Under the pieces are notes generated by a model, which saw only the letters and a list, made by a program, of their open reading frames with translations, was not told the DNA's origin and ran no database searches. A stretch of DNA of 38,175 bases from an uncultured bacterium (GTDB lineage Bacteria > Bacillota_I > Bacilli_A > RFN20 > CAG-826): contig CASEKC010000011.1 of assembly GCA_949288485.1 (NCBI GenBank), positions 1-38,175 on the forward strand, in the 5' to 3' direction. Below are positions 1 to 38,175 of the stretch, piece by piece. A program made the position numbers and the translations under genes. Each line of letters begins with the position of its first letter. Position 1 is the first letter of the stretch.

Positions 1-43
1 TTGCTATCATTGGTATTACAAACGAAGGACATAATTTAAATAT

Positions 44-77
44 AAAAAAGATGGTTTTATTTAACCACCTTTTTTTG
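44..77. terminator. Rho-independent terminator of a gene left of the window
   Basis: AAAGATGGTT, loop TTATTT, AACCACCTTT followed by a T run; one G-T pair in the stem, and A and T runs flank it on both sides. It presumably ends a gene whose 3' end lies at the left edge. Stops at 37-39 (frame 1) and 32-34 (frame 2) precede it, but too few codons remain to identify the gene. Confidence 0.6.
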
Positions 78-152
78 CATTCACATTGTTAAATAACAAA
101 AATTGAAAAAATAAAAAGGGTAAAATTGTAGATTAAAGAAGTTAAAATGTTA

Positions 153-181
153 TTGATTTTATATTGAAGTCTCGATATAAT
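153..181 (+). promoter_or_regulatory. Promoter of tRNA-Pro
   Basis: TTGATT at 153-158, 17-base spacer, TATAAT at 176-181. The tRNA begins 20 bases downstream. The same TTGATT -35 recurs at other promoters of this window. Confidence 0.7.
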
Positions 182-200
182 ATTTGAGCATTAAATAGTT

Positions 201-277
201 CGGGGCGTAGCGTAGCTTGGTATCGCGTCTGCTTTGGGAGCAGAAGGCCGCAGGTTCAAATCCTGTCGCCCCGACCA
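201..277 (+). tRNA. tRNA-Pro (anticodon TGG)
   Basis: Seven-pair acceptor stem (CGGGGCG at 201-207 with CGCCCCG at 267-273), discriminator A and an encoded CCA. The anticodon stem TCTGC/GCAGA encloses loop TTTGGGA with TGG at 235-237. Monocistronic, followed by a terminator. Confidence 0.97.
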
Positions 278-293
278 TTAATATGAATTATTT

Positions 294-327
294 CCACTCA
301 TATTTACGAGTGGTTTTTTATTTTTTT
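294..327 (+). terminator. Terminator of tRNA-Pro
   Basis: CCACTC (294-299), 8-base loop, GAGTGG (308-313), then a long T-rich tail. Confidence 0.85.
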
Positions 328-619
328 AGGATATTAATAATATTAAAATTAGTTTAAAAAAGATGATAAGTTATTTTAAATAATTCTTTAAAAGAATATC
401 TTAATAAAAAACTAGATAAATCAATGAAACATGGAGAATTAAAAATAGAACTCGCCAATAAATTTATAATGATAGAAAAATTAAGTTAAATTAAAAAAAG
501 TTTTTATTAATATGGATATTAAATAAATGAATACAATAATTTTTTAATTTTTCATCTAGTTTTTAAAAGTTCTCTTTTAAATAGAATTAATAAATATATC
601 AAATATTTTTTATATATTT

Positions 620-625
620 TATAAT
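620..625 (+). promoter_or_regulatory. -10 box before the GT8-ABC fusion gene
   Basis: TATAAT at 620-625, 32 bases before the ATG. No clear -35. The short leader has no recognisable SD but contains the TTGAG-T-CTCAA inverted repeat (638-648), a possible operator. Confidence 0.4.
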
Positions 626-657
626 TTTAATATTGAGTTGAGTCTCAAAAAAATTTT

Positions 658-2442
658 ATGGTTGATATTAATGTTTTATATGCCGGAAATAGAGCCGTAA
701 TAAAAGGCATTTTACTTTCATGCCTATCTTTAGTCATGAAAAATAAAAATTCTAATATTAATATTTTTATTTTAACTGCTGATTTTAGTGATATTAATTC
801 TAAATATATACCAATTTTAAAAGATGATATTGTTAAAATCGAAACAATATTAAAAGTCTATAATCCAAATACTAGGGTTATTTTATTAGATAAAGAAGAA
901 GTTATCTTAAAAAATCATGATACATTTAAAAAACTTGATAATTGGTTTACTCCATATTCTCTTTTAAGACTTTGCGCTGGAGAAATTCCTTCTTTGCCAG
1001 AGAAAATATTATATTTAGATAGCGATACTATGGTTTATAACTCTTTAGAAGAATTATTTACTATGAATGAAATAGATGATTATGTTTTAGGTATTGTTAT
1101 AGATAAAATGGGGAAATTTTGGATAAGAAAAGATTATTTTAATTCTGGTGTTTTATTTATAAATTTAAAAAAAGCAAGAGAGGTTAATTTTTTTGAAGAA
1201 GTTTTTGATTTGGTAAAAACTAAACATTTTCTCTTTTTAGATCAAAGTGCTTTAAATGCGGTCGCTAAAAAACATGGCTATGCTTTATATTTAGATGGTA
1301 AATATAATGAACAAAGAAATGTAAAAAAAGATACTGTTATAAAACATTTTTGTAAAGGCATTAAATGGACTCCTTTTTTCCATGTTTATAATATTAAGCA
1401 ATGGCAATTCGAGAAAGTTCATAAATCTTTAAAAATTTATGAATTTGATGATATTTTTGAAGAATATAAAAAAATAGAAAGTAGTTTTAAAGAGAATAAT
1501 ATTATTCTGGAAATAGAACATTTAAGAAAAAGTTATGGTAGTTTAAAAGCTGTTAACGATATATCTTTTAAAGTAAAAAAAGGAAGTTTGTTTGCTTTTT
1601 TAGGCGTTAATGGTGCTGGGAAATCAACGACAATTAATATAATCTGTTCAATTTTAAAGAAGGATAGTGGACGTGTTATTGTTTGTGGACATGATATTGA
1701 TAATGACAAAGAGAATCAATTAATAAAAGAAGAAATTGGAATTGTTTTTCAAAATAGTGTCCTTGATAATGATTTAACGGTTTTAGAAAATTTAAAAATT
1801 AGAACATCTTTTTATTCTTTAACAAAAAAAGAATCTGATGAAAAATTAAAAAGAATTACTGAATTACTAGAATTAGAGCCAATTTTAAATCAACAAGTTA
1901 AAAAATTAAGTGGCGGTCAAAAGAGAAGGGTTGATATCGCTAGAGCCATGGTACATGAGCCAAAATTATTAATTTTAGATGAACCAACGACTGGTTTAGA
2001 CCCTAAAACTCGTTTAAATGTTTGGACATTAATTGATGAAATTAGAGAAAAAACTGGAATGACAGTATTTTTAACAACACATTATTTAGAAGAGGCTGAT
2101 CAAGCAACATATGTTGTTATAATGGATAAGGGCAGAATAATAGCTCAAGGAACACCTAATGATTTGAAGAATGCATATAGCAGCGATTATGTTCTAGCTT
2201 TTTTAAAGAAAAATGATAAATTTGAAGAAATTTTAAAAGAAAATAGTGAAAATTTTGTTTATGATTTTGATAAAAAGGCATATAAAATTTTTGTTGAAAC
2301 CCCATTAAAAGGTAAAAACTTAATTGAAAAATATTCTAATTTTATTACTGATTTTGAACTTTTAAAAGGAAATATGGATGACGTATTCTTGAATGTAACT
2401 GGTAAAAATATTGTTTTTGAAAATGGTGAGAATAATGAATAA
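658..2442 (+). CDS. Glycosyltransferase family 8 domain fused to ABC transporter ATPase
   Basis: Single 594-residue frame with two unrelated catalytic units. Residues 1 to about 275 look like a GT8 (LPS-type/glycogenin-like) glycosyltransferase: hydrophobic start, metal-binding DSD at 121-123 (context ILYLDSDTMVY), FNSGV at 161-165, LDQSALN near 195, and a C-terminal H230 in IKHFCKG. Residues about 283-590 are a DrrA/CcmA-type ABC ATPase: Walker A GVNGAGKST (316-324), signature LSGGQ (417-421), Walker B LLILDEP (437-443), H-loop His475 and a C-terminal extension. No Met lies at the junction, so the ATPase cannot easily start alone. The permease gene overlaps its end by 8 bases, so the ATPase half very likely energises that permease. 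The GT half is expected to be cytoplasmic and may glycosylate the exported substrate or a surface lipid (inference). No SD; ATG chosen as the first in the frame. Confidence 0.85.
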   Translation: MVDINVLYAGNRAVIKGILLSCLSLVMKNKNSNINIFILTADFSDINSKYIPILKDDIVKIETILKVYNPNTRVILLDKEEVILKNHDTFKKLDNWFTPYSLLRLCAGEIPSLPEKILYLDSDTMVYNSLEELFTMNEIDDYVLGIVIDKMGKFWIRKDYFNSGVLFINLKKAREVNFFEEVFDLVKTKHFLFLDQSALNAVAKKHGYALYLDGKYNEQRNVKKDTVIKHFCKGIKWTPFFHVYNIKQWQFEKVHKSLKIYEFDDIFEEYKKIESSFKENNIILEIEHLRKSYGSLKAVNDISFKVKKGSLFAFLGVNGAGKSTTINIICSILKKDSGRVIVCGHDIDNDKENQLIKEEIGIVFQNSVLDNDLTVLENLKIRTSFYSLTKKESDEKLKRITELLELEPILNQQVKKLSGGQKRRVDIARAMVHEPKLLILDEPTTGLDPKTRLNVWTLIDEIREKTGMTVFLTTHYLEEADQATYVVIMDKGRIIAQGTPNDLKNAYSSDYVLAFLKKNDKFEEILKENSENFVYDFDKKAYKIFVETPLKGKNLIEKYSNFITDFELLKGNMDDVFLNVTGKNIVFENGENNE

Positions 2443-3427
2443 AAAAAGAAATGCAAATATATTTTTTAATTTAACTAAAAGACATTTAATTGTTTTCTTT
2501 CGCTCGAAAATAACGGTTCTTTATACATTAATTGTTCCGGTAATAGTTTTAGGAATTTATATTTTATTTTTAAGAGAACTTGAAATTTCTAGCGTTAGAA
2601 CTATTCTTCAAGATTTAGATATAAAAACTAATAATACTTTAACTAAAATTTTAGAGACTGTTATTGATTCATGGATGTTAAGTGGAATTTGTGCGGTTAC
2701 TTCTGTAACTGTTTCAATACAAACGAATTATATTTTTGTTCGTGATAAAGATAGAGGCATAAATAGAGACTTTATTTCTTCCCCGGTTAAAGGACCTGTT
2801 TTGATAGGTTCATATTTTTTAGCTAATTTTATTATTACTTTTTTCATAAACTTTATTTTTGTATTAATTTGCTTTATTTATTTATTTGCTAATGGCGAAT
2901 TTGTTTTAAATTTTGCTGATTTTTTAACGATATTTGCTGTTTTAGTATTTTCAGTTGTTTCAGCAACGCTTATGACTACTTTTATTTGTTCTTTTATGAA
3001 TAAAGAAAGTAGTTTAACATCTATTATTGCTATATTTTCAACAGCTATCGGTTTTTTAATTGGCGCCTATATGCCAATGAGCATGTTGCCGACTTGGGTT
3101 AATAATTTATGTATGTTTTTACCTCCAACACATGCTTGTGGACTTTTTAGATACGCTTTTTTATTAAAACCTTTTGATCAATTAAAAATTTATGTTTTAG
3201 ATCCAACAAATGGAATTAATGGCGGAAGCGAGCTTATTGCCTCTTTAGAAAATAGTTTTGGCTTTGATTATAAATTTTTTGGATTAACTATTACGCCTTC
3301 ATATATGTCTTTAGTTATTGTTGTTTTTATAATTATTTTTGTTATATTAAATATTATAGTTGGCAACAACTTAACAAAAGTTAAAGATAATAAATTAGCA
3401 AAATTAGCAAAAAGAAAAAATAATTAA
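2435..3427 (+). CDS. ABC-2 type transporter permease
   Basis: 330 residues with about six membrane segments in the ABC-2/DrrB arrangement: one near residues 20-40, then a cluster from about 90 to 230, with a last one near 290-315. It carries the family-like stretch AYMPMSMLPTWV before a PP motif. ATG at 2435 is preferred because GGTGAG (2425-2430) stands 4 bases upstream; TTG 2411 and ATG 2423 are alternatives. The gene overlaps the stop of the fusion ATPase by 8 bases, so the two are translationally coupled and should form one exporter. Substrate unknown. No terminator is obvious after it. Confidence 0.88.
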   Translation: MNKKRNANIFFNLTKRHLIVFFRSKITVLYTLIVPVIVLGIYILFLRELEISSVRTILQDLDIKTNNTLTKILETVIDSWMLSGICAVTSVTVSIQTNYIFVRDKDRGINRDFISSPVKGPVLIGSYFLANFIITFFINFIFVLICFIYLFANGEFVLNFADFLTIFAVLVFSVVSATLMTTFICSFMNKESSLTSIIAIFSTAIGFLIGAYMPMSMLPTWVNNLCMFLPPTHACGLFRYAFLLKPFDQLKIYVLDPTNGINGGSELIASLENSFGFDYKFFGLTITPSYMSLVIVVFIIIFVILNIIVGNNLTKVKDNKLAKLAKRKNN

Positions 3428-3484
3428 TGATTTTAATTTAGTTAATATTTATCTCATGGTATATTAAATATAGAGGACTTTAAA

Positions 3485-3856
3485 ATGAACAAAATTTATA
3501 ACGAAAGTGAAGAAATGTATTTAGAAACAATATTAATTTTAAAAAGTGAAAAACAAAATGTTCATGCTATAGATATTTCTAATAAAATGGGATTTTCTCG
3601 AGCTTCTGTTTCAAGAGCTATGCAAAATTTAAAAAATAAAGGTTATATCGATATATTAAGTAATGATTCAATCATCCTTTTAAAAAAAGGCGAAGAATAT
3701 GCTGATAAAATTTATAGCAGACATAAAACACTAACCGAATTTTTAATTAAATTAGGTGTTAAAAACGAAGTTGCTGAAGAAGATGCGTGTAAAATAGAGC
3801 ATGTCGTAAGTGATGAAACTATTGAAGCAATAAAAAAATATAATTCCACACATTAA
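3485..3856 (+). CDS. DtxR/IdeR-type iron-dependent transcriptional repressor
   Basis: 123 residues: an N-terminal winged helix (SNKMGFSRASVSRAMQNLKNKGYI, with helix-turn-helix about 29-52) and a dimerisation/metal domain; no C-terminal SH3 domain. The metal-ligand pattern is that of iron-sensing DtxR/IdeR rather than Mn-sensing MntR: Met11 in EEMYLETI and C102-x2-E105-H106 (ACKIEHVVSDE). MntR has Asp at the first position and Glu in place of the Cys. Other site-1 residues differ (Glu98 where DtxR has His). SD GAGG at 3473-3476. The ferrous uptake operon follows directly, so it probably represses feo when Fe(II) is abundant (inference). Its stop codon lies in the loop of its own terminator. 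Confidence 0.88.
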   Translation: MNKIYNESEEMYLETILILKSEKQNVHAIDISNKMGFSRASVSRAMQNLKNKGYIDILSNDSIILLKKGEEYADKIYSRHKTLTEFLIKLGVKNEVAEEDACKIEHVVSDETIEAIKKYNSTH

Positions 3857-3873
3857 TTGTGTGGTTTTTCTTT
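3846..3873 (+). terminator. Terminator overlapping the dtxR-like stop codon
   Basis: CCACACA (3846-3852), loop TTAAT (3853-3857), TGTGTGG (3858-3864), then TTTTTCTTT. The TAA stop (3854-3856) is in the loop and the upstream arm encodes the last residues. Confidence 0.85.
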
Positions 3874-3882
3874 AAAATATTT

Positions 3883-3960
3883 GTTACCTGTAACTAACTT
3901 TTTCTTTACATTTTTTCGAAAGAGGTATTAAATATAGTTGTTGTTAGCGATGGTTAACAA
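3883..3960 (+). promoter_or_regulatory. Putative feo promoter and operator
   Basis: TTTACA (3905-3910) and an AT-rich -10 (TTAAAT 3928-3933, spacing 17) form a plausible promoter. Two inverted repeats flank it: GTTA-CCTG-TAAC at 3883-3894 and TTGTTA-N8-TAACAA at 3941-3960, the latter just after the expected transcription start. They are candidate sites for the adjacent DtxR-like repressor. They do not match the classical TTAGGTTAGCCTAACCTAA box exactly, so this is inference from position and symmetry. Confidence 0.4.
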
Positions 3961-4002
3961 AATTAATTAACAAATTTATTTAATGGAGGATTTAGAAAGT
4001 AT

Positions 4003-4215
4003 ATGCCAATTGCAATTGCGCCTTTAAATACCCCACTAAGGGTAATAAGGATATCATCAGATCCTAAAGTTAAAAAACATTTGGAAAGTCTTGGAATAAC
4101 AATTAATTCAACAATAACTATTCTTTCTTCGGATTCCGGAAATGTAGTCGTTATGATTAAAGATGGAAGATTAGCTCTTGATAAAGTTATTGCAAGCACA
4201 ATTTTTGTTTGTTAG
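4003..4215 (+). CDS. feoA: FeoA-like SH3 protein (first copy)
   Basis: 70 residues with the FeoA fold pattern: N-terminal strand, KKHLESLGITINSTITILSSDSGNVVVMIKDGRLALDKVIASTIFV. FeoA is a small cytoplasmic SH3-like partner of the FeoB ferrous iron transporter. GGAGGA (3985-3990) stands 12 bases before the ATG, a rather long spacing. First gene of feoA-feoA-feoB-FeoB-associated; the stop overlaps the SD of the second feoA. Confidence 0.9.
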   Translation: MPIAIAPLNTPLRVIRISSDPKVKKHLESLGITINSTITILSSDSGNVVVMIKDGRLALDKVIASTIFVC

Positions 4216-4226
4216 GAGTATTTATT

Positions 4227-4463
4227 ATGGAAAAAACGCTAGATACTTTTAAAGTAGGAGAAAAAGGTATTATAGTAGCCGTAAATGGAGAGGGAGTTAC
4301 ACGAAGAAGACTGTTTGATATGGGTGTTACTCCTGGTGCTAGTGTATTTTTAAGAAAAAAAGCACCACTTGGAGATCCAATTGAAGTTACAATTAGAAAT
4401 TATGAGTTAACTTTAAGAAAAAGTGAAGCTAAAAATGTTGTTATGAAAGTTGAGGGCGAATAA
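4227..4463 (+). CDS. feoA: FeoA-like SH3 protein (second copy)
   Basis: 78 residues from ATG 4227, chosen because AGGAG (4214-4218) is 8 bases upstream; a TTG at 4209 would extend it by six codons. Contains the FeoA hallmark RRRLFDMGVTPGASVFLRKKAPLGDPIEVTIRNYELTLRKSEA (given here in part). It is closer to textbook FeoA than the first copy and the two are clearly diverged, so they are probably not interchangeable. One base separates its stop from the feoB start. Confidence 0.93.
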   Translation: MEKTLDTFKVGEKGIIVAVNGEGVTRRRLFDMGVTPGASVFLRKKAPLGDPIEVTIRNYELTLRKSEAKNVVMKVEGE

Positions 4464-4464
4464 T

Positions 4465-6819
4465 ATGATTAAAGTTGCTTTAGCTGGTAACCCAAATTGT
4501 GGGAAAACAACATTATTTAACGGTTTAACAGGTTCAACAGCGCATGTTGGAAACTGGCCTGGTGTAACGGTTGATAAAAAGGAAGGAGTTTATAAAAAGG
4601 GTAGTGAACCAATAGATATTGTTGATTTACCTGGTATTTATTCTTTATCTCCTTACACACCAGAAGAAGTTATTTCAAGGAATTTCATTATTGATGAAAA
4701 ACCAGATTGCGTTATAAATCTTGTTGATGCTACCAATCTTGAAAGAAATTTATATTTAACAACACAAATTTTAGAAATGGATGTCCCTGTTGTTGTTGCT
4801 TTAAATATGATGGATGTCTTAGATAAAAATAAAGATAAAATTGATGTTGAATTATTATCAAAAAATATTGGTGTTCCTGTTGTTCCTATTAGTGCTTTAA
4901 AGGAAGATAATCTAAAACAATTAATGGAGGTTGTTGCTCAATGTGCAAAAACACCTAGAAAAGGAAGTAGCATATTAATCAATACATCTGTAGGACCAAT
5001 TATTAAAAAGGTAAAAGAATCTTTAGATAATAATGGTTTAGACAATTCTTTATTCCATGCTGTAAAATTAGTTGAAGAAGATAGCATTGAAAAAAATAAT
5101 CATCCACGTGAATATCAATTAGTTGTTGAAGCAAAAGGGGATATTAAAGATTCTGTATTTGGAAATGATTTTGAAGCTATTATTGCAGATAATCGATATA
5201 AATATATTCAAAATCATTATTCCATAGCCTTAACTAAGCATAAAGAAGTTAATATTGATGAAAAATCTGGAAAGAAGAAAAGATTTGCAAACGAAACTAA
5301 ATCAGATCGAATTGATAGAGTTTTAACAAATAGATTCCTTGGATTAATTATTTTCGTAGTAATTTTGTTCTTTATTTTCCATTTCACATTCGGTGAAGAT
5401 TTGTTCTATTTAAACGCAATGGGTGTTTTTGGTGATAGTGAATATGCTATTGCTGCAGGAACTCCTTGGGAAGGGATAATATTTGCTGGTGGTACTGGCA
5501 TTCAATCTCCAGGAGTATTTTTACAAACTTGTTTAGTTGGTTTTACAGATTGGATAACTGAACTAGTAGGTACAGGAATGTCTTCCGCAGGAGCAGCAAA
5601 CTGGGCACAAGCCTTAGTGTGTGATGGCTTACTTGCTGGTGTATTTTCTGTTTTAAGTTTCTTACCACAAATCTTATTATTATTCTTATTCTTTTCAATC
5701 TTAGAAGATACAGGATATATGGCTCGTGTTGCTTTTATTCTTGATCATATATTTAGAAAATTCGGTGTAAGCGGAAGAGCATTTATGCCAATGATAATGG
5801 GTTTTGGATGTAGCGTTCCTGCTATGACAAATACAAGAACATTAGCTACAGAAAAAGAAAGAATTGCCACAATTAGAGTTATCCCATTCTTCTCATGTAG
5901 CGCAAAATTACCTATATTGACAGCTTGCGCTGGAGCTATTATTACAATGTTTAATGTATCGAATGCTGATATTATTACATTGGGAATGTATTTTACTGGT
6001 ATTATTGTTGCCATTATAGCTATTCTTGTTATGAGAAATACAACGTTAAGAGGAGAAACACCTCCATTTATTATGGAACTTCCAGCTTATCACTGGCCTA
6101 AATTTTCCTCTTTGATGTTACATGTTTGGGATAAATGTAAACATTTTATTAAAAAAGCTTTCACAATCATTTTAGTTTCTAACATTATAATTTGGTTCTT
6201 ACAATCATTTACTCCAGATTGGCAATATATTGAATATGCTGATGGTGAATTTTTAGGCTCATTTACTACTGATGATTCAATACTCGCTCAAATAGGAAAA
6301 GTAATTCAACCTTTATTTACTCCTTTAGGCTTTGGATCTCAACTTGGACAATTTGGTTGGGTATTTGCAGTCGGTGCAATTACTGGTTTAATTGCAAAAG
6401 AAAATGTTATTGCTACATTTGGTATGCTAGGTGCTGCTTTAAGTGCAGCGGGAGCAGTTGATCCTTCTACTTTACCTTCTACAATCGCATCAATTGAAGG
6501 TGCTAGTGATGTTGGCTTGATGGTTGCTGCTACTGGAATTAATGTCCCTGGAATATTAGCATTTATCGTATTTAATATGACAACAATTCCTTGTTTTGCT
6601 GCTGTAGCTACTGCAAAAGCAGAATTAAAGAAGGGAACTTTAAAAGGTACGTTATTATTCTGGATTGTCACTTCCTATATCGCTTCTAGTGTATTCTATA
6701 TTGTTGGAACATGGTGGTGGACAGTATTTATTTATTTAGGAATCGCAATACTTGCAATTGTATTAATTTATTTAATTAATAAGAAAAAAGATCAAAACGC
6801 AAAAATCTTAAAGGCATAA
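4465..6819 (+). CDS. feoB: Ferrous iron transport protein B
   Basis: 784 residues. N-terminal GTPase domain: G1 GNPNCGKT (8-15), G3 DLPG (54-57), G4 NMMD (114-117), G5 near SALK, then a GDI-like helical region to about 280. The membrane domain has two Gate cores with the conserved FGCSVPAM and CSAKLPI motifs and a C-terminal TM pair. It imports Fe(II) across the cytoplasmic membrane. Start ATG 4465 is preferred to an upstream in-frame TTG (4450) because GAGGG (4452-4456) is 8 bases before it and it leads straight into MIKVALAGNPNCGKT. Length is normal for the family. Confidence 0.98.
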   Translation: MIKVALAGNPNCGKTTLFNGLTGSTAHVGNWPGVTVDKKEGVYKKGSEPIDIVDLPGIYSLSPYTPEEVISRNFIIDEKPDCVINLVDATNLERNLYLTTQILEMDVPVVVALNMMDVLDKNKDKIDVELLSKNIGVPVVPISALKEDNLKQLMEVVAQCAKTPRKGSSILINTSVGPIIKKVKESLDNNGLDNSLFHAVKLVEEDSIEKNNHPREYQLVVEAKGDIKDSVFGNDFEAIIADNRYKYIQNHYSIALTKHKEVNIDEKSGKKKRFANETKSDRIDRVLTNRFLGLIIFVVILFFIFHFTFGEDLFYLNAMGVFGDSEYAIAAGTPWEGIIFAGGTGIQSPGVFLQTCLVGFTDWITELVGTGMSSAGAANWAQALVCDGLLAGVFSVLSFLPQILLLFLFFSILEDTGYMARVAFILDHIFRKFGVSGRAFMPMIMGFGCSVPAMTNTRTLATEKERIATIRVIPFFSCSAKLPILTACAGAIITMFNVSNADIITLGMYFTGIIVAIIAILVMRNTTLRGETPPFIMELPAYHWPKFSSLMLHVWDKCKHFIKKAFTIILVSNIIIWFLQSFTPDWQYIEYADGEFLGSFTTDDSILAQIGKVIQPLFTPLGFGSQLGQFGWVFAVGAITGLIAKENVIATFGMLGAALSAAGAVDPSTLPSTIASIEGASDVGLMVAATGINVPGILAFIVFNMTTIPCFAAVATAKAELKKGTLKGTLLFWIVTSYIASSVFYIVGTWWWTVFIYLGIAILAIVLIYLINKKKDQNAKILKA

Positions 6820-6822
6820 TTT

Positions 6823-7008
6823 ATGACATGGATTGATATTTTAGTAATTTGTATTCTTCTTATAATTATTTCTTTACTTATAATTTATTTTGTTAGAAAA
6901 AAGATTAAAGGTCACTCTGTTTTATCAGAATGTGATTGTTGTTCTTCAAAAAATAAATTAGTTAAACAATATAATAAAAAATACAATAAAAAGAAGTGTT
7001 GCAAATAA
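6823..7008 (+). CDS. FeoB-associated Cys-rich membrane protein
   Basis: 61 residues: one N-terminal membrane helix (about 4-24), basic stop-transfer VRKKIKG, then a short cytoplasmic tail with Cys at 37, 39, 40, 59 and 60. Size, TM-plus-Cys layout and position directly after feoB match the FeoB-associated Cys-rich protein family, which is thought to assist Fe(II) delivery. It starts 3 bases after the feoB stop with AAGG 8 bases upstream. No strong terminator follows. Confidence 0.88.
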   Translation: MTWIDILVICILLIIISLLIIYFVRKKIKGHSVLSECDCCSSKNKLVKQYNKKYNKKKCCK

Positions 7009-7091
7009 TATTATTTTTAATTCTGTAGATGTAATTTTAATCCTGAAATGACCATTTAAAAAAAATTGAAAAAATTTTTGAAAAAATAAAA

Positions 7092-7139
7092 TTAAGCGCT
7101 TGATTTTTATACTGTTTCTTGGTATATTAATTAAGCGCT
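7092..7139 (+). promoter_or_regulatory. Promoter of the five-tRNA operon
   Basis: TTGATT (7100-7105), 17-base spacer, TATATT (7123-7128). The block GGTATATTAATTAAGC (7121-7136) is identical to that before tRNA-Val on the other strand. Direct copies of TTAAGCGCT at 7092-7100 and 7131-7139 bracket the promoter. Confidence 0.8.
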
Positions 7140-7147
7140 ATTCGTTT

Positions 7148-7221
7148 GGGCCCTTAGTTAAATGGGATAACACTAGCTTTGCAAGCTTGGATTAGGAGTT
7201 CGATTCTCCTAGGGTCCACCA
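7148..7221 (+). tRNA. tRNA-Ala (anticodon TGC)
   Basis: Acceptor stem GGGCCCT/AGGGTCC with the G3-U70 wobble that identifies Ala tRNAs; loop TTTGCAA gives anticodon TGC; CCA encoded. One T-T mismatch in the anticodon stem. Confidence 0.95.
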
Positions 7222-7256
7222 TTAAAAAAAGAACGTTTAGAAGATTAGATAGAGAT

Positions 7257-7333
7257 GGCAGCGTAGCTCAGTTGGTTAGAGCAGTCGGCTCATACCCGGC
7301 GCGTCGAGGGTTCGAGTCCCCCCGCTGCTACCA
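7257..7333 (+). tRNA. tRNA-Met, elongator (anticodon CAT)
   Basis: GGCAGCG/CGCTGCT acceptor with a G1-U72 pair as in elongator Met tRNAs of Bacilli; loop CTCATAC; CCA encoded. The GGG/CCC anticodon-stem signature of initiators is absent. Confidence 0.9.
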
Positions 7334-7347
7334 AATTTGAAACTCGC

Positions 7348-7424
7348 GGACCATTAGCGCAATTGGTTAGAGCGGACCGCTCATAACGGTTAGGTTCTGG
7401 GTTCAAGTCCTAGATGGTCCACCA
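7348..7424 (+). tRNA. tRNA-Ile2 (anticodon CAT, lysidine type)
   Basis: GGACCAT/ATGGTCC acceptor and GACCG-CTCATAA-CGGTT anticodon arm, the usual form of the Ile2 tRNA whose C34 is changed to lysidine by TilS. CCA encoded. The Ile assignment is by resemblance. Confidence 0.87.
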
Positions 7425-7430
7425 TTTTAA

Positions 7431-7521
7431 GGAGAAATACCCAAGCGGCTGAAGGGGTCGGTCTTGAAAACCGATAGAAGATGCAAGTCTTGCGAGGGTT
7501 CGAATCCCTCTTTCTCCGCCA
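7431..7521 (+). tRNA. tRNA-Ser (anticodon TGA)
   Basis: 91 bases with a long variable arm; acceptor GGAGAAA/TTTCTCC, discriminator G, CCA encoded; loop CTTGAAA gives TGA. Confidence 0.96.
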
Positions 7522-7537
7522 TTATAAAAAACGATAT

Positions 7538-7614
7538 CGCGAGGTAGAGCAGTCTGGTAGCTTGTAGGGCTCATAACCCTGAGGTCGCAGGTTCAAATCC
7601 TGCCCTCGCAACCA
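7538..7614 (+). tRNA. Initiator tRNA-fMet (anticodon CAT)
   Basis: The C1 x A72 mismatch (CGCGAGG against CCTCGCA) and the GGG/CCC anticodon stem around CTCATAA mark it as the initiator. CCA encoded. Last tRNA of the operon. Confidence 0.96.
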
Positions 7615-7654
7615 TTTAAAAAAATATCACTAAATGGTGTTTATATATATGTAG

Positions 7655-7680
7655 TCACGAGTAATCGTGATTTTTTTATT
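7655..7680 (+). terminator. Terminator of the tRNA operon
   Basis: TCACGA (7655-7660), loop GTAA, TCGTGA (7665-7670), then seven T. Confidence 0.88.
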
Positions 7681-7742
7681 ATATATTTTTAGTTTTAAAA
7701 ACTAGATGATATAGTTTGTATATTCTTAAATATCGAAAAACA

Positions 7743-7770
7743 TTGATTTTACCGAACTTTTAATTATAAT
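7743..7770 (+). promoter_or_regulatory. Promoter of the GT2 gene (leaderless type)
   Basis: TTGATT (7743-7748), 16-base spacer, TATAAT (7765-7770). Only 8 bases separate the -10 from ATG 7779, and there is no SD, so transcription should start at or next to the start codon. Confidence 0.75.
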
Positions 7771-7778
7771 GTTTATTA

Positions 7779-9149
7779 ATGAATGCCGAGAATTTAGCAA
7801 ATTGGTTTCTTAGATCTGGAGAAGCACTTTTATTAGCTGTAGTGTTAGCTTTAATTATATTTTTATCATTATTTTGGTATTTTTTTGCTTACTTTGTTTT
7901 ATCTTTAAAAAAACATAAGAAATTGCCAAAAGGGAAGATCAATTATCGTTACGCTGTCTTAGTTCCAGCGAGAAATGAAGACCAAGTCATAAGTCATATT
8001 TTGGAATCTTTACAAAATCAAACTTATCCTAAAGAATTTTTTGATGTTTATGTTATTGTTGAATCAAAAGATGATCCAACAGTAAAAATAACAAAAAAAT
8101 TTAAGTTCAATGTTATTATTAGAAAAGATTTAGTTAATAAAAAAACAAAAGGTTATGCTCTTGATGAAGCTTACAAATATACAAAAGAAAATAATTTAAA
8201 ATATGATGCATTTATTGTTTTTGATGCAGATAACATTGCTAAAAATGATTATATCGAAATGATGAACGATGTTAAAAATGCAGGTTTTAAAGTCGGTATG
8301 GGTTATAGAAATTTTACTAATTCTTCAGCTAATTGGATAAGTGCTTGTAGTGCAACATTATTTGCTTATATGAATCAGTTTACTTCTAATGGAAGAAGTA
8401 TTTTGTTTAAAAAAATGACTTTAACTGGAACAGGGTATTTTGTCGATTATGATATTATCGACAATGAAGGCGGTTGGATTTTTAATGGTATGACAGAAGA
8501 TGTTGAGTTAACAAAATATTGTTATTATCACAATGTTCCTATGAAATATTATCCATTAGCGCAATATTATGATGAACAAGCTACATCATTAAAGACTGTT
8601 CATAAACAACACATAAGATGGGTTTGGGGTTATTTTGCTAAAGACAAAAAGTATAAAAATAAGAATAAACCTAATTATTATGCATTAAAAAAAGGGAAAC
8701 AAAACGCATCTCTTTTTGAATTTAATGTTTCTATTTATCCAATAGTGGTTATTGTTGGATTATTAGTTTTGGCATTCTTAATTTCATTAGGATTTTTTAT
8801 TGCTTCTTTAGTATTTGCAGCATTTTTTGAAGTTTTCAGAACTCAATTAATACCTCTTAGTATGTTTATTTGGGTTTTAATTTATTTTACTATACTCTGG
8901 GCTTCTGTTGGACTTATTGCTTTTACGACTTTTGTTATTTCAAATAAATATTTAAAATTTAGTATAAGCCTTCAAGTTAAAGTAATTTTTTCATATTTAT
9001 TTTTCTTTGCTGATTTCGTTTTTGCATTTTTAGATGGATTATTTCATAAATACAAGCGCGTTAGTTGGGATAAAATTAAACATGATGGTATTATTACTAA
9101 TAAAGAAGCGTTGGAGAATATAAGAAATGAAAATAAGAAAAGAAAATAA
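7779..9149 (+). CDS. Membrane glycosyltransferase family 2, processive type
   Basis: 456 residues. N-terminal membrane helix (about 15-43), cytoplasmic GT2 domain from AVLVPARNEDQ (59), substrate-binding acidic motif FDADN (148-152), acceptor motif TED (239-241) and QHIRW (277-281, the QxxRW signature of processive beta-glycosyltransferases), then about four membrane helices (320-430). This is the cellulose/hyaluronan/poly-GlcNAc synthase layout, but polymer or glycolipid product cannot be told from sequence. Its end overlaps the next gene (PlsC-like acyltransferase) by 23 bases, which suggests a joint role in a lipid-linked glycan or glycolipid (inference). Expected to be translated from a leaderless mRNA. 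Confidence 0.88.
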   Translation: MNAENLANWFLRSGEALLLAVVLALIIFLSLFWYFFAYFVLSLKKHKKLPKGKINYRYAVLVPARNEDQVISHILESLQNQTYPKEFFDVYVIVESKDDPTVKITKKFKFNVIIRKDLVNKKTKGYALDEAYKYTKENNLKYDAFIVFDADNIAKNDYIEMMNDVKNAGFKVGMGYRNFTNSSANWISACSATLFAYMNQFTSNGRSILFKKMTLTGTGYFVDYDIIDNEGGWIFNGMTEDVELTKYCYYHNVPMKYYPLAQYYDEQATSLKTVHKQHIRWVWGYFAKDKKYKNKNKPNYYALKKGKQNASLFEFNVSIYPIVVIVGLLVLAFLISLGFFIASLVFAAFFEVFRTQLIPLSMFIWVLIYFTILWASVGLIAFTTFVISNKYLKFSISLQVKVIFSYLFFFADFVFAFLDGLFHKYKRVSWDKIKHDGIITNKEALENIRNENKKRK

Positions 9150-9939
9150 TAAAGTCATTTATTATAGCGATGAACTAAATGATGATTTCGGCAATATCGA
9201 TCTAAATAAAAATGATGTAAAAGAGAAATATAAATACGAAAGAAATATATTTGAAAAAACTTTTGGAAATTTTTTATATTGGTGTTTAGCTAAACCTATT
9301 TTAGGATCTTATAGTTTATTTAACGGAATGAAAATTGAAGGGAAAGAAAATTTAAAAGAGTATTATCGAATTTTAAAAATAAATAAAACTGGTGGTTTTA
9401 TTTATGCTAATCATGTTTCAAATGAAGATGCTTTCTATATTCAATGTTTAATAATAAATAGAAAAAGAGTCAATGTCATTGCTAATTCAAATATTTTAAG
9501 TTCAAAAATATTAACTTTTTTTACTCGACAACTAGGTTATATCCCTTTAGCTAATTCTTTAAAAGGACAAGCTAAAATGATGAAAGGAATTGAATATTAT
9601 TTAAAAAAGAAAAAAGAACACATTTTAATTTTCCCCGAAGCTCATATTTGGCCATATTATACAAAAATTAGACCTTTTAAAAGTGCAGCTTTTCATTATC
9701 CTGCAAAATATAATGCCCCTATCCTCCCAATTGTTACAACTTTTAAAGAAAGAAAAAACAAAAATAAAAAACCAAGAAAAGTAGTTAAGATATGTAAACC
9801 AATTCTCCCTAAAGAAGGCTATGAAACTAAAGAAAATAAAGAATATTTAAGAAATGAAACATATAAAGAAATGGTTGAAGCTTCATTATCTTATAAACAA
9901 ATGGAATATATTAAATATATAAAAAGAGAGAATGATTAG
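9127..9939 (+). CDS. PlsC-like 1-acylglycerol-3-phosphate acyltransferase
   Basis: 270 residues with the lysophospholipid acyltransferase fold: catalytic H-x4-D in NHVSNED (95-101, His96/Asp101), a second block around FIYAN, and FPEA (169-172) in place of the usual FPEG. It should acylate a lysophosphatidate or similar acceptor at the membrane. An unusual N-terminal extension of about 80 polar residues precedes the domain. SD GGAG (9113-9116) is 10 bases before the ATG, inside the GT2 gene. The stop codon is in the loop of its terminator. Confidence 0.88.
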   Translation: MKIRKENNKVIYYSDELNDDFGNIDLNKNDVKEKYKYERNIFEKTFGNFLYWCLAKPILGSYSLFNGMKIEGKENLKEYYRILKINKTGGFIYANHVSNEDAFYIQCLIINRKRVNVIANSNILSSKILTFFTRQLGYIPLANSLKGQAKMMKGIEYYLKKKKEHILIFPEAHIWPYYTKIRPFKSAAFHYPAKYNAPILPIVTTFKERKNKNKKPRKVVKICKPILPKEGYETKENKEYLRNETYKEMVEASLSYKQMEYIKYIKREND

Positions 9940-9954
9940 TTCATTCTCTCTTTT
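9922..9954 (+). terminator. Terminator overlapping the acyltransferase stop
   Basis: Perfect 14-pair stem: arm 9922-9935, loop TTAGT (9936-9940) containing the TAG stop, arm 9941-9954 ending in TTTT. Confidence 0.8.
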
Positions 9955-9963
9955 AAATAAAAA

Positions 9964-9986
9964 AACCGACAACTGTCGGCTAAATT
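9964..9986. terminator. Bidirectional terminator (tRNA-Val side)
   Basis: CCGAC (9966-9970), AACT, GTCGG (9975-9979), with an A run upstream and a T-rich stretch downstream. Read on the minus strand it ends tRNA-Val with seven T; on the plus strand it backs up the acyltransferase terminator. Confidence 0.8.
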
Positions 9987-9993
9987 TTTAATT

Positions 9994-10069
9994 TGGTGGG
10001 TGCTATAGGGATCGAACCTATGACCTTCTGTACGTCAAACAGATGCTCTCCCAGCTGAGCTAAACACCC
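9994..10069 (-). tRNA. tRNA-Val (anticodon GAC)
   Basis: Minus strand: acceptor GGGTGTT/AGCACCC, discriminator A, encoded CCA, anticodon arm TCTGT-TTGACGT-ACAGA giving GAC. Confidence 0.95.
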
Positions 10070-10082
10070 AACGTGCTTAATT

Positions 10083-10111
10083 AATATACCATCGATTTAT
10101 AACTAAATCAA
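10083..10111 (-). promoter_or_regulatory. Promoter of tRNA-Val
   Basis: On the minus strand TTGATT (10111-10106), 17-base spacer, TATATT (10088-10083). It shares GGTATATTAATTAAGC exactly with the five-tRNA operon promoter. Confidence 0.8.
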
Positions 10112-10157
10112 GTTTTATTTTAAATTTGTTCAAATTTACTTTATAATAATTTTGCTT

Positions 10158-10233
10158 GCCGACTTAGCTTAGCTGGTAGAGCAACGCATTCGTAACGCGT
10201 AGGTCGAAGGTTCGAATCCTTTAGTCGGCACCA
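10158..10233 (+). tRNA. tRNA-Thr (anticodon CGT)
   Basis: Acceptor GCCGACT/AGTCGGC, discriminator A, encoded CCA; loop TTCGTAA gives CGT. TATAAT at 10142-10147 lies 10 bases upstream as a likely -10. Confidence 0.94.
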
Positions 10234-10242
10234 ATTAAGTAG

Positions 10243-10277
10243 AAAAAAATGCGATTTTTATCGCATTTTTTATTTTT
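10243..10277. terminator. Bidirectional terminator between tRNA-Thr and the ABC permease
   Basis: ATGCGAT (10249-10255), TTTT, ATCGCAT (10260-10266), with A run before and T run after. It serves tRNA-Thr on the plus strand and the ABC exporter operon on the minus strand. Confidence 0.85.
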
Positions 10278-10290
10278 TTAAGATATAAAT

Positions 10291-12918
10291 TTAATCTACT
10301 GATTTTAATACTTCATTCATCTTAATTTTATTAATTTTAGGGATAAAAATTAATGCAGTTAAAGCAATAAAAATTGAAACGATTAATATTGTATATAAAT
10401 ATGATTGATAAAAAATATTTTTACCAAGCATTAATCCAACACTAGAAATAGTATTTATAACAAAGATATGAAGTAAATAACCAAGCAATAAACCAATTAA
10501 TATTGCAATTATACTCATAAATATAATTTCTCGATAAATATAACGTAATGTTTCACTTCTTGTATAACCATTAACTCTTAATGTAGCTATTTCTTTAATT
10601 CTTTCATCAATATTTATATCAACTAAATTATAAATAACAACAAATATTAATGCTCCTGATAAGAAAACAAGTAAAACAACAACTGCGGTTAAATTATCTA
10701 AAATATTAGAATATATGTTTCTTGTTGAATAAGTAGTTGAAATAGAATTAATTAAATCATTTTCGTTAATTTCATTAATAAAATCATTAAGTTCGGTATC
10801 ACTTAAATAGCTCTTTAATAAAATAGAATTAATAGTTAAATTTGAAAATTTATTTTCATAGATGTTTTTTCCTATATAAATATAATTCGAAACATAATTT
10901 GTTGTTATTTCGTTTATTTTTAAAGGAATATCTTGATAATCATCATAATTTATATTTTCGCCAACTGAAGGAGTAATACTTAAATATATATAATCACCTT
11001 CATCTAAATCAAAGATTTCTGCAATTTGTTCGCTAATTATAACTGAATCATTATCAAAAGTAATATTTTCATCAAAACCTATAACTTCATTTAAATTATC
11101 GCTTCCACCCAATAAATAAATTTCAATATTATCATCTTCATTAAATGAGGAAGAAGAGGAAGTAAATTTATTTACCTCAGCTTCATAATATAAACTTGCA
11201 ACTTTATCAAAATCATCATCATCAAAGATTTTTTTCGCTTCTTCGATATTATCTGTTCTAACTACTAAATCATAGTTAATTATTTTTTCAAATTGATCTT
11301 TATTTATTACGCTTAAAGAATCAGAAATTCCAAAAGCTGTTAATAATATTCCTGTACATCCGCCAATTCCTATCAACATCATTATTAAATTTTTCTTAAA
11401 TGTAAAAACATTTCTTAACATAGATTTTGTTTTAAATTTGAAATGCTTCCATAAGAATGAAATTCTTTCAATTAAAATCTTTTTACCAACCTTAGGTGCT
11501 TTAGGTATTAATAATGAAGCACTGTTTTCTTTTAAAACGTTGAAAGAAATTATAGTAATCGTTAAAAGAATTAAAATTATCATTAAAAGAGAAGAACTTA
11601 ATACACTTAAATAATCAAAAACATAAACGATATTAATAATATTATATAAAGAACCATAAATTGTGATAATTATCGTAGGTAAAACAAAGAGTCCAACAGC
11701 AATTGCTAAAATAGAACCTATAATCGATGTTAATAGACCAAAGAAAAGATATTTATTATAAATTTTTACTTTACTATAGCCTAAAGATTTTAAAGTTCCT
11801 ATTTGGGCACGGTCTTTATTAACTAAACGAGTAACAGATGTAATTGAAACTAAAAGTGCTATACCATAGAAAAAAATTGGAAAAACAGCAGAAAGAGCAA
11901 CGATTTTTTCGCTATCAATTTTAAAAGTTGCATAACTTTGGTTTTCGTTCCTTGTTAAAACATAAATTTGAGGAGTTATATTACCAATTGCTTCGTTTAA
12001 TTGTTCTTCAGTTTGTTCATTGACAGCATTTTTATATTCATCTCCATTTTTATAAGATTCTATAATGCTTTCTATAAGTTCGTCGGTAGCATCTGGGAGG
12101 TAGTCTTTAATAATCGTTCTCATTTGTTCTTGGATAGCTTTTTCTACCTCTATTTGGATGTTATTTTTTAAATATGTAAGTTGGTTTGATAAAATTTTAT
12201 CTTCCATTTCTTCTATTTCTTCTTTTTTATTATCGATAAAATCATCATAATCATCGTCAAAGGTAGAATTTATATTTTCTTTATCAAAAGTTAATTTAAT
12301 GATAGTAGGAGTAGCAAAATCATCAATTATTTCTAATCCGCTATCAATATAAAATACGTTGTCAAGAGTTCCGCTTCCAATTGTTGTTGTTTCTGATGTA
12401 TGTGAAAGATAAGAAGGATCGTTAACTAATCCAACTACTCTAAAACTATGTTCGTCAATTGTTATGACATCGCTAATTTTTGCGCTATCTTCATTATATG
12501 TTTTTAAAGCAACACATTCATGTTCTTGCTTAGGCATTCTTCCTTCGACTAAATTTAATTTATCTATATTGGAATTTACTAAATCTTTATAAATTATTCG
12601 ACTTTCACTCTTATTTTCGTTTACATAGATAATATTATCCGTTTGATAATAAGTTTCGATTGAATCTATTGAAGAAACATTATTTCTTATTTCATATATA
12701 CTATCCTTATTTAATCCAATATTTGATTGAACAGAAATATCATAAAAATTATAGTCATCAAAATATTTATTTATGGTAGCTTTTAAATCTGGTCCACTTG
12801 ATTGTAAGCCAACAATAAAACCTGTCCCTAATAAGATTATTAAGGAAATGGCACTCAAGCGGCTAAAATTCTCTTTTATTGATTTAAAAAGATATTTGAA
12901 ATAAATTTTTGAACTCAT
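10291..12918 (-). CDS. FtsX-like ABC transporter permease (MacB/DUF-type, two cores)
   Basis: 875 residues. N-terminal membrane helix (about 18-38), a large extracytoplasmic region (about 40-335) with an acidic coiled-coil-like stretch (230-300), an FtsX-type three-helix block (about 340-470), a helix near 510-530, a second extracytoplasmic region, and a final three-helix FtsX block (about 745-870). This is the duplicated-core permease pattern of MacB/YknZ-type mechanotransmission exporters, used for peptides, lipoproteins or antibiotics rather than for import. It follows the ATPase gene by 6 bases on the same strand. Substrate unknown. It shares a bidirectional terminator with tRNA-Thr. Confidence 0.88.
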   Translation of the reverse strand: MSSKIYFKYLFKSIKENFSRLSAISLIILLGTGFIVGLQSSGPDLKATINKYFDDYNFYDISVQSNIGLNKDSIYEIRNNVSSIDSIETYYQTDNIIYVNENKSESRIIYKDLVNSNIDKLNLVEGRMPKQEHECVALKTYNEDSAKISDVITIDEHSFRVVGLVNDPSYLSHTSETTTIGSGTLDNVFYIDSGLEIIDDFATPTIIKLTFDKENINSTFDDDYDDFIDNKKEEIEEMEDKILSNQLTYLKNNIQIEVEKAIQEQMRTIIKDYLPDATDELIESIIESYKNGDEYKNAVNEQTEEQLNEAIGNITPQIYVLTRNENQSYATFKIDSEKIVALSAVFPIFFYGIALLVSITSVTRLVNKDRAQIGTLKSLGYSKVKIYNKYLFFGLLTSIIGSILAIAVGLFVLPTIIITIYGSLYNIINIVYVFDYLSVLSSSLLMIILILLTITIISFNVLKENSASLLIPKAPKVGKKILIERISFLWKHFKFKTKSMLRNVFTFKKNLIMMLIGIGGCTGILLTAFGISDSLSVINKDQFEKIINYDLVVRTDNIEEAKKIFDDDDFDKVASLYYEAEVNKFTSSSSSFNEDDNIEIYLLGGSDNLNEVIGFDENITFDNDSVIISEQIAEIFDLDEGDYIYLSITPSVGENINYDDYQDIPLKINEITTNYVSNYIYIGKNIYENKFSNLTINSILLKSYLSDTELNDFINEINENDLINSISTTYSTRNIYSNILDNLTAVVVLLVFLSGALIFVVIYNLVDINIDERIKEIATLRVNGYTRSETLRYIYREIIFMSIIAILIGLLLGYLLHIFVINTISSVGLMLGKNIFYQSYLYTILIVSIFIALTALIFIPKINKIKMNEVLKSVD

Positions 12919-12924
12919 AATTTA

Positions 12925-13674
12925 TTACCATTCAATATTTTCTATAGGAGTAGGGTTCTCGTTATATTCTTCTTTTACAATAGTTCCATTTTTAATATGT
13001 AAAACATGATCAGCCATAGCACACAAAGCTGAATTATGAGTAATAACTATTACTGTTTTTTCTTCTTTTTTACAAAGATCATATAAAACTTTTAAAATCA
13101 TTTTTCCTGTTTGATAATCTAAAGCACCAGTTGGTTCATCACAAAGAAGAAGTTTTGGATTTTTTGCTAAAGCTCTTGCGATGGAAACTCTTTGTTGTTC
13201 ACCACCACTAAGTTGAGAAGGGTAATTATCTTTTCTATTAGCTAATCCTACAAGTTTTAAAGCATCTATACTTTTTAAAGGATTTTTACATATCTCAGTT
13301 GCAATTGAAATATTGTCAATCGCAGTTAAATTAGGCATTAAATTATAAAATTGAAATACGAATCCAATCGAATTTCTCCTAAAGAAAGTAAGTTTTTTAT
13401 CGTTATATGAAGAAATGTCTTCTCCGTCAACAATTATGTCCCCTTTTGATAGAACATCCATTCCTCCAAGTAGATTTAATAAAGTAGTTTTTCCACTACC
13501 AGATGGACCGACTATAATTGTGAATTCTTTTCTTTTAATAGTAAAAGAAAGATGATCGTTTGCTCTAATTTCTTCATTTCCAACGATATAAATTTTAGAT
13601 ACATCTTTAAACTCAACTAAATTTTCATTAGTTTTTCTCTCTTTTATGTTATTAACATTCACATTTTTCTTCAT
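12925..13674 (-). CDS. ABC transporter ATP-binding protein (MacB/LolD type)
   Basis: 249 residues. Walker A GPSGSGKT (56-63), Q-loop in FVFQFYNLMPNLTAIDN, signature LSGGE (155-159), Walker B LLLCDEPTGALD (175-186), H-loop His213. The YNLMPNLTA stretch and the PTGALD form of Walker B are typical of the LolD/MacB export class. First gene of a two-gene operon with the FtsX-like permease. A non-conserved 18-residue N-terminal tail precedes LVEFKDVSKIY. No SD or clear promoter is visible before the ATG; a downstream start cannot be excluded. Confidence 0.92.
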   Translation of the reverse strand: MKKNVNVNNIKERKTNENLVEFKDVSKIYIVGNEEIRANDHLSFTIKRKEFTIIVGPSGSGKTTLLNLLGGMDVLSKGDIIVDGEDISSYNDKKLTFFRRNSIGFVFQFYNLMPNLTAIDNISIATEICKNPLKSIDALKLVGLANRKDNYPSQLSGGEQQRVSIARALAKNPKLLLCDEPTGALDYQTGKMILKVLYDLCKKEEKTVIVITHNSALCAMADHVLHIKNGTIVKEEYNENPTPIENIEW

Positions 13675-13958
13675 ATTTTAATTTTAAATAAAAAAATAAA
13701 ATTTGTTATCTATTGTAAGTAGAAAATATTTATTAGTATCTAGTAATTAAAACTATGAAGGTAAGTTTTTAAATCCGCGTTTATGTTCAGTTTTATTTTT
13801 TTATATTCAACAAAATAGAAAACATGCAAACAATACGATAATTATCGACTTTTTAAAATGTTTATTTTAATATGTTTTATATATAAAAATAAAAAAACAT
13901 TATTGATTTTATTTCGTTTTTATTTTAAAAATTATTTATATATTAGGAGAAAAAAATT

Positions 13959-15074
13959 ATGTCACATCCTTTTTCAAATATAAATAAAAATTTTGGTTTC
14001 GGGGTTATGAGACTTCCATTAGATGAAAATAATAAAGTTGATTTAACTAAATTTCAGGAAATGGTTGATTATTTTATAGCAAATGGATTTAACTATTTTG
14101 ATACTGCTCACGTTTATCTTCATGGAGAAAGTGAAAAAGCTTTGAAGGAATGTCTTGTAAAAAAATATAAAAGAGAAGATTTTGTATTAACTAATAAATT
14201 ATCTTCTTCATGTTTTAAAAATGAAGAAGATATATTACCTTTCTTTAATCTTCAATTAGAATGTTGTGGAGTCGAATATTTTGATTTTTATTTAATGCAT
14301 GCTCAAAGTAGTAATAATTATGAACAATATCAAAAAGCTCATGCTTATGAAGTTGCTAAAAAATTAAAAGAAGAAGGAAAGATTAAGCATTTAGGTATTT
14401 CATTTCATGATAGTGCAGAATTTTTAGAAAAAATATTAATTGATCACCCAGAAGTAGAAGTCGTCCAACTTCAATTTAACTATTTAGATTATGATAGTGA
14501 AGATGTTCAATCAAGAAAATGTTATGAAGTATGTTTAAAATACAATAAACCTATTATTGTTATGGAACCTGTAAAAGGTGGAAGATTAGTAAATTTACCT
14601 TCTAAAGCTGATAAATTATTAAAAGATTTAAAGAATGGTTCTAATGCTTCATATGCAATTCGTTTTGCGGCAAGTTTTGAAAATGTCTTTATGGTTTTAA
14701 GTGGAATGAGTTATATGGATCAAGTAATTGATAATGTTTCTTTTATGAAAAACTTTATACCATTAAATGAAATAGAAAAAGATACATTAAATAAAGTTGT
14801 TTCTATTTTTAACGAAATTCCTACTATAGCTTGTACTTCATGTAAATATTGTCTTGATGGATGCCCTAAACACATTAAAATTCCTTCTTTATTTACTTGT
14901 TATAATAATTATCAATTATTTAAAGAAGATAATGCTTTTGATTCTTATAAATATCATACTAGTGAGAATGGAAAAGCTAGTGATTGTATAAAGTGTGGTA
15001 AATGTGAAAAAATTTGTCCTCAACATTTAAAAATTCGCGATTTATTAAAGGATGTAGCTAAAACATTTGAATAA
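13959..15074 (+). CDS. Aldo/keto reductase with C-terminal 4Fe-4S domain
   Basis: 371 residues. Aldo/keto reductase barrel with the catalytic tetrad D48, Y53, K80, H114 (FDTAHVY, TNK, LMH). A C-terminal ferredoxin-like domain carries two Cys sets: C292-x2-C295-x2-C298-x3-C302 and C343-x2-C346-x2-C349-x3-C353, each with CP, expected to bind two 4Fe-4S clusters. This YccK/predicted-oxidoreductase subfamily is common in anaerobes; its substrate is not known. AGGAGA about 9 bases before the ATG is a good SD, and TTGATT (13903-13908) with TAAAAA 17 bases later is a possible promoter. Confidence 0.92.
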   Translation: MSHPFSNINKNFGFGVMRLPLDENNKVDLTKFQEMVDYFIANGFNYFDTAHVYLHGESEKALKECLVKKYKREDFVLTNKLSSSCFKNEEDILPFFNLQLECCGVEYFDFYLMHAQSSNNYEQYQKAHAYEVAKKLKEEGKIKHLGISFHDSAEFLEKILIDHPEVEVVQLQFNYLDYDSEDVQSRKCYEVCLKYNKPIIVMEPVKGGRLVNLPSKADKLLKDLKNGSNASYAIRFAASFENVFMVLSGMSYMDQVIDNVSFMKNFIPLNEIEKDTLNKVVSIFNEIPTIACTSCKYCLDGCPKHIKIPSLFTCYNNYQLFKEDNAFDSYKYHTSENGKASDCIKCGKCEKICPQHLKIRDLLKDVAKTFE

Positions 15075-15114
15075 TCAACTCAAGTTTACTATTAAATATT
15101 TCTTTTAAGAGTAG

Positions 15115-15213
15115 TATAATTTTTTAAATGAAAAGAAGAAAAGTTTTTTTAAATAAATTGTTATTAAATTAATTATTAAAATATCAAAGATATTCTCTTT
15201 GATATTTTTTTTA
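15115..15213 (+). promoter_or_regulatory. upp leader: promoter and internal terminator
   Basis: TATAAT (15115-15120) without a good -35 is followed by a strong hairpin ATATCAAAG (15181-15189), 7-base loop, CTTTGATAT (15197-15205) and a T run. The hairpin lies before the upp SD, and no promoter is seen between it and upp. Either it merely ends the reductase transcript or it is an attenuator for upp. No PyrR-type binding loop was recognised. Confidence 0.45.
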
Positions 15214-15244
15214 TTTAAAAAACTAAAAAGGAGGAAATAAATTT

Positions 15245-15871
15245 ATGTTACACGTAGTAAATCATCCATTAATTACAATGAAACTCAATAAAATGAGAGA
15301 CGAAAAAACTAATAGTAAAGATTTTAGAACTCTACTTGATGAAATTGCCTCTTTAATGACTTATGAAGTTTATAAAGATTTAAAAGTTGTACCAACTGGT
15401 AAAAAAATCACTACTCCAACAGGTACAGTTATTGATAAATTATCTTTAGAATATTCATTAGTAGTTGTCCCTATTTTAAGAGCTGGAATAGGTATGAGTA
15501 ATGGTGTTATTAATATGCTTCCTACAGCTAGAATTGGTCATATAGGAATGTATCGAAATGAAGAAACTTTAGAACCAGTTGAATATTTCTGCAAACTTCC
15601 TAAAGTTGAAAATCCTCTTGTTTTAGTTTGTGATCCAATGCTTGCAACAGGCGGAAGTGCTTGTGATGCAATTAAATTAATTAAGGCTAGAGGATATAAA
15701 AATATTCGTTTACTTTGTTTAGTTGGTGCTCCTGAAGGTGTTAAAAAAGTAACTGAAACTCATCCTGATGTCGAAATTTATCTTTGTGCATTAGATGAAA
15801 AATTAAACGAAAAAGGTTATATTATCCCAGGATTAGGAGATGCTGGTGACCGTATATTTGGTACTTATTAA
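15245..15871 (+). CDS. upp: Uracil phosphoribosyltransferase
   Basis: 208 residues, the normal length. Conserved blocks: VVPILRAGIGM, the PRPP-binding loop VCDPMLATGGSA, and the uracil-binding C-terminus GLGDAGDRIFGTY. It salvages uracil: uracil + PRPP to UMP + PPi. Strong SD AAGGAGGAA stands about 8 bases before the ATG. A terminator-like hairpin lies just upstream (see leader entry). Confidence 0.98.
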   Translation: MLHVVNHPLITMKLNKMRDEKTNSKDFRTLLDEIASLMTYEVYKDLKVVPTGKKITTPTGTVIDKLSLEYSLVVVPILRAGIGMSNGVINMLPTARIGHIGMYRNEETLEPVEYFCKLPKVENPLVLVCDPMLATGGSACDAIKLIKARGYKNIRLLCLVGAPEGVKKVTETHPDVEIYLCALDEKLNEKGYIIPGLGDAGDRIFGTY

Positions 15872-15895
15872 TTATAAAATTTAAAAATTGTAATA

Positions 15896-15932
15896 TTAAA
15901 AAAGACATCTACTAAATAAGGTGTCTTTTTAT
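15896..15932. terminator. Bidirectional terminator between upp and the sirtuin gene
   Basis: AAAGACATC / GGTGTCTTT stem (one G-T pair) at 15901-15909 and 15920-15928, 10-base loop, A run before and T run after; shared by convergent genes. Confidence 0.78.
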
Positions 15933-16681
15933 TTATAATTAGTTAAAATTTCATCTATTTTTTTAAATGTTTCTCCAATTGGATAATTTATTTCGCCTTC
16001 TATTTTACGGTTAATATTTAGTTTTTCTTTATTAATCACGAAAATATTATCTCCATAAAAATATGAAATGAATGAAGAAGCTGGATATACATTTAATGAT
16101 GTTCCACCAATTATTAATAAATTAGCTTCTTGTAATGAAATTAAAGCTTTGGTGATAACATTACTATTGAGGCCTTCTTCATATAAAACGACATCCGGTT
16201 TAATATATCCCCCACATTTACGACAAAGTGGAATATTATCCATTTTTAAAATATCTTTTAAAGTATAAAAATGAGCACATTTTTCACAATAATTTCTCAT
16301 TATTGAACCATGTAGTTCAATAACATTTTTACTTCCAGCTACCTGATGAAGATTATCAATATTTTGTGTAATTATAGTAATATTTTTATGATATTCATTT
16401 TCTAATTTTGCTAAAAAAATATGAGCAAAATTAGGTTTCGCTTCCTTATTTATCATAAATTCACGATAAAATTTAAAGAAAATATCTTTATTATATTCAT
16501 AGTAAGTATGTGAAAGAATTGTTTCATAGTTTACACCATATTTACTTTTTAAATTATAAAGGCCATCTTTACTTCTAAAATCTTTAATGCCGCTTTCTGT
16601 AGAAACTCCTGCACCACCAAAAAACACAATATTTTTTGCACTTTTTATTGCTTTAGCAAGTTTTAAAATTGTTTCATCCAT
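15929..16681 (-). CDS. NAD-dependent protein deacylase of the Sir2 family
   Basis: 250 residues. NAD-binding GAGVSTESGIKDFRS (23-37), TQNIDNLHQVAGS, catalytic His in ELHGS, and a zinc finger of two Cys pairs (NYCEKC ... LCRKCGG). It removes acyl groups from Lys using NAD. The bacterial CobB desuccinylase Tyr/Arg pair was not located with confidence, so acyl preference is open. Divergent from the CDF exporter; TATAAT on the minus strand (16696-16691) ends 9 bases before the ATG and no SD is present, indicating a leaderless mRNA. Confidence 0.95.
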   Translation of the reverse strand: MDETILKLAKAIKSAKNIVFFGGAGVSTESGIKDFRSKDGLYNLKSKYGVNYETILSHTYYEYNKDIFFKFYREFMINKEAKPNFAHIFLAKLENEYHKNITIITQNIDNLHQVAGSKNVIELHGSIMRNYCEKCAHFYTLKDILKMDNIPLCRKCGGYIKPDVVLYEEGLNSNVITKALISLQEANLLIIGGTSLNVYPASSFISYFYGDNIFVINKEKLNINRKIEGEINYPIGETFKKIDEILTNYK

Positions 16682-16690
16682 ATATTCATT

Positions 16691-16742
16691 ATTATATTCA
16701 AATAAAAAAATATATCTAATATATTTTTAAAAAGTATATAAT
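16691..16742. promoter_or_regulatory. Divergent leaderless promoter pair, sirtuin / CDF exporter
   Basis: ATTATA (16691-16696, TATAAT on the minus strand) and TATAAT (16737-16742) face away from each other around a shared AT-rich centre. If spacers are 17 bases both promoters use the same hexamer, 16714-16719 (TTAGAT on the minus strand), as -35. The gaps to the two ATGs are 9 and 10 bases. Confidence 0.55.
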
Positions 16743-16752
16743 TGTTTTTTGT

Positions 16753-17694
16753 ATGGAAAACGAAGTTAATTTTGCTAAAAATTATTATTCGAAGGTTGGA
16801 AAATCGAATATTATTCAACTTATTACAAATATTTTATTGACAGTTATAAAACTCTTTGGTGGAATTTTTGCTTCTTCAAGTGCTTTATTAAGTGATGGTA
16901 TAGATTCTTTTGGCGATTGTTTAACTTCTTTAGTTAGTTCAATTGCTAATAAAAAAGCTAGCAAAAAAGCTGATAAAGATCATCAATTTGGTCATGAAAA
17001 AATCGAGAATTTTGTAACTTTTTTATTTTCTCTTTTTATTATTTTTTCAGGAATTTATCTTATTTATGAAGCTATCGAATCAATGATAAATGGAGATTAT
17101 AAAAATGATTTATCTCCAAATCTAATTTATGCTCTTATTATTTCTTTTATAGCTATTTTTGTAAAAATTGTTTTAGGTGTTTTGGTCTTTTTTAATTATA
17201 AAAAAACAAAATCACCATTACTAAAAGCTCAAAGTTTAGATCATTTTCTTGATTCAATTGGTACATTTTTAACTTGTTTAACCTTATTAATTTTATTTTT
17301 TAACCAAGATAATATTGAAATTAGAATTCTTGATCCAATAGTTTCAATAATTATTGCTCTTATCATTTTAAGTGGAGGAATTAGAATTTTCATCGATAAT
17401 AGTGCTTCTTTATTGGATAAAGCCTGCTCAAAAGAATTAAGTGAAAAAATTAAAAATCAAATTTTATCAATTGATGGAGTTTTACATATTGATTTATTTA
17501 GAAGTAGAATTGCTTCAAATCGTATATTTATCGAAGTAGAAGTAAGTGTTGGTGATAATCTCTCTTTAAAAAAAGCTCATGATATTGCTGAAAATATAAA
17601 AGAAGAAATTATTAAAAATAATAATGAGGTAAAAGGCGTCAGTGTTCATATTAATCCTTATTCTCATAAGGATCAAAATAATGATATATTTTAA
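16753..17694 (+). CDS. Cation diffusion facilitator (CDF) metal exporter
   Basis: 313 residues: six membrane helices (about 20-220) and a C-terminal CTD (about 225-305, DGVLHIDLFRSR ... VSVHINP). Transport-site residues are D51-x3-D55 in helix 2 (GIDSFGD) and D163-x3-D167 in helix 5 (SLDHFLD). The usual Zn transporters have His at the first helix-5 position; Asp there occurs in Mn- and Fe-type members, so Mn or Fe efflux is a reasonable guess. HQFGHEK between helices 2 and 3 is the standard CDF motif. It ends 4 bases before tRNA-Leu and may share its transcript. Confidence 0.92.
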   Translation: MENEVNFAKNYYSKVGKSNIIQLITNILLTVIKLFGGIFASSSALLSDGIDSFGDCLTSLVSSIANKKASKKADKDHQFGHEKIENFVTFLFSLFIIFSGIYLIYEAIESMINGDYKNDLSPNLIYALIISFIAIFVKIVLGVLVFFNYKKTKSPLLKAQSLDHFLDSIGTFLTCLTLLILFFNQDNIEIRILDPIVSIIIALIILSGGIRIFIDNSASLLDKACSKELSEKIKNQILSIDGVLHIDLFRSRIASNRIFIEVEVSVGDNLSLKKAHDIAENIKEEIIKNNNEVKGVSVHINPYSHKDQNNDIF

Positions 17695-17698
17695 ATAT

Positions 17699-17783
17699 GG
17701 ACAGGTGGCGAAATTGGTAAACGCTTAGGCCTCAGAACCCTATGAAGAAATTCTTGTGAGTTCAACTCTCATCCTGTCCACCA
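17699..17783 (+). tRNA. tRNA-Leu (anticodon CAG)
   Basis: 85 bases, acceptor GGACAGG/CCTGTCC, discriminator A, CCA encoded, long variable arm. Loop CTCAGAA gives CAG; the base pair next to the loop would be C-C. It starts 4 bases after the CDF stop without a promoter of its own being visible, so it is probably processed from the CDF transcript. Confidence 0.88.
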
Positions 17784-17795
17784 ATAGTAAATAAA

Positions 17796-17831
17796 AAAGG
17801 AGAAGACAAATCGGTCTTCTCCTTTATTTTT
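17796..17831. terminator. Strong bidirectional terminator
   Basis: Perfect 12-pair stem AAAGGAGAAGAC (17796-17807) / GTCTTCTCCTTT (17814-17825), loop AAATCG. It ends the CDF/tRNA-Leu transcript and overlaps the stop of the convergent cysteine desulfidase gene. Confidence 0.9.
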
Positions 17832-19083
17832 CAATCATGATAGATAAAATTTCTTTATCAGTTTGTTTCATTCCTTTTTTAGCTAGTCTTCCTACACTTT
17901 GAATAGTTGTATCGCAATTTTCTTTAATAATTCCATCTCCAGAATGAATATTTGAATTATTTTTATACATTTCATAGCCAAGAATTCCACTTTCAAGTGC
18001 AAGAGCTATTTTTCCAGCACAACTTGCTTTAGCTCCATCACAAATTATCCCGCTAGCTAAAGCTAAACCGTTAATAATTGTATGAGAGATTGCTTCTAAA
18101 GAATTATCTAACATAAAAGCAATTCCGCTACTTGCAGCAATTCCAGCACTAATCGCTCCACAAAAAGCTGAAAGTCGCCCAATATCCTTTTTTTCTTCTA
18201 AAGCAACTAAATCTGATAGAGCTAGTGCTCTTAAAAGTTTTTCTTCATCAATATTTAATTCTTTAGCATAAACAACTAAAGGAATAGAAGTAGTAATTCC
18301 TTGATTTCCACTTCCTGAAATAATAACAACCGGAAGATTACATCCACCCATTCTAGCATCACTAGCAGCACTAGTATAAGCTTTTGCTTTTTCTTTCAAA
18401 GAATATTTAGAATGATTTAAAATAACTTTACCGATTTCTGAACCATATTTATTATTAATTCCTTCATTAGCAATAGCAAAATTATATTCAATTTGTCTTT
18501 TTAAATATGGTTTAATTCTCTTTAAGTCATTATTTAAAGCAAAATTATAAATGTCTTTAATATTTAAAAGATTATATTGTTCTTTTTTTCTTTTTATTGC
18601 ATCTTTTTTTGAATATAAAATCGTATTATTTTTTTCGACATAAGTAAAATTATTATGGAAATCTTCAATAATAATTGTGGTTATGTTTTCTTTAGATTTT
18701 GCAATAAGTTTTATATATAAATTTTTACATGATTTAGCAAGGTTTATCGTAACTATATCTTTTTTAATGAGTTCATTTAATAAATCAATTTTATCTTCTT
18801 GAAAGTCATTTAAAATATCGAGTTCATTTTTTGTAGATCCAACAATTAAACCTGCTAATATCGCGGGAATAGCGCCTTTTTTATTATTGGTTTTAGGAAT
18901 AATTACACCTTGAACATTTTTAATTATATTTCCACTAATAAAAGCTTCAATTTTTTCAGGAATTTCTTGTAAAATTTCAAAAATTTTTGCTCCAGCTAAT
19001 GCAAGGGCAATTGGTTCTGTACAACCTCTTGCAACGATAAGTTCGCTAATTAAAATATCTTCGTATACTTTATTTAAATCCAT
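17824..19083 (-). CDS. cyuA: L-cysteine desulfidase / serine dehydratase-like protein (UPF0597, CyuA family)
   Basis: 419 residues, full family length. N-terminal RGCTEPIALALA, then ARMGGCNLPVVIISGSGNQG, and C-terminal ICDGAKASCAGK. Cys21, Cys308, Cys348 and Cys355 reproduce the spacing (40 and 7 between the last three) of the 4Fe-4S cluster ligands known from archaeal L-cysteine desulfidase. It likely breaks L-cysteine into pyruvate, ammonia and sulfide. Serine dehydratase activity is an alternative within this fold. TATAAT on the minus strand (19095-19090) is 6 bases before the ATG; no SD, so leaderless. Confidence 0.88.
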   Translation of the reverse strand: MDLNKVYEDILISELIVARGCTEPIALALAGAKIFEILQEIPEKIEAFISGNIIKNVQGVIIPKTNNKKGAIPAILAGLIVGSTKNELDILNDFQEDKIDLLNELIKKDIVTINLAKSCKNLYIKLIAKSKENITTIIIEDFHNNFTYVEKNNTILYSKKDAIKRKKEQYNLLNIKDIYNFALNNDLKRIKPYLKRQIEYNFAIANEGINNKYGSEIGKVILNHSKYSLKEKAKAYTSAASDARMGGCNLPVVIISGSGNQGITTSIPLVVYAKELNIDEEKLLRALALSDLVALEEKKDIGRLSAFCGAISAGIAASSGIAFMLDNSLEAISHTIINGLALASGIICDGAKASCAGKIALALESGILGYEMYKNNSNIHSGDGIIKENCDTTIQSVGRLAKKGMKQTDKEILSIMIEK

Positions 19084-19095
19084 ATCATAATTATA
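19084..19095 (-). promoter_or_regulatory. -10 of the cysteine desulfidase gene (leaderless)
   Basis: TATAAT at 19095-19090 on the minus strand leaves exactly 6 bases before ATG 19083, placing transcription start at the A of the start codon. Confidence 0.65.
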
Positions 19096-19193
19096 AAAGT
19101 AAAGTTTAAAATATTCATTAAGAAATGAAGTGCATTGAATTATTTTCTTATTTAATTGATATATCGATGTTATAATTTATTTTGTATTTAATT

Positions 19194-19844
19194 ATGGAAA
19201 AATTAGTTAATAAAAATGGCATTATCTTTGATTTAGATGGAACGTTATGGGATGCCATACAGCAAATAATGGATGCGTGGAATCTTGCAATGAAGAAAAA
19301 TTCATTGCATTACGTTTTTTCTTATGAAAAAACTAAATCTTATATGGGATTGACCCCTGAAGAGACTGTACCTTTAGCTTTTGAAGATGTTAATTTTGAA
19401 ACCGGTTTAAGATATTTTAAGTTGGCTTTAAAAGAGGAAATTCAGTATTTAAAAGATAATCCTGGTGTAATGTATCCAAAAGAAAAAGAAGTTTTAAAAA
19501 TTTTAAAAGAAAAATATCCATTATTTATCGTTTCAAATAGCGATAAAGGTTATATAGAAAATTATTTAAATTCTTTGAATATGAATGAATATTTTATAGA
19601 TCATATATGTGCTGGTGATACTAATAAAGCAAAATGGGAAAATATTTTAATAATTAAAGAAAAATATAAACTTAATAAAATAATTTATGTCGGTGATACT
19701 TTAAAAGATTTTAGCGAAACTAAAAAAGCAGGACAAATTTTTATACATGCTTCTTATGGTTTTGGAAAGATAGATGAAAAAATTTATAAAATATCTAGTT
19801 TAGATGAATTGCCTCAACTGGTTGAAGAAATATTTAAAATTTAA
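19194..19844 (+). CDS. HAD-superfamily phosphatase (phosphoglycolate phosphatase-like)
   Basis: 216 residues from ATG 19194 (a TTG at 19182 is in frame but less likely). HAD motifs: I DLDGT (13-17; nucleophile D13, acid/base D15), II VSNSD, III Lys in GDTNKAKWENI, IV YVGDTLKDF. An alpha-helical cap lies between motifs I and II. Substrate unknown. First gene of a tight HAD-MFS-GDPD operon, so a sugar- or glycerol-phosphate product is plausible. TATAAT (19171-19176) is 17 bases before the ATG and no SD is present. Confidence 0.9.
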   Translation: MEKLVNKNGIIFDLDGTLWDAIQQIMDAWNLAMKKNSLHYVFSYEKTKSYMGLTPEETVPLAFEDVNFETGLRYFKLALKEEIQYLKDNPGVMYPKEKEVLKILKEKYPLFIVSNSDKGYIENYLNSLNMNEYFIDHICAGDTNKAKWENILIIKEKYKLNKIIYVGDTLKDFSETKKAGQIFIHASYGFGKIDEKIYKISSLDELPQLVEEIFKI

Positions 19845-19865
19845 TTTAATTGAAAGGAGAAAAAT

Positions 19866-21293
19866 ATGGCTAACAACACAGCTAATACTGAGAGTGTAAA
19901 ATTAAAATTAAATTATAAGAGAACCATTATTATAGGTTTTGCTTTCTTTGGTATTTTATTACTTTGGCAAGTTTATGATTCGTGGTGTCCTACATTTTTA
20001 ACAGAACTCTTTAGAAATGTTTTTAATAATGATAATGCTGATGAAGTTCAATATTTAGTTGGTATAGTTATGGCGTTTGATAATTTGGCGGCATTAATTT
20101 TACTACCTATATTTGGAGATTTGTCGGATAAAACAAAATCTCCAATTGGAAAAAGAATGCCATATATCTTAATCGGTACACTTGTTTGCGCAATTTCTTT
20201 CCCTTTTATTCCGGTACTTTTCCACTATAACAATGTTGTTGGAACTATAATTATGATGGCTATTGTCGTTATTTTTTCAATGATGTATAGAAATCCGGCT
20301 GTTGCATTAATGCCAGATTTAACTCCAAAACCATTAAGAAGTAAAGCTAATGGAATTATTAATATTATGGGATATATTGGTGGAGCTTTTGCTACTGTTG
20401 TTGGCATTTTCTTTGCTGTTAGTGATTATTTGAATTCTACAGGTAAAGCTCCAGAATGGGCAGTACATAATATTTGGGTAATCGAAATACCTTTCTTAGT
20501 TGCTTCAATATTAATGGTTATTTCTGCTTTAGTTTTATTCTTTACAATTAAAGAAAATAAATTAGAAAAAGAATTAGAACCTGAATTAAAACTTGGCGAG
20601 CAAATGAGCGAGTTAAAAGAAAAAGTTGATGACGATAAACCTTTAACAAAAGGCAATAAAATCATGTTAATTTTAATTTTAGTAGCAGAATTTTTCTGGT
20701 TTATGGCAGATAATGGAATTTCTACCTTTATGACTAATTACACAATCTATTATTTTGCTGCTAGTTCATCTTCAAGCATGATTAATACAATTGTCGGAGG
20801 TGTTGGCTCAGTTATCGGATTTGCTGTTGGTGGTTTAATTGCTTCTAAAATTGGTAGAAAATGGACTCTTGTAAGTGGTTTAAGTTTAACACTTGCTTCT
20901 TATGTTGTTTGGGGTATCTTATCAGCTACTTTATATGGTTTCCGTCAAGGAAGTGGAGAATTTCCATTCTTCCTTTATATAATTTGGTTCTTTAAGGGAT
21001 TCGGTATGAGTCTTGTTCACGTTAATTCTTATCCAATGGTTGTTGAACTATGTAATAGCAAAAAAATTGGTAGATTCACAGGTTTTTATTATGCTTCTTC
21101 AATGGCGGCTCAAACAATAACACCAATTTTATTAGGAACTATTATAATGATTCCTGGATTTGATTTTGGTGTTCTTCCATTCTATGCAATTTCATGTACA
21201 ATTATTGCTTTAGTAGTCTTCTTATTTATTAAAAACGTAAAAAACACTAAAACAGATTTTAAAAAAGGCTTAGAAGCTTTAGATCAAGATTAA
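19866..21293 (+). CDS. MFS transporter, sugar symporter-like (SLC45/GPH-type signature)
   Basis: 475 residues, about 12 membrane helices with a charged central loop near residues 225-260. The loop after helix 2, GDLSDKTKSPIGKRMPYI, is the form seen in sucrose/glycoside cation symporters. A sugar or glycoside is the likely cargo. Since a glycerophosphodiesterase gene follows by one base and a HAD phosphatase precedes, a glycerophospho- or glycosyl-glycerol compound is an alternative (inference). SD GAAAGGAG stands about 7 bases before the ATG. Confidence 0.85.
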   Translation: MANNTANTESVKLKLNYKRTIIIGFAFFGILLLWQVYDSWCPTFLTELFRNVFNNDNADEVQYLVGIVMAFDNLAALILLPIFGDLSDKTKSPIGKRMPYILIGTLVCAISFPFIPVLFHYNNVVGTIIMMAIVVIFSMMYRNPAVALMPDLTPKPLRSKANGIINIMGYIGGAFATVVGIFFAVSDYLNSTGKAPEWAVHNIWVIEIPFLVASILMVISALVLFFTIKENKLEKELEPELKLGEQMSELKEKVDDDKPLTKGNKIMLILILVAEFFWFMADNGISTFMTNYTIYYFAASSSSSMINTIVGGVGSVIGFAVGGLIASKIGRKWTLVSGLSLTLASYVVWGILSATLYGFRQGSGEFPFFLYIIWFFKGFGMSLVHVNSYPMVVELCNSKKIGRFTGFYYASSMAAQTITPILLGTIIMIPGFDFGVLPFYAISCTIIALVVFLFIKNVKNTKTDFKKGLEALDQD

Positions 21294-21294
21294 T

Positions 21295-22014
21295 ATGAAA
21301 AAAAGTACAGTTTTAACTCTTATAAATCCTAAATTTTTAAAAGGAGTTGCTCATAGAGGACTTCATAATGATAAGTTAACGGAAAATTCTGTTTTGTCTT
21401 TTGATAATGCAATAAAAAATGATTACGCTTTTGAATTAGATGTACATCTTTCTAAAGATAAAAAATTAATTGTTTGTCACGATTCATCTTTAAAAAGAAT
21501 AACTAACAAGGATGGGATAATCGAAGAATTAACGTTAGATGAAATAAAAAATAATTATATTCTTGGAGATGGGAGCAAAATTCCTACATTAGAAGAAGTT
21601 CTTGAGTTAAATGATGAAAGAGTTCCGATCGTTATCGAATTAAAACCTTACAAAAAGAATTATAAAGAATTATCTGAAAAAGTAATTTCTGCTTTAAAAG
21701 TCATCAGGGATAAAAGAAATATAATAATAATTTCCTTTTTTCCTCAATGCCTAATTCCGTTTAAAAAGGAAAAATATATACGCTGCCTTCTATTACTTTA
21801 TAAAAGAAGATATTTGTACCTTTTAAGATATTTATTTGAAGGCTTAGATATTGAATATACTATTTTTAAAAATAAAAAATTTCAAAAAGCTAAAGATAAA
21901 AAATTAATATTAACTTGGACAATTAATAGTAAAGAATCTTTTGATATAGCTAAAAACTACGCTGATAGTTTAACATTTGAAAATTTAGATCTAAGGGAAA
22001 TGGAAAGTAATTAA
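21295..22014 (+). CDS. Glycerophosphodiester phosphodiesterase
   Basis: 239 residues. GDPD signature: H20-R21 (VAHRGLHND..TENS), metal ligands E47 and D49 (FELDVHLS), H62 (CHDSSLKRIT), E near IVIELKPY, and a C-terminal TWTIN. It cleaves glycerophosphodiesters into glycerol-3-phosphate and an alcohol. No signal peptide or membrane helix, so cytoplasmic. The gene begins one base after the MFS stop, indicating translational coupling and a joint uptake-and-cleavage role. Confidence 0.94.
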   Translation: MKKSTVLTLINPKFLKGVAHRGLHNDKLTENSVLSFDNAIKNDYAFELDVHLSKDKKLIVCHDSSLKRITNKDGIIEELTLDEIKNNYILGDGSKIPTLEEVLELNDERVPIVIELKPYKKNYKELSEKVISALKVIRDKRNIIIISFFPQCLIPFKKEKYIRCLLLLYKRRYLYLLRYLFEGLDIEYTIFKNKKFQKAKDKKLILTWTINSKESFDIAKNYADSLTFENLDLREMESN

Positions 22015-22404
22015 TATATACTATATATATTATATAAGAATGGGATTCTTATAAATGGTTCAACCCAACCCAGTACGTAGTACAAGAATGCTAAAAAATA
22101 AAAAAATATTCATTTAAAATTAATAAAAATTATAATTTTATAAAGAAATATTTTTTAAAATTTTGAACGAAAGTTTTTTGCTTACAAGTGAAAATATTTT
22201 CTAAAAATTAATCACCAATATTTCTGATTTATTTAGATTTATCTTTATTTTGAAAATTCTATAAATTAGAAAATGAATAAATCTTTTTAAATTTATAAAT
22301 GTAATTTAAAATTTAAATGTTCTTTTATCTTTGTAAAGATAAAAAGATTATAAGATTTTAACCTTTTTTAACAGTTAAAATCTTAATAAAAGGAGAAATT
22401 GAAA
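22015..22404. other. 390-base intergenic region with two hairpins
   Basis: A perfect 9-pair hairpin TATAAGAAT-GGG-ATTCTTATA (22033-22053) lacks a T tail. It is followed by an unusually C-rich patch (22058-22082) with GTAC repeats. The middle is plain AT-rich DNA. Near the end are TTATCTTT-GT-AAAGATAA (about 22326-22343) and a larger hairpin (22352-22384) listed separately. No gene or known riboswitch is recognised. Confidence 0.5.
22352..22384 (+). promoter_or_regulatory. Leader hairpin before the DUF308 gene
   Basis: Perfect 11-pair stem AAGATTTTAAC (22352-22362) / GTTAAAATCTT (22374-22384) with an 11-base T-rich loop, ending 6 bases before the SD (22391-22396). It has no T tail on the plus strand, so it looks like a 5' UTR structure rather than a terminator. 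Confidence 0.5.
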
Positions 22405-23049
22405 ATGAGACAATCAAGCAATAAGGTTTTTAAAAATAATTTAGGGAAAATTATATTTGATATTATTTTAATAATTTTAGGATTAATGTTTATTATCTTT
22501 CCTTCTATTTTCGTTAACTCAATAGGAATAATTGCGGGAACTATTTTAATTGTTGTTGGTATTTTAGGAATTATATTAGCTTTAATCACATCTAGTTTTT
22601 TATTTTCGTCCATATTCTCGATTATTTTTTCTATTATGTCATTATGTTTTGGAATTACTTTTGTCGTAAATCCTTCTTTACTAGTTTCTACATTACCAGT
22701 GTTTGTAATTATTTATCTTTTATTTAGTGGTTTTAGTAAAATATTTTCATTTGCTAAACTTAGAAACGATAGATATTACATTATAAATTTAATTGTTGGT
22801 ATCTTATTTATTGTTTTAGGTATTACATTAATGTTCTTTATTGATGAGTTTAATTCAATTACTGCTATATTATTTGGTGTATTGCTTTTATTTTTTGGAT
22901 TATCTTCTTTAGTTGAAATTATTGTTAAACTTATTGATAAAAATAAAAATGAAAAACATGTCGAAAAAAAGATCATTGGAGGATTTAAAGGAAAAGAAGA
23001 TGCTATTGATGCAGATATAATTGATATTAAAGATAGTGAAGATAAATAA
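22405..23049 (+). CDS. HdeD/DUF308 family membrane protein
   Basis: 214 residues with six membrane helices in three hairpins (about 15-55, 62-105, 125-165), each with the ILGLMFIIFP/VLGITLMF-type repeat of the HdeD family, then a soluble acidic tail of about 40 residues (GFKGKEDAIDADIIDIKDSEDK, in part). Function in Gram-positives unknown; HdeD of enterobacteria is linked to acid resistance. Start ATG 22405 has AGGAGA 8 bases upstream; an in-frame TTG (22399) is less likely. Confidence 0.85.
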   Translation: MRQSSNKVFKNNLGKIIFDIILIILGLMFIIFPSIFVNSIGIIAGTILIVVGILGIILALITSSFLFSSIFSIIFSIMSLCFGITFVVNPSLLVSTLPVFVIIYLLFSGFSKIFSFAKLRNDRYYIINLIVGILFIVLGITLMFFIDEFNSITAILFGVLLLFFGLSSLVEIIVKLIDKNKNEKHVEKKIIGGFKGKEDAIDADIIDIKDSEDK

Positions 23050-23077
23050 AAAGTGGCTAACATAGCCGCTTTTTTTA
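23050..23077 (+). terminator. Terminator of the DUF308 gene
   Basis: AAGTGGCTA (23051-23059), loop ACA, TAGCCGCTT (23063-23071, one G-T pair), then T run. Confidence 0.88.
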
Positions 23078-23164
23078 ATTTTTGTAATACAAAAAAAGAC
23101 TTATATTTTTTAAAAAAATAATTTTTTAATTGTGCTTTTTCAATGAAAAATTATTTTTAAAATT

Positions 23165-23191
23165 TTAGCAGTTTATACTTGACAGTGCTAA
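23165..23191. promoter_or_regulatory. Degenerate CIRCE element (upstream copy)
   Basis: TTAGCAGTT-N9-CAGTGCTAA, the exact 27-base CIRCE geometry with one changed base per arm relative to TTAGCACTC/GAGTGCTAA. It overlaps the -35 (23179-23184) of the hsp20 promoter. Confidence 0.7.
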
Positions 23192-23206
23192 AATTACTTC
23201 TATAAT
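23179..23206 (+). promoter_or_regulatory. Sigma-A promoter of hsp20
   Basis: TTGACA (23179-23184), 16-base spacer, TATAAT (23201-23206): both hexamers are perfect, the strongest promoter in the window. Confidence 0.88.
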
Positions 23207-23210
23207 ATAA

Positions 23211-23237
23211 TTAGCACTTAAGAAAAAGGAGTGCTAA
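23211..23237. promoter_or_regulatory. CIRCE element (HrcA operator)
   Basis: TTAGCACTT-N9-GAGTGCTAA, one base from the consensus, placed at the transcription start. HrcA bound here would block transcription until heat shock releases it. Confidence 0.93.
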
Positions 23238-23280
23238 AAAATAAATTTAAATCTAAATTTATTAAGGAGGAATTATTTTT

Positions 23281-23661
23281 ATGGCTTACGATTTATATGA
23301 CGATTTATATGATGTATTTTTCAATGATGGGAGACATGCAAGAACTAATCTTTTAAAAACTGATATTGTTGAAGATCAAGATAGTTATACTCTTTTTATT
23401 GATATGCCTGGAGTTAAAAAAGAAAATATTAAACTTGATTTCAATGATAATTATTTAAAAGTTTCTTATAAAGAAAATGAAAATGTTCATGAAAATAAGA
23501 AATATTTAAGAAGAGAAAGATTCTTCGGTTCATTCTCAAGATCATATCTTTTTAATGATATTGATGTAAACAATATTGAAGCTTATTATAATGATGGAGT
23601 TTTAAAAGTTGTTTTACATAAGAGAGCTGAAAATAGTGTTAAAGCTATTGAAATTAAATAA
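23281..23661 (+). CDS. Small heat-shock protein, Hsp20 family
   Basis: 126 residues, alpha-crystallin domain from about residue 24 to 120 (DIVEDQDSYTLFIDMPGVKKENIKLDF, in part; later YNDGVLKVVLHKR), ending with an I-x-I motif (AIEIK) that docks between dimers in oligomers. ATP-independent holdase for unfolding proteins. SD AAGGAGGAA about 7 bases before the ATG. Controlled by a perfect sigma-A promoter and two CIRCE elements, so it is expected to be an HrcA-regulated heat-shock gene. Confidence 0.96.
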   Translation: MAYDLYDDLYDVFFNDGRHARTNLLKTDIVEDQDSYTLFIDMPGVKKENIKLDFNDNYLKVSYKENENVHENKKYLRRERFFGSFSRSYLFNDIDVNNIEAYYNDGVLKVVLHKRAENSVKAIEIK

Positions 23662-23672
23662 TTAATTAAAAA

Positions 23673-23717
23673 ACCTCTAGTTAATAAATAAAGCCCCTTA
23701 CAACTAGAGGTTTTTAT
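23673..23717 (+). terminator. Terminator of hsp20
   Basis: Perfect 10-pair stem ACCTCTAGTT (23673-23682) / AACTAGAGGT (23702-23711) with a 19-base loop, followed by TTTTATT. Confidence 0.82.
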
Positions 23718-23721
23718 TATA

Positions 23722-23750
23722 TTGAAATTTTTTTCATTTTATCATATTAT
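23722..23750 (+). promoter_or_regulatory. Promoter of tRNA-Arg
   Basis: TTGAAA (23722-23727), 17-base spacer, TATTAT (23745-23750), then TAATAAGC, which resembles the discriminator of the other tRNA promoters. Confidence 0.65.
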
Positions 23751-23762
23751 TAATAAGCATTT

Positions 23763-23839
23763 GCGCTAGTAGCTCAACTGGATAGAGTGTTTGGCTACGA
23801 ACCAAGAGGTTGCGGGTTCGACTCCTGCCTAGCGCGCCA
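23763..23839 (+). tRNA. tRNA-Arg (anticodon ACG)
   Basis: Acceptor GCGCTAG/CTAGCGC, discriminator G, CCA encoded; loop CTACGAA gives ACG, which TadA should convert to ICG. Confidence 0.96.
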
Positions 23840-23852
23840 AAGAATCAAATTT

Positions 23853-23877
23853 ACACGATATTTATCGTGTTTTTTTA
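23853..23877 (+). terminator. Terminator of tRNA-Arg
   Basis: ACACGATA (23853-23860), TT, TATCGTGT (23863-23870), then T run. Confidence 0.85.
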
Positions 23878-23942
23878 TTAAAAAAATATTTTTAAATTTA
23901 TAAATATTGATTTTATTTAAAAATAATTTAAAGTAATTGTAT

Positions 23943-24440
23943 ATGGAAGATTATATTAAATACATTCGTTCACTAGTTGGTCATAAAGAAATTATGGCTG
24001 TAGCTGTTTGTGGATTAATAATTAATGAAAAAGAAGAAGTTTTGTTAGAGACAAGAAGTGATAATCTTAAATTTTCTTTTCCTGGTGGAGCACTTAATAT
24101 GGGAGAAAAAATAATTGATGGATTATATCGCGAAATAAAAGAAGAAACTGGAATTGATTTATCTTTAATTAATAATAAAAATATTAATCTTTTTGGAATT
24201 TATAGTGGCGAAAAAGGAAAATTTGTATACCCAAATAGCGATATTACATATTACACAGACATTGTATTTTTAATTAAAGTTAATTCAAAAGATATAGAAA
24301 TAAAAGAACATGATGATGAAAGTTTAAATATTAGTTTTTATAGTTTTAATGATATCAATTTAGAAAATATGGTTACATTTGATAAAGAAATATTAATTGA
24401 TTATTTTATAAATAAATACAATGGTGTAGTTATTAAATAA
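23943..24440 (+). CDS. Nudix hydrolase
   Basis: 165 residues. Complete Nudix box from GGALNMGEKIIDGLYREIKE onward (G-x5-E-x7-REIKEETGI), preceded by ETRSDNLKFSFPGG. The conserved GGALNMGE start and a C-terminal half rich in acidic residues resemble NTP/ADP-sugar pyrophosphatase-like members; substrate not predictable. ATG 23943 is used; an in-frame TTG lies 6 bases upstream. TTGATT (23907-23912) with a weak TAAAGT (23929-23934) is a possible promoter 8 bases before the ATG, so this may be another leaderless gene. Confidence 0.9.
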   Translation: MEDYIKYIRSLVGHKEIMAVAVCGLIINEKEEVLLETRSDNLKFSFPGGALNMGEKIIDGLYREIKEETGIDLSLINNKNINLFGIYSGEKGKFVYPNSDITYYTDIVFLIKVNSKDIEIKEHDDESLNISFYSFNDINLENMVTFDKEILIDYFINKYNGVVIK

Positions 24441-24473
24441 AAATCCGACTCTTTATAAGCCGGATTTTTTCTT
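24441..24473. terminator. Bidirectional terminator between Nudix and M13 peptidase genes
   Basis: AAAAATCCG ... CGGATTTTT (about 24440-24448 and 24463-24471) flanking CTCTTTATAAG-type loop; A and T runs on both sides serve both converging genes. Confidence 0.8.
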
Positions 24474-26363
24474 TTACCAAATAATAAGACGTTTAGAAGG
24501 TTCTAAATACATTTTGTCTGTATCTTTAATATCAAATGCTCTATAAAATTCATCAAAATTTTTAACTTGCATATTAGCTCGATAATAAGCTGGACCGTGT
24601 ACATCAACAGTTAATAAAAGTTTAGTATATTCTTCTCTTTGCTTCATGCACCATATACGAGCATAGTTAATAAAGAATTTTTTAAAATCAGGATTATCTT
24701 TAATTCTTTTTAAAGACTCAATAGAAGAAGTAACTCCACCATTATCTGCAATATTTTCACTAACTGTTAGTTTACCATTTACTTTTTCATTTCCTAAAGG
24801 AAGATTATCAAATTGTTCGATCATTAATTCAGTTTTCTTTTTGAAGTTATCATAATCTTCATTAGTCCACCAATTGTTGATATTTCCTTTTTCATCCATT
24901 TGAGCACCGTTATTATCAAAAGCATGAGAAATTTCATGTCCAATAACACAACCAATTCCTCCATAATTTTCTTCTACACTTTGAGAAAGAGAATAGAATG
25001 GTTTTCTTAAAATAGCTGCAGGGAAAGTAATGTCATTACTAGTAGGATTATAACAAGCATTAACAGTATTGCCACTCATCACCCATAATGATTTATCAAC
25101 AGGTTTAAAAAGAAGAGATGCGTTATATTCTTTTTTAATTCTTGTTAAATCAGATATTATTTCAAATAAGGAATCATTTTTATTAAAAATCAATTTTTTA
25201 TATGATTCACTTACCATATCAGGATAGCCAATTTTAATGTTCATCGTATCAAGTTTTAATATTGCTTTTTTAATTGTCTCTTTTGATAACCAAGAGTTAG
25301 ATGATAATCTTTCTTTATATGTTCGAATTAAATTTTTAACAATATTAATTACATCTTTTTTAGCTTCTTCACCAAAATATTTTTTACCATAATAAATTCC
25401 AATGACTTCATCATAAAAGGAATTAGCGATTTGATAAGCATATTTTTTAAGTGAAATAATTTTATTAGTTCCTCTTAAAGTATTTGAAAATTGGCTTGAT
25501 AAGTTTCTTAATTCTTCAGAAATAAATTGAACGTTATTAACTATTGTTTTAACTTTAGCCCATGATAAATATTCTTCAAAATTATTATTAAATAAATCTT
25601 TAAAATTTCCGATAAATTTTGGATCATATAAAACGATTGTTTCTGGAATTTTACCAAATGTTTTTATCAAAAAGTCATCTAATTTTAAATCCATTAATTC
25701 ACAAACCTTTTTATAAGGATATGGATTATAACATTTGATATAATCAGCCATTTCTTCACTAGATTTAACTATTTTTGATAATTTATTATCAAAAGAAATT
25801 GTTTTAGAAATAAGGTCATCAGAATTTTTGATATTTAATTCATTTAAAATCTTAGAAACCATTACTTTATAAATATTAAGTAATGTTTCAGCATTTAAAG
25901 AAGAATACATTGTTGAATCAGGTAAAATTAAAGAAGGTGAATTAAAATAAAGAGAATATTTGGTTGCTTCCATCATATCTTCATTTACAAAACTAGTAAA
26001 AGGAAGAGGTAAAGAGTTAAGCCAAAGAGAATAAATATTATTTAAAAAATCTTCTTTGTTTTTAATTTTATCGAAAATAGATAAACTATTTAAAAGTGAG
26101 TTTAAACCATTTTTACGGTTATCTTCATCTAAAACTTTTTTATAAAGAATAATTGAATAATTTAATAATTGATCATCGATTTTATTTTTGCTTAATTCTT
26201 CAAATTCATTAAGCATTGTTTTTTCAACGTCTAAGTCTAAATTAATAAATCCACCAATAGCTGGTAAGTCATCTAGTATTTTTGCATTTTCTATCCATTT
26301 ACCATTAACGTATTTATATAAATCATCTTGAATACGTATTTAATCGTTAAATTTGTTTTCCAT
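24474..26363 (-). pseudogene. M13 (neprilysin/PepO) metallopeptidase with in-frame stop at codon 8
   Basis: The long open frame (24474-26216, 580 residues) has all M13 catalytic features: HEISH (427-431), ENIAD (E487, D491), an NACYNP substrate motif (386-391; usually NAY/FY) and the C-terminal family pattern ending RLIIW. Upstream in the same frame, reading from ATG 26363, is the conserved M13 N-terminus: MENKFND, then TAA (26342-26340), then IRIQDDLYKYVNGKWIENAK and on to the long frame. GAGG 9 bases before ATG 26363 is the only SD-like signal. So the natural start is 26363 (about 629 codons) and a nonsense codon interrupts it at position 8. Translation might restart downstream (first Met at 26216), losing 41 conserved residues. 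Could be a true pseudogene, a polymorphism, or an assembly error. Confidence 0.8.
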
Positions 26364-26414
26364 ATTTTATTACCTCATAAAATAAATTTTAATATTAAAT
26401 AGGTATTTTAAAAG

Positions 26415-26456
26415 AAAAATATAGTTAATCTTTTTTCTTTTATTAACTATATTTTT
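26415..26456. terminator. Terminator overlapping the ylmH 3' end
   Basis: Perfect 15-pair stem AAAAATATAGTTAAT (26415-26429) / ATTAACTATATTTTT (26442-26456), 12-base loop, T-rich on the minus strand. One arm encodes the last residues of YlmH. Confidence 0.8.
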
Positions 26457-27237
26457 TAATTTTTGTATGATAACGTCCTTTTTTGTTTATACTAGATTCA
26501 TCAAGAAAGATAAATTTCCCCTTACCTTTTATAGAAACACGTTCATCTTTTTTTAATATATAAGAAGGATTAGTTTTAGTTTCTCCATTAACAAATACAC
26601 ATTCTTTTATGATTAATTCTTTGCTATCTTCTCTTGATAGATTAAATGCTTCTTTAATAATATTATCTAATCTTAAAGATGAAACATAAATTTCTATATA
26701 TTCAAAATTTAATTTATATGGTGATTCATTTAAGTTTATTTCTTTTATATCGATTGGAGTGTGTTTGATTGTAGTTAAATTATTTATTATTTCTATTTTT
26801 ATAGAAGATAATACGTAGATTGTTCCTGAGTTTTTAGAAGTTTTATCAATTAAAATATCACCTATCGTTTCTCTTTTTATTCCAAGATTCATTAAAGAAC
26901 CTAAGAAATCTCGATGTGATAATTGATCAGAATATTTTTTATTTTTGGCTTTAATTAATAATAAAGATATTTCATTTTCAATATAAGTATCAATTTCTTC
27001 TTGTGCAATATCTTTAGGATAAATAAAAAGAATTTTACGGTCATTTTCTTCTTTATTTCCTCCATATAATAAATAAGTTAAATTATTATTAAATTCTTTA
27101 TTTAAAGATGAATATTCTTTCAAAAATATCGATTGTTCACTTAAAGATAAAAAAGAAGTAGAAGTTATACAAAAATAAGTAAGACTTCTAGAAGATAAAT
27201 CACGAATATGAGACAACAAAAAGTTATTCTTTTCCAT
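26443..27237 (-). CDS. ylmH: YlmH-family S4-domain RNA-binding protein
   Basis: 264 residues. Central signature SHRDFLGSLMNLGIKRETIG followed by DILID, the mark of YlmH, then a C-terminal S4 RNA-binding domain (about 180-245: LRLDNIIKEAFNLSREDSKELI). Family members bind ribosomal 50S peptidyl-tRNA complexes and are linked to ribosome rescue and to cell division loci in Bacilli. Here it is not in a division cluster but third in an XRE-DUF5662-ylmH run on the minus strand. Start overlaps the DUF5662 stop by 14 bases. Confidence 0.93.
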   Translation of the reverse strand: MEKNNFLLSHIRDLSSRSLTYFCITSTSFLSLSEQSIFLKEYSSLNKEFNNNLTYLLYGGNKEENDRKILFIYPKDIAQEEIDTYIENEISLLLIKAKNKKYSDQLSHRDFLGSLMNLGIKRETIGDILIDKTSKNSGTIYVLSSIKIEIINNLTTIKHTPIDIKEINLNESPYKLNFEYIEIYVSSLRLDNIIKEAFNLSREDSKELIIKECVFVNGETKTNPSYILKKDERVSIKGKGKFIFLDESSINKKGRYHTKIKKYS

Positions 27238-27826
27238 TTTTAATTTTTAAATTTTCGTATTCAGTTTTAATAAAATATGTATGATCATATTTTTTAATTA
27301 TTTCATCATAAATAGGTTTAAGTTTTTTAGCTTTAATATTTTTAAAATCGTTTTTAGCATATTCAGTTAAACAATAAATTACAAATTCTTTGCTTGCTGG
27401 ATGCATCAAATATGTACCTTCTCTTTCAATAAAGAAGTTTAAAACAAAATCTCTTTTATAATCTTTTTTATGGTATGTCATTGATGCTGAAATCATATCT
27501 AAGCAATATTCTAAATTGTATTTAAAAGGCATTGGTTTAATTAGTAGTTGTCCTTTATATGTATCGACCCAATATTCATAATGATGTTTATTTTTATTGG
27601 TATGATGAATCGATATATCACTATAGCCATAATTGCTTTTTCTTTCTTCAACAATAGGAGAAGAAGTACCTTGGAAATATTTACGGCTTGGTGAAAATTC
27701 AGCTTTAGAATATTTAGATAAATCGTGTTTTAATCCGTTCATTGGTATGCCAGCTTTAAAGCAAAATTTCATTACTTTAAAGCGGTGTGAATTAATTATT
27801 TTTAAGTGTTTAATAAAGTTTTTCAT
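27224..27826 (-). CDS. DUF5662 family protein
   Basis: 200 residues from ATG 27826 (a TTG at 27844 could add six). Conserved features of the family: HRFKVMKFCFKAGIPMNGLKHDLSKYSKAEF, given in part, and HHTNKNKHHYEYW, rich in His/Asp that could bind metal (HD-like). No membrane segment. Biochemical role unknown. Located between an XRE regulator and ylmH, overlapping ylmH by 14 bases; cotranscription is likely. Confidence 0.8.
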   Translation of the reverse strand: MKNFIKHLKIINSHRFKVMKFCFKAGIPMNGLKHDLSKYSKAEFSPSRKYFQGTSSPIVEERKSNYGYSDISIHHTNKNKHHYEYWVDTYKGQLLIKPMPFKYNLEYCLDMISASMTYHKKDYKRDFVLNFFIEREGTYLMHPASKEFVIYCLTEYAKNDFKNIKAKKLKPIYDEIIKKYDHTYFIKTEYENLKIKNGKE

Positions 27827-27855
27827 AATATAAAATTTCGTCAATCAAAAATAAA

Positions 27856-28215
27856 TTATTTCTTAAAAAAGCTTTTACAAGTAGAGTCGATAATGTTATA
27901 AAGTTGATCTTTTTCAGTGTCTGTAAGTGATTGAATTCTACGTATAATTTTTAAAGTATGTAAGTCTTTAATGTATTCTTCAACAGCAATAGTAGAAGAA
28001 CTTTTAATTGTAGAATTGGTATTATGACTGAGCATATCATCAATCGATACTTCATAAAGATCAGCTAATTTAATTAATGTATTGATGTCTGGTTCAGCTC
28101 TTCCAGTTTCATAATCTGATAAGTTATATTGATTAATATTAAGAGTAGAAGCTACCTGCTTTTGAGTTAAGCTTTTTGAAGTTCTTAATATCTTTAACAT
28201 GTCTTGAAGTTTCAT
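27856..28215 (-). CDS. XRE-family transcriptional regulator
   Basis: 119 residues from ATG 28215. N-terminal HTH_3: MLKILRTSKSLTQKQVASTL, then NINQYNLSDYETGRAEPDINTLIKLADLYEVSIDDML; linker and a helical C-terminus (about 75-119) likely for dimerisation. An in-frame TTG at 28233 is rejected because it would place the -10 box inside the gene. TATAAT (minus strand 28227-28222) is 6 bases before the ATG. TAGTAA-AAA-TTACTA (28235-28249) sits over the -35 region and is a good candidate for its own operator. Confidence 0.9.
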   Translation of the reverse strand: MKLQDMLKILRTSKSLTQKQVASTLNINQYNLSDYETGRAEPDINTLIKLADLYEVSIDDMLSHNTNSTIKSSSTIAVEEYIKDLHTLKIIRRIQSLTDTEKDQLYNIIDSTCKSFFKK

Positions 28216-28221
28216 ATTTAT

Positions 28222-28249
28222 ATTATATAACAAATAGTAAAAATTACTA
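28222..28249 (-). promoter_or_regulatory. Leaderless promoter and likely autoregulatory operator of the XRE gene
   Basis: TATAAT at 28227-28222 (minus strand) leaves 6 bases before ATG 28215. The perfect inverted repeat TAGTAA-N3-TTACTA (28235-28249) covers the -35 region. Confidence 0.6.
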
Positions 28250-28374
28250 GAATTTTATATAGATGTTAAATTTACATTTTTTTGCTGTAAGATTTTTAGT
28301 ATGTTTAATCCTGAATTCTATATAATTTTTAAGTTAAATTTGCAAGCTAGAATGATCAAAAATTTTTAAAAATA

Positions 28375-28412
28375 GACCTCATTTTTTTGACAAAAGTAGA
28401 GGTCATTTTTTT
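28375..28412 (+). terminator. Orphan terminator
   Basis: GACCTC (28375-28380), 18-base loop, GAGGTC (28399-28404), then ATTTTTTTA. No gene precedes it on the plus strand; TATAAT at 28321-28326 could start a small RNA of about 80 bases ending here. Confidence 0.6.
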
Positions 28413-28579
28413 ATACTTTTTTCTATTGACTATAATAATAATTTTAAATTGATAAAATAAACTTTTTTGCTTATAAAAATAGCAACTTATCCCAAAAATC
28501 ATCAGTTACTATTCATATAGATTGATGTTCATTTTTTAAGAAAAATATTATTAAAATAACAATTTTAGTATTTTATTGG

Positions 28580-28600
28580 TATATGTAAAATTTACATATA
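28580..28600. promoter_or_regulatory. Long palindromic operator-like site
   Basis: Perfect 10-base arms TATATGTAAA / TTTACATATA around a central A, followed 2 bases later by TATAAT (28603-28608). Related half-sites TTAAATTTACA (28266-28276) and TGTAAATTTATA (28675-28686) lie on each side. Probably a repressor binding site; the protein is unknown. Confidence 0.45.
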
Positions 28601-29018
28601 TATATAATTAGTAATTTTTTAGTGGATTTAAACTATTTCTTCTGCTCTTTTCTACTAGTAGAGGGTAAAAACTATGTAAATTTATATTTATGAAAAAAGG
28701 GAGTGTTTAAAAATGACTTGTGACTAATTTTTATTTATAAATTATTGAATTTTTGATTGACTATTTTTATAACAATGTTGTCCAAAAACAACAAAAAATT
28801 TTTTGTCGATTTTTTGAATTCACAAAAAAATACAGTTCGTTTTTATTTTTATATGTTTTATTTGAATCAAGAAGTCCTTTATTTAAAAACACTTTTTTTA
28901 TTTTTGGGACGTATATTAATTAATAACTCTAAATTTAATTAACCGCTTTTATTAAAAAATAGATATAATAATAAAGAATAAAAACTATTTAAAAAATTAG
29001 AGGGAGGTTTTATTTATT

Positions 29019-29600
29019 ATGGAAACATGGTTAATTGCTTTAATTGTTGTTATAGTAATTTTAGTTATTGCAGTAATCGCAATAGTATCATGGTGTATTT
29101 CAACTAGAAATACATTTAAAGTTATGAAGGTTAAAGTTGATGAATCCGCTAGTGGAATTGATGTTGCTTTAACTAAAAGATTTGATCTTTTAACAAAGAC
29201 ATTAGCTGCTACTAAAGGCTATGCAAAACATGAAACTGAAACATTAGAAAAAGTAGTCAGTTTAAGAAGCGGTGATTCAATCAAAGAAATGTCAATGAAA
29301 GATAAAAATGCTCTTACAAACGAGATTGCTGAAGCTAGTAGAGGATTGAATATTTTAGTAGAACAATACCCAAATTTAAAAGCCGATTCTACATTCATCG
29401 AACTTCAAAGACAAACAGCTGATTGTGAAGAACAACTCCAAGCTGCAAGAAGAATTTATAATTCAAATGTCTCAACTTTTAATCAAAAAAGAAACGTCTG
29501 GCCTTCATCAATTATTGCTAATAGAATCGGTTTTAAAGAAGACTTAGATTTCTTTGAAGCAGAAGAAGAAAAGAAAAAAGACATTAAATTTGACTTCTAA
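29019..29600 (+). CDS. lemA: LemA family protein
   Basis: 193 residues. N-terminal membrane helix (about 6-28) followed by the LemA helical bundle: RNTFKVMKVKVDESASGIDV, LTKRFDLLTKTLAATKGYAKHE, LQRQTADCEEQLQAARRIYNSNVSTFNQ (part), and WPSSIIANRIGFKE. Membrane-anchored four-helix protein of unknown biochemical role. SD GGGAGG about 12 bases before the ATG. DUF3137 follows by 15 bases, the usual partner of LemA in Bacillota. Confidence 0.95.
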   Translation: METWLIALIVVIVILVIAVIAIVSWCISTRNTFKVMKVKVDESASGIDVALTKRFDLLTKTLAATKGYAKHETETLEKVVSLRSGDSIKEMSMKDKNALTNEIAEASRGLNILVEQYPNLKADSTFIELQRQTADCEEQLQAARRIYNSNVSTFNQKRNVWPSSIIANRIGFKEDLDFFEAEEEKKKDIKFDF

Positions 29601-29615
29601 TTTTAGAGATTATTT

Positions 29616-30539
29616 ATGGATGAATTTATTAATACCATTGAATCAAATCGTTTAGTTTTTAAAAAGAAATTAAATATTGTTTTAATTGTTGCTTTATCAT
29701 TATTAGGCGTTGGTATAATTTGCTTAATTATTGGTTTAATATTCTTAGAAACAGTTTTATTCGCAATCTTCTTTTTCTCATTAATTATTGCAGCTATAAT
29801 TTATGGTGTTGGTTATAGTATCTATAACAAAAAGTATTTATCAACTTTTCAAAATGATCTAGAAACTAAAGCAATCGAATTAAATTATGGTTCTGATTAT
29901 TTCTATGAGCCAAATAAAGGAATTGATTATGATAGCATTGATGAATCTAGGTGCGTAAATAAACCAGATGAATATCGTTCGTCAAAATATTTTGAAGCAA
30001 AAAGACATAATATTAATTTTGTTTCAAGTAATTACGTATTTAGTTATATTCATTATTCTACTGATTCAGATGGAAATACAAAAAAAGAAGTTAATCGTTA
30101 TAACGGCAGATTTATTAAATTTACTTTCCCAAGAAATTTAAATGCTTTTTTATCTTTAATGGAAAAAAATAGTGTTGATGAAATGATTAAAGATCCTCGA
30201 CTTGGTGAAAAGATTGAATTTGAATATATGGAGTTTAATGATAAATTTGTTGTTAAAACAAGTGATCCATTAAAAGCTAATTATATAATTACTCCTCAAG
30301 TTCAATGTAACCTTGTTGATTTTGATAAAGCATTTAAATCAGATTTAATCGTTACTTATTTAGATAATTCAGCTTATATATTTATGCATGAATATAATAC
30401 AAAAATGCCTTTAGGTATTTATAAACAATTTAATAAGAAGGTATTTGATTCATATGCTAATGAATTTATTATTCCTTTATTATTAATTGATGCTTTAGAT
30501 TTAGATAACGATAAGTTTGTTAATAAAAATTTAAATTAA
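29616..30539 (+). CDS. DUF3137 domain protein, LemA partner
   Basis: 307 residues. Two close N-terminal membrane helices (about 22-44 and 46-68), then a soluble domain with GSDYFYEPNKGID, SSKYFEAKRHNINFVSSNYVF and a C-terminal IPLLLIDALDLD. Matches the DUF3137/galanin-like family often encoded next to lemA. Function unknown. Weak SD (TTTTAGAG) before the ATG; likely translated through coupling with lemA. Confidence 0.82.
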   Translation: MDEFINTIESNRLVFKKKLNIVLIVALSLLGVGIICLIIGLIFLETVLFAIFFFSLIIAAIIYGVGYSIYNKKYLSTFQNDLETKAIELNYGSDYFYEPNKGIDYDSIDESRCVNKPDEYRSSKYFEAKRHNINFVSSNYVFSYIHYSTDSDGNTKKEVNRYNGRFIKFTFPRNLNAFLSLMEKNSVDEMIKDPRLGEKIEFEYMEFNDKFVVKTSDPLKANYIITPQVQCNLVDFDKAFKSDLIVTYLDNSAYIFMHEYNTKMPLGIYKQFNKKVFDSYANEFIIPLLLIDALDLDNDKFVNKNLN

Positions 30540-30566
30540 ATATTGAAAGGATTTTTTTGATTAATT

Positions 30567-31148
30567 ATGAGTAATGAAGAAAGAAATATTGGTTGGATTG
30601 AAGTTATTACCGGACCAATGTTTGCAGGAAAAAGCGAAGAATTATTAAGAAGAATTAATCGTCTTAAATATGCAAAAAAGAATTTTATAGTTTTTAAACC
30701 TAAAATTGATGATCGTTATAGTGAGACTGATGTTGTATCACACGAAAAGAAATCATATAAAGCACATCCAATTTCTAAAGGAGTTGATATTTTAAAATAT
30801 ATTACTCGTGATTTAGAAGTTGTTTGTATTGATGAAGTCCAATTCTTTGATGAAGGGATTATTGATGTTGTTGAAACACTTGCAAATCGTGGAATAAGAG
30901 TTATTTGTGCTGGACTTGATACAGATTTTAAAGGCGATCCATTTCCAGTTGTTGCTAATCTTTTAGCAAGGGCAGAAATTGTTGTTAAATTAACTGCTAT
31001 TTGTGCGGTATGTGGGAAAGATGCAACTAGAACACAAAGATTAATTGATGGAAAACCAGCAAGAGCTGATGGACCAGTTATTTTAGTTGGGGCAACAGAA
31101 AGTTATGAACCTAGATGTCGCCATTGTCATCAAGTAGATAGAAAATAA
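30567..31148 (+). CDS. tdk: Thymidine kinase
   Basis: 193 residues. P-loop GPMFAGKS (16-23), Walker [10 protein letters not shown], lasso-loop [12 protein letters not shown], a zinc site of CAVC and CRHC pairs, and nucleoside-binding [11 protein letters not shown]. Phosphorylates thymidine to dTMP (salvage). The nearest SD-like run GAAAGG (30545-30550) is 16 bases upstream, too far, and an in-frame TGA at 30558 limits extension, so the start is weakly initiated. Third gene of lemA-DUF3137-tdk. Confidence 0.97.
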
Positions 31149-31154
31149 ATATAA

Positions 31155-31190
31155 AAAAATTCTTCCTCATTTGGGAAGAATTTTTATTTT
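31155..31190. terminator. Bidirectional terminator between tdk and gmk-like gene
   Basis: Perfect 12-pair stem: arm 31155-31166 (AAAAATTCTTCC), loop TCATTTG, arm 31174-31185 (GGAAGAATTTTT); overlaps the stop of the minus-strand gene. Confidence 0.88.
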
Positions 31191-31717
31191 ATACGAGAAA
31201 TATAATCATCATATATTTCTTTAGCGATTTCATCAGTAGTTTTATTATCTTCATCGATAAATTTATCGATATATTTATTTAAAGAAGTATCAAATTTAAA
31301 GCGGTCATGATAAATACGTTTATGGATTTCTTCTTCACTATCACCTCTTTTTCTCATTCTTTCTGTTCTTTCGATTTCATCCGCATTTAAAAAATAAGAA
31401 TAAATATTTTTATATTGTGATAATTTAAAAGCGATTAATCCATTACTTTCAACAATCAAAACAGTTTTATCATCAATAAGTTTTTTCTCTGTTCCATAAT
31501 AATTATTGTTATAGAAAGTAGATTCTATAAATTCATTATTATTTCTCATCTTAATAAAAGTATCCTCAGTTAGAAAATTATAGTCTAAGCCATTAATTTC
31601 ATTTACACGAGGAGCTCTAGTTGTAGAAGTAACAAATTTTTTAAAGCCATATTTAGTGGTTAATATTTTTGCAATCTCAGTTTTTCCACTAGCGCTTGGT
31701 CCAACAAGTATAATCAT
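31184..31717 (-). CDS. Guanylate kinase-like protein, short form
   Basis: 177 residues; typical Gmk is about 200. P-loop GPSASGKT (6-13), GMP-binding STTRAPRVNEINGLDYNF, EFIESTFYNNNYYGT, and the lid RMRKRGDSEEEIHKR. Converts GMP to GDP with ATP. Missing residues are mainly at the C-terminus and in the core strands, so it could be a second, specialised copy (for example of the kind found with signalling or DNA-modification systems). TATAAT (minus strand 31729-31724) lies exactly 6 bases before the ATG and there is no SD: leaderless. Confidence 0.88.
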   Translation of the reverse strand: MIILVGPSASGKTEIAKILTTKYGFKKFVTSTTRAPRVNEINGLDYNFLTEDTFIKMRNNNEFIESTFYNNNYYGTEKKLIDDKTVLIVESNGLIAFKLSQYKNIYSYFLNADEIERTERMRKRGDSEEEIHKRIYHDRFKFDTSLNKYIDKFIDEDNKTTDEIAKEIYDDYISRIK

Positions 31718-31729
31718 ATCTTAATTATA
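31718..31729 (-). promoter_or_regulatory. -10 of the gmk-like gene (leaderless)
   Basis: TATAAT at 31729-31724 on the minus strand, 6 bases before ATG 31717; same geometry as at 19083 and 28215. Confidence 0.65.
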
Positions 31730-31814
31730 TTGTAGAAGTAAAAAAATACAAACGAAAAAAATTTTCAATTTACTAAATTTTTTTGCAATAAATTTCAAAG
31801 TCAGAGCATTCTTG

Positions 31815-31820
31815 TATAGT
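31815..31820 (+). promoter_or_regulatory. -10 of the Tad-like operon
   Basis: TATAGT at 31815-31820, with no good -35 (ATTTCA at 31792-31797 at 17-base spacing). The SD of the first gene follows within 5 bases, so the leader would be about 10 bases. Confidence 0.35.
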
Positions 31821-31836
31821 GAAAGGAGGAAAAAGA

Positions 31837-32955
31837 ATGTTCAAAGGATTTTTACTTTTACCGATAGTTTTATTTTCGTGTGGATTAGGAAATAAGGATT
31901 TTTTAAATAAACAAGGCGAAATTAAAACAAGAATGGCAAATTTTTATACAAATACATGTCATGAAGTTTATGAACATAATTCGACACCTTATTTGTTTTC
32001 GATAAAAAATTTCCGTTTAACGAGTATGGATCTTGCTGCTCATGGAGAGGTTACAATTTCATATGAAGGAGCTGACTTTTCGCAAGCATTAAGTTTTGTT
32101 TTTAAAGTTTATAATGAAGATGATGAAGTAATTGATGAAGTTTCATATTTAAAAAGTCGAAATGAGGGGATAGATCGTACTTTTACCGTAAATTTTAAAA
32201 ATAAAGAAAATTGGATTGGCTTATGTAAATTCGTTTTTACTTGGAGATATCTTTATAATGGAAAAAATGGAACTTTTGCCAATTTTTATTTAAGGTTTCA
32301 AAGTGGAAGATTGGATCCACCTTATTATGATATGGTTAATCCATATATCGCTGAAATTTATCCAAATGAAGGATATAGTGAAATTTTTGGTGATTATATA
32401 AGAATTAAAAATTTAAAAGAAATTTATGAAATACCAACATATGGTAAATTTGATTTAAATGATCTTGGAATTACTTATTATTTAGAAGCAATGAGTAAAG
32501 ATCAGCTTCGTGGCCAAATGATTTTATATACCAACATTCAAAGGCGTTTAGAATCACAAAATGTTGAAGCTGAAAAAGCTCAATTAGCTTATTTTTATTA
32601 TGATTATCCAATTCTTAATTTAAGTTTCGATAAGTCTTTAGGCAGAGATGATTCAGCTTATATAGTAAATAATAAAAATTATTATTACAATCCTTCAACT
32701 TATGAAATGAATAAGGGTTGGAAAAGCGGCTTTGAAAAAACAAAACAATTTTATTTACCTCGTGTTTTATATCCTTATTTAAAAGAAGTTACATTTAGGG
32801 TTTCTTTCCCAGCTGCTTTAAAGAATTCAATAGTTTTTGGTTTTAGTTTTACTGTTAGATTTTTAAAAGCTAATTACAATACAACTTTTGAAGTTGTTGG
32901 CGAGATTGAAAATGAAATTGTTGATGAAGATTTAGAGGAGGTGGTTATTCCATGA
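31837..32955 (+). CDS. Putative lipoprotein, first gene of the Tad-like operon
   Basis: 372 residues, not recognised. N-terminus MFKGFLLLPIVLFSCGLGNK looks like a short lipoprotein signal with a lipobox (VLFSC, Cys15). The rest is soluble, rich in aromatic residues and predicted beta strands (SFVFKVYNEDDEVIDE, KFVFTWRYLY, FRVSFPAA), suggesting beta-sandwich domains exposed outside. No Cys other than Cys15 and two or three scattered. ATG 31837 has AAAGGAGGA ending 6 bases upstream; a GTG at 31819 would add six codons. Stop overlaps the next start (ATGA). Perhaps an outer-face component of the filament machine (inference). Confidence 0.7.
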   Translation: MFKGFLLLPIVLFSCGLGNKDFLNKQGEIKTRMANFYTNTCHEVYEHNSTPYLFSIKNFRLTSMDLAAHGEVTISYEGADFSQALSFVFKVYNEDDEVIDEVSYLKSRNEGIDRTFTVNFKNKENWIGLCKFVFTWRYLYNGKNGTFANFYLRFQSGRLDPPYYDMVNPYIAEIYPNEGYSEIFGDYIRIKNLKEIYEIPTYGKFDLNDLGITYYLEAMSKDQLRGQMILYTNIQRRLESQNVEAEKAQLAYFYYDYPILNLSFDKSLGRDDSAYIVNNKNYYYNPSTYEMNKGWKSGFEKTKQFYLPRVLYPYLKEVTFRVSFPAALKNSIVFGFSFTVRFLKANYNTTFEVVGEIENEIVDEDLEEVVIP

Positions 32956-33452
32956 TGTTAACACCTTTAATATATTGTTCGATAATTTTAGTTTCATCGA
33001 TTTCAACATTCTTTTTAGGAACTCAAGGGATGTATGTCAATCGTACATTTTTAAATATGCCGGTTTCACTATTCGAAGCTAATGTTATAAGTATTGGAGA
33101 GGGAAATACTGAAAATGATCCAAATGTTTTGAATATAATTCCCAGAGTTATTAAAGGTGATGATGATTCAAACAAGGAAGAAAATGTAGAAACACGTTAT
33201 TATTGTTTTGATAAAGATAATTTAGAAAATGATATAAAAAATTATTTAAACGTTAATTTAAAAGGGAAAGTTGATAGTTATCAAATTGCTTTAAAATATT
33301 ACATTTTTGAAAATGATGAATTTATTGAAGATAATAGCGATGAAGTTAATGCTGTAAAAATAAGATTTAAATGTCGATATTATAAATATTTTGAATTTGA
33401 TGAAAACTTAAGTTTTTACATAAAAGAATTTACAGAGGAAACATATGAATGA
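32952..33452 (+). CDS. Anchored extracytoplasmic protein of the Tad-like operon
   Basis: 166 residues, not recognised. One N-terminal membrane helix (about 4-24, LTPLIYCSIILVSSISTFFLG), then an acidic soluble domain with many Asp/Glu and Tyr. The helix-then-globular layout resembles minor pseudopilins or TadG-like proteins, but no prepilin Gly-Phe/Glu5 signature is present. SD GGAGGTGG lies 7 bases before ATG 32952; the ATG overlaps the TGA of the lipoprotein gene. Confidence 0.65.
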   Translation: MMLTPLIYCSIILVSSISTFFLGTQGMYVNRTFLNMPVSLFEANVISIGEGNTENDPNVLNIIPRVIKGDDDSNKEENVETRYYCFDKDNLENDIKNYLNVNLKGKVDSYQIALKYYIFENDEFIEDNSDEVNAVKIRFKCRYYKYFEFDENLSFYIKEFTEETYE

Positions 33453-34566
33453 ACGACTTGACCAATTTTTTAAGAAAAGTTTTTTGAAAGACTTATTAAA
33501 CGTAGAAACAATTACAGATATTTCTTATAACGGAGAAAATATTTATTACCAAGATAACATTGAAGGAAGAAAAAAATATGATAAAGAAATTTCTTCTAAA
33601 GAAGCTTATGAATTTATTCGTCAAATAGCAAACTTAACAGATTCGCAATTTAGTGTTTCCTCTCCAATTTTAGATATATCAATCGATAAATATAGGATTA
33701 ATGCTGTTCATTATATTTTAGCTAGAAAAAATAGAGAACAGGCTATTAATTTTTCGATAAGAATCGGATATTTATCATTAAGAATTAAAAATGATGGAAG
33801 TTTTATTAGTAAAAAAGGTATTGAGTTAATAGATTTATTTTTATCAAATAACCAGTCAATTATTATTGGAGGTCAAACAAGTAGTGGTAAAACCGAATTT
33901 CAAAAGTTTTTGCTATCTAGATTAAAAGAGAATACCAGAATCGTGATTCTTGATAATGTTGATGAATTAGAAACAGATGATTTTTTAAAAAATATTGATT
34001 CTCAAACGTGGTTATTAAAAAACAATATTGATCTAACTTTTGACGATTTAGTTAAAAATGCTTTAAGAAATAATCCAGATTGGTTGATAGTTAGTGAAGC
34101 ACGTGGAGAAGAAATGTTATCAATTTTAAATTCGGCAATGAGTGGGCATCCAACTATTTCTACAATTCATGCCAAAGATTCTTCTTTTATATATCGAAGA
34201 ATGGGAAGAATGTGTTTATTAAAAAACGAGAATCTTAAATATAACGAAGTGTTAGAAGACATTTATGATCATTTTAAATTAGTAATTTATGTAGGAAAAG
34301 AAGTTGGAAATGATGGACATATTAATCGATATGTTAAAAAAATAGCAACTAATTATAAAAATAAATATTATGAATTATTTTCATACCCATCAAATTATTA
34401 TCCATTGCCTGAGGAATTAAAAGTAGAACTTAAATTTTCAAATAAAGACTTTATTAATTTTAATAAGATGTGGGCAAATAAAGATATGAAAGGAGAGATA
34501 AATGAAAAAGAAGCTAAATTTAAAAAGCCTAAATTCAACGAGAATAGCCGTTTACTTACTAGTTAG
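33445..34566 (+). CDS. CpaF/TadA-type secretion ATPase (VirB11/PulE family)
   Basis: 373 residues. N-terminal domain to about 130, then Walker A GGQTSSGKT (142-150), Asp box VILDNVDELE (167-176), Walker B DWLIVSEAR (212-220), His box GHPTISTIHA (234-243). No PulE-type Cys4 zinc motif, so closer to TadA/CpaF and archaeal PilT-N ATPases than to PilB/GspE. It should power assembly of a filament or a secretion process. It overlaps the preceding stop by 8 bases and the following gene by 65 bases. Confidence 0.93.
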   Translation: MNERLDQFFKKSFLKDLLNVETITDISYNGENIYYQDNIEGRKKYDKEISSKEAYEFIRQIANLTDSQFSVSSPILDISIDKYRINAVHYILARKNREQAINFSIRIGYLSLRIKNDGSFISKKGIELIDLFLSNNQSIIIGGQTSSGKTEFQKFLLSRLKENTRIVILDNVDELETDDFLKNIDSQTWLLKNNIDLTFDDLVKNALRNNPDWLIVSEARGEEMLSILNSAMSGHPTISTIHAKDSSFIYRRMGRMCLLKNENLKYNEVLEDIYDHFKLVIYVGKEVGNDGHINRYVKKIATNYKNKYYELFSYPSNYYPLPEELKVELKFSNKDFINFNKMWANKDMKGEINEKEAKFKKPKFNENSRLLTS

Positions 34567-35266
34567 TATTTTAATAGCCTTATTAAATTTCTTTACTACA
34601 AGAAACTGGATTTATTCATTAGTGTTATTAATGATTTGTTTAGTTTTTTTCTTTGTTTTAATCGAGAAAGAATATCAAAAATATAAAAAAATTAATCGAA
34701 CTACTCATGAATGTGTAAATTTTATAAATAATTTTATTATTTCATTAAGTATTCATAATACTATTTCTGCGACATTTGAAATGATTAAAGAATCATTTAG
34801 TGGAGAGTTAAAAAAAGAAGTTGATAGTATTGAACATTTAAATATAGTCGAAAAGCTTGAATATTTAAGTGATTATTTTAATTCCTCTTTATATGATTTC
34901 TTTTTAAAGATTATTCATCAATATGAATATAATGGTGGGGATATTATTGGAATTTCTCAAATATTAATTTTCGATAGTAGAAACGTTGAAACTTCGCTTG
35001 ATAATTTTATTTCCGTATCTAAAAGAAAATTTATTGAATTCATTATCCTTTGGGGAATTACAATGGCAATATTACTTATTTTACAATTTGCTTTATCAAT
35101 GTTTTATGACACGATTTTAAATATGTCATTTTATGCTCCATCAATATTTATTTTCTTCATAATGTTTTTAATATTTTTATATTTCTTTTTAAAACATAAT
35201 TTTAACTTAAGTTTTATTAATGAATGGAGGGAAAAAGATAATGAAAAACCTCAGACAAAAAATTGA
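34502..35266 (+). CDS. TadB-like type II secretion F-domain membrane protein
   Basis: 254 residues. Two N-terminal helices (about 15-32 and 37-53), a cytoplasmic T2SF domain (about 65-165: FIISLSIHNTISATFEMIKE, then YNGGDIIGISQIL), and two C-terminal helices (about 180-200, 210-235). Matches the TadB/GspF platform protein arrangement. ATG 34502 is inside the ATPase gene with AGGAGAGA 3-10 bases upstream. Confidence 0.82.
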   Translation: MKKKLNLKSLNSTRIAVYLLVSILIALLNFFTTRNWIYSLVLLMICLVFFFVLIEKEYQKYKKINRTTHECVNFINNFIISLSIHNTISATFEMIKESFSGELKKEVDSIEHLNIVEKLEYLSDYFNSSLYDFFLKIIHQYEYNGGDIIGISQILIFDSRNVETSLDNFISVSKRKFIEFIILWGITMAILLILQFALSMFYDTILNMSFYAPSIFIFFIMFLIFLYFFLKHNFNLSFINEWREKDNEKPQTKN

Positions 35267-35909
35267 ATCACTATCTTTAAATTTTACAAAAGAAATTAGT
35301 ATTTTAGTCATTATAAATGTTATTTTAGTTGCTCTAGCAGTTGTGATGTTTTTCATAAATTTATCAATTTTAGCAATTGTAGCAATTATAGTAACGATAG
35401 TTGTATTCAATATTTTTTATTTAAATCGTTATAACACAATGATCTTAAATAAAGAAAAGAAATTAGATAATGAATTTATTGAAGTATTTTCATATTTAAG
35501 AATTTATTTATATAACGAAGAAACTGTTTATACATCTTTAAAAAATATAAGTGAATTTGCTTCACCTAAAATGAAAGAAAGAATTGAACAATTATTAAGC
35601 GATATTGATGAAGATAAAACAGTTCAACCATTTATTACATTTGCTAGATTATTTAAAAATAAAGTAATAGAAGAAGTAATGATTGCTTTGTATGAAATGG
35701 TAAATAGTGGAAATAAAGATATTTACTTGAATCAATTTATTAAAGTTTTCGAAGATTTTAAAACTCGAAACGAAAATGAAAATGAAGAAAAAAGATATCG
35801 AAAATTCGATACATTAAATATGTTATCTATTATAGGAAGTGGTTATATAATGATCATTTTAGCATTATGTATTGTAAAACTACTTGGGGAGGCTACAAAT
35901 GGGTTCTAA
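35241..35909 (+). CDS. TadC-like second platform membrane protein
   Basis: 222 residues. Two N-terminal helices close together (about 20-40, 42-63), a T2SF-like cytoplasmic domain (LDNEFIEVFSYLRIYLYNEETVYTSL in part, EEVMIALYEMVNSGNKD), and one C-terminal helix (about 195-215). Tad systems carry exactly such a TadB/TadC pair. ATG 35241 has GGAGGG 8 bases upstream; ATG 35220 is a less likely start. Overlaps the 3' end of the TadB-like gene by 26 bases. Confidence 0.78.
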   Translation: MKNLRQKIESLSLNFTKEISILVIINVILVALAVVMFFINLSILAIVAIIVTIVVFNIFYLNRYNTMILNKEKKLDNEFIEVFSYLRIYLYNEETVYTSLKNISEFASPKMKERIEQLLSDIDEDKTVQPFITFARLFKNKVIEEVMIALYEMVNSGNKDIYLNQFIKVFEDFKTRNENENEEKRYRKFDTLNMLSIIGSGYIMIILALCIVKLLGEATNGF

Positions 35910-36243
35910 ATTAGGTTTAATTTTATCGATTTCAATTATCTTTTTCGCATTTCTTTTTGGAGCAGATTTGATAATGATTCAACTTCAATATACGGAGTTA
36001 GATTCCTTGTCAGCTACTATTTCTTATAAGATTTCTAAAGAAGCTGAAATAAGTGAATCATTATTAATGATGTGTGAAGAAAGAAATATAAATATTGTTG
36101 CTTTAAATCCAGAAGTAAGTGGATATCAAAAAGGAGATGTTTTTTCTTATATTTTATCAAGAGAATACACGCCATTAGTATTAGGAAATCAACCTTTTGA
36201 TATCACAATTACAAGACATGCAGTTATTAGTATTTTAAATTAA
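35899..36243 (+). CDS. TadE-like small pseudopilin-type protein
   Basis: 114 residues from ATG 35899 with GGGGAGG 6 bases upstream; overlaps the TadC-like gene by 11 bases. One N-terminal membrane helix (about 5-27, GLILSISIIFFAFLFGADLI), then a small soluble domain (about 30-114) ending TITRHAVISIL. TM-plus-small-domain and operon position suggest a TadE/TadF-like minor subunit. No database-grade motif visible. Confidence 0.6.
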   Translation: MGSKLGLILSISIIFFAFLFGADLIMIQLQYTELDSLSATISYKISKEAEISESLLMMCEERNINIVALNPEVSGYQKGDVFSYILSREYTPLVLGNQPFDITITRHAVISILN

Positions 36244-36256
36244 GGAGGTTAACAAA

Positions 36257-36475
36257 ATGTCAGAAATTAAAGGTCAAATCTTAGGAGTTATTTTAGTATT
36301 AGCAGTATTTGGAGTAGTTGGGACAACGCTTTATACAGCATTTAAAACAGCAAGTAATGATGTTGCTAATAAAATTACTGGTTCAGTAAATGAAGATAAT
36401 ATTAAAAATAATACAAATTCATTAAATATTATTGATAATTCAAATATTGATTTAGAAAGACTTTTAACTTATTAA
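36257..36475 (+). CDS. Flp/archaellin-like prepilin, probable major subunit
   Basis: 72 residues. Short charged leader MSEIKG, then Q and a 20-residue hydrophobic helix (ILGVILVLAVFGVVGTTLYT) and a small Asn-rich polar tail. KG-Q before the helix resembles the class III/archaeal prepilin peptidase site; the Glu5 of canonical Flp is absent. Strong SD AGGAGG (36243-36248) 8 bases before the ATG, the best in the operon, fits a highly expressed subunit. No prepilin peptidase gene is in the window. Followed directly by a strong terminator, so it is the last gene. Confidence 0.68.
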   Translation: MSEIKGQILGVILVLAVFGVVGTTLYTAFKTASNDVANKITGSVNEDNIKNNTNSLNIIDNSNIDLERLLTY

Positions 36476-36479
36476 AATA

Positions 36480-36510
36480 AAAAACTTGGAGAAATTCCAA
36501 GTTTTTTTTA
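36480..36510 (+). terminator. Terminator of the Tad-like operon
   Basis: AAAACTTGGA (36481-36490), GAAAT, TCCAAGTTTT (36496-36505), then T run. Confidence 0.9.
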
Positions 36511-36976
36511 AATTAAATAATAATTAATATGTAGATTTATTAGTGATTAAATATATAAAAAAGTAATTATTTACAATTTTTTAAGATAAAGATAATTGCT
36601 ATATTCAAAAAGATATTTTTCTTGTTTAAATTAAAAGATAAAATAGGTAAAAATAAAAGCCCTTGAATTGGTCTCGTATTCAAAGATACAAACTACTAAA
36701 GTGATAGGACTAAATAGGTTTTGTAAATCTTATATTAAAAAATCTAAGAAAATAATGAAAATATTTATAGTAAATTAAATGTTTTTCGATATTAGATAAA
36801 AGAACGTTTTAAAATAGTGATTGTGATAAATAAGAATCTATTTTTATAGAAGAAGTTGATGAATTATTTATTAAACTTAATTTAAAGATGTTTTAATTGA
36901 TAAACCTTGCATCTATAAAAAATATAAAAAAATATTTTGATAAATTCGATATGTTTTGTAGAAGAAAAAATACAAA

Positions 36977-37000
36977 AAAACGCGATATTTATCGCGTTTT
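36977..37000. terminator. Bidirectional terminator-like hairpin
   Basis: AAAACGCGATA (36977-36987), TT, TATCGCGTTTT (36990-37000): symmetric, with A and T tails. No intact gene adjoins it. Confidence 0.7.
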
Positions 37001-37011
37001 ACAATTCTAAC

Positions 37012-37037
37012 TGGTGACCTATACGGGATTTAATTTC
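37012..37037 (-). other. tRNA 3'-end relic, candidate att site
   Basis: Read on the minus strand the segment ends ATCCCGTATAGGTCACCA, the layout of a tRNA T-arm 3' half, acceptor strand (ATAGGTC), discriminator A and CCA. No matching 5' half (GACCTAT) is adjacent. Elements that integrate into tRNA genes leave such copies at their far end. Confidence 0.55.
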
Positions 37038-37122
37038 ATTAATTTTATAAATAAAATTAATATTTTATTTATGTTTAATCGAATTTTATTAATATTATTT
37101 ATATAAAAATTTATAATTTTTA

Positions 37123-37144
37123 AAAATTGTATCAAAATTGTATC
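37123..37144. repeat. Tandem 11-base repeat AAAATTGTATC x2
   Basis: Two perfect copies (37123-37133, 37134-37144), followed by AAA. Short repeats of this kind near a tRNA relic recall integrase arm sites; the integrase itself is not seen. Confidence 0.6.
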
Positions 37145-37199
37145 AAATAATTTTAATTATAAAATAATAATTCTAGGGGTAATGGATAGAGGAGAGGTG

Positions 37200-37228
37200 T
37201 TGAGGAAAGAAAAAGAATGTGGTATTAT
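37200..37228 (+). promoter_or_regulatory. Promoter of the putative antisense RNA
   Basis: TTGAGG (37200-37205), 17-base spacer, TATTAT (37223-37228). Transcription would start about 37235, running into the 3' end of the minus-strand peptide gene. Confidence 0.55.
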
Positions 37229-37234
37229 AAATAT

Positions 37235-37320
37235 GCTTTTAAGAGTTATTTAAAAAAATAAGTCCAAAAAGCTTTTTATGATTTTGAGTATTAGAAGTGT
37301 GGCTTCTAATACTTTTTTTA
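37235..37320 (+). ncRNA. Putative antisense antitoxin RNA
   Basis: About 86 bases between a plausible promoter (37200-37228) and a strong terminator (GTATTAGAAG 37288-37297, TGTGG, CTTCTAATAC 37303-37312, T7). It is complementary to codons 9-31 of the 31-residue peptide gene on the minus strand. Overlap with the 3' part of a small hydrophobic peptide gene is the layout of TxpA/RatA and BsrG/SR4 type I systems. RNA not demonstrated; inference from signals. Confidence 0.5.
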
Positions 37321-37345
37321 TGTTAAAAATCTTTTTCTTTTTCAC
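37250..37345 (-). CDS. Putative type I toxin-like small hydrophobic peptide
   Basis: 31 residues from GTG 37345, too short for ordinary gene callers. Starts MKKKKIFNIKK, followed by a 20-residue hydrophobic stretch with Lys at 21 and 24 and ending in FLDLFF: a basic head and an amphipathic or membrane helix, as in type I toxins. SD AAAGGAG (minus strand 37361-37355) is 9 bases before the GTG. Both SD and GTG lie in the 3' arm of a long inverted repeat (37343-37424) that could hide them in the mRNA. A short antisense RNA candidate overlaps its coding sequence. It follows the XRE gene on the same strand, so read-through or a weak promoter (TAGAAT at 37446-37441) may transcribe it. Confidence 0.5.
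   Translation of the reverse strand: MKKKKIFNIKKVLEATLLILKIIKSFLDLFF
37288..37320 (+). terminator. Terminator of the putative antisense RNA
   Basis: Perfect 10-pair stem GTATTAGAAG / CTTCTAATAC, loop TGTGG, then TTTTTTTA. No plus-strand gene other than the small RNA precedes it. Confidence 0.85.
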
Positions 37346-37424
37346 TTTTTTAATCTCCTTTCGATGAAAATATATCCATAACTTGTTTATGGTAAAATCG
37401 AAAGAAGAAGAGATTAGAAAAGTG
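37343..37424. promoter_or_regulatory. Long imperfect inverted repeat over the toxin-like start
   Basis: Outer arms 37343-37357 and 37410-37424 (15 bases, one mismatch), middle arms CTTTCGAT (37358-37365) / ATCGAAAG (37397-37404), and inner hairpin CCATAA-CTTGT-TTATGG (37376-37392). In a minus-strand RNA it would pair the SD and start codon of the peptide with upstream leader sequence. Confidence 0.75.
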
Positions 37425-37433
37425 AGGGAATTA

Positions 37434-37706
37434 TTATTTAATTCTATTTTCTATATCGGATATAACTTTTTTAGCTTTTACTAAAATTTTAAAATCTTCA
37501 TCTGATATATAGATTGCATTTTTATCATCAATTAATTCTGATACAGGTATTTTATATAATGTTGCTAAAAGATTAGCATAATCAAAATTTAATCTAATCT
37601 TACCAGTTTCGATGTTGGAATAACTAGGTTGGGTTATTAATAAATATTTAGCTATTTCCTTTTGGGAATAATTATTTTTTTGTCTGTAATATTTTAGTCT
37701 ATTCAT
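37434..37706 (-). CDS. XRE-family regulator next to the Mrr-like nuclease
   Basis: 90 residues. HTH_3 domain at about 3-57: LKYYRQKNNYSQKEIAKYLL, then ITQPSYSNIETGKIRLNFDYANLLATLYKIPVSELI (in part). A short tail with DEDFKILVKAKKVI follows. Overlaps the nuclease stop by 8 bases, so the two are cotranscribed; it probably controls the nuclease and perhaps the downstream peptide (inference). Confidence 0.9.
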   Translation of the reverse strand: MNRLKYYRQKNNYSQKEIAKYLLITQPSYSNIETGKIRLNFDYANLLATLYKIPVSELIDDKNAIYISDEDFKILVKAKKVISDIENRIK

Positions 37707-38175
37707 TTATTAACTTTAAGATTTCTTCTCCATATTTTTCAATTTTCTTTTCACCTATACCAGAAATTGCTTTTAAGTCATTTATGTTTTTTGGTTTTAT
37801 TGTTGCAATTTCTTTTGCAGTATCATTTGAAAAAATCATATATGTTGGAATTTTTTCTTCTTTAGATTTTTGTTTTCTAAAGAAAATTAACTTTTCTAAT
37901 ATATTTATATCAGGATCATATGTTTTAAATTTTTGGTTTAATTTTCTAAATTTAATATTATTAATTTTTTTTAGTTCATCTAACATTTGATAGATAAATT
38001 CTCTACCTTTTATTAAAATTTCATGATTTTTTGCAAAATGATTTGCTTCTGATGTAGGTCTTGATGTTGTAATTAGAAATTGATGGTCTAATTTATAATA
38101 ATCTTTTGCTTCAAGCATTTTTGTAAGTTCACTTTTAGGAATTGGGGTAGACCATCTTTTAGCTTGAATACCAAT
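37699..38175 (-). CDS. Mrr-like restriction endonuclease with C-terminal HRDC domain (5' end outside window)
   Basis: Open to the right edge; about 158 codons visible. Near the edge is IGIQAKRWSTPI, the QxK part of the PD-(D/E)xK nuclease core as in Mrr, followed by FLITTSRPTSEANHFAKNHE and a GREF helix, typical of the Mrr catalytic domain. The last about 75 residues, ending INDLKAISGIGEKKIEKYGEEIL, are an HRDC domain, a nucleic-acid-binding module of RecQ helicases. Mrr nucleases cut modified or foreign DNA. The first visible Met (38118) is internal. Followed by an XRE regulator overlapping its stop. Confidence 0.82.
   Translation of the reverse strand: MGIQAKRWSTPIPKSELTKMLEAKDYYKLDHQFLITTSRPTSEANHFAKNHEILIKGREFIYQMLDELKKINNIKFRKLNQKFKTYDPDINILEKLIFFRKQKSKEEKIPTYMIFSNDTAKEIATIKPKNINDLKAISGIGEKKIEKYGEEILKLINE

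Follow-up and report, generated by a model that had tools for sequence, protein, structure and literature searches.

To our knowledge, prepilin processing is held to be obligatory for every type IV filament. The window (the whole stretch of DNA analysed here, 38,175 nucleotides of contig CASEKC010000011.1 from an uncultured bacterium of the Bacilli) contains a run of genes resembling a Tad pilus operon, in a genome where we detect no prepilin peptidase. This raises the question of what machine these genes encode and how its putative subunit is handled. The reading that we favour, with somewhat more confidence than doubt, is that the operon encodes a minimal Tad-like (type IVc-like) machine, chromosomal and inherited vertically in a mostly wall-less lineage of Bacilli, that works without a recognisable prepilin peptidase.

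Organization of the operon

The window sequence contains seven ORFs between 31837 and 36475, all in the same orientation, with neighbours overlapping or at most 13 nt apart (Table 1). A terminator-like hairpin follows the last of them. This confirms the operon of seven overlapping genes described in the initial annotation; the operon is real and chance is excluded. The divergent guanylate-kinase-like neighbour (approximately 180 aa) recurs in most of the operon loci, and the flanks are constant, consisting of the guanylate-kinase gene and an acyl-carrier-protein gene. The ten window ORFs that were scanned are all housekeeping genes; there are no transfer genes among them, and none matches VirB4, VirD4 or a relaxase.

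Table 1. Features of the operon and its flank within the window
Feature	Position	Strand	Remarks
P1, 372 aa	31837..32955	+	Secreted, fast-evolving, beta-rich; proposed adhesin or filament-tip protein
P2, 166 aa	32952..33452	+	N-terminal membrane helix and extracellular alpha/beta domain; minor-pilin-like, bitopic, no cleavage motif
TadA/CpaF-type assembly ATPase, 373 aa	33445..34566	+	
TadB-like platform protein, 254 aa	34502..35266	+	
TadC-like platform protein, 229 aa	35220..35909	+	Better-looking start at 35241, preceded by GGAGG
TadE-like bitopic protein, 114 aa	35899..36243	+	No cleavage site
Flp-like subunit, 72 aa	36257..36475	+	MSEIKG-QILGVILVLAVFG
Codons of the six-residue Flp leader	36257..36274	+	MSEIKG
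Intrinsic-terminator-like hairpin	36479..36507	+	Operon end; palindromic, listed on the - strand by the scan
Guanylate-kinase-like gene	31184..31717	-	Divergent flank, context only; PF00625, 76.6 bits

The ATPase and the platform proteins

The putative TadA matches T2SSE at 1e-20 and its motifs are intact (Walker A GGQTSSGKT, SEARGEE and GHPTISTIHA). It matches the TadA model (TIGR03819, an equivalog) at 2e-25 and the VirB11 model at 2e-31, both below cut-off, and the solved CpaF and VirB11 structures at 1e-12 to 1e-14 (CpaF, 1e-12). The match to the FlaI model (7e-18) is far below cut-off and weaker than those to the TadA and VirB11 models, and the archaellum likeness that had been suggested finds no support past the shared ATPase superfamily. 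Neither TadB nor TadC of the window matches PF00482, which is matched by 5 of 27 of their relatives; the TadB and TadC profiles retrieve proteins annotated as 'type II secretion system F family' at 4e-18 and 3e-21. Using profiles built from the window, TadA, TadB and TadC are present in 62/62 loci, and their dN/dS is 0.09-0.11 between the window and its nearest relative.

Judged by sequence, the operon has the TadA/CpaF-type ATPase and the T2SSF-type platform pair by which a Tad (type IVc) system is recognised. These matches and the conserved loci bear out the description as a minimal Tad-like operon. The likeness to the Tad (Flp) pilus may extend to the TadE-like protein, and it includes the Flp-like subunit, which is helical, very small and has KG ahead of its helix. 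In contrast with the Tad pilus, there is no TadV/A24 peptidase in the operon or the genome, Flp lacks Glu5 and Tyr6, and TadD, TadG and a secretin are missing from the operon, as are TadZ and RcpC (operon loci only).

Absence of a prepilin peptidase

Searches with PF01478 and with an own-order A24 profile, in which the positive controls were detected, found no A24 prepilin peptidase in the window's genome, which is 96% complete. The absence noted initially for the operon is therefore true of the whole genome. A24 is over cut-off in only 4 of the 146 family genomes (under cut-off or absent in 142) and in 8 of the 196 order genomes, with the caveat that genes may be missed in MAGs. In a class-wide sample A24 is over cut-off in 1/44 own-order operon genomes vs 64/68 genomes from other orders that carry TadA (Fisher p ~ 4e-25). 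Two own-order peptidase loci were read closely (G137 and G132), and both peptidases lie inside separate type IVa PilB-PilC-PilD clusters whose prepilins carry GFTLIE or GFTIVE. A 94-aa frame in another genome, G113, was rejected as a hidden A24, as its PF01478 score of 23.1 bits is below cut-off and the match is lost with the own-order profile. A dedicated prepilin peptidase gene is also missing from MSHA pilus loci (PMC6668835), but MSHA genomes hold the peptidase of another pilus system, whereas the window's genome has none.

The window's genome also lacks a PF00905 transpeptidase, in agreement with the Mollicutes-like background recognised in the initial annotation. Nearly the whole family lacks these penicillin-binding transpeptidases and is probably wall-less.

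The TadE-like and Flp-like proteins

Of the seven products, TadA was identified by HMM search (T2SSE), but the searches proposed at the outset gave nothing useful for P1, P2, TadE or Flp in Pfam or NCBIfam. The TadE-like protein, which has no Pfam TadE match, was tentatively assigned from its position, its size and its profile, which retrieves DUF4320-like proteins encoded on pLS20-type plasmids. Apart from one locus, every untruncated own-family locus has Flp; a same-genus genome (L086) is without it.

The MSEIKG leader is better conserved than the Flp membrane helix, and conservation within the protein peaks at positions 1-10. Among 46 sequences, E3 is present in 46 and K5 in 45, and position 6 is G in 41 or A in 5, giving a KG-Q or KA-Q site at the leader end; the glycine at -1 is replaced by alanine in families f2, f6 and f8. 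As first described, the site is not followed by Glu5, and Tyr6 is missing as well, positions 5 and 6 being hydrophobic.

It is possible, if somewhat doubtful, that Flp is processed as a normal prepilin, its leader being removed by a very divergent peptidase or by one from another family, and that the system is an ordinary Tad pilus with the enzyme replaced. Prepilin peptidases cut after glycine or alanine (PMC3244431), and the KG-Q (41/46) or KA-Q (5/46) site falls exactly at the type III leader cut position. Additionally, a relative in family f9 has a tiny 122-aa TadV beside TadC, which suggests that the ancestral machine may have had a peptidase. However, both A24 searches are blank in the window's own genome and no candidate for the replacement was found; moreover E3 and K5 are nearly invariant, whereas such constancy would not be expected of an ordinary prepilin leader. 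Within the Tad-like reading that we favour, it is quite possible, though short of probable, that a filament-like machine is built of unprocessed Flp throughout the order, peptidase-free, with the invariant Glu3 and Lys5 of the leader replacing the contact between Glu5 and the N-terminus.

P1 and P2

P2 is found in 59/59 own-family loci and P1 in 58/59 (profiles built from the window), with dN/dS of 0.16 and 0.23, respectively, between the window and its nearest relative. The predicted structure of P2 (pLDDT 77.5) has a long N-terminal helix followed by a beta sheet. Structure searches identified no family for P2: Foldseek gave no match at E <= 0.001, and VIA-align gave Z of at most 7.1, to unrelated folds, with the type IV-like pilin TTHA1218 among the matches (Z 5.2, rmsd 2.8, 76 residues). 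The initial annotation had regarded a genome without prepilin peptidase, together with small proteins predicted not to be pilin-like, as evidence against a filament. The peptidase is absent, but the predicted structure of P2 is not un-pilin-like. P2 matches a protein of pLS20-type plasmids whose gene precedes that of VirB11/TadA (hhalign probability 76%, E 2e-5). These plasmid proteins in turn resemble DUF5411 and are the sole bridge to it, as P2 compared directly with DUF5411 is not significant.

The predicted structure of P1 is all-beta (pLDDT 75), with an Ig/Fn3-like part at residues 47-185 that has weak matches only; the structure search gave generic Ig/Fn3-like matches with low TM-scores and no family. 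P1 has no convincing structural match. The view that the first two products are unlike known Tad parts does not hold for P2, which matches the pLS20-type protein. We rejected P1 as a conserved lipoprotein, as it was first described, because a loose lipobox is present in 2/55 P1 sequences, one of them the window's own. P1 occupies the position of the thioester adhesin in pLS20 plasmids, although P1 has no Pfam match, whereas the L058 adhesin carries TED_2. Based on its gene position, secretion and fast evolution, we propose that P1 is an adhesin or a filament-tip protein.

The operon might instead encode a type II-like secretion pseudopilus that exports P1 or other proteins and forms no filament past the membrane. 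Flp is very short, the parts are few and the first gene encodes a secreted protein, all of which would fit. We consider this unlikely, as an N-terminal signal sequence is present on P1 itself and, in a wall-less monoderm, there is no further barrier that would call for piston-driven export.

Distribution and relationship to conjugative plasmids

TadA is present in 124/146 family genomes and 136/196 order genomes, and all seven genes are conserved together in the loci read. The initial suggestion that the system is lineage-specific is correct at the level of an order, not of a strain. In the tree, the own-order ATPases form a single clade (support 0.92) that branches along family lines and is sister to the pLS20/ICE-type ATPases plus f9 (support 0.99). 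No close ATPase copy was found in phage and plasmid searches. The tree and the distribution point to an operon that is vertically inherited, chromosomally fixed and conserved through an order.

The uptake machine that was initially suggested is not supported, and a DNA-uptake (competence) pilus in place of ComG is very unlikely. ComEC-type proteins do occur in 92/146 family genomes, including the window's own (a 677-aa frame), and most genomes have no ComG-like cluster with A24. However, ComEC shows no association with the operon (present in 80/124 operon genomes vs 12/22 operon-free genomes; Fisher p 0.47), and it is retained in the operon-free genus g9.

The ATPase tree, the gene order and the homology of P2 all identify the Tad-like modules of pLS20-type conjugative plasmids as the closest relatives. 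Such plasmids from Bacillaceae (pNARUSE, L121; B. atrophaeus, L058; Virgibacillus, L123) have the order P2-TadA/VirB11-like-TadB-TadC-TadE (DUF4320-like)-small helical protein, with a homologous P2 and sister ATPases, and A24 is missing from the parts of them that were read. The small proteins at the end (47-63 aa) lack the MSEIKG leader. The plasmid modules are accompanied by VirD4, the pLS20_p028 protein and a large thioester adhesin; in pLS20 the gene upstream of the module encodes a TIE thioester adhesin required for mating (PMC8092201). In contrast, the chromosomal operon adjoins none of these and has P1 instead. This kinship with conjugation modules, the nearest named relatives, could suggest that the operon is a remnant of a pLS20-like element with no function of its own. 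We regard this as barely plausible given the vertical pattern across families, the constant flanks, the purifying selection, and the housekeeping surroundings with no transfer genes among the ORFs scanned.

A model for the proposed Tad-like machine

For the Tad-like machine that we favour, we propose that TadA powers the TadB/TadC platform, which would extract the small helical Flp-like subunit from the membrane and assemble it as a short pseudopilus or a thin filament. This structure may be primed or capped by P2 and the TadE-like protein, with P1 as the putative adhesin or tip. As the cell is bounded by a single membrane and mostly lacks a wall, a secretin, pilotin and alignment complex would be unneeded. 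The machine would run without A24, and the leader would either stay on the subunit as a docking element or be removed by an unrecognised enzyme.

A conserved Tad-type machine under purifying selection and without A24 implies either that unprocessed subunits assemble or that another enzyme family acts. If this is true, a whole order of small-genome, mostly wall-less bacteria would run a Tad-type motor without prepilin peptidase, and a filament system would be added to the mostly wall-less Bacilli; the Mollicutes were the one class in which a 2011 survey detected no type IV pilus genes (PMC3244431). It would also tie a Tad-like module that Gram-positive conjugative plasmids carry, and that is still poorly understood, to a surface machine encoded on the chromosomes of gut bacteria.

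Related loci in a family with a prepilin peptidase

Another Bacilli family, f17, has Tad loci of the DUF5411/RcpC type (L126, L131, L132, L140 and L141). They resemble the operon in having a large secreted protein, a P2-like DUF5411 protein, TadA, TadB, TadC, a short protein with a conserved MKEATG leader, and TadE-like proteins. They differ in that RcpC is present and an A24 peptidase is nearly always found in their genomes. By eye M-x-E-x-x-G is in register between this short protein and Flp, but homology was rejected as not significant (hhalign 6.6%). A conserved leader can also be found where a peptidase is present, a point that weighs against the reading that we favour.

Organization and conservation of the operon

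The seven open reading frames proposed in the initial annotation are borne out at their positions. They share a single orientation, with overlaps or gaps of no more than 13 nt, and are followed by a hairpin that closes the operon. As its third product the operon encodes a TadA/CpaF-type ATPase, with the Walker A, SEARGEE and GHPTISTIHA motifs all intact. ATPase matches were obtained in 126 of the 146 genomes sampled from the window's own family, and 124 were kept after exclusion of two weak matches (E ~ 6e-4 and 9e-4); across the order the ATPase is present in 136/196 genomes (E <= 1e-15). Iterated profiles place TadA, TadB, TadC and P2 (the second product) in 59/59 own-family loci, P1 (the first product) in 58 and the Flp-like subunit (Flp) in every untruncated locus except one. 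The same operon is found in four more families of the order (f2, f6, f7 and f8), where some of its genes were missed at contig ends or as uncalled ORFs.

Between the window and its nearest relative, dN/dS is 0.09 for TadA, 0.11 for TadB, 0.09 for TadC, 0.15 for TadE, 0.16 for P2, 0.23 for P1 and 0.62 for Flp, in which the variation is concentrated in the C-terminal part. The upstream flank is constant (a divergent guanylate-kinase-like gene) and the downstream flank in most genera is an acyl carrier protein. On a scan of ten window ORFs, the remainder of the window consists of housekeeping genes.

Coordinates of the operon and of other features in the window and in loci of relatives (L numbers)
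Sequence	Positions	Strand	Feature
Window	31837-36475		Operon
Window	36479-36507		Hairpin closing the operon
Window	658-2442	+	594-aa ORF, glycosyltransferase family 8 domain (6-230) fused to ABC transporter ATPase domain (299-445)
Window (end)	37699-38175	-	HRDC domain fused to Mrr-type nuclease fragment
L053	5239-5658		Extra gene upstream of P1
L044	4225-6532		Tandem duplication of P1
L045	4233-6532		Tandem duplication of P1
L043	5892-7008		P1 and P2 split into shorter frames
L086	4255-8535		Locus with very divergent ATPase
L102	9171-10103		A24 peptidase of separate pilus cluster
L103	12894-13724		A24 peptidase of separate pilus cluster
L104	13155-13985		A24 peptidase of separate pilus cluster

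Absence of a prepilin peptidase

The initial annotation saw no prepilin peptidase in the operon, and this extends to the genome (1.36 Mb, 15 contigs, 96% complete), in which neither PF01478, the model of the A24 prepilin peptidase family, nor a profile of A24 proteins drawn mostly from the order has a match. PF01478 exceeds its curated cut-off in 4/146 family genomes and 8/196 order genomes, and there is no association with the operon (5/136 genomes with it, 3/60 without; p 0.70). In G137 and G132, the two family genomes that were read in detail, A24 belongs to a separate PilB-PilC-PilD cluster whose prepilins carry GFTLIE or GFTIVE. The family peptidases of L102, L103 and L104 have GxAD in place of the usual GxGD.

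As a control, a sample of the class was searched: A24 is present in 64/68 genomes of other orders with a TadA homologue but in 1/44 own-order operon genomes (p ~ 4e-25). The model also easily detects a TadV of 122 aa immediately after TadC in f9, a relative that groups with plasmid ATPases. A24 is found in other orders and even this small TadV is detected, so the lack of the peptidase characterizes the order and does not reflect a failed search.

PF00905, the penicillin-binding transpeptidase domain, was not found in the window genome and within the family is confined to genus g6 and genome G016, so that most of the family is probably wall-less; its survival there is possibly a record of ongoing wall loss. 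Families f6 and f8 have both PF00905 and the operon, with no A24 in the genomes searched. Wall loss therefore does not simply account for the lack of the peptidase.

The Flp-like subunit

All 46 non-redundant Flp sequences have M1 and E3, 45 have K5, 43 have Q7 and 45 have L9, and the leader is six residues long in each. Position 6 is Gly in 41 and Ala in five, the KA-Q variant occurring in f2, f6 and f8. Residue 2 is Ser or Gly throughout, so methionine aminopeptidase could remove the initiator methionine. Neither Glu5 nor Tyr6 was found. The leader is on average better conserved than the hydrophobic stretch after it. However, a constant leader (MKEATG) also occurs in a Bacilli family that is unrelated and whose genomes do contain A24, which counts against over-reading this constancy. 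Prepilin peptidases tolerate either Gly or Ala just ahead of the cleavage site (PMC3244431), so the motif alone cannot decide whether the leader is cut off.

P1, P2 and the relationship to plasmids

The predicted structure of P2 (pLDDT 77.5) comprises an N-terminal helix of 31 residues, another helix and a sheet of four strands. Pilins and minor pilins share this overall arrangement; database comparison of the structure gave no significant match. When profiles are compared, P2 matches the product of the gene preceding VirB11/TadA in pLS20-type plasmids (probability 76%, E 2e-5), and that product in turn is linked to DUF5411. P1 has a signal sequence, but a lipobox occurs in just 2/55 loci and its description as a lipoprotein is not upheld. 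Identity of P1 between most lineages is 13–27%, and the prediction is all-beta with an Ig/Fn3-like part. The gene at this position in pLS20 encodes TIE, a thioester adhesin needed for efficient mating (PMC8092201). We propose that P1 may be its counterpart, by position and not by homology.

In the ATPase tree the own-order sequences form a single clade (0.92) whose branching follows the families, sister to the pLS20-type plasmids, an ICE-like ATPase and f9 (joint clade 0.99). The nearest named plasmid matches are conjugative or mobilizable plasmids of Bacillus and Virgibacillus. This relationship gives no direction of exchange between plasmid and chromosome.

Proposed function

Most likely, TadA would drive a TadB/TadC platform that raises helices of Flp to build a thin fibre or a short pseudopilus. 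Initiation or capping would fall to P2 and the TadE-like protein, and P1 is the presumed adhesive part. The genes, their conservation and the lack of the peptidase are observed; a fibre, adhesion and what becomes of the leader are inferred. An uptake machine had also been suggested. ComEC occurs irrespective of the operon (80/124 genomes with it versus 12/22 without; p 0.47), which makes DNA uptake unlikely.

The machine is Tad-like in its parts and probably in its action. It cannot be classed as a canonical Tad pilus: an A24 peptidase and a Flp with Glu5 and Tyr6, both of them defining features, were looked for and are absent. Gram-positive Tad loci without recognizable pilins have been described, yet these have tadV (PMC3244431); MSHA loci use a peptidase that a different system of the same genome provides (PMC6668835), and processing of Myxococcus KilP is assigned to an assumed, unidentified peptidase (PMC12075869). 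Our search of literature outside subscription journals returned no Tad-type machine in genomes devoid of a prepilin peptidase.

Variation among relatives and other genes

Most other genera have an extra gene of ~110 aa upstream of P1 (for example in L053), which is absent from the window's genus. Its product has a conserved WWxxxYSxxxYYRxKxxAxxxF motif and no match in a Pfam search, and is possibly a regulator of the operon. P1 is duplicated in two relatives. In L043, a close relative in which the other operon genes are intact, the broken P1 and P2 reflect either an assembly error or decay. In L086, from the window's genus, Flp is missing, and two further membrane-anchored products of 320 and 195 aa are encoded in its place. 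Elsewhere in the window, the fusion of glycosyltransferase family 8 and ABC ATPase domains is unusual.
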